Positions 1 to 32,238 of a DNA stretch of 32,238 nt are shown piece after piece (positions within the stretch are counted from its first letter, which is position 1; each line of letters opens with the position of its first letter). The position numbers were made by a program, and so were the translations under genes. The DNA lies in contig JAIBEI010000029.1 in assembly GCA_019459055.1 (NCBI GenBank), forward strand, positions 1 through 32,238, written 5' to 3'. The DNA is from Thiobacillus sp. Its GTDB lineage: Bacteria; Pseudomonadota; Gammaproteobacteria; Burkholderiales; Thiobacillaceae. The notes below the pieces were generated by a model. That model made no database searches. It was not told the origin of the DNA and saw only the letters and a program-made list of their open reading frames with translations.

Positions 1-307
1 GCGGCGAGGCGTTCTTCTCGGCCAGGATGGCGATGCTGGTGGTGCCGGCGATGCCGCTGGTCACTTCCACCGGCACCACGGCGCCGTTTTCGGCGATGTC
101 CGGTGCCTTGATGGTGATGTCCTTGCTGTCTGCCGGGTCGGTCACACCGATGCTACTGAGGGCGGCCCCGACGTTTTTGGCATCGAAAGCGGCCTTGTTC
201 CAGGCGGCCATCGCCTGGGTCGGCTTCAGCACGCCGGCGACCACGGCAATCGCCACGGCCCCCGCGCCTGCGGCGCCTTTCAGTACATTCCTACGAAGTG
301 CGTTCAT
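1..307 (-). CDS. soxY: SoxY, thiosulfate-oxidation carrier protein (partial, C-terminus off the left edge)
   Basis: SoxY carries the sulfur substrate covalently on a C-terminal cysteine arm while the periplasmic Sox enzymes oxidise it. About 102 residues are visible. The N-terminus has a twin-arginine signal (LRRNVLK followed by an Ala/Gly-rich hydrophobic stretch, ending near AMA-AW at residues 33-36). This fits the known Tat export of SoxY. The mature part (WNKAAF, then the ITIKAPDIAENGAVVPVEV region) resembles the SoxY immunoglobulin-like fold. The diagnostic C-terminal Gly-Gly-Cys-Gly arm would lie left of base 1 and cannot be checked. The ATG is preceded by AGGAGA six bases upstream. soxX lies 35 bases upstream on the same strand, the usual soxX-soxY order, so soxZ, soxA and soxB may follow off the edge. 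Confidence 0.9.
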   Translation of the reverse strand, partial: MNALRRNVLKGAAGAGAVAIAVVAGVLKPTQAMAAWNKAAFDAKNVGAALSSIGVTDPADSKDITIKAPDIAENGAVVPVEVTSGIAGTTSIAILAEKNASP

Positions 308-342
308 GGGCTATCTCCTGATTGAACTATGCAAAGGGTAAT

Positions 343-732
343 TTAAAGACCGTACACGAAATCGGCCACTTTATCGATTTCAGCTTCCGTCAACACGCCG
401 TGCTTGCCGAACGGAATCATCGAAGAGGCGGCGTTGAAGGTGGTCGCATCCCAGATCTGGGCGCGCATCCTGGCCTTGTCGGGGAAGCGCGCGCTCATGG
501 CGATGAGCGGCGGACCGTACTGGCCGGGTGATTCGGCATCGGACAGGGTGGGCATGGCGTGGCAGGCCAGGCAGTTGCCTTTGCCGCGGTTGAACGCGAT
601 GTCCTTGCCGCTTTCTTCCTTTTTTGGGGCGGCTGCTCCAGATGGGGTTGCCGTAGCCTGTGCCAGCACACTGCCCGACAGCATGATGGCGCTGATCGCA
701 CAGGCCGCTGCTACTTGATGCAACTTTCGCAT
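343..732 (-). CDS. soxX: SoxX, monohaem cytochrome c subunit of SoxAX
   Basis: SoxX pairs with SoxA. The complex oxidatively couples thiosulfate to SoxY in the periplasm and passes electrons to cytochrome c. The 129-residue protein has a Sec-type signal peptide (about residues 1-24, ending VLA-QA) and an Ala/Pro-rich linker. It has a single haem site CLACH (Cys54, Cys57, His58) and a likely axial Met105 in SMIPFG, followed by the family-typical LTEAEIDKVADFV helix. A start five codons further upstream is possible, but that stretch is itself the ribosome-binding site (AGGAGG at 739-744), six bases before the chosen ATG, so the shorter form is preferred. It heads a leftward operon with soxY. 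Confidence 0.92.
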   Translation of the reverse strand: MRKLHQVAAACAISAIMLSGSVLAQATATPSGAAAPKKEESGKDIAFNRGKGNCLACHAMPTLSDAESPGQYGPPLIAMSARFPDKARMRAQIWDATTFNAASSMIPFGKHGVLTEAEIDKVADFVYGL

Positions 733-827
733 AATCATCCTCCTCATATTTTTACGTAGTGACGAAAGCGCTTGCCGCTTGGGGACGCCATGCGCGAACG
801 CTATCCAATTAATGATGGATGTGGCGA

Positions 828-857
828 AGCATAGTGGAATTGGTTTTTACGACGCAA
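828..857 (-). promoter_or_regulatory. Candidate sigma-70 promoter for soxXY
   Basis: On the minus strand, TTGCGT (852-857) and TATGCT (828-833) are separated by 18 bases, about 95 bases upstream of the soxX start. This fits a vegetative promoter. The 205-base gap between bepA and soxX holds no other gene. The assignment rests on two hexamers only. Confidence 0.3.
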
Positions 858-937
858 GGCCATGCGCCGTTTTTTACGTCTAAAACGCAGGGTAAATTCC
901 TACCAGCCTTCCCCTGTATGGGATGCGCGCCTGCAGG

Positions 938-2356
938 CTAGTTCTTGCGCTGCGATTTTTCGACGTCCTGCCATTCGCGTCGCCGCGATTCGGCCGCCGA
1001 TATTTCGTGGAAGCTGCCGTCGCCCCCCTTGATGCCGAGACTGATCTGCTCGATGGCGGCAATCAGATTTCCGCTCAATGCGGAAGCTTCTGCCTGGGCG
1101 CGATGGCTGAGCAGGCGATGTCCCAGCTGGGCATGGGTCTGCGCGGCCAGCTGCCACAGGCGGCGGTCGAGCGGGTAGAGCGCAAGTTGTTTGTCGACCT
1201 GTGTCCGTGCATCGTTGCTGCGACCGGCTGACAGCAGCGCGCCGATATGGCCGTATTGCAAGGGGCGGTAGCCGGGATGGGCCTCGCTGCTTGCCTGGTA
1301 GCGCTGCAGGGCGAGCCCGTGATGGCCTGCGTCCAGCGCACTGCGGGCGGCCAGTTGCTGAATCATGGGGTGAACCGGCTTGCCGGACAGCAGTTTTTGC
1401 ACCTCGGTCTCGGCCTCCTTGAACTGGCGCGCCCGCATCAGCGCGGTAGCAAGGCCATAGCGCGCGGCAGTTTCGTTGCTGTAGCGCTTTTCCTTCAAAA
1501 CATTACGCGCGGCGCGCACGGCGTCGGCCGGGCTGTCTTCCTGCGCGCGCAGGCGGGCACGCACCAGCTGGAAATCCAGGCTGTCCTCCACCTGCTGATA
1601 AGGCGCGTCCGCGCTGCGCGCCTGCATGTCGGCGATGCGGTCGCTGGTGAGTGGATGGGTACGCAGATAGGCCGGGGCACTGCTGTCGTAGAACCGGTTG
1701 GCGCGCTGCAGACGGCTGAAGAATCCGCTCATGCCGCGCGGGTCGTAGCCGCCGCGGGTCAGCATCTCGTAGCCCAGGCGATCGGCCTCGCGCTCATAGT
1801 CGCGGCTGTAGTTGAGCTGGTTCTGGATCGAATACGCCTGGGTGGAGGCAATCGCCGCGCTGGCGACATTGGGGTTGGAGCGCGCAGCCAGCAGCGCCAG
1901 TGCCAGCGCGGCCATGGTCGGCCAGTAGCTCTGGTTTTGCGAGGCGATCATGCGCGCGATGTGGTCCTGGGTGACGTGGGCGATTTCGTGGGCCACCACG
2001 CTTGCCAGCTCGGATTCGCCTTGTGCGGAAAGCAGCAGACCGGTATGCACGCCGATGTTGCCGCCCGGCATCGCGAAGGCATTGATGCTGGGATCGTTGA
2101 CGACGAAGAAATTGAATTCGCGCTGGTTGCGCGTGCTGACCGAGACCAGCTTGTAGCCGAGCTGGTTGAGATAGGTTTCGATTTCGGGGTCGTCCAGATA
2201 GCGCGGGTCGGCATAGACGTCGCGCATGATGGCCCGTCCCATCGCCTGTTCTTCCTGGTCGGAAAAGTATTGCCGCGACACCTCGCCCAGATCGGGCAGG
2301 TCGGCGGCCATCACCGGCTGGGTGGCCAAAGCGAGTGCGAGCAGGGTGCGCAGCAT
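938..2356 (-). CDS. bepA: BepA-like periplasmic M48 metalloprotease with TPR repeats
   Basis: BepA (YfgC) family proteins act in the periplasm. They help assemble or degrade outer-membrane proteins such as LptD, working with the BAM complex. The 472-residue protein has a signal peptide (about 1-18, VMA-AD). Its M48 protease domain carries the zinc site HEIAH (His123, Glu124, His127) and a third ligand Glu190 in the EREAD segment. The C-terminal half is helical and TPR-like (about 245-440), matching the two-part BepA layout and usual length (about 480). It diverges from moaC with 71 bases between the starts. No strong ribosome-binding site precedes the chosen ATG. Confidence in the family is high; the exact client proteins are unknown. 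Confidence 0.9.
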   Translation of the reverse strand: MLRTLLALALATQPVMAADLPDLGEVSRQYFSDQEEQAMGRAIMRDVYADPRYLDDPEIETYLNQLGYKLVSVSTRNQREFNFFVVNDPSINAFAMPGGNIGVHTGLLLSAQGESELASVVAHEIAHVTQDHIARMIASQNQSYWPTMAALALALLAARSNPNVASAAIASTQAYSIQNQLNYSRDYEREADRLGYEMLTRGGYDPRGMSGFFSRLQRANRFYDSSAPAYLRTHPLTSDRIADMQARSADAPYQQVEDSLDFQLVRARLRAQEDSPADAVRAARNVLKEKRYSNETAARYGLATALMRARQFKEAETEVQKLLSGKPVHPMIQQLAARSALDAGHHGLALQRYQASSEAHPGYRPLQYGHIGALLSAGRSNDARTQVDKQLALYPLDRRLWQLAAQTHAQLGHRLLSHRAQAEASALSGNLIAAIEQISLGIKGGDGSFHEISAAESRRREWQDVEKSQRKN

Positions 2357-2427
2357 CAGCAGATAAGTGTGGTGGCGAGTAACGACATTTGGTTTAGGAT
2401 TCGGAAATTCTCAACAAGGTTCCCAAC

Positions 2428-2907
2428 ATGAGTGAATTCACCCACTTTGATGAACGCGGCCGTGCGGTCATGGTCGACGTGGCCGGCAAGGACGATACCC
2501 GGCGCGTTGCCGTGGCGATGGGCCGCATAGGCATGTTACCCGATACGCTGGCGCGCATTCTCGACGGCCAGGCGGCCAAGGGGGATGTGCTGGGCATCGC
2601 TCGCATTGCCGCGATCCAGGCAACCAAGCGCACCGCCGAGCTGATTCCGCTGTGCCACCCGATTGCGCTGACGAAGGTGGGCGTGGAATTTAGCCATGAT
2701 GCGTCCGAATCGTCAGTCACCTGCACCGTGACCGCCGAGACCGTCGGCAAAACCGGCGTGGAAATGGAGGCCTTGACCGGCGTCAGTGTGGCGCTGCTGA
2801 CGATCTACGACATGTGCAAGGCGGTCGATCGCGGCATGGTGATGTCCGACATCCGGCTGCTGGAAAAGCAGGGTGGGCGCTCCGGCCACTGGCGCCTGAA
2901 TCCTTAG
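2428..2907 (+). CDS. moaC: MoaC, cyclic pyranopterin monophosphate synthase
   Basis: MoaC converts the MoaA product (a cyclic dihydro-GTP derivative) into cyclic pyranopterin monophosphate, the second step of molybdenum cofactor synthesis in the cytoplasm. The 159-residue protein is full length. It has the conserved LCHPI segment, the [13 protein letters not shown] motif and YDMCK, where Asp128 and Lys131 fall at the same numbers as the catalytic residues of the E. coli enzyme. An AAGG lies a few bases before the ATG. It is the only Moco gene in the window. It lies directly upstream of soeABC, whose large subunit needs this cofactor, which suggests a functional link, although 279 bases separate the two. 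Confidence 0.96.
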
Positions 2908-2916
2908 AAACGTCTG

Positions 2917-3009
2917 GCCATATGGCGAAATGACGCCAGCCCGGCCGCATAACCATTGGAAATATAAGGCTTATTGCCGGGCTGGCTTATGGGGGTATCA
3001 GCCATTTTT
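2917..3009 (+). promoter_or_regulatory. Structured leader between moaC and soeA with competing stem-loops
   Basis: A perfect 11-bp stem (2935-2945 GCCAGCCCGGC with 2976-2986 GCCGGGCTGGC) encloses a 30-base loop. An earlier short stem, TGGCG (2923-2927) with CGCCA (2934-2938), uses part of the same left arm. A later stem, TGGCT (2983-2987) with AGCCA (3000-3004), is followed by five T and uses part of the right arm. The 11-bp stem therefore excludes both others. It could be the moaC terminator region or an attenuator ahead of soeA. The sequence shows the complementarity; a regulatory role is inference. Confidence 0.4.
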
Positions 3010-3135
3010 CTTGCCATGCGGGCGGCTTGAAGTACGAAATAACGCTATATTCGCATTCATTAATATATGACTGTTCCAGCAGCAGGCGATGCGCTGGCGC
3101 TGCAGGCAGTCATTCAAGTATCCGGGCAGAAAAAT

Positions 3136-3156
3136 ACGGCCTCCTCGCGGAGCCGT
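3136..3156 (+). other. Small hairpin in the soeA 5' leader
   Basis: ACGGC-CTCC, a TCGC loop and GGAG-CCGT form an eight-pair stem with one bulged C, ending 30 bases before the soeA start. The ribosome-binding site (AGAGG, 3178-3182) lies outside it and stays free. No function can be read from the sequence. Confidence 0.35.
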
Positions 3157-3186
3157 CGCGGATCGTTTTGAATTATTAGAGGCCGC

Positions 3187-6060
3187 ATGAACGCCAAGAT
3201 CAAACTCGAAAATCACGACGCGCAGGAAATCAAGTACACCACTTGCTATATGTGTGCCTGCCGTTGCGGCATCAAGGTGACGCTGGAGGACAACAAGGTC
3301 CGTTTCATCCAGGGCAACCGCAACCATCCCACCAACCAGGGGGTGCTGTGCGCCAAGGGCTCGGCGGGGATCATGAAGCAGTATTCCACCGCCAAGCTGA
3401 CCCAGCCGCTGATGCGCAAGCCGGGCACCGAGCGCGGCGAGGGCATTTACGAACCGATTTCCTGGGATCAGGCGCTCGATCTCCTGACCGCGCGGCTGGG
3501 GGATATCCGGGCCACCGACCCCTCCAAGCTGGGTTTTTTTACCGGGCGCGACCAGATGCAGGCACTGACCGGCCTGTGGGCGCAGCAGTTCGGCACCCCC
3601 AACTGGTCGGCGCACGGCGGTTTCTGCTCCGTCAACATGGCGGCGGCCGGCCTGTATTCCATCGGCTTCTCGTTCTGGGAGTTCGGCGCGCCCGACTGGG
3701 ATTACGCCAAGTATTTCCTGATGTGGGGGGTGGCGGAAGACCACTCGTCCAACCCGATCAAGATCGGCCTTGAAAAGCTGAAGCGCCGCGGCGGCAAGTT
3801 CGTCACCGTCAACCCGGTGCGCACCGGCTATTCGGCGATCGCCGACGAGTGGCTGCCGATCAAGCCGGGCATGGACGGCCTGCTAGCCATGTCGATGGTG
3901 CACGTGCTGCTGAAGCATGAGCAGTTCGACTACGAATTCCTGGTGCGCTACACCAACGCCTCCTGGCTGGTGGTGCAGGCGCCGGGGCAGAAGGGCGACG
4001 GTCTGTTCCTGCGCGATGAAAACGACCAGCCGCTGATCTGGGATATCGAGAGGGAAGCCTTCAGGAACGGCATCGACGGCGACATCGCCCCGGCGCTGTT
4101 CGGCGAATTCGTGGCGCCCAACGGCAACCGCGTCAAGACCGTGATGTCGCTGATGGTCGAGCGCTATCTCGACGAGCGCTACGCCCCCGAAAACGTCGCG
4201 CTGGAATGCGGCCTGCCGGCCGAGACGATCGAGCGCATCGCGCTGGAAATGGCGCACATCGCGTTCAAAGAGACGGTCGAACTGCCGATCGAGTGGACCG
4301 ACGTCTGGGGCCGCAAGCACGACAAGGTCGTCGGCCGCCCGGTGGCGATGTACGCGATGCGCGGCATCGCGGCGCACTCCAACGGCTTCCATTCCTGCCG
4401 CGCGATCCACATGATCCAGATGCTGCTGGGCGCGCTCGACGCGCCGGGCAACTTCCGCGCCCGCGCACCGTACCCGAAGCCGATTCCGCCGCACCAGCTG
4501 CCGGAAAACAACATCGACATCATCAACGCGCCGAACACGCCACTGTCGCGTCCGCCGCTCGGTTTCCCGACGCGTCCGGAAGATCTGGTGATCGACGAGT
4601 TCGGCAACCCGCTGCGCATCGACAAGGCCTATTCGTGGGAAGTGCCGATCGCCTCGCACGGCCTGATGCACATGGTGATCACCAATGCGACCAATCATGA
4701 CCCGTACGCGCTCGATACGCTGATCCTGTTCATGTCCAACATGGCGTGGAACTCGACCATGAACACGGCCAATGTGCAGGACATGCTGCGCGCCAAGGAC
4801 CCGGAGAACTTCGGCGAACACAAGATTCCGTTCCTGGTGGTGGTCGACGCTTTCCATTCGGAGATGACCAATTTCGCCGACCTGATCCTGCCGGACACCA
4901 CCTACCTCGAGCGCCACGACACCATCTCGCTGCTCGATCGGCCGATTTCCGAGCCCGATGCGGCGGCCGACGCCATCCGCTATCCGCTGGTCAAGCCCGA
5001 CCGCGACGTGCGGCCGTGGCAGGAGGTGATGGTCGAGCTGGCAGGACGCCTGAAATTCCCGGCCTTCACCAAGCCCGATGGCACGCCAAAGTTCAGCGGC
5101 TACCAGGATTTCATCGTCAACTACGAGCGTTCGCCGGGCGTGGGCTTTCTTGCCGGCTGGCGCGGCAAGAACGGCGACAAGTCGCTGAAGGGCGAGCCCA
5201 ACCCCAGGCAGTGGGATAAGTACATCGAGAACCAGAGCTTCTTCGCCCACCACTGGCCCGACAACCAGAAGTACATGCGCTTTGCCAACAAGGAGTACCT
5301 CGACGTGGCGGCGGACGTCGGCTTCATCGGCAAGGCCGAGCCGATCATCATGCAGCTCTATTCCGAGCCGCTGCAGAAATTCCGCCTGGCGGGACAAGGC
5401 CTGTACGACGGCCCGCAGCCCAACAACCCGGTCGACCGCGAGCGCCTGGTGAAATACTTCGACCCGCTGCCGATGTGGTACGAGCCGCTGGAGCAGCAGC
5501 GCGTGGACAAGGACGAATACCCCTTCTTCGCGCTGACCCAGCGTCCGATGTTCATGTACCACTCATGGGATTCACAGAACGTGTGGCTGCGCCAGCTCAT
5601 GGCGCAGAACTACATGTACATGAACGCGCGAAAGGCGGCCGAAATGGGCATCAAGGACTTCGACTGGATCTGGGTCGAGTCGCACAACGGCAAGATCCGC
5701 TGCCAGGCCAAGACCATGGAAGGCACCCAGGAGGACACCGTCTGGACCTGGAACGCCATCGGCAAACAGAAGGGCGCCTGGGGCCTGAAGGAAGATGCGT
5801 CGGAAGCGACCAAGGGATTCCTGCTCAACCACCTGATCTCGGAGCTGCTGCCAGAAAAGGCCGGCGAGCGCCGTGTCACCAACTCCGACCCGGTGACCGG
5901 ACAGGCGGCGTGGTTCGACCTGCGCGTGAAGATATGGAAGGCCGCGCCGGGCGAGACCGGCTCATGGCCGCAGTTCGATGCGCTGAAGAAACTGCCGGGC
6001 GACAACTACGATCGCCCCGAGGTGCTGCGCTACGACGCGCGCAGCCACGAAAAGAACTGA
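3187..6060 (+). CDS. soeA: SoeA, molybdopterin subunit of cytoplasmic sulfite dehydrogenase
   Basis: SoeABC oxidises sulfite to sulfate at the cytoplasmic face of the membrane and feeds electrons to quinone. This 957-residue protein is a DMSO-reductase-superfamily subunit. An N-terminal [4Fe-4S] motif uses Cys20, Cys23, Cys27 and Cys55. Cys147 in GGFCSVNMAAAG is a candidate molybdenum ligand, as in the polysulfide-reductase-like branch. The C-terminal molydopterin-binding region follows the FFALTQRPMFMYHSWDSQN segment. There is no twin-arginine signal peptide, so the active site should face the cytoplasm. That separates SoeA from exported PsrA/PhsA-type reductases. soeB and soeC follow at 31 and 29 bases. 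The start has AGAGG four bases upstream. A related polysulfide or thiosulfate reductase role is possible, but the sox/rhd-tusA context favours sulfite oxidation. Confidence 0.88.
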   Translation: MNAKIKLENHDAQEIKYTTCYMCACRCGIKVTLEDNKVRFIQGNRNHPTNQGVLCAKGSAGIMKQYSTAKLTQPLMRKPGTERGEGIYEPISWDQALDLLTARLGDIRATDPSKLGFFTGRDQMQALTGLWAQQFGTPNWSAHGGFCSVNMAAAGLYSIGFSFWEFGAPDWDYAKYFLMWGVAEDHSSNPIKIGLEKLKRRGGKFVTVNPVRTGYSAIADEWLPIKPGMDGLLAMSMVHVLLKHEQFDYEFLVRYTNASWLVVQAPGQKGDGLFLRDENDQPLIWDIEREAFRNGIDGDIAPALFGEFVAPNGNRVKTVMSLMVERYLDERYAPENVALECGLPAETIERIALEMAHIAFKETVELPIEWTDVWGRKHDKVVGRPVAMYAMRGIAAHSNGFHSCRAIHMIQMLLGALDAPGNFRARAPYPKPIPPHQLPENNIDIINAPNTPLSRPPLGFPTRPEDLVIDEFGNPLRIDKAYSWEVPIASHGLMHMVITNATNHDPYALDTLILFMSNMAWNSTMNTANVQDMLRAKDPENFGEHKIPFLVVVDAFHSEMTNFADLILPDTTYLERHDTISLLDRPISEPDAAADAIRYPLVKPDRDVRPWQEVMVELAGRLKFPAFTKPDGTPKFSGYQDFIVNYERSPGVGFLAGWRGKNGDKSLKGEPNPRQWDKYIENQSFFAHHWPDNQKYMRFANKEYLDVAADVGFIGKAEPIIMQLYSEPLQKFRLAGQGLYDGPQPNNPVDRERLVKYFDPLPMWYEPLEQQRVDKDEYPFFALTQRPMFMYHSWDSQNVWLRQLMAQNYMYMNARKAAEMGIKDFDWIWVESHNGKIRCQAKTMEGTQEDTVWTWNAIGKQKGAWGLKEDASEATKGFLLNHLISELLPEKAGERRVTNSDPVTGQAAWFDLRVKIWKAAPGETGSWPQFDALKKLPGDNYDRPEVLRYDARSHEKN

Positions 6061-6091
6061 GCGGCATCTGTATGAATAAAGCGAGCACAAA

Positions 6092-6787
6092 ATGAGACTT
6101 GGACTGGTCATCGACCTCGACGTGTGCGTGGGCTGTCATGCCTGCGCCATCGCCTGCAAGGAGTGGAATGCCTCCGGCACCATCGGCCCGCTGTCCGACT
6201 ATCAGCCCTATGGCGCCGAACCGTCCGGCGTATGGTTCAACCGGATCCGCCACTTTGAAATGGACGTGTATCCGAACAACAAGACGGTCAACTTCCCGAT
6301 GTCGTGCATGCACTGCGAGGACGCCGACTGCGTCACCGTGTGCCCGACCGGCGCTTCGTACAAACGCCCCGAAGACGGCATCGTGCTGATCGACCAGGAC
6401 AAGTGCATGGGCTGCAACTACTGCTCGTGGGCCTGCCCGTATGGCGCGCGCGAGCTCGACCGCTCGTCCGGCACGATGAAGAAGTGCACCCTGTGCGTCG
6501 ACCGCATCTACGACCAGGAACTGCCGGTCGAGGAGCGCCAGCCCGCGTGCGTGCTGACCTGCCCGGCGCACGCCCGCATGTTCGGCGACTTCGACGATCC
6601 CGATTCGGCGGTGTCGCGCACCGTGCGCGAGCGCAGCGGCTACCCGCTGATGCCCGAGCTGAACTACAACCCGACCAACCAGTACCTGCCGTCGCGCCGC
6701 ATGCCGGTGATTCCGGTCGACACCAAGCCGAAGGGCGGCCTGAAGGCAAGCATCAAACAGTTCGCCAACAAACTGGTGCGCCGCTAA
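6092..6787 (+). CDS. soeB: SoeB, four-cluster ferredoxin-like electron-transfer subunit
   Basis: SoeB passes electrons from SoeA to the membrane subunit. The 231-residue protein has sixteen cysteines in four groups of four, typical of DmsB/PsrB-type proteins: 12/15/18/22, 72/75/80/84, 105/108/111/115 and 132/135/153/157. Each set can hold one [4Fe-4S] cluster, and none is missing. No signal sequence is present, so it should stay in the cytoplasm with SoeA. The C-terminus is basic (KASIKQFANKLVRR). The gap from soeA is 31 bases and no terminator lies between, so it is part of one operon. Confidence 0.92.
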   Translation: MRLGLVIDLDVCVGCHACAIACKEWNASGTIGPLSDYQPYGAEPSGVWFNRIRHFEMDVYPNNKTVNFPMSCMHCEDADCVTVCPTGASYKRPEDGIVLIDQDKCMGCNYCSWACPYGARELDRSSGTMKKCTLCVDRIYDQELPVEERQPACVLTCPAHARMFGDFDDPDSAVSRTVRERSGYPLMPELNYNPTNQYLPSRRMPVIPVDTKPKGGLKASIKQFANKLVRR

Positions 6788-6816
6788 CCGCGCTGTCCAC
6801 CGCCCCAGGAGACCCC

Positions 6817-7755
6817 ATGCATCCCGCTTTCTCAGTTATTTTTTTCACCGTGGCATCGGGCGCCGGCTTCGGCCTGTTTTCGCTGCTGTTCCTGGCCGAC
6901 ATGTTCAAGCTTGGCGGCGGTTTCAGCCAGTGGCAGCTCGTTGCGGGCGGTCTCATCGCGATGGGGCTGGTCGTGTTCGGCCTGCTGGCCTCCACCTTTC
7001 ACCTCGCCAACCCTAAAAACGCCTGGCGCGCCTTCAGCCGCTTCCGCACCTCGTGGCTGTCGCGCGAGGGCGTGTTTGCCGTGGTGTTCATGCCCCTGGC
7101 GCTGATCTACCTCGCCAGCATCATGTTCGACGCGCCCTTGTGGCTGCGTGGAACCTTCGGCTTCCTGACCGCCGTGCTGGCCTGGATCACGGTGTTTTCC
7201 ACCGGCATGATCTACGCCTGCCTGAAAACCATCCGCCAGTGGAACACCCCGCTGGTGCCGGCCAACTACCTGGCGCTGGGTTACGCCAGCGGCAGCCTGC
7301 TGCTGTTGCTGGGCGCCGTCGTCGCCGGTCTCGACACCACGCCGTTCATCGCGATGTCGGCGCTGATCATCTCGATTGCGGCCGTGCTGAAAGCCATTTA
7401 CTACTTCTGGATTCGCAGCCCCGGCCTCACACCCACCATCAACACCGCCACCGGACTCACCCGCGCCAAGGTCAAACTGCTGGACACCGGCCATACCCAT
7501 GGCACCTTCCTGACTCAGGAATTTGGTTTCCGGATCGCACGGCAGCAAGCCGGGCTGTTCAAGGTCATCGTCTTCGTGGTGGGCTTTGCGCTGCCCGGCC
7601 TGATGCTGGTATGGGTGTTCAACCAGCAGGGTGGCCAAGCCGCCGCCATCATCGCCGTCGTCGCAGGCCTTGCTGGCGCCGCCGTCGAGCGCTGGCTGTT
7701 TTTCGCGGAAGCGCGCCACGTAGTCAACCTGTACCACGGCGCCCAGCGTTGCTGA
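6817..7755 (+). CDS. soeC: SoeC, DmsC-like membrane anchor and quinone-reacting subunit
   Basis: SoeC anchors SoeAB in the inner membrane and hands electrons to the quinone pool. The 312-residue protein is very hydrophobic, with about eight predicted membrane helices starting at residue 5. It resembles the DmsC family, seen for example in STFHLANPKNAWRAFSRFRTSWLSRE-type loops. The open frame extends far upstream inside soeB, but AGGAGA at 6807-6812, four bases before the ATG at 6817, fixes the start. The downstream gap to the rhodanese gene contains GC-rich hairpins (for example CCATCG/CGATGG at 7781-7795) without a T-run, plus a separate promoter. Confidence 0.9.
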   Translation: MHPAFSVIFFTVASGAGFGLFSLLFLADMFKLGGGFSQWQLVAGGLIAMGLVVFGLLASTFHLANPKNAWRAFSRFRTSWLSREGVFAVVFMPLALIYLASIMFDAPLWLRGTFGFLTAVLAWITVFSTGMIYACLKTIRQWNTPLVPANYLALGYASGSLLLLLGAVVAGLDTTPFIAMSALIISIAAVLKAIYYFWIRSPGLTPTINTATGLTRAKVKLLDTGHTHGTFLTQEFGFRIARQQAGLFKVIVFVVGFALPGLMLVWVFNQQGGQAAAIIAVVAGLAGAAVERWLFFAEARHVVNLYHGAQRC

Positions 7756-7814
7756 ACGCACCCCCTTGTGAGTGGGGGCGCCATCGGCCCGATGGGCGTG
7801 GCGCAGTCCGGGGC

Positions 7815-7843
7815 TTGGCGCACCCCCCGTTTCGCGGTATATT
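7815..7843 (+). promoter_or_regulatory. Sigma-70-type promoter for the rhd-tusA-dsrE cluster
   Basis: TTGGCG (7815-7820) and TATATT (7838-7843) are spaced by the optimal 17 bases and lie about 40 bases before the rhodanese start. This gives a leader of about 30 bases that includes the ribosome-binding site AGGAG (7868-7872). The region is notably more AT-rich than its surroundings. Confidence 0.5.
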
Positions 7844-7856
7844 AGAAAACGCTAAT
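7841..7856. promoter_or_regulatory. Candidate operator: inverted repeat ATTAG-N6-CTAAT
   Basis: A perfect 5+5 inverted repeat with six central bases overlaps the last half of the predicted -10 box and the expected transcription start, the usual position for repressor binding. ArsR-family sulfur-responsive repressors often control sulfur-transferase genes, so a regulator of that kind is possible. No such gene is in the window. The match is short and could occur by chance. Confidence 0.35.
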
Positions 7857-7881
7857 TTCTCCATTGCAGGAGTGTGAATTT

Positions 7882-8211
7882 ATGTTTGGACTGTCAGGTT
7901 TCAAGGAAGTCGATCCCGGCTACGTCGTGGAAATCGCCACCAAGGGGGCGCACCTGATCGATGTGCGCACCGAGGCCGAGGTCGCGCAGGGCGTGATCGA
8001 TGGTGCGATCCACATTCCGCTGCATTTGCTGCCGCTGCGCACGGCCGACATTCCCCAGGACAAGCCCGTGGTGATCTACTGCCGCTCCGGTGCGCGCTCG
8101 GCACAGGCCTGTGCGTTCATGGCCTCCAGGGGGTATGGCAACATGCATAATCTGGCGGGCGGGATCATGGCATGGGCGCGTTCAGGCAATGCGCTCAGCC
8201 TGCCGCGTTAA
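7882..8211 (+). CDS. Single-domain rhodanese sulfurtransferase (Rhd)
   Basis: This is a 109-residue cytoplasmic rhodanese that moves sulfane sulfur through a cysteine persulfide. The domain has the LIDVRTEAE segment (residues 25-33) and the active-site loop CRSGARS with Cys67 as the persulfide residue, followed by the LAGGIMAW signature near the end. An in-frame TTG lies upstream, but AGGAG at 7868-7872, nine bases before this ATG, decides the start. tusA and a DsrE-type gene follow in the same direction. This rhd-tusA-dsrE order is known from sulfur oxidisers, where the rhodanese loads TusA. A dedicated promoter and possible operator precede it. Confidence 0.92.
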   Translation: MFGLSGFKEVDPGYVVEIATKGAHLIDVRTEAEVAQGVIDGAIHIPLHLLPLRTADIPQDKPVVIYCRSGARSAQACAFMASRGYGNMHNLAGGIMAWARSGNALSLPR

Positions 8212-8352
8212 GCTCCTGGCAAGTCCGGTTCACGTTCTCCGAATTGCACCCCGTTGCGCAGCAAATTCGGTTGCAATAGGGGAACTTCTGGTTTAATGTG
8301 CCGCAGAGTTTAGTACATAATTATTTAATTGATTTACTGTAAGGAGAGCCCA

Positions 8353-8580
8353 ATGAATTTCGATAAAGAACTTGATGCACGTGGTCTGAACTGCCCCCTA
8401 CCCATCCTGCGTGCCAAAAAAGCCCTGGGAGAAGTCACCAGCGGCCAGGTGCTGAAAATCCTGTCGACCGACCCGGGCTCGGTCAAGGATTTCGCCGCTT
8501 TCGCCAAACAGACCGGCAATGAACTGCTGTCCACCGCCGAAGCCGGTGGCGAATTCACCTTCTTCATGAAGAAGAAGTAA
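8353..8580 (+). CDS. tusA: TusA-family sulfur carrier protein
   Basis: TusA carries a persulfide on its conserved cysteine and passes it between cytoplasmic sulfurtransferases. The 75-residue protein has the LDARGLNCPLPILRAKKAL signature with Cys14 in the CPxP motif, and the expected beta-alpha-beta length. AAGGAGAG just before the ATG marks the start; the frame is open eight codons further upstream without support. The 141-base gap after rhd has no clear terminator and is AT-rich before tusA (AATTATTTAATT palindrome at 8319-8330), so a second promoter is possible. In this context it probably works in dissimilatory sulfur oxidation rather than only in tRNA thiolation. Confidence 0.94.
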   Translation: MNFDKELDARGLNCPLPILRAKKALGEVTSGQVLKILSTDPGSVKDFAAFAKQTGNELLSTAEAGGEFTFFMKKK

Positions 8581-8664
8581 GCAGGAAACCAAAGCCAGCG
8601 CCGTCCGTTCCGAGCCAGGAACTCGCGGCGCTGTTTTTTGACTGGAAGAGGAGAGAGACAGAGC

Positions 8665-9174
8665 ATGGATACTAAAAAAATGGCCATTATCGCGACCAAG
8701 GGCACGCTGGACTGGGCATACCCCCCGTTCATCCTGGCTTCGACGGCGGCCGCGCTGGGCTACGAAACCCAGATTTTCTTCACCTTTTATGGCCTCCAGC
8801 TTGTCCGCAAGGACCTGTCTGTCCTCAAAGTCAGCCCCCTGGGCAACCCCGGCATGCCGATGAAAATGCCCTTTGGCCCCAAGTGGTTCAAGAGCATCAA
8901 CTGGAACATGCCCAACGCCATCCAGGCCATCATCCCCGGCTATGAGAACGTGGCAACGGCCCTGATGAAGCAGACCATCGCCAACACCGGCGTGGCCAGT
9001 ATTCCCGAACTGCGCGAGCTGTGCCAGGAAGCCGAAGTCAAGTTCATCGCCTGCCAGATGACCGTCGAACTGTTCGGTTTCGAGCATTCCGACTTCATCG
9101 ACGGCCTCGAATATGGCGGCGCTGCCACCTTCTTCGAATTCGCCGGCGAGACTGACATTTGCCTGTTTATATAA
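8665..9174 (+). CDS. DsrE-family sulfur-transfer protein (DsrE2/DsrE3-like)
   Basis: This 169-residue DsrE/DsrF-like protein is the third partner of rhd-tusA-dsrE clusters, where it takes part in sulfur transfer with TusA. It has cysteines at 120, 130 and 166. Cys130 in the IACQMTVELFGF motif matches the family's conserved cysteine segment. A hydrophobic stretch (about residues 20-47) may be membrane-associated, a reported trait of DsrE2, but it is broken by polar residues, so DsrE3 is an alternative. AGGAG at 8649-8653 supports this ATG over an in-frame ATG nine codons upstream. An 11-bp terminator follows within 40 bases, closing the cluster. Confidence 0.85.
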   Translation: MDTKKMAIIATKGTLDWAYPPFILASTAAALGYETQIFFTFYGLQLVRKDLSVLKVSPLGNPGMPMKMPFGPKWFKSINWNMPNAIQAIIPGYENVATALMKQTIANTGVASIPELRELCQEAEVKFIACQMTVELFGFEHSDFIDGLEYGGAATFFEFAGETDICLFI

Positions 9175-9210
9175 GAAGCCGTATTTGAGCGGCAGATTGC
9201 CGCCCGATGA

Positions 9211-9241
9211 AAATGAGCCGATTCGTTCGGCTCATTTTTTT
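9211..9241 (+). terminator. Rho-independent terminator after the dsrE-type gene
   Basis: AAATGAGCCGA (9211-9221), a five-base loop and TCGGCTCATTT (9227-9237) form a perfect 11-bp stem that runs into a T-run through 9241. It separates the sulfur-transfer cluster from the outer-membrane gene. Confidence 0.9.
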
Positions 9242-9248
9242 GTGTCTT

Positions 9249-9276
9249 TTGTACCACACATGACACTAATTATCCT
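9249..9276 (+). promoter_or_regulatory. Candidate promoter for the FadL-type gene
   Basis: TTGTAC (9249-9254) and TATCCT (9271-9276) are 16 bases apart, directly after the terminator. Initiation near 9284 would give a leader of about 100 bases. Confidence 0.4.
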
Positions 9277-9286
9277 CTTAAACGGG

Positions 9287-9339
9287 GTGGCCTTCTTGGC
9301 TAAGCCACAGTTGTGGGCGTAGCCTTCGGGGCAGGCTAT
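9287..9339 (+). other. Two hairpins in the leader of the FadL-type gene
   Basis: GTGGC (9287-9291) pairs with GCCAC (9304-9308). GTAGCC (9319-9324) pairs with GGCTAT (9334-9339), and its inner part can form a CC-TTCG-GG tetraloop hairpin. No known riboswitch was recognised. They may stabilise the mRNA or regulate its translation. Confidence 0.35.
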
Positions 9340-9382
9340 TCATTTAGCTTATCTGTAGCAATTTTGCCCCTAGGAGAGATTA

Positions 9383-10648
9383 ATGAAATTAACAAAAGTA
9401 TTCGCATTCATGGCACTGGCCGGTCTGGCTGGCAGCGCCTACGCCACCAATGGCTACTTCTCCCACGGCTACGGCATGAAGGCCAAGGGCATGGGCGGTG
9501 CAGCCACCGCCAGTTCGGATGACGCCTTCGGCGGCGCCAACAACCCGGCCTCCATGGTCTTCGCGGGTGATCGCTTCGATCTGGGCGCAGACCTGTTCAA
9601 CCCAAACCGCAGCGCCTCGCGCACCGGCCTGGGTCCCTTGGACATGAGCGTGGATAGCGACAGCGAGTACTTCCTGATTCCCGAGTTTGGCATGACCAAG
9701 CAAATGTCCTCGACATTGGCGCTGGGCGTCACGGTTTATGGCAATGGCGGGATGAACACGGACTATGCAGGTGGGCAGATCAATTGTGGATTCGGGCCTG
9801 CCAACATGCTGTGCGGACAGGGCGACCTGGGGGTTGACCTGATTCAACTGATCGTTGCCCCGACCGTAGCGTTCAAGGTGGCCCCCAACCATTCCATCGG
9901 TATTTCCCCGCTGCTGGGCTACCAGGCCTTCGAGGCTAAAGGCCTGCAAATGTTTGGCATGATTTCCTCCGACCCGACCAAGCTGACCAACAACGGGCAT
10001 GACGATGCCTTCGGTTACGGCGTCCGCGTCGGCTACATGGGCAAGATCACCCCGACCGTGACCATCGGCGCGGCCTATGCGTCCAAGATGAAGTTCGAGG
10101 AGTTCGACGAGTACGCCGGTCTGTTTGCAGAGCAGGGCGACTTCGACATTCCCGAGAACTACAACCTCGGCGTGGCCTGGCAGGCCACCCCCGCCGTCAA
10201 GTTGGCTCTGGATTACCAGCGCATCAACTATAGCGGCGTCAACTCGATTAACAATCCCAGCCTGGTTCCGTTCCCGCTGGGCGCCGACAATGGCCCCGGC
10301 TTCGGCTGGCAGGACATTGACGTGTGGAAGCTGGGTGCGGAATACAAATACAGCCAGCAGCTAACCTTGCGCGCGGGGTACAACCGGGGTGACAACCCCA
10401 TTCCGGCAGGCGATGTGACATTCAACATCCTCGCGCCCGGCGTGATCGAGGATCATGTAACCCTTGGTTTCACGTACACCCTGGCATCGGGTAATGAGTT
10501 GACCATGAGCTACATGCACGGTTTCAGCAACGACGTCAGCGGTGCCTCCATTCTGCCGGTATTCGGCGGTGCCCCTGCACCGATGGGAACGGAAACCATC
10601 GAAATGGACCAGAATGCACTGGGAATTCAGTACAGCTGGAAGATGTAA
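9383..10648 (+). CDS. FadL/OmpP1/TodX-family outer-membrane channel
   Basis: FadL-family beta-barrels let hydrophobic compounds cross the outer membrane. The 421-residue protein has a signal peptide cleaved near AYA-TN (residues 21/22). Next comes the family-typical N-terminus with NGYFSHGYGMKAKGMGGAATA and NNPASM, which folds as the hatch. After it come alternating beta-strand segments to the end, with the terminal strand ending in QYSWKM. AGGAGA lies just before the ATG. The gene has its own promoter, a structured leader and a perfect terminator, so it is monocistronic. The substrate cannot be read from sequence. Its position after the sulfur genes raises the possibility of a hydrophobic sulfur compound, but fatty acids or hydrocarbons are equally possible. 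Confidence 0.88.
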   Translation: MKLTKVFAFMALAGLAGSAYATNGYFSHGYGMKAKGMGGAATASSDDAFGGANNPASMVFAGDRFDLGADLFNPNRSASRTGLGPLDMSVDSDSEYFLIPEFGMTKQMSSTLALGVTVYGNGGMNTDYAGGQINCGFGPANMLCGQGDLGVDLIQLIVAPTVAFKVAPNHSIGISPLLGYQAFEAKGLQMFGMISSDPTKLTNNGHDDAFGYGVRVGYMGKITPTVTIGAAYASKMKFEEFDEYAGLFAEQGDFDIPENYNLGVAWQATPAVKLALDYQRINYSGVNSINNPSLVPFPLGADNGPGFGWQDIDVWKLGAEYKYSQQLTLRAGYNRGDNPIPAGDVTFNILAPGVIEDHVTLGFTYTLASGNELTMSYMHGFSNDVSGASILPVFGGAPAPMGTETIEMDQNALGIQYSWKM

Positions 10649-10675
10649 TTTCAGTCGCACTTGAACTGATTGAAG

Positions 10676-10704
10676 GCCGGGGTCGCAAGACCCCGGCTTT
10701 TTTT
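10676..10704 (+). terminator. Rho-independent terminator after the FadL-type gene
   Basis: GCCGGGGTC (10676-10684), loop GCAA and GACCCCGGC (10689-10697) form a perfect 9-bp GC-rich stem followed by seven T. The GNRA loop adds stability. Confidence 0.93.
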
Positions 10705-10745
10705 CATTCACTCGATCAGCAGCAAGTCTGTCGATTTTTCGAAAA

Positions 10746-10780
10746 ACAAAAAAAGCGCAGCTAAAGCCGCGCTTTTTTTG
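10746..10780 (-). terminator. Terminator of valS (readable on both strands)
   Basis: GCGCAGC (10755-10761), loop TAAA and GCCGCGC (10766-10772) form a 7-bp stem flanked by A-runs on the left and T-runs on the right. On the minus strand the one non-Watson-Crick position becomes a G-U pair, so it works best as the valS terminator, 20-odd bases after the stop. It may also back up termination from the left. Confidence 0.85.
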
Positions 10781-10799
10781 TTTTCGTCGTTGCGGGTAA

Positions 10800-13559
10800 T
10801 CAGTCCAGCCGCGCGCGCTGCGCCTCCAGCTTCTGCAGCATGGCGGCAAAGTCGCCCAGCCGCGCCTGCTCCTGCTGCACCACGGCGGCGGGTGCACGGT
10901 CGACGAAGCTGGGGTTGGCGAGCTTGACTTCGGCTTTCTTGATCTCGCTCTGGATGCGGGAGATTTCCTTGGCCAGGCGGGCACGCTCGGCGTCCTTGTC
11001 GATTGCCACCACCAGCATCATTCGCATGTCGCCGACCAGTGCGACCGGGGCGTCGGCTTCCGGCAGCGCGGGTACTGCGCTGACTTCGCTGAGTTTGCCG
11101 AGTGCGGCGATGTAGGGCGCCAGCGCGTTGATCGCGGCGGCGTCGCCCTCGATTACCAGCGGCACGCGCTGTGCGGGCGACAGGCTCATCTCGCCGCGCA
11201 GGGTGCGGCAGGCGTTGACCAGTTCCTTCAGCAACTGGATGCGCGCGACGCTGTCGGGATGGTGCTGCCCTTCGTCTACCTGCGGATAGGAGGCGAGCAT
11301 GATGCTGTCGCCGGTGACGCCGGCGAGCGGCGCGACCTTCTGCCAGAGTTCTTCGGTGATGAAGGGGATGATGGGGTGGGCGAGGCGCAGCGTGGTTTCG
11401 AGCACGCTGGCCAGCGTTCTGCGGGTGGCGCGCTGCTGCTCGGGTGTGCCGGTGTTCAACTGCACCTTGGCGAGTTCCAGGTACCAGTCGCAGTATTCGT
11501 CCCACACGAATTCGTAGACGGCGCGCGCGGCCTGGTCGAAGCGATAGGCGGCGAAGGCCTCGTGCACTTCGCCAACGGCCTGCTGCAGGCGCGCCGCAAT
11601 CCAGCGGTCGGTGTCGGAAAAATCCATCGGCTGGCTGGCGTCCTGGCCGCAGTCGTGGCCTTCGAGGTTCATCAGCGCGAAGCGGGTGGCGTTCCACAGC
11701 TTGTTGCAGAAGTTGCGGTAGCCTTCGGCGCGCTGCAGGTCGAACTTGATGTCGCGGCCGTGGGTGGCGAGGCTGGCGAAGGTAAATCTCAAAGCATCGG
11801 TGCCGAACGCGGCGATGCCGTCGGGGAATTCGCGACGGGTGCGCTTCTCGATGCTGGCGGCCTGTTTGGGATTCATCAGCCCCTGGGTGCGCTTGGCGAC
11901 CAGCTCGTCGACCGCGATGCCGTCGATGAGATCGATCGGGTCGAGCACGTTGCCCTTCGACTTGCTCATTTTCTGGCCTTCGGAGTCGCGCACGAGACCC
12001 GTGACGTACACCTCGCGGAACGGCACCTTGCCGGTGAGGTGCAGCGACATCATCACCATGCGCGCGACCCAGAAGAAAATGATATCGAAGCCGGTGACCA
12101 GCACCGAGGTCGGCAGGAAGCGTTCGAGTTCGGGCGTCTTCTCGGGCCAGCCGAGCGTCGAGAAGGGCCACAGTGCGCTTGAAAACCAGGTGTCGAGGAC
12201 ATCGTCGTCCTGCGTCAGATCGCGGCCGCCGGCCTGCTTCTTCGCCTCCGCTTCCGTGTAGGCGACGTAGTAGTTGCCGTCGGCGTCGTACCATGCGGGG
12301 ATGCGGTGGCCCCACCACAGCTGGCGCGAGATGCACCAGTCCTGGATGTTTTCCAGCCACTGGCGGTAGGTCGTCGTCCAGTTTTCCGGCACGAACTTCA
12401 GCTCGCCGGAATCGACCGCGGCGAGGCCCTGTTTGGCGAGGCCTTCCATGCTCATGAACCACTGGTCGGTGAGCATCGGCTCGATCGCCGCGTGGGTGCG
12501 GTCGCCGCGCGGGATCATCAGCTTGTGCGGCTTGGCCGAGACCAGCAGGCCTTTTTCCTGCAGCGCGTCGAGCAGTTTCTGACGCGCGTCGTAGCGGTCC
12601 AGCCCCTGGTATTCGGGCGGGCACAGCTCGTTCATTTTGGCGTCGAGCGTCAGCACGCTGATCGCTACCAGCTTGTGGCGCTGCCCCACCTGCCAGTCGT
12701 TGAAGTCGTGCGCCGGGGTGATCTTGACCACGCCGGTGCCGAATTCGCGGTCGACATAATCGTCGGCGATGACGGGGATGCTGCGTTCGGCGATCGGCAG
12801 GCGCACCTGCTTGCCGATCAGGTGCGCGTAGCGTTCGTCCTCCGGATGCACCGCGACGGCGGTGTCGCCCAGCAGGGTTTCCGGGCGCGTGGTGGCGACG
12901 GTGAGGAAGCCGGAGCCGTCCTCCAGCGGGTAGTTGATTTCCCAGATGAAGCCGTCCTCCTCGGTGCTGACGACTTCGAGGTCGGACACCGCGGTGCCGA
13001 GCACCGGATCCCAGTTCACCAGCCGCTTGCCGCGGTAGATCAGCCCCTCGCGGTAGAGCCGCACGAACACCTCGGTGACCGCCTTCGACAGGCCCTCGTC
13101 CATGGTGAAACGCTCGCGGCTCCAGTCGGGGCTGGTGCCCAGCCGCCGCATCTGGCGGGTGATGGTGGAGCCGGACTGTTCCTTCCACTCCCACACCTTT
13201 TCGAGAAACTTCTCGCGGCCGAGGTCGTGTCGGGAGACGCCCTGCGCATCGAGCTGGCGTTCCACCACGATTTGCGTGGCGATGCCGGCGTGATCGGTGC
13301 CCGGCTGCCACAGCGTGTTGTCGCCCGTCATGCGGTGATAGCGGGTGAGCGCGTCCATCAGTGTGTGCTGGAAGGCGTGGCCCATGTGCAGCGTGCCGGT
13401 GACGTTGGGCGGCGGCAGCATGATGCAGTAGGCGCTGGCGTCAGGCGCTTCGGCCCGTGTGGAGTCGAATGCGCCGGCCTTGAAGTGGCCGGCACTTTCC
13501 CACTGGGCGTACCAGCGCTTTTCGATTTCAGCCGGTTCGAAGGATTTGGCGAGTTCCAT
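10800..13559 (-). CDS. valS: Valyl-tRNA synthetase
   Basis: ValS charges tRNA-Val with valine in the cytoplasm and edits threonine. The 919-residue protein has the class I signatures HMGH (58-61) and KMSKS (530-534). The CP1 editing domain lies between them (about 200-400, including the [19 protein letters not shown] segment). The C-terminal anticodon-binding domain and coiled-coil arm follow, ending [11 protein letters not shown]. The length is normal for bacterial ValS. The start is the ATG directly after a leader that contains repeated GGGACG-type hairpins. It is the last gene of a leftward run pepA-holC-unknown-valS. Confidence 0.97.
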
Positions 13560-13573
13560 GGCGTGCGCGCAAA

Positions 13574-13659
13574 GGCGGCATTATCCCAAAAAGGCTGGGA
13601 CACGTCCCAAAGAAACTCGGGATGCGTCCCAAAAAGCCTCGGGCACGTTCAAAAAAGCC
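13574..13659 (-). repeat. Four degenerate ~21-bp tandem units in the valS leader
   Basis: Read on the minus strand, four units follow one another: 13639-13659, 13617-13638, 13594-13616 and 13574-13593. The common form is roughly GGCTTTTTGGGACG followed by a CCC-containing half. Units 2 and 3 contain inverted repeats (GGGA-CGCA-TCCC and GGGAC-GT-GTCCC), each able to form a small hairpin. They fill most of the 115 bases between the upstream gene and valS. Regulation of valS or a weak terminator are both possible. Confidence 0.5.
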
Positions 13660-13674
13660 GCTGATGATGCGATT

Positions 13675-14154
13675 TCAGGTCGACGGGTCGCGTGGTTTCC
13701 TGAGTTTATCGGCGATGGCCTCGCGCACGATTTCCCGCACGTCGCCATCAAGCTGGGAGAGCAGTGTGGCTACGGTCTGGTCGAGGTTCTTGCGCAGTTC
13801 GGCAGCGACCTGCTTTTCCATCACTTCGGACAGGCGCGGCGCCAGTTCGCTCATCAACTGTTCGGCCAGGGTGTCGCTGACAATGGAAGAGGGCGCCTCG
13901 GCTACGGGCGCTTCGGGTTCGGCGGACTGCGCAGCCGGGGGAGGCGCTGCGGCCGCAGGCGTTGACACGACCGGGGGCGTGCCGCGCTCGATTACATCGG
14001 TCAGCACCGGCAGCCAGGCGTCGGCCGGCGGCATGCGTCGGGGGGCTTCGGGAGCCGTTGCGAGGCCGGACGATGCGTGCACGTCGGTCTCGTTGCTGCC
14101 GCGGTGCTTTTTCAGCAGTGCATCCATTTTGCTCAACAGCGGACTGTCATTCAT
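13675..14154 (-). CDS. Unrecognised Ala/Pro-rich protein between holC and valS
   Basis: The 159-residue protein has no signal peptide or membrane segment. It has a charged N-terminus (LLSKMDALLKKHRG), a low-complexity Ala/Pro/Glu linker (about residues 58-90) and a helical C-terminal part. That part (about 90-155) carries LAEQLMSELAPRLSEVMEKQV and ends in DVREIVREAIADKLRKP, with the look of an amphipathic, possibly oligomerising, helix pair. AGGAGG (14160-14165) five bases upstream supports this ATG and overlaps the holC stop codon, so the two genes are coupled. No function is recognised. The position suggests a cytoplasmic accessory protein, but nothing more can be said. Confidence 0.75.
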   Translation of the reverse strand: MNDSPLLSKMDALLKKHRGSNETDVHASSGLATAPEAPRRMPPADAWLPVLTDVIERGTPPVVSTPAAAAPPPAAQSAEPEAPVAEAPSSIVSDTLAEQLMSELAPRLSEVMEKQVAAELRKNLDQTVATLLSQLDGDVREIVREAIADKLRKPRDPST

Positions 14155-14163
14155 CAATGCCTC

Positions 14164-14592
14164 CTAGCCGGTATTCTGGCGCAGATCGTGCGATTGCAGG
14201 GCGTAGCCGCGCGCTTTGTAAAAGCGCCAGCGCTCGCGTCCTTGTTCGACGCCGGCTTCATCCGGGCCGACGATCTCGACCAGGCGTTCGAAGCGGGCAA
14301 AGGCGGGCGGCTGCCCGGTATGCAGGTTGATCATCACGTCGGCGCTGCGCAGGGCGTCGGTGTCGGTTCCGATCAGTACCGGCGTTTCGCCGGCCAGCGG
14401 GTCGGTGTCGCGACAGTGCGGAACGAACCCCAGCGCGGGCGTTGTCCACAGCAGGCGGTCGATGGCGTCGGCCACCGCCGCGTCCGGCGCGTAAATCATC
14501 ACCTGCCTGCCCTGGCCGTAGGCCTTGGCGGCGACGCGGCGGGCGACGTCGAGGGGGGCGTCGGCATGGGTGTAGAAGAGGATTTCGGTCAC
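14164..14592 (-). CDS. holC: HolC, chi subunit of DNA polymerase III
   Basis: Chi links the clamp loader of the replicative polymerase (through psi) to single-strand-binding protein. The 142-residue length matches the family (E. coli 147). Family features are the N-terminal TEILFYTHAD strand, the aromatic DRLLWTTPALGFVPHCR segment, the PVLIGTD strand, and the C-terminal ERWRFYKARGY helix. It follows pepA by about 10 bases on the same strand, the pepA-holC-valS order common in gamma- and betaproteobacteria. Its stop overlaps the ribosome-binding site of the next gene. Confidence 0.93.
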   Translation of the reverse strand: MTEILFYTHADAPLDVARRVAAKAYGQGRQVMIYAPDAAVADAIDRLLWTTPALGFVPHCRDTDPLAGETPVLIGTDTDALRSADVMINLHTGQPPAFARFERLVEIVGPDEAGVEQGRERWRFYKARGYALQSHDLRQNTG

Positions 14593-14602
14593 GTCCGCCG
14601 GA

Positions 14603-16117
14603 TTATTTCTGTGCGCGGTTCAGCAGGAAATGCATCAGCAGCGAGACCGGACGTCCGGTCGAGCCCTTCTTCTCGCGGCCGCCTTTGTAGGCGGTGCCGG
14701 CGATATCCAGATGCGCCCAGTGGTATTTCTTGGCAAAGCGCGACAGGAAGCAGGCGGCGGTGATCGAGCCGGCCGGGCGGCCGCCGATATTGGCCATGTC
14801 GGCGAGGCTGCTCTTCAACTGCTCCTGATAATCGTCCCACAGCGGCATGCGCCAGACACGGTCCCAGGCGTGGTCGGCGGCGTGCTCGATCTCGCGCGCC
14901 AGCGGGTCGTGGTTGCTGAAGAGCGCGCTCGGGTGCGCGCCCAGCGCGATCACGCAGGCGCCGGTGAGGGTGGCCAGGTCCACCACCGCGTCGGGTTCGA
15001 AGCGCTCGGCGTAGGTCAGCGCGTCGCACAGGATCAGGCGGCCTTCGGCGTCGGTGTTGAGGATTTCGATGGTCTGGCCGGACATTGAGGTGACGATGTC
15101 GCCCGGCTTGTTGGCGTTTGCGTCCGGCATGTTCTCGCAGGCCGGGATGAGGCCGACGACGTTGAGCGCCAGCCCCAGCTCGCCGATGGCGCGGAAGACG
15201 CCGATGACCGCGCCGCCGCCGCTCATGTCGTAGTTCATCTCGTCCATTTCGGCGGGCGGCTTGAGCGAAATGCCGCCGGCGTCGAAGGTGACCGCCTTGC
15301 CGACCAGCACTACGGGCTTGTCGGCTTTTTTGCCGCCATCGTGCTTCAGCACGATGAAGCGCGGCGGCTTGTCGCTGCCCTTGCCAACCGACAGGAATGA
15401 GCCCATGCCGAGCTTCTCGCAGGCCGCGTAATCGAGGATCTCGCAGCCGAAGCCGTGGGACTTTGCCAGCTTTTTCGCCTCGCCGGCCAGGTATTCGGGG
15501 GTGCAGATGTTGGACGGCGTGTTGCCCAGATCCTTGGCGAGGTCGATGCCGCGGGCGATGGCCAGGCCGTGCGCGAGGCCGGTGTCGCCGAACTTGAGCT
15601 CGCCGCGCCGCGACACGGAGAAGGTGATGCGCTTCAAGGGGCGGCGCGCCTCGTCCGGTTTGCTCTTCATGCGGTCGAAGCGGTACAGCGCGTCGTGCGC
15701 GCTGATCACCGCCTGCTCGATGTTCCAGGTCACGTTGCGCTTCTTCACCTGAATTTCGGAAAGCGTGATGGCCGCTTCCATCGAACCGGTGTCGCGCAGC
15801 GTCCTGACGGCGCTGGCGATGGCATCGCGGTAGGCTTTTTCGTGAAAATCGCGTTCCTTGCCGAGGCCGACCAGCAGCACGCGGTCGGCCAGGATATTCG
15901 GCACCTTGTGCAGCAGCAGCGTGCTGCCGGCCTTGCCTTCCATGTCGCCGCCGCGCAGGATCTCGGACAGATAACCGTCGCTGGCGCGGTCGATGTCGAC
16001 GGCAGGCCCGGATAGCTTGCGGCTTTCGAAGACGCCGACGACCACGCAGGCGCCGCGCTGCTTTTCGGGGGCGCCGCTTTTTATGCTAAATTCGAGTTCG
16101 ATTTCCCGGTTTTTCAT
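14603..16117 (-). CDS. pepA: PepA, cytosolic leucyl aminopeptidase
   Basis: PepA (M17 family) removes N-terminal residues from peptides with a two-metal site and can also bind DNA. The 504-residue protein has the C-terminal catalytic domain with VGKAVTFDAGGISLKP and the signature NTDAEGRL (354-361). It also has the GACVIALG segment and the glycine-rich NIGGRPAGSITAACFL region. All expected metal-binding segments are present. An in-frame TTG four codons upstream is possible, but the internal ATG is the more usual start; neither has a strong ribosome-binding site. The gene diverges from lptF, with about 130 bases between, as in many proteobacteria. Confidence 0.95.
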   Translation of the reverse strand: MKNREIELEFSIKSGAPEKQRGACVVVGVFESRKLSGPAVDIDRASDGYLSEILRGGDMEGKAGSTLLLHKVPNILADRVLLVGLGKERDFHEKAYRDAIASAVRTLRDTGSMEAAITLSEIQVKKRNVTWNIEQAVISAHDALYRFDRMKSKPDEARRPLKRITFSVSRRGELKFGDTGLAHGLAIARGIDLAKDLGNTPSNICTPEYLAGEAKKLAKSHGFGCEILDYAACEKLGMGSFLSVGKGSDKPPRFIVLKHDGGKKADKPVVLVGKAVTFDAGGISLKPPAEMDEMNYDMSGGGAVIGVFRAIGELGLALNVVGLIPACENMPDANANKPGDIVTSMSGQTIEILNTDAEGRLILCDALTYAERFEPDAVVDLATLTGACVIALGAHPSALFSNHDPLAREIEHAADHAWDRVWRMPLWDDYQEQLKSSLADMANIGGRPAGSITAACFLSRFAKKYHWAHLDIAGTAYKGGREKKGSTGRPVSLLMHFLLNRAQK

Positions 16118-16246
16118 GTCTGTGCTCAAAAAAATACAATTTGCCGATGCGCCGGTGGCCAGCGTTGCCGATTCGGCGATTATTGGCGCAGGTGCGGCTG
16201 GTTGTCAAAATCCACGCGTACCGCACGCCTTCACCCCGACGCTTTC

Positions 16247-17326
16247 ATGCTGTATCGCCGCGCACTGACCCGCGAGATGGGCCTCACCACCGGCGCCGTA
16301 CTGACGGTGCTGGTGGCGATTGCGCTGGTGGTGCTGTTTATCCGCCTGCTCGGCGACGTGGCACGCGGCGAACTCGCCAACGAGGCGGTGTTCGTCTTCC
16401 TCGGCTTCTCGCTGCTGTATTTTCTGCCGGTTTTAATGACGATCGCGCTGTTTGCAGGCGTGTTGCTGCCCTTGTCGCGCATGTGGCGCGACAGCGAAAT
16501 GGTGATCTGGTTCAACGCCGGTCTGTCGCTCACCCAATGGATGCGGCCGGTGCTGATTTTCGCGGTGCCGTTTTCACTGGTGATCCTGTTGCTGACGATG
16601 GTGCTCAATCCGTGGGTGCAAACCAAGAAAAGTGAATATGGCCAGGAACTGAAGAGCCGCAGCGAAAGCGCGCTGATCGCCCCCGGCCTGTTCGCCGAAT
16701 CCAGTGCTGGCCAGCGCGTCTATTACGTCGAGTCGCTCAACCCGCTGACCGGCATTGTGCGTAACGTCTTCATGCAGTCGCGCATCGACGGCCAGCTCGG
16801 CCTGGTGGTCGCGCGCGAAGGCGATTACACCCAGCTGCCGGACGGCTCGCGCTACCTGGTGTTCAAGGAGGGCCGCCGTTACGAAGGCACGCCCGGCCAG
16901 CTCGATTACCGCGTCGTGCAGTTCGAGCGCTACTGGATGCGGCTCGATCCGGTCGCCACGGGCGCCAGGGCCACCAGCATCCGCCAGATGTCGGTGGCCG
17001 AACTGCTGGCGGACGCCACCCCCCCGGCGCGCGCCCAGTTGCTGTGGCGGCTGGGGGTGCCGCTTTCCGCGCTGATTCTCGCCGTGATGGCGATTCCGCT
17101 CAGCTTCGTCAACACGCGAGCGCGCCGCTCCTACGGGCTGGTGATCGCGCTGCTGCTGTATTTCGTCTACAACAATCTGCTGTCTCTATCGCAGGCCTGG
17201 GTGGCGCAGGACAAGCTGAATCCCCTGGTCGGGATGTGGGCGTCGCATCTGCTGATGCTGTCCGCCGTGGCCCTTTTGTTTTACCGGCGCTCGCGCCAGC
17301 ATGCCCCGCGCCGGAGGCGACCGTGA
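16247..17326 (+). CDS. lptF: LptF, inner-membrane permease of the LPS exporter
   Basis: LptF and LptG form the membrane channel of the LptB2FG transporter, which lifts lipopolysaccharide from the inner membrane. The 359-residue protein begins LYRRALTREM, the family-typical N-terminus. It has three helices (about 15-125), a periplasmic beta-jellyroll domain (about 130-265) and three more helices to the end. The frame is open further upstream from a TTG, but the family N-terminus supports this ATG. The stop overlaps the lptG start by four bases. Confidence 0.93.
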   Translation: MLYRRALTREMGLTTGAVLTVLVAIALVVLFIRLLGDVARGELANEAVFVFLGFSLLYFLPVLMTIALFAGVLLPLSRMWRDSEMVIWFNAGLSLTQWMRPVLIFAVPFSLVILLLTMVLNPWVQTKKSEYGQELKSRSESALIAPGLFAESSAGQRVYYVESLNPLTGIVRNVFMQSRIDGQLGLVVAREGDYTQLPDGSRYLVFKEGRRYEGTPGQLDYRVVQFERYWMRLDPVATGARATSIRQMSVAELLADATPPARAQLLWRLGVPLSALILAVMAIPLSFVNTRARRSYGLVIALLLYFVYNNLLSLSQAWVAQDKLNPLVGMWASHLLMLSAVALLFYRRSRQHAPRRRRP

Positions 17327-18399
17327 GTCTGCTGGCGCGCTATCTGGCAGGGCAGGTGCTGGCGGCGTCGGGTTTCGTCTTGTTGGCGCTGCTGGTGCTG
17401 TTTGCGTTTTTTGACGTGATGCAGGAGCTCGGCAACCTGGGCCGCAACAACTATGGCCTGGGGCAGGCCGCCGTCGTGGTCTCGCTCAGCGTACCCGGGC
17501 ATCTGTATGAAATGCTGCCGGTGGCGGCGTTGATCGGTACGCTGTTCGCGCTGTCGCGTCTGGTGGGCAATTCGGAATACGCGGTGATGCGTGTATCGGG
17601 CCTCTCCAATTGGCGGGTGGCGGGCTATTTCGCGGTCATCGGGACGCTGCTGTCACTGCTGGTGCTGGTGTTCGGCGAATACGTGGCGCCGTGGTCGGAG
17701 CAGGCGGCGCAGCGTTACAAACTGTCGGCCACCCGCTCGGTGGTCGCGCAGCAATTCCTCTCCGGGCTGTGGGTCAAGGATGGCAGCACTTTCATCAATG
17801 TGCGCGAAGTGATGCCCGACAACACGCTGCGCGGCATCGAGATTTACGGCTTCGACGCCAAAGGCCGATTGGGCTGGACCCGTGCCGCCGAGCAGGCCAG
17901 CTGGCGCAGCAATCAACAGGCCTGGGATCTGCAGCAGGTGGTGGAAACGCGGTTTGACGCGGACGGCATTCGCGCCGAACGTCACGCCAGCCAGGAATGG
18001 CGGTCGGTGCTCACCCCCAACATCCTCGGCGTGCTGCTGGTGGCGCCGGAAAAAATGTCGGCGCGCACCCTCTGGCGCTACATCGAGCACCTCAAGCAAA
18101 ACAACCAGAAAGCAACGCGTTACGAACTTGCGCTGTGGTCGAAAGTCATCAGCCCCTTTGTCATTCCGATCATGATGCTGGTTGCCATGCCGTTCGCCAT
18201 CCGGGGGCCGCGCTCAGGCGGCACCAGCGGCATGATTTTCCTCGGCATTCTGGCTGGCCTCGGCTTCCATCTGCTGAGCCGGCTGTTCGGTCACCTGGGC
18301 CTGCTGAACAATTGGCCGGCCGTGGCGGTATCGGTCCTGCCGCTGCTGATTTTCCTGGCCATCGCGCTGGCAGGCATTCGCTGGGTGGACCGGCGCTGA
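17323..18399 (+). CDS. lptG: LptG, inner-membrane permease of the LPS exporter
   Basis: LptG is the partner of LptF. The 358-residue protein has the same layout of three helices, a periplasmic domain and three helices. It has the family segments near the start (LARYLAGQVL) and EYVAPWSEQAAQRYK before the jellyroll domain. The start is a GTG that overlaps the lptF stop (GTGA), with GGAGG (17313-17317) five bases upstream, so translation is coupled. The frame stays open upstream inside lptF but has no start support there. The next gene is convergent. Confidence 0.93.
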   Translation: MSLLARYLAGQVLAASGFVLLALLVLFAFFDVMQELGNLGRNNYGLGQAAVVVSLSVPGHLYEMLPVAALIGTLFALSRLVGNSEYAVMRVSGLSNWRVAGYFAVIGTLLSLLVLVFGEYVAPWSEQAAQRYKLSATRSVVAQQFLSGLWVKDGSTFINVREVMPDNTLRGIEIYGFDAKGRLGWTRAAEQASWRSNQQAWDLQQVVETRFDADGIRAERHASQEWRSVLTPNILGVLLVAPEKMSARTLWRYIEHLKQNNQKATRYELALWSKVISPFVIPIMMLVAMPFAIRGPRSGGTSGMIFLGILAGLGFHLLSRLFGHLGLLNNWPAVAVSVLPLLIFLAIALAGIRWVDRR

Positions 18400-18424
18400 G
18401 CCGATTGCCGCAGTCCCCGGAAAT

Positions 18425-18895
18425 TCACAAACCCAGCGTCGTCGCGGATACGCTGGCCTGCGAACGCTGCCACATGCCCTCGAAATTCTGATTCAACCGC
18501 ACCGCATTGCGCGCGTCATCGAGGTGGAGCGTGCCACGCGCCGCAGCCTTGTCGGCGCGCAGCGCCATGCCTTGGCGGTCGGCGAGCACAAACGCCTCAT
18601 CGGGGCGCGGCGCATCGGGGTCGGCCTGACGAATTTCGAGGACGTGGCCGAAGTCGCGCACCAGTTGCATCAGGTGGGGATGCTTGCGTGCCACGAGGCT
18701 GATGTCGTCGAGCAGCAGCTCGATTCGCCGCCCGCCGCCAGCGACGCACAATGCGTGCAGGAATGCGTGGCGCGGCGCATGGTCGATTTCCAGCAGGCCC
18801 AGGTCGTGGTCGTATAAACGCAGCTGGCGATGCGTGCCGGCCAGCAACGCGTCGAATGCGGCACGGAATTCGGCGGGGGTTTCAAAAGTGTTCAT
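18425..18895 (-). CDS. Unrecognised 156-residue soluble protein
   Basis: The protein has no signal peptide or membrane segment. It reads as an alpha/beta domain: an N-terminal helix (TPAEFRAAFDALLAG), then RQLRLYDHDLGLLEID, a GGGRRIELLLDD strand, HLMQLVRDFGH, and a late FVLADRQGMALR strand. This order resembles small phospholipase D-like or histidine-rich nucleotidyl domains found as uncharacterised proteins in betaproteobacteria. I do not recognise a catalytic set. It lies convergent to lptG (25 bases between the stops) and divergent from the peroxiredoxin gene. No strong ribosome-binding site precedes the ATG. Confidence 0.8.
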   Translation of the reverse strand: MNTFETPAEFRAAFDALLAGTHRQLRLYDHDLGLLEIDHAPRHAFLHALCVAGGGRRIELLLDDISLVARKHPHLMQLVRDFGHVLEIRQADPDAPRPDEAFVLADRQGMALRADKAAARGTLHLDDARNAVRLNQNFEGMWQRSQASVSATTLGL

Positions 18896-18977
18896 GGATC
18901 GGTTTGAGCATCATGTTTGCCGGGTAAGGTTGTCACCTTGAAATAATTATAACGATACGAGACGAGCGGGTGCGCCC

Positions 18978-18986
18978 TGTTAAAAT
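18978..18986 (+). promoter_or_regulatory. Extended -10 promoter element before the peroxiredoxin gene
   Basis: TGT followed by TAAAAT fits an extended -10 box (TGn plus hexamer), 30 bases before the ATG. The same nine bases occur before accA. No clear -35 box is seen. Confidence 0.4.
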
Positions 18987-19016
18987 GCTGCCGAAAAATA
19001 GAGGATAGCGTTTCGC

Positions 19017-19481
19017 ATGTTGAAAGCAGGAGATCGTGCGCCGGGTTTTTCCAATCCCGACGCGGACATGAATATCATCGAGTCGTCCCAGTTCCGGGGA
19101 AAAAACCTCGTGCTGTTTTTTTACGTGCGCGACGACACGCCGGGCTGCACCGCCGAGGCGATCGAGTTTTCCGAACTGGAAAATGACTTCGCCAAACTGG
19201 GCGCCAGTGTGCTCGGGGTGTCGCGCGACGACTGCATCAAACATGGTGAATTTCGCGACAAACACGGCATCGGCGTGCGTTTGCTGGCCGACAAGGAACA
19301 CGCAACCTGCGAGGCCTATGGTGTGCTGCAGGACAAGGAAGTGGATGGCGTCATGCGCCGGAGCGCGGTGCGCGCCACTTTCGTCATCGACAAACAGGGC
19401 GTCATTCGTCACGCTTTGTACGGCGTTCCCAGCCGCGGCCACGCGGCGGAAGTGCTTCAACTTGTAAAGGACCTCAATTGA
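19017..19481 (+). CDS. Bcp/PrxQ-type peroxiredoxin
   Basis: The enzyme reduces hydrogen peroxide and organic peroxides through a reactive cysteine, using thioredoxin or a similar donor. The 154-residue protein has the active-site segment DDTPGCTAE with peroxidatic Cys44. The usual resolving cysteine five residues later in E. coli Bcp is absent (Ile49). Cys73 and Cys98 remain as alternatives, or it works as a one-cysteine enzyme. The ATG is preceded by an A/G-rich leader. Its stop overlaps the TTG start of the SlyD-type gene. Confidence 0.92.
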   Translation: MLKAGDRAPGFSNPDADMNIIESSQFRGKNLVLFFYVRDDTPGCTAEAIEFSELENDFAKLGASVLGVSRDDCIKHGEFRDKHGIGVRLLADKEHATCEAYGVLQDKEVDGVMRRSAVRATFVIDKQGVIRHALYGVPSRGHAAEVLQLVKDLN

Positions 19482-19960
19482 ATATCAGCAAAGACACCGT
19501 CGTCACCATTACCTACATTGTCCGTGACCTGGAGGGCAAGCTGCTGGAGGAAAGCGACGAGCCGGTCAGCTATCTGCACGGCGGTTACGACAATATCTTT
19601 CCGATGGTGGAAGAGGCGCTGGAAGGCAAGGCCGCGGGCGACACGATCGACCTCAAACTGCAGCCCGCCGATGCCTTCGGCGAATACGAAGATGAATTGG
19701 TGCGTCTCGAGCCGCGCGAGGGTTTCCCCGAGGACATCGAGGTTGGCATGCAGTTCGTCGGCTCGCCGGTCGACGGCAGCCAGGAAATGCTCTACACCGT
19801 GACCGACATTGCGGAAGACAAGGTGGTGGTCGACGGCAATCACCCCTACGCCGGGCAGGCGGTGCATTTCCAGTGCGTGGTGTCCGACGTGCGTGCGGCG
19901 ACGCCGGACGAGATCCAGCATCGCCATGCGCACGGCGCCCACGGCCATAACCATCATTGA
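19478..19960 (+). CDS. slyD: SlyD-like FKBP-type peptidyl-prolyl isomerase
   Basis: SlyD-type proteins are cytoplasmic prolyl isomerases with an inserted chaperone flap. The C-terminal histidine-rich tail binds nickel. The 160-residue protein has the ISKDTVVTITYIV start, the YLHGGYDNIFPMVEEALEG core, the flap region (about 70-125) and a tail rich in His (HRHAHGAHGHNHH). The start is a TTG overlapping the previous stop (TTGA), with AAGGA six bases upstream; homologues begin at this point. Lack of the usual cysteine-rich tail makes it a shorter SlyD-like form. Coupling to the peroxiredoxin suggests co-regulation. Confidence 0.92.
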   Translation: MNISKDTVVTITYIVRDLEGKLLEESDEPVSYLHGGYDNIFPMVEEALEGKAAGDTIDLKLQPADAFGEYEDELVRLEPREGFPEDIEVGMQFVGSPVDGSQEMLYTVTDIAEDKVVVDGNHPYAGQAVHFQCVVSDVRAATPDEIQHRHAHGAHGHNHH

Positions 19961-19996
19961 GCTGCGGCGCCGATCCGGCGGTAAATGGCGCCGGGC

Positions 19997-20005
19997 TGTT
20001 AAAAT
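19997..20005 (+). promoter_or_regulatory. Extended -10 promoter element before accA
   Basis: TGT followed by TAAAAT lies 44 bases before the accA ATG and repeats the nine bases in front of the peroxiredoxin gene. This suggests accA starts a new transcript. No clear -35 box is present. Confidence 0.4.
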
Positions 20006-20048
20006 CCTTGGCTAACCTGTTTTCGTGACAGCTTGATGAAGACCACCG

Positions 20049-21017
20049 ATGAAAACCACCTTCCTCGACTTTGAGCAGCCGATCGCCGAGCTCGAAGCCA
20101 AGATCGAAGAACTGCGCTTCGTGCAGGACGATTCCGCCCTGGATATCTCGGAGGAAATCCGCCGCCTGCAGAAAAAAAGCCAGACGCTGACCCGTGACAT
20201 CTATGCCAAGCTCAACGCCTGGCAGGTGTCGCAGGTGGCGCGCCACCCGCAGCGGCCTTACACGCTCGATTACGTGCAGGGCCTGTTCACCGATTTTTCC
20301 GAGCTGCACGGCGATCGTGCCTATGCCGATGATCAGGCGATTGTCGGCGGTATGGCGCGCTTCAACGGCGAGCCGGTGATGGTGATCGGCCACCAGAAGG
20401 GCCGCGACACCAAGGAAAAAATTGCCCGCAATTTCGGCATGCCGCGTCCGGAAGGCTACCGCAAGGCCTTGCGGCTGATGCGCCTGGCGGAAAAATTCCG
20501 GCTGCCGATTTTCACCTTCATCGACACTCCCGGCGCCTATCCCGGCATCGGCGCCGAGGAGCGCGGGCAGTCCGAGGCGATTGCACGCAACCTGTATGTG
20601 ATGGCCGAACTGCAGACGCCGATCATTTGCTCCATCGTCGGCGAGGGCGGATCGGGCGGTGCGCTGGCCATCGGCGTCGGTGACCGCACGATGATCCTGC
20701 AATATTCGACCTATTCCGTGATTTCGCCCGAAGGCTGCGCCTCGATTCTGTGGAAGAGCGCCGACAAGGCTTCGGTCGCCGCCGAAACCCTGGGCATCAC
20801 CGCCGACCGCCTGAAGGCCAACGGGCTGGTTGACCGCATCATCGAAGAACCGCTGGGCGGCGCGCAACGCGACTGGGACGCCATGTTCCAGTCGATGCGT
20901 CGCGCGCTTACCGACACCCTGGCCGAGTTGCGCAAGCCGTCGCTCGATGCCCTGCTGGCCGCGCGTTACCAGCGCCTGCGGGCGTATGGAAGCTTCAAGG
21001 AAACCCCTGCCAAATAA
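20049..21017 (+). CDS. accA: AccA, acetyl-CoA carboxylase carboxyltransferase alpha subunit
   Basis: AccA with AccD transfers the carboxyl group from biotin to acetyl-CoA, making malonyl-CoA for fatty acid synthesis in the cytoplasm. The 322-residue protein has the normal length. It has the N-terminal helical region ([18 protein letters not shown]), [19 protein letters not shown], the [27 protein letters not shown] core, and the oxyanion segment [15 protein letters not shown]. An out-of-frame ATG lies 13 bases upstream in a near-duplicate of the start region (ATGAAGACCACC / ATGAAAACCACC) and is not used. The end overlaps tilS. Confidence 0.97.
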
Positions 21018-22329
21018 GGCGGTCGCCACAGCCGTGGCGGACGTTCTTGCCCGCCACGTCCCCCCGCACGCACGGCTGGTGCTGGGACTCTCGGGCGGGC
21101 TCGATTCGGTGGTCCTGCTGCATGTCCTGCTCTCGCTGCGCGATCGATATCCCTTTGAATTGCGAGTTGTGCATGTGCACCACGGGCTGTCGCCCCATGC
21201 CGACGCCTGGGCCGATTTCTGCGCGCGGCTTTGCGCGTCGCATGCGATTGAATCCAGCATCCATCATGTGGTGATCGCGCGCGATGATGCGGCGGGTATC
21301 GAAGCCGCTGCGCGGCGCGAGCGCCAGCGCATCTTTGCCGCGCTGGACGCGGACTTTCTGCTCACCGCGCACCAGCAGGACGATCAGGCCGAAACCCTTC
21401 TATTGCAGTTGCTGCGCGGCGCCGGACCGAAAGGCCTGGCGGCGATGGCCGAACTGCAATCCCGGCCCGGCTGGCGCGCAGCGCAGCTCAGGCCGCTGCT
21501 GGGCGTACCGCGTGCCGGGCTGCTGGACTATGCGCAGTCGCACGGCCTGACCTGGGTCGACGACGAAAGCAATCGGGACGTCCGCTATCGCCGCAATGCG
21601 CTGCGCCGGCAGGTGATGCCGCTTCTGGCTGCGCATTTTCCCGGCAGCGGCGCCACCCTCGCGCGCGCGGCCGCGCTGCAGGCCGATGCTGCCGACTTGC
21701 TGGACGACCTGGCGCGGCTCGATGCGGAGACCGCCATTGCCGGCGAGCGGCTCGATTGCGTGCTGCTGGCCGGTTTGTCCCGCGCGCGTGCGCGCAACCT
21801 GCTGCGCTATTTCATTGAGCGGCATGGCCAGTCCATGCCCAACGCCAGGCGGCTCGATGAGGCGCTGCATCAGTTGCGGGACGCGGGTCGCGATGCGCGG
21901 GTGTGCGTCGGGCTGGGGAGGGTGGAGTTGTGGCGCTTTCGCGGCGGCGCCTATCTGGTTCCGCCGGCGCCCGCCCCGGCGGCGCCGGTTCGCTGGCAGG
22001 GCGAGGCGTCGCTCTGGGTGCCGTCCGCCGGGGTGCGCGTGCGGATGGAGGCGGTGACCGGCGTCGGCCTGAAGCGTGACGTGATGGCAGCAGGCGAGGT
22101 CACGCTGGGGGTGCGGCAGGGCGGCGAACGCCTGCGCCTGCATCCCGGCGGCCCCCATCGCAGCCTGAAGAATCTGCTGCAGGAACAAGCGATCCCACCC
22201 TGGCAGCGCGATCGTTTGCCGCTGTTGTGGTGCGACGGGCGGCTGGCGTGGGCGGCGGGGATCGGCCTCGAAGCCGATCTGCTTGCCGCACCCGGTGAAG
22301 CCGGGGTGCTGCCGCGCGTCGCGGGCTAG
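20986..22329 (+). CDS. tilS: TilS, tRNA(Ile)-lysidine synthetase
   Basis: TilS attaches lysine to the wobble cytidine of a minor tRNA-Ile, so that it reads AUA as isoleucine. The 447-residue protein has the ATP-binding loop SGGLDS (36-41), the [21 protein letters not shown] segment and the [19 protein letters not shown] region. Its C-terminal domain carries [16 protein letters not shown]. The chosen ATG overlaps the accA end by 32 bases. A GTG at 21034 would start 16 codons later and cannot be excluded, because neither has a clear ribosome-binding site. accA-tilS is a conserved neighbour pair in proteobacteria. Confidence 0.94.
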
Positions 22330-22359
22330 TTATGCAGCAAGACAGTCCGGGGTGGGGCA

Positions 22360-22368
22360 TGTTATGCT
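22360..22368 (+). promoter_or_regulatory. Extended -10 promoter element before ndk
   Basis: TGT followed by TATGCT lies about 60 bases before the ndk ATG, in the AT-rich gap after tilS. It could start the transcript of the ndk-rlmN-pilW-rodZ-ispG block. No -35 match is clear. Confidence 0.35.
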
Positions 22369-22426
22369 AGCGGGCTGATTTTCATGGTTATTTAAACGTT
22401 TTTTCTCATTTTTCCGGAGCATACAC

Positions 22427-22855
22427 ATGGCTGTTCAGCGCACCTTTTCCATCATCAAACCCGATGCCGTCGCCAAAAACGTGGTCGGCAAGATCGTCAG
22501 CCGCTTCGAGACCAATGGCCTCAAGGTGGTGGCGTCCAGGATGAAGCACCTGTCGCGCCAGGAAGCCGAAGGCTTCTACGGGGTGCACCGCGAGCGTCCC
22601 TTCTTCAAGGATCTGGTCGAGTTCATGATCTCCGGCCCGGTCGTTCTGCAGGTGCTGGAAGGCGAAGACGCGATCGCCAAGAACCGCGAGCTGATGGGCG
22701 CGACCGACCCGAAGAAGGCCGAAGCCGGCACCATTCGCGCCGATTTTGCCGAGAGCATCGATGCCAACGCGGTGCATGGCTCCGACGCGCCGGAAACCGC
22801 TGCGATCGAAATCGCCTATTTCTTCCCCGCCTGCGAAGTCTACGCCGGCCGCTAA
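22427..22855 (+). CDS. ndk: Nucleoside diphosphate kinase
   Basis: Ndk balances nucleoside triphosphates by a phospho-histidine ping-pong reaction in the cytoplasm. The 142-residue length is typical. The N-terminal [10 protein letters not shown] segment and the active site [12 protein letters not shown] with His117 are intact. CGGAG lies eight bases before the ATG. rlmN follows after ten bases, an order shared with many proteobacteria. Confidence 0.97.
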
Positions 22856-22865
22856 ACGCATACGC

Positions 22866-23969
22866 ATGCCGCAAAACCTGCTTGATTTCGACCTCGACGG
22901 ACTGACCGCCTGGTTCGGCGAACTCGGCGAAAAGCCGTTTCGCGCCAGGCAGGTGTTCCACTGGGTGCATCAGGCCGGGGTGGCGGACTTTGCGCAGATG
23001 ACCGACATCGCCAAAAGCCTGCGCGAGAAGCTGCAGCAGGAGGCGGTGGTGGCGCCGCCGGCGGTCAGCTACGCGCACACCTCGACCGACGGCACGCGCA
23101 AGTGGCTGTTCGATGTTGGGGTGGCAAATGGCATCGAGACCGTATTCATCCCGGAAGAGGATCGCGGCACTCTGTGCGTGTCGTCGCAGGTCGGCTGCGC
23201 GCTGGAGTGCACCTTCTGCTCGACCGGACGGCAGGGCTTCAACCGCAATCTGACGGTGGCCGAAATCATTGGCCAGCTGTGGGTGGCCCATCACGGCCTG
23301 CGCGGCGAGGTCAACCGTACCACGGGTGAAATTTCCGACCGGCCGGTGACCAATGTGGTGATGATGGGCATGGGCGAGCCGCTGGCGAATCTGGAGAACG
23401 TGGTGACCGCACTCGGCATCATGCTCGACGATCATGCCTACGGCCTGTCGCGGCGGCGGGTGACGGTGTCGACCTCGGGGCTGGTGCCGGCGATGGACCG
23501 GCTGGCCGAACGTTGTCCGGTGGCGCTGGCGGTGAGCCTGCATGCGCCGAACGACGCGTTGCGCGACCAGATCGTGCCGATCAACAGGAAGTACCCGTTG
23601 CGTGAGCTGATGGCGGCGTGCCGGCGCTATCTGGCGCATGCGCCGCGCGATTTCATCACCTTCGAATATGTGATGCTGGCCGGGGTGAACGATGCGCCCG
23701 AGCACGCGCGCCAGCTGATCGAACTGGTGCGCGAGGTACCGTGCAAATTCAATCTCATTCCGTTCAATCCGTTTCCGGATTCCGGTTATGAAAAACCCCG
23801 CAGCGAGGCGATGCGCGTATTCCGCGAGATCCTGCAGGATGCCGGACTGGTCGTCACCACGCGCAAGACGCGCGGCGACGACATCGACGCCGCGTGCGGC
23901 CAGCTGGCAGGCAAGGTGGCCGACAAGAGCGGGCGCGTGATGAAACGAATGCACAAGGAGACGGCGTGA
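22866..23969 (+). CDS. rlmN: RlmN, dual-specificity 23S rRNA / tRNA adenine-C2 methyltransferase
   Basis: RlmN is a radical-SAM enzyme that methylates A2503 of 23S rRNA and A37 of several tRNAs. The 367-residue protein has the radical-SAM cluster motif CALECTFC (Cys111, 115, 118), the [17 protein letters not shown]-binding segment, and Cys344 in the [10 protein letters not shown] segment, the likely methyl-carrying cysteine. The frame is open into ndk, but the family N-terminus ([14 protein letters not shown]) supports this ATG. The stop overlaps the GTG start of pilW. Confidence 0.96.
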
Positions 23970-24739
23970 AAAAATGGATGGGCATACTGGCAGCAGCGCT
24001 GCTGGCGGGTTGCGCGCAGCAGCCGACGGACAGCGGCAGCGGCGTCGCCGGCACGCAGGTCGACAGCGAAAGCCGTCAACGCGCGCGTGCCTTCACCGAC
24101 CTGGCCGGCGCCTATTTTTCCCGCGCCCAGTACAAGGTCGCGCTCGACGAGCTGCGCAAGGCGATTACCGCAGACAACCGTTTCGGTCCGGCCTACAACG
24201 TCTACGGCCTGATCTACATGGAGCTGGCCGAAGACAAGCTGGCCGAGGAAAATTTCCGCCGCGCCATCGAGCTGGATCGCGGGGACTCGGAAGCGCGCAA
24301 CAATTTCGGCTGGTTCCTCTGCACCCGCGACCGTTACGACGAGGGGCTCGAACAGTTCAGCATCGCCCTGCACAATCCGCTGTACGCCCACCCCGAGCAG
24401 GCCATGGCGAACGCCGGCCTGTGCGCGGAAAAGAAAGGCGACCTGGCGCTGGCCGAAGCCAATCTGCTGAAGTCGCTCAAGCTGCAACCCGACAACCCCA
24501 ACACCGTGCTGAAACTGGCCGGGCTGAATTTCCGCCAGGGCAGGCTGATGGAGACGCAGCGCTTGCTCGGACGCCATGCCGAACTGGTGCCGCCAACCGC
24601 GGAAAGCCTGTGGCTGGGGGTGCGGCTGGAACGCAAACTTGGTGACCGCGCGCAGGAGGCGGCTTACGGCCTGCTGCTGCGCAAGCGCTTCCCCGATTCG
24701 AATGAGGCGCGGCTGCTGCTGACGGGGCAATACGAATGA
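23966..24739 (+). CDS. pilW: PilW/PilF-type TPR lipoprotein for type IV pilus assembly
   Basis: These outer-membrane lipoproteins help the PilQ secretin form multimers. The 257-residue protein has a lipoprotein signal with lipobox LLAGC (Cys16). A solenoid of tetratricopeptide repeats runs from about residue 45 to 230; the repeats include [39 protein letters not shown] and [19 protein letters not shown]. The GTG start overlaps the rlmN stop, with AAGGAG five bases upstream. The position between rlmN and rodZ is the standard place for this gene. No other pilus gene is in the window. Confidence 0.92.
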
Positions 24740-25563
24740 GCGAGAGCGGGCAACCCTCGGTCGGGCAGATTTTGCATGATGCGCGCGAAGCGCAGGGCAT
24801 CACGCTGGAAGATGCCGCTGTGCGCCTGCACCTGATGCAGCGCCAGGTCGAGGCCATGGAGACAGATGATTTCGAGAGCCTCGATCCGCCCGTGTTTGCC
24901 CGCGGGTTTGTGCGCAACTACGCGCGCCTGCTGGGGCTTGCGCCCGAAGCGCTGCTGGTGCGCATGGCAGGCGCGCCGGCCGAGCCGGCTGAGGTAAGTC
25001 GTGCCGCGCCGCCTCCGCCGCATTCCTGGTTGAGCTCGCCCTGGCTGATCCTGCTGCTGCTGGGTTTGCTGGTGCTGGTGGCGGTGCCCGTGGCGCTATA
25101 TTGGTGGCTCAACAGCGCGGGAGAGGATGGCCCGGGCAAGCAGGCATCGTCCGCTGCGCAAACCCGTTTCGCACCGGTCGCGGTTCCTGCGCCCGTTACG
25201 GAACCTGCGGAAGCCGCTCCCCCTGCCGTTGAGCTTGCCCCCGTTGCGCCGGCCGCGCCCGCGGCGGAGTCTCCCGAGACCCCCCGGCAGGATGAAGCCG
25301 GGACACCCGCCCCGGCGATTATTAACGGTGTGCTGCACCTCGAATTCGGCGGCGAGTCCTGGGTCGAAGTCACGGATGCCAGCGGCCGCATGCTGCATCG
25401 CCAGCTCAACCCGGCCGGCACGAAGGCCGATATTCCGGGTCAGCCGCCGTTCGATGTGGTGATCGGCAACGCAGCGCAAGTGCGCCTGACGTACAACGGC
25501 CGCCCCATCGACCTGGGGCCCTTTATCGAAGTGACGGTCGCCCGCTTTACTCTGGAAGAATGA
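24736..25563 (+). CDS. rodZ: RodZ-like cell-shape protein
   Basis: RodZ links MreB filaments to the cell-wall elongation machinery. The 275-residue protein has a cytoplasmic helix-turn-helix domain (about 8-75: [31 protein letters not shown]). It has one membrane helix (about 100-120, [20 protein letters not shown]), a Pro/Ala-rich periplasmic linker, and a C-terminal beta domain (about 195-270) starting [19 protein letters not shown]. Its ATG overlaps the pilW stop by four bases and its stop overlaps the ispG start. The linker is a simple-sequence region likely to vary in length. Confidence 0.93.
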
Positions 25564-26780
25564 TGTCCGAAATACTCCGTCGTTCAAGCCGTCAGGTTCG
25601 GGTCGGCCATGTGCCGGTCGGCGGCGATGCGCCCGTGGTGGTGCAGTCGATGACCAATACCGATACGGTCGACATCCAGTCCACCGTGCGCCAGGTGCAG
25701 GCGCTTGCCGAGGCCGGTTCGGAGCTGGTGCGGCTCACCGTCAACACCCTGGAAGCCGCCGCCGCGGTGCCGCGTATCCGCGAGCGCCTCGATGTGCTGG
25801 GCTGCCGCGTGCCGCTGATCGGCGATTTCCACTTCAACGGCCACAAGCTCCTGACCCAGGTTCCGGAATGCGCCGAGGCGCTCGCCAAGCTGCGCATCAA
25901 CCCCGGCAACATCGGGCGCGGCAACAAGCGCGACGAGCAGTTCGCCACCCTGATCGAGGTGGCCTGCCGATACGACAAGCCGGTTCGCATCGGCGTCAAC
26001 TGGGGCAGCCTCGACCAGGCGCTGGCGGCGCGCATGATGGACGACAACGCGCGTCTTGCGCAGCCGGAAGACGCCGAGGTGGTGATGCGCCGCGCGATGG
26101 TGGCCTCTGCCCTGGAATCGGCGAAAAAGGCCGAGGAACTGGGTCTGGGCGGCGACAAGATCATTCTTTCCTGCAAGATGAGCCGGGTGCAGGACCTGAT
26201 TTCGGTGTACCGCGATCTTGCGTCGCAGTGCGACTATCCGCTGCACCTGGGACTGACCGAGGCCGGCATGGGCTCGAAGGGCATCGTTGCCTCGACCGCC
26301 GCGCTGGCGGTGCTGCTGCAGGAAGGCATCGGCGACACCATACGAATTTCCCTGACCCCCGAACCGGGCGGCGACCGCACCCAGGAAGTCCGCGTCGGCC
26401 AGGAAATCCTGCAGGCGCTGGGTCTGCGCGCCTTCACCCCGCAGGTCACCGCCTGCCCCGGTTGCGGCCGCACCACCTCGACCGTGTTCCAGGAACTGGC
26501 GCAGGACATCGAAAGCTATCTGCGCACCCAGATGCCGCTGTGGCGCAGCCAGTACCCCGGCGTCGAAACCATGCAGGTCGCGGTGATGGGCTGCGTGGTC
26601 AACGGACCCGGCGAATCCAAGCACGCCAACATCGGCATCTCGCTGCCCGGCACCGGCGAAGTGCCGGTCGCGCCGGTGTACGTCGACGGCGAAAAGACCG
26701 TGACGCTGAAAGGCGACCGCATCGCCGCGGATTTTCAGGCCATCGTCGAGGACTATGTGCGGCGGCGATATGGGCATTGA
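25563..26780 (+). CDS. ispG: IspG, 4-hydroxy-3-methylbut-2-enyl diphosphate synthase
   Basis: IspG (GcpE) carries out the sixth step of the MEP isoprenoid pathway, reductively opening the cyclic diphosphate. It has an N-terminal TIM barrel ([11 protein letters not shown] at the start). The C-terminal cluster domain has Cys298 and Cys301 in ACPGCGRTT, Cys344 in the [10 protein letters not shown] segment and nearby Glu351, the expected ligands. Two ATGs are adjacent; GGAAG at 25554-25558 is better spaced for the second, chosen here (405 residues). Its start overlaps the rodZ stop. Confidence 0.96.
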
Positions 26781-26788
26781 AAAACATC

Positions 26789-26879
26789 TGTCCGCGAAGG
26801 ACGCGAAGGGACACGAAGTCAAAATCAAGAAAAACAGGGGTTGGGTTTTCTTTGCGCTTCTTCGCGTCCTCCGCGGACA
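26789..26879. repeat. Large inverted repeat between ispG and hisS
   Basis: Bases 26789-26808 (starting TGTCCGCGAAGG) and 26860-26879 (ending CCGCGGACA) are inverted copies with 19 of 20 positions matching, around a 51-base spacer. The arms are composed of CGCGAAGGACGCGAAG-like wording, a style seen in dispersed intergenic repeats of many proteobacteria. The element occupies nearly the whole 119-base gap. It is followed by an A-run, not a T-run, on the plus strand. It could be a mobile-type or mRNA-processing element. Confidence 0.75.
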
Positions 26880-26899
26880 AAAAAATTGATTTCTAGAAC

Positions 26900-28177
26900 A
26901 TGAGCAACAACAACATTCAATCCGTGCGCGGGATGAACGACCTCCTGCCCGATGTCACCGATACCTGGCAGGCGTTCGAGGCGATCGTGCGCGACTGGCT
27001 GCGGCGCTACGGCTACCGCGAGATGCGCACGCCCATCCTCGAGCACACCGGCCTGTTCAAGCGCGCCATCGGCGAGGTGACCGACATCGTCGAAAAGGAG
27101 ATGTACACCTTCGTCGACGAGTTGAACGGCGAATCGCTGGCCTTGCGCCCGGAAGGCACGGCGTCCTCTGTGCGCGCTGTGATCCAGCACAACCTCTTGT
27201 ACGACGGCGGCAAGCGCCTGTGGTACACGGGGCCGATGTTTCGCCACGAGCGTCCGCAAAAAGGGCGCTACCGGCAGTTCCACCAGGTCGGCGTCGAGGC
27301 GCTCGGGTTTGCCGGGCCGGACGTCGACGCCGAGCTGATCGTGATGTGCGCCGATCTGTGGCGCGAACTCGGCATCGCGCCGACGCTGCAGCTCAACACC
27401 CTGGGCGACATCGAGTCGCGGCATCGCCACCGCGCCAAGCTGATCGCCTATTTCGAGGCGCATCAGGATGCGCTGGACGAGGATTCGAAGCGCCGCCTGC
27501 ATGGCAACCCGCTGCGCATCCTCGACAGCAAGAATCCTGCGATGCAGGCATTGAACGACGCCGCGCCCAGGCTGATGGACGAGCTCGACGAGGCGGCGCT
27601 GGCGCATTTCGATGCGCTGCAGGCGCTGCTGCGCGCCAACGGCATTGGCTACGAAATCAACCCGCGCCTGGTGCGCGGACTCGACTACTACAATCGCACC
27701 GTGTTCGAGTGGGTGACCGACCAGCTCGGCGCGCAAGGCACGGTATGCGCCGGCGGGCGTTACGACGGCCTGATCGAGCAGCTGGGCGGCAAGCCGGCGC
27801 CGGCCGCCGGTTTCGCCATGGGCATCGAGCGGCTGCTGTCGTTGATGGAGGTCGCCGGCACGCCGCTGGCGACAGCGGTGCCGGATGCGTATATCGTTCA
27901 CGCCGGTGACGCGGCCCAGGCATATGCCTGGCAGGTGGCATCCGCGCTGCGCGACGCAGGACTCGCCGCCGTGCTGCACTGCGGCGGCGGCAGCTTCAAG
28001 TCGCAAATGAAAAAGGCCGACGCCAGCCGCGCGTGCTATGCGGTGATCATCGGCGACGACGAAGTCAACGCCCAGCAGGTGACGCTGAAACCCTTGCGCG
28101 GCACCGCCGAGCAGACCCGCGTCGAGGTGACGCTGGCAATCGAATATCTGAAACAGGCATCAACTGAAAAGGCATAA
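26900..28177 (+). CDS. hisS: Histidyl-tRNA synthetase
   Basis: HisS charges tRNA-His in the cytoplasm. The 425-residue class II enzyme has the [13 protein letters not shown] start and motif 1 ([16 protein letters not shown]). Motif 2 lies around [18 protein letters not shown], and the histidine-specific loop is [13 protein letters not shown]. Motif 3 is [12 protein letters not shown], and an anticodon-binding domain runs from about residue 330. Length and order are normal. No strong ribosome-binding site precedes the ATG, which follows closely on the inverted repeat. yfgM-like and bamB follow, as in E. coli. Confidence 0.97.
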
Positions 28178-28182
28178 ACGCA

Positions 28183-28824
28183 ATGGCAACCTACGATCTC
28201 GACGAACAGGAACGGCTGGACGAACTGAAGGCCTGGTGGAAGCGCTGGGGCAATCTGGTGATGGTCGGGCTCGCCGTGGTGGTTACGGCGGCGGCGGGCT
28301 GGCGCTACTGGCAGAACCAGGTGGCGACGCAAAGCCTGGAAGCCGCAACCGTGTACGAACAGCTCACCCGATCGCTGGTGGCCAACGATGCCAAGGCGGC
28401 GCGCGACGCGGGCGCGATGCTGATCGACCAGTACCAGGGCACCGCCTACGCGCCGCGTGCGGCGCTGTTGCTGGCCAAGCTGAACGTCGGCGCCAAGGAC
28501 CTGAAAAGTGCGCAGGCCCAGCTGGAATGGGCAGTGGCCAACAGCAAGGAACCCTCGGTCAAGGATCTGGCGCGCCTGCGGCTGGCCGGGGTGCAGCTCG
28601 ACCAGAAGCAATACGATGCCGCGCTGAAAACCCTGTCCGCCACGCACAGCGATGCATTTGCCTTCCGCTTCCACGATCTGAAGGGCGACGTGCTGCTGGC
28701 GCAGGGCAAGCCGGCCGAGGCGCGCGCCGCCTACCAGGCCGCCTTCGGCAAGGCGGCGGAAGACAACGCCTATCGCAACATCGTCGAACTGAAGCTCGAT
28801 GCGCTGGGAGGGGCGGCCAAATGA
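28183..28824 (+). CDS. YfgM-like membrane-anchored TPR protein
   Basis: YfgM-type proteins are single-pass inner-membrane proteins with a periplasmic TPR domain and work with chaperones near the Sec translocon. The 213-residue protein has a charged N-terminus (YDLDEQERLDELKAWWKRWG), one membrane helix (about 23-43) and helical repeats to the end (AKDLKSAQAQLEWAV, LRLAGVQLDQKQYDAALKTL, GDVLLAQGKPAEARAAYQAAF). It begins five bases after hisS and its stop overlaps the bamB ATG. The family match rests on layout and position in the conserved hisS-yfgM-bamB-der block. Confidence 0.9.
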   Translation: MATYDLDEQERLDELKAWWKRWGNLVMVGLAVVVTAAAGWRYWQNQVATQSLEAATVYEQLTRSLVANDAKAARDAGAMLIDQYQGTAYAPRAALLLAKLNVGAKDLKSAQAQLEWAVANSKEPSVKDLARLRLAGVQLDQKQYDAALKTLSATHSDAFAFRFHDLKGDVLLAQGKPAEARAAYQAAFGKAAEDNAYRNIVELKLDALGGAAK

Positions 28825-29960
28825 AGAGGCATCTGATGGTCGCCGGTCTGGCGCTGGCTTTGTCGGGGTGCGGCACGGTCGGCGGCTGGTTCGGTTCCGG
28901 TCCGGCCAAGGCGAAGCCGGCCGAACTGGTCGAGTTCAAGCCGACCGCCAGCCTTGACCCGGCCTGGAAAGTCGAAACCGGCGATGCCGCCGGCTATTTG
29001 TTTCACCCGCAGGCCGAGGGCGACGACGTCTTCGCCGCGGGCGGCAGCCGGGTGGTGCGCATTGCCGTGGCAAACGGTCAGACGGTATGGAACACCGATG
29101 CCGGCGTGAAGCTCTCCGCCGGGGCCGGTGCGGGCCAGGGCCTGGTGCTGGCGGGAGGCGGCAAGGGCGATTTGCTGGCGCTGGATCGGGCCAGCGGCGC
29201 GGTGCGCTGGAAAGTGGCGCTGTCGAGCGAGGTGACCGGACAGTTGCTGGCCGTCGCCGACATGGTGATCGCCCGCACCGGCGATGGCCGCGTACATGGC
29301 CTCGCCGTGGCCGACGGCAGCCGCAAGTGGCTGTACAGCCGCAGCCTGCCGGCACTGAGCCTGCGCGGGTCGGGCGGCATGGTGGTGCGCAACGAAGTGC
29401 TGTACGCCGGCTTCCCCGGCGGCAAGCTGGTTGCGCTCAATGCCGCCAATGGCGCGCAGTTGTGGGAGGCCACGGTGGCATTGCCGCGCGGGGCGACCGA
29501 ACTCGAACGGGTGGCCGATGTGATGGGCAATCCGGTGGCGGACGAACGCCAGGTGTGCGCCGTCGCCTACCAGGGACGCGTGGCCTGCTTCGATCGCCGC
29601 AACGGTTCGCTGCTGTGGGCGCGTGACACTTCCAGCAACAGCGGGCTGGCGATGGACGAGCGCAACGTCTACGTCACCGACGACAAGGACGCCGTCACCG
29701 CCTTCGACAAGGCCAGCGGCCGGGCCGGCTGGCGGCAGGACAAGCTGGCGCGCCGCCAGGTGACCGCACCGCTGGCGCTGGGCGCCTGGGTGGTGGTGGC
29801 GGACAGCGAAGGGGTCGTGCACGTGCTGTCGGCCGATGACGGCAGCTTCGTTGCGCGCGCCAAGGTCGACAGCAGCGTGCGCACGGCGCCGGTCGACATC
29901 GGGCCGGGTTTCGCGGTGCAGACGGCCAAGGGCAGTGTGGTCGCTTTCAGGCTCAAGTGA
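28821..29960 (+). CDS. bamB: BamB, outer-membrane assembly lipoprotein
   Basis: BamB is a lipoprotein of the BAM complex that inserts beta-barrels in the outer membrane. The 379-residue protein has a lipobox ending at Cys17 and an eight-bladed beta-propeller with repeated PQQ-type blades (for example GDLLALDRASGAVRWKV, GKLVALNAANGAQLWE, GRVACFDRRNGSLLWA, DAVTAFDKASGRAGW). The ATG overlaps the previous stop (ATGA). The open frame upstream inside the previous gene is not used. Together with BepA at the left end it belongs to outer-membrane protein quality control. Confidence 0.95.
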   Translation: MKRHLMVAGLALALSGCGTVGGWFGSGPAKAKPAELVEFKPTASLDPAWKVETGDAAGYLFHPQAEGDDVFAAGGSRVVRIAVANGQTVWNTDAGVKLSAGAGAGQGLVLAGGGKGDLLALDRASGAVRWKVALSSEVTGQLLAVADMVIARTGDGRVHGLAVADGSRKWLYSRSLPALSLRGSGGMVVRNEVLYAGFPGGKLVALNAANGAQLWEATVALPRGATELERVADVMGNPVADERQVCAVAYQGRVACFDRRNGSLLWARDTSSNSGLAMDERNVYVTDDKDAVTAFDKASGRAGWRQDKLARRQVTAPLALGAWVVVADSEGVVHVLSADDGSFVARAKVDSSVRTAPVDIGPGFAVQTAKGSVVAFRLK

Positions 29961-30074
29961 GTGTTTGGGCTACTTAATGATTGATCTGCCAGGTGGACCC
30001 CGGCGAAGGGTGTGGGATTTTTCCTCCGCCCGCTGCGGCCGCCTGGTGAATGTTATGGATTCGAATTTTCGCTA

Positions 30075-31481
30075 ATGCTCCCTACCCTGGTTCTGGTCGG
30101 CCGGCCCAACGTCGGCAAGTCCACCCTCTTTAACCGTCTCACCGGCACGCGCGACGCGCTGGTGCACGACCTGCCGGGGATGACGCGCGATCGCCATTAC
30201 GGGCGGGGGCGCCTCGGTGAAAAACCCTATCTGGTGGTCGACACGGGCGGTCTGGAGCCGGTCGTCACCGACGGCATCCTCGCCGAAATGGCGCGGCAGA
30301 CGCTGCAGGCCATCGACGAGGCCGACGCCATCATTTTCCTGGTCGATGCGCGGGCAGGCCTGACGCCGCAGGACAAGCTGATCGCCGACCGCCTGCGCCG
30401 CGCGCGTTGCCCGGTGCTGCTCGCGGTCAACAAGGCCGAAGGCATGAACGCCGCCGTGATCACCGCCGAGTTTCATGAACTGGCACTGGGCCAGCCGCTG
30501 GCCATTTCCAGCGCGCATGGCGACGGCGTGTCCGACCTGGTGGCCGAGGCGCTGGCGCCGTTTTCCGAAGAGGAAGAGCAACGCGACGATTTCGGCATCC
30601 CCAAAATCGCGCTGGTGGGGCGCCCCAACGTCGGCAAGTCGACACTGGTCAACACCCTGGTGGGCGAGGAGCGCGTGATCGCGTTCGACCAGCCGGGCAC
30701 CACGCGCGATTCGATTTACGTCGAGTTCGAGCGCGACGGCAAGCCCTACATCCTGATCGACACCGCCGGCCTGCGCCGTCGCGGCAAGGTGTTCGAGACG
30801 GTGGAAAAATTCTCCGTCATCAAGACCCTGCAGGCGATCGAGGACGCCAATGTGGTGGTGCTGGTGCTCGACGCGCATGAGAACATTTCCGAGCAGGACG
30901 CGCATCTGGCCGGATTCGTGCTGGAAACCGGGCGCGCGCTGGTGGTCGCGGTCAACAAGTGGGACGGGATTTCCGCGGAGCAGCGCGAGGACGTCAAGCG
31001 CGACATCGGGCGCAAGCTGGCGTTTCTCGACTTTGCCCGCTTCAACTACATTTCGGCGCTGAAGGGCAAGGGCCTGGAAAACCTGCTGAAGGACATCGAA
31101 GCCGCGCACGCCGCCGCCTTCATCAAGCTGTCGACGCCGAAGCTGACAAGGGTGCTGGAGATGGCGGTGGAACAGCACGCGCCGCCCAAGAACGGACTGT
31201 TCCGCCCCAAGCCGCGCTACGCCCACCAGGGCGGCAAGAATCCGCCGGTCATCATCCTCCACGGCAATGCGCTGGAAGGCCTGCGCGACGATTACAAGCG
31301 CTATCTGGAAAGCAGTTTCCGCAAGGCGTTCAAGCTGCAGGGCACGCCGCTGCGAATCCAGATCAAGGAAGGCGGCGCCAGCAATCCGTTTGCAGGCAAG
31401 ACACGCGGCCCGCTGAACGAAAGCGAAGCGACGCGGATGCGGCGGAAGAAGCGGGTGCGGCGCAAGGTATACGGCAGCTGA
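30075..31481 (+). CDS. der: Der (EngA), double GTPase for 50S ribosome assembly
   Basis: Der has two GTPase domains and acts in the late assembly of the large ribosomal subunit. The 468-residue protein has GRPNVGKS at 9-16 and again at 182-189, DTGGLE and DTAGLR switch II motifs, and NKAEG and NKWDG specificity motifs. A C-terminal KH-like domain has a highly basic tail ([15 protein letters not shown]). No good ribosome-binding site precedes the ATG; the frame is open 21 codons upstream but the family start is here. A 114-base gap separates it from bamB. A tandem structured repeat follows directly. Confidence 0.96.
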
Positions 31482-31485
31482 ATAT

Positions 31486-31712
31486 CCACCCGCAAGGGGC
31501 AGGCCGGGGTTGTTCCCGCGAGGGGAGGCCAGGTCTGTAAAGCTGCTAAAGCAGCAACAGCCATGCCGCTGAAGCCGATAAATCGGCAACAACCACGCTC
31601 CACCCGCGAGGGGTAGGCCGTGGTTGTCCCCGCAAGGGGGAGGCCATGTCTGTAAGCTGCTAAAGCAGCAACAGCCATGCACTAAAGCCGATAAATCGGC
31701 AACAACCACGCT
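31486..31712. repeat. Tandem pair of 113-114 bp structured elements
   Basis: Copy 1 is 31486-31599 and copy 2 is 31600-31712; they differ at about 11 positions. Each contains two CCC-GNRA-GGG hairpins (loops GCAA or GCGA) and hairpins GCTGC-TAAA-GCAGC and GCCGA-TAAA-TCGGC. A closing stem (copy 2: CGTGGTTGT 619-627 of the last kilobase with ACAACCACG 702-710, that is 31619-31627 with 31702-31710) encloses three hairpins, making a multi-branched fold. GNRA loops occur only on the plus strand. Possible roles are mRNA 3'-end stabiliser of der, bidirectional terminator, or a dispersed REP-like element. Confidence 0.85.
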
Positions 31713-31963
31713 CAGTCCAGCCAGCGCACCAGATAAAACAGCCTGAAGCCTTCCGACGAACGCGAGGGGCCGCTGGCGATGGCCGCGTAGCGGCCCTTGA
31801 CCGGGTCGGCGTGCGCCAGCGCCTCGGCTTCGCTGGCGTAAATTTCGACCACGCCTTCCGGGAAGCGCTGGCGCTTCTTGCCGGAAGGCGAATAAATCAC
31901 CACCGCCGAAGTGCCGACGACATTCGACTCGATATCGCTGAACAGGCTGGTGGATTGCGGCAT
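31712..31963 (-). CDS. Small unrecognised protein (83 residues)
   Basis: The protein has no signal peptide or membrane helix. It has a Ser/Val-rich start, a SAVVIYSPSGKKRQRFPEGVVEIYASEAEALAHAD segment that reads as beta strand, basic turn, beta strand and helix, and a C-terminal FRLFYLVRWLD strand. The family is not recognised. Its stop touches the end of the tandem element. Its ATG is one base from the stop of the upstream gene on the same strand, so it is probably translated by coupling; no ribosome-binding site is seen. Confidence 0.65.
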   Translation of the reverse strand: MPQSTSLFSDIESNVVGTSAVVIYSPSGKKRQRFPEGVVEIYASEAEALAHADPVKGRYAAIASGPSRSSEGFRLFYLVRWLD

Positions 31964-31964
31964 T

Positions 31965-32184
31965 CTAGTGGGTTTTTTTCGGGATGCTGCCGATCTTGAC
32001 GGCGTGGGAAGTGGGCGTTTCGTCGGTGAAGTGCGGGCGCTCTTCCAGGGTGCGGCCGGTGAGCCCGGCGAGTTCGGCTTCGCGGTTGGAAATCACCACC
32101 AGGCAATCCTTGATGCCGAGCACGGTGGCTTCGGTCAGGGGGCTGGGGTTGCCGTCGCGCGGCGCGGTGTCGCGGACGATGGAG
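31965..32184 (-). CDS. C-terminal part of an unrecognised protein (start beyond usable sequence)
   Basis: About 72 residues before the stop are readable. They include TEATVLGIKDCLVVISNREAEL and LTGRTLEERPHFTDE and end KIGSIPKKTH. The composition and codon use fit a real gene, and the next gene starts one base after its stop. The frame stays open through the G-rich end of the window, but those bases are unreliable, so the annotation stops at 32184. No family is recognised. Confidence 0.6.
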
Positions 32185-32238
32185 GGGTGGGGGTTGGGGG
32201 GGGGGGGGGGGGGAGGATGGGGTGTAGTGGGGTGTGTT
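32185..32238. other. G-rich low-complexity tail, probable contig-end artefact
   Basis: The last 54 bases consist almost only of G with scattered T and A, including a run of about eighteen G. The shift from ordinary coding sequence is abrupt. This looks like poor-quality read ends, not genomic sequence. Confidence 0.7.

Follow-up and report, generated by a model that had tools for sequence, protein, structure and literature searches.

The window analyzed here, a stretch of 32,238 nucleotides from Thiobacillus sp., carries on its plus strand the gene der (30075 to 31481), which encodes the EngA GTPase with its Pfam MMR_HSR1 and EngA KH-like domains. It is followed on the minus strand by a convergent gene of 83 aa (31712 to 31963) that is without a Pfam match and whose DNA has a match in each of the 30 loci examined, the own locus among them. 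The contig ends in a low-complexity G-rich run (32190 to 32238), probably an assembly artefact. The repeat lying between the two genes consists of four copies of a 57-nt hairpin-forming DNA insert, two of which are inserted inside the other two.

All four units lie on the plus strand, and the first begins after five bases that follow the der stop codon. The left half of outer unit 1 (31487 to 31512), delimited on the sequence and, at its left junction, by the empty allele of a relative (L119), comprises the H1 hairpin CCCGCAAGGG, the linker GCAGGCC and the 5' strand of the closing stem up to the nesting point. Inner unit 1, a 56-nt covariance model match of 63.1 bits, occupies 31513 to 31568, and the right half of outer unit 1 (31569 to 31600, again delimited on the sequence) supplies the inner hairpin, the 3' strand of the closing stem (ACAACCAC at 31589 to 31596) and the end GCTC. 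Outer unit 2, with both halves read in the same manner, starts with the H1 hairpin, GTAGGCC and GTGGTTG (31601 to 31626), holds the 56 nt of inner unit 2 (31627 to 31682; covariance model match of 77.2 bits) at GTGGTTG^TAAAG and closes with its right half at 31683 to 31713, the last two bases of which, TC, form the TGA stop of the convergent gene together with A31714. Removal of inner unit 2 from copy 2 yields a perfect 57-nt unit, and removal of inner unit 1 from copy 1 a 58-nt unit.

The sequence-only reading had described this locus as two adjacent copies of a multi-branched element of about 113 bp. Both copies are present (approximately 31487 to 31600 and 31601 to 31713), their longest matching blocks showing 88% (41 nt), 97% (32 nt) and 95% (19 nt) identity, and both contain the inner hairpins and the closing stem, formed by GGGGTTGT or GTGGTTGT with ACAACCAC. 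The differences it had listed between the copies can likewise be read in the sequence: the loop switch from GCAA to GCGA, the change from CCC/GGG to CCCC/GGGG, and the mismatch of G31507 with A31595 in copy 1 that is a T31621-A31708 pair in copy 2. The 113-bp element is not, however, the natural unit, which is instead a 57-nt unit carrying a second one, and the earlier reading had overlooked one more hairpin on the left side of both copies (31489 to 31498 and 31603 to 31612).

The unit is laid out as the H1 hairpin, a G[T/C/G]AGGCC linker, the stem strand GTGGTTGT, an inner hairpin, ACAACCAC and GC[A/T]C. The consensus obtained by aligning blastn pieces by eye reads Y[A/C]CCCGCAAGGGG[T/C/G]AGGCC-GTGGTTGT-AAAGCC....GGCA-ACAACCAC-GC[A/T]C, so that units begin with Y[A/C]CCCGC and end in ACGC[A/T]C. 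The loop of H1 is GCAA, of the GNRA type, and the main stem comprises eight pairs closing round the second hairpin. In copy 2, GTGGTTGT at 31620 to 31627 is fully paired with ACAACCAC at 31702 to 31709, and the RNA fold drawn in the earlier reading is the one predicted (-53.3 kcal/mol, z -4.67, 0 of 200 shuffles as good). The same drawing fails for copy 1 taken alone, the minimum-energy fold of which differs and lacks the closing stem (-47.5, z -2.53, 4 of 200 shuffles as good).

The element recurs far beyond chance. The own genome yielded 22 blastn pieces, and a covariance model built from 18 of its units matched 29 units there and more in relatives, the many further copies being in support of the earlier reading. 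Under stricter filters, which lose weak matches, model searches found at least one unit in 36 of 36 genomes of the same genus (own included) and in 3 of 24 other genomes of the order; in a wider sample of the order, units were present in 35 of 349 genomes and 16 of 147 genera, and in a sample of the class in 2 of 320 other genomes. The matches listed by a pattern scan include Thiobacillus denitrificans RG, T. thioparus DSM 505 and many Thiobacillus MAGs, as well as Sulfuriferula, Gallionella, Sideroxydans and Sulfuricellaceae MAGs.

Sibling elements that have the H1 hairpin in common, but mostly TACGCC and other 3' halves, were observed at positions 979 and 2797 of locus L419, 5518 of L421 (minus strand), 749 of L422, and 904, 958 and 1012 of L423, and in the own coaE (L013, 1352 to 2182). 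A 54-nt sibling type, present in genome G002 as three tandem copies with a 54-nt period, reads in frame as APARGTPPDARPSGGLGA within a DUF3418/HA2 helicase-like ORF, and CoaE contains a similar peptide; other siblings lie within ArgS-like and RecJ-like ORFs. A subtype with the stem GGATTCGT/ACGACTCC (L033, L036, L037, L040 and L041) lies within a longer repeat, perhaps another mobile element, with the common flanks CCTGCCTTTG ... TCTCGC.

Nesting occurs at a fixed site. When every model match in the own genome (29) and in G032, a relative (59), was considered, 10 of these 88 units, six and four respectively, were nested, and all of them lie at one interior point, GTGGTTG^TAAAG or a close variant. 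The same nesting point was found in 31 nested arrays drawn from all loci, a biased sample in that 40 source loci were picked for likeness to the array of the window; nested pairing of the stems in these arrays was better than crossed pairing in 20, equal in nine and worse in two (L004, L360). Three balanced levels are present in two arrays (L005, L360). Unbalanced words (LLR, LRL, LRR) were also found, partly through parser limits and contig ends.

The der spacer itself exists in several states. A survey of 36 genomes returned 30 loci, of which 26 were scorable (own included; der lay off the locus in four), with units read by eye. The spacer is without a unit in 16 of the 26, and in six of these the gap spans just 12 to 33 bases. 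The ten occupied spacers comprise one LR, two LR.LR, one LLRR, two LLRR.LR, one LR.LLRR, the own LLRR.LLRR and two degenerate arrays. This series shows units being gained (or lost) step by step, both in tandem and by nesting, and gene conversion between neighboring der units, whose nested inner units are alike, is possible. The empty allele in L119, TGAATATC|AGTTC, compared with TGAATATC, unit array and AGTCC in the window, is consistent with the 57-nt boundaries.

In order to characterize insertion targets, both flanks were read for all 59 model matches in G032, using simple patterns that need the target head directly to the left of the unit. On this basis, 22 units follow GTAGGAG-like REP heads, nine lie in loops of CGTC-type REPs, four in another unit and 24 elsewhere, two of the latter being further GTAG REPs by eye; units show a single orientation within each of the three named target types. 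The CGTC-type target is the loop of TGGATTCCGGC..GCCGGAATGACG and variants, read from the other strand, and its name rests on PMC3733652. Among the sequences examined, empty copies of three REP targets were found in 38, 15 and 13 distinct contexts, and comparison with the filled copies matches the junctions base for base. The junction GTAGGAG^GCCCG is unambiguous and reveals neither duplication nor loss of the target. Other junctions fall in an apparent terminator stem-loop (L231) and, in Gallionella records, in further REP-like palindromes. Left flanks vary (GGAG, GTTG, CGTT, CTTT, TATC), with no conserved target tetranucleotide. When 120 of 123 LR arrays (three had short flanks) were tested for a palindrome across the junction, 11 of the 61 flank clusters reached p<0.05 and 8 reached p<0.01; with control shifts of -40, -30, +30 and +40 bases, 0, 2, 8 and 0 clusters, respectively, reached p<0.05. 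Since the +30 control gave 8 such clusters, hairpin targeting is claimed for the named target types, for which it is clear, and not for all sites.

By eye, unit ends differ between GTAG-REP subtypes: GCAC terminates 16 of 17 units in one subtype and GCTC six of seven in the other. A T tag goes with a GCAC end and a C tag with a GCTC end at a Fisher p of 0.013 over all LR arrays, 0.035 with one array per flank cluster and 0.41 in G032 alone. The cleavage by TnpA_REP with GTAG as a guide, described in PMC8266576, supplies the idea for a similar model of the unit, whose end would be chosen by the tag base; these data give a hint of it.

Copies are also found within genes, where the 57-nt insert amounts to 19 codons. 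The own coaE encodes 276 aa in one frame, along which the Pfam CoaE match falls into three stretches. Among the 34 of 36 same-genus genomes for which coaE pieces were listed, own-like inserts, called from the adjacency of those pieces, are present in five (own, G002, G006, G007 and G023) and absent from 29. At the first coaE site, G002 has a sibling outer element without the 57-nt unit, and the own genome has that element with a flush unit. By ORF and Pfam, further reading-frame cases are a MutY-like ORF (L052; a weak unit of 47 bits), a UvrD-like helicase in a relative (L076) and the N-terminus of a pyruvate:ferredoxin oxidoreductase (L053), whose start codon is unsure.

The proposal that differences between copies mostly preserve pairing extends to the family. 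Across the 18 own-genome units, both-side changes occur in 9 of 18 pairs, and the 29 cells changed on both sides compare with a shuffled mean of 7.9, no shuffle in 500 reaching as high; covariation in the stems is strong and is seen at each level of the structure. In 177 distinct units, the 1416 cells of the outer stem comprise 1286 Watson-Crick, 27 G.T, 28 A.C and 75 other combinations, and the 885 cells of the inner hairpin 852, 6, 7 and 20, respectively. An RNA made from the plus strand should tolerate G.U above A.C, and one made from the minus strand the reverse. The balance between G.T and A.C therefore favors a DNA structure, or correction of the arms at the DNA level, and the earlier assignment of the plus strand as the RNA is not supported, since selection on the RNA of one strand should favor one mismatch over the other. 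A structured RNA conserved for function after der, such as an mRNA 3' end stabilizer, attenuator or terminator, would account for the array directly following der, for the stable predicted folds and for the compensatory changes, and REPs of other species do lie at gene 3' ends according to PMC3733652. Such a role is nevertheless improbable, given the equal mismatches (27 versus 28), the absence of units from the der spacer in 16 of 26 scorable loci and the presence of copies inside genes, in coaE in both orientations; neither a promoter-like nor a terminator-like site was found when looked for in 31380 to 31820. Membership in an Rfam RNA family was rejected, with no match at the gathering threshold in the window and none at E up to 1 in 31400 to 31800, in agreement with the sequence-only reading, which knew of no named family.

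We interpret the unit as a dispersed, non-autonomous, REP-like DNA hairpin element of 57 nt that would be inserted as single-stranded DNA by an HUH/Y1-type enzyme acting in trans, a reading to which we assign a probability of roughly 0.6. Its insertions would be flush, neither duplicating nor deleting target bases, and would fall within DNA hairpins or next to them. In GTAG-type REPs the fixed site would be the point directly following GTAGGAG, and in CGTC-type REPs the loop; a terminator loop and a fixed point in the interior of the unit would serve as further sites, the last of these producing nested arrays that can be written with balanced brackets (LR, LLRR, LLLRRR). At der, the unit would have entered the gap between two convergent genes, and it is probably carried for the most part as a passenger, to no evident advantage for der. 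The combination of flush insertion, hairpin ends, fixed strand per target type and hairpin targets suggests a single-strand transposase (HUH, whether Y1/IS200-like or RAYT), which would place the unit on exposed hairpins and presumably carry it from target choice to insertion. Y1 transposase genes were detected in 29 of 36 same-genus genomes; a unit lies within about 1.5 kb at one of 31 Y1 loci, units (2 to 22 per genome) are also present in the seven genomes in which no Y1 gene was detected, and unit copy number correlates weakly with Y1 number (Spearman 0.33, p 0.053). Because of these figures, and because other repeats accompany the own Y1 genes, the enzyme itself is one that we infer only.

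The hypothesis that the unit is the RAYT's own REP was rejected, as both RAYT-like genes of the own genome have other repeats alongside. These two Y1/RAYT-like genes, in L023 (G000:C42) and L024 (G000:C4), are accompanied by short palindromic repeats of their own, GTAGGAGCGGCG.. and GTAGGGTGCAC.., which differ from the 57-nt element. The repeat TTTATGCCCTCTGGGTACGATT recurs near a RAYT-like gene in L285 (1301 to 3400; G009:C8), and a similar stretch, TTTATGCCCTTCAGGGTGCCC, was seen inside an element in L245. In the two neighborhoods read in relatives (L284, L285), the units near a Y1 gene sit within REPs. Twenty hand-picked sources, chosen partly for known nearby units and not all with a Y1 gene, gave a match in six, one of them weak. 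No autonomous partner with the same ends was found among the 16 left modules of the loci examined for which no partner stem was detected; some of these modules are outer halves of nested arrays or degenerate.

Much of the dispersal could in principle be indirect, the unit having inserted rarely and most copies having spread as passengers in RAYT-driven GTAG REPs and in CGTC REPs. About 24 of the 59 G032 units do share site and orientation in GTAG REPs, and the by-eye difference in unit ends between REP subtypes points the same way; as a general account this is doubtful, since the same boundaries recur in unrelated targets (the der spacer, coaE, the unit itself, a terminator loop and other REPs), although the REP-borne copies may represent few insertions spread along with their REP. 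The palindromes might alternatively have been grown and corrected by replication template switching or slippage, not by transposition, with homogenization of the arms giving the covariation. Homogenization of inverted-repeat arms is reported elsewhere (abstracts of PMC8604942 and PMC7202029), and the equality of G.T and A.C is what this process predicts. By itself, template switching explains neither how similar 57-nt units come to lie at unrelated sites with exact junctions nor why all 10 nested units share one nesting point, so that it is an unlikely origin of the family; it may still maintain the pairing of the arms once a unit is in place. A DDE or IS110-type enzyme is a very improbable agent of insertion, even though IS elements of five families target REPs (PMC1525189). 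Unambiguous junctions, GTAGGAG^GCCCG for example, have neither a shared core nor a duplication, which speaks against DDE enzymes and against recombinases that match a core.

IS200/IS605 elements insert flush, without duplication. The single-strand element proposed here resembles derivatives of that family in its hairpins near the ends and its lack of target duplication, and its fixed orientation per target type recalls the palindromic ends and strand-specific single-strand transposition of IS200/IS605 in PMC8266576; it differs in having no constant target tetranucleotide, and no linked tnpA with these ends was found. Other parallels are found among REPs. PMC3733652 describes GTAG and CGTC REPs, some within palindromes and some in frame in genes, with GTAG ends often giving stop codons. 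Like the GTAG REPs of that account, which are associated with RAYT (TnpA_REP), the unit is short, palindromic and dispersed, can lie at gene ends and in frame in genes, carries a G[T/C/G]AG motif beside a stem and can provide a stop codon with its end. GTAG REPs are placed mainly at the 3' ends of convergent or co-directional genes; the unit is so placed at der, and some unit copies are intragenic. Unlike a GTAG REP, a stem-loop of 20-40 bp with an unpaired terminal GTAG, the unit spans 57 nt with two stem systems and bears its motif internally, where H1 is joined to the main stem. Its targets include GTAG REPs and copies of itself, and no RAYT gene was found to have it as its flanking repeat (1 of 31 Y1 loci with a unit). 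Like CGTC REPs, it is a small palindromic repeat without a dedicated transposase, and some CGTC REPs lie inside other palindromes (PMC3733652); the ends of the unit, Y[A/C]CCC and GC[A/T]C, include no terminal CGTC, and CGTC-type REPs serve here as targets. Compared by description only, Rickettsia palindromic elements also occur as palindromes in frame in genes, but self-nesting is absent from the passages of PMC3733652 consulted. The use of REPs as insertion targets is shared with IS1397, IS621 and ISPpu9 (PMC1525189), which are full insertion sequences with transposase genes, in contrast to a 57-nt unit without duplication. Classical DDE-dependent MITEs differ by their target site duplication, the unit being flush against empty targets. 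Searches of open-licence PMC papers gave none that was recognized as describing such an element.

The more far-reaching notion that this is a 57-nt hairpin hyperparasite recognizing the hairpin structure of DNA, whether in other REPs, in a terminator loop or in itself, with flush insertion at a structure-defined point, arrays as nested brackets, a candidate single-strand integrase and tolerance in frame in genes such as coaE, is put forward tentatively.

Few mobile sequences in bacterial genomes are as small as REPs, and the way in which these come to occupy their sites is, to our knowledge, poorly known. The family described here adds to the small palindromic repeats and is distinguished by nesting in itself and by landing flush in REPs. 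The base-exact pairs of empty and filled sites, at REPs and in the unit itself, make insertion chemistry and target rule directly testable, and the family illustrates that a hairpin element can give rise to recursive structures and can lengthen conserved proteins by segments of 19 residues.
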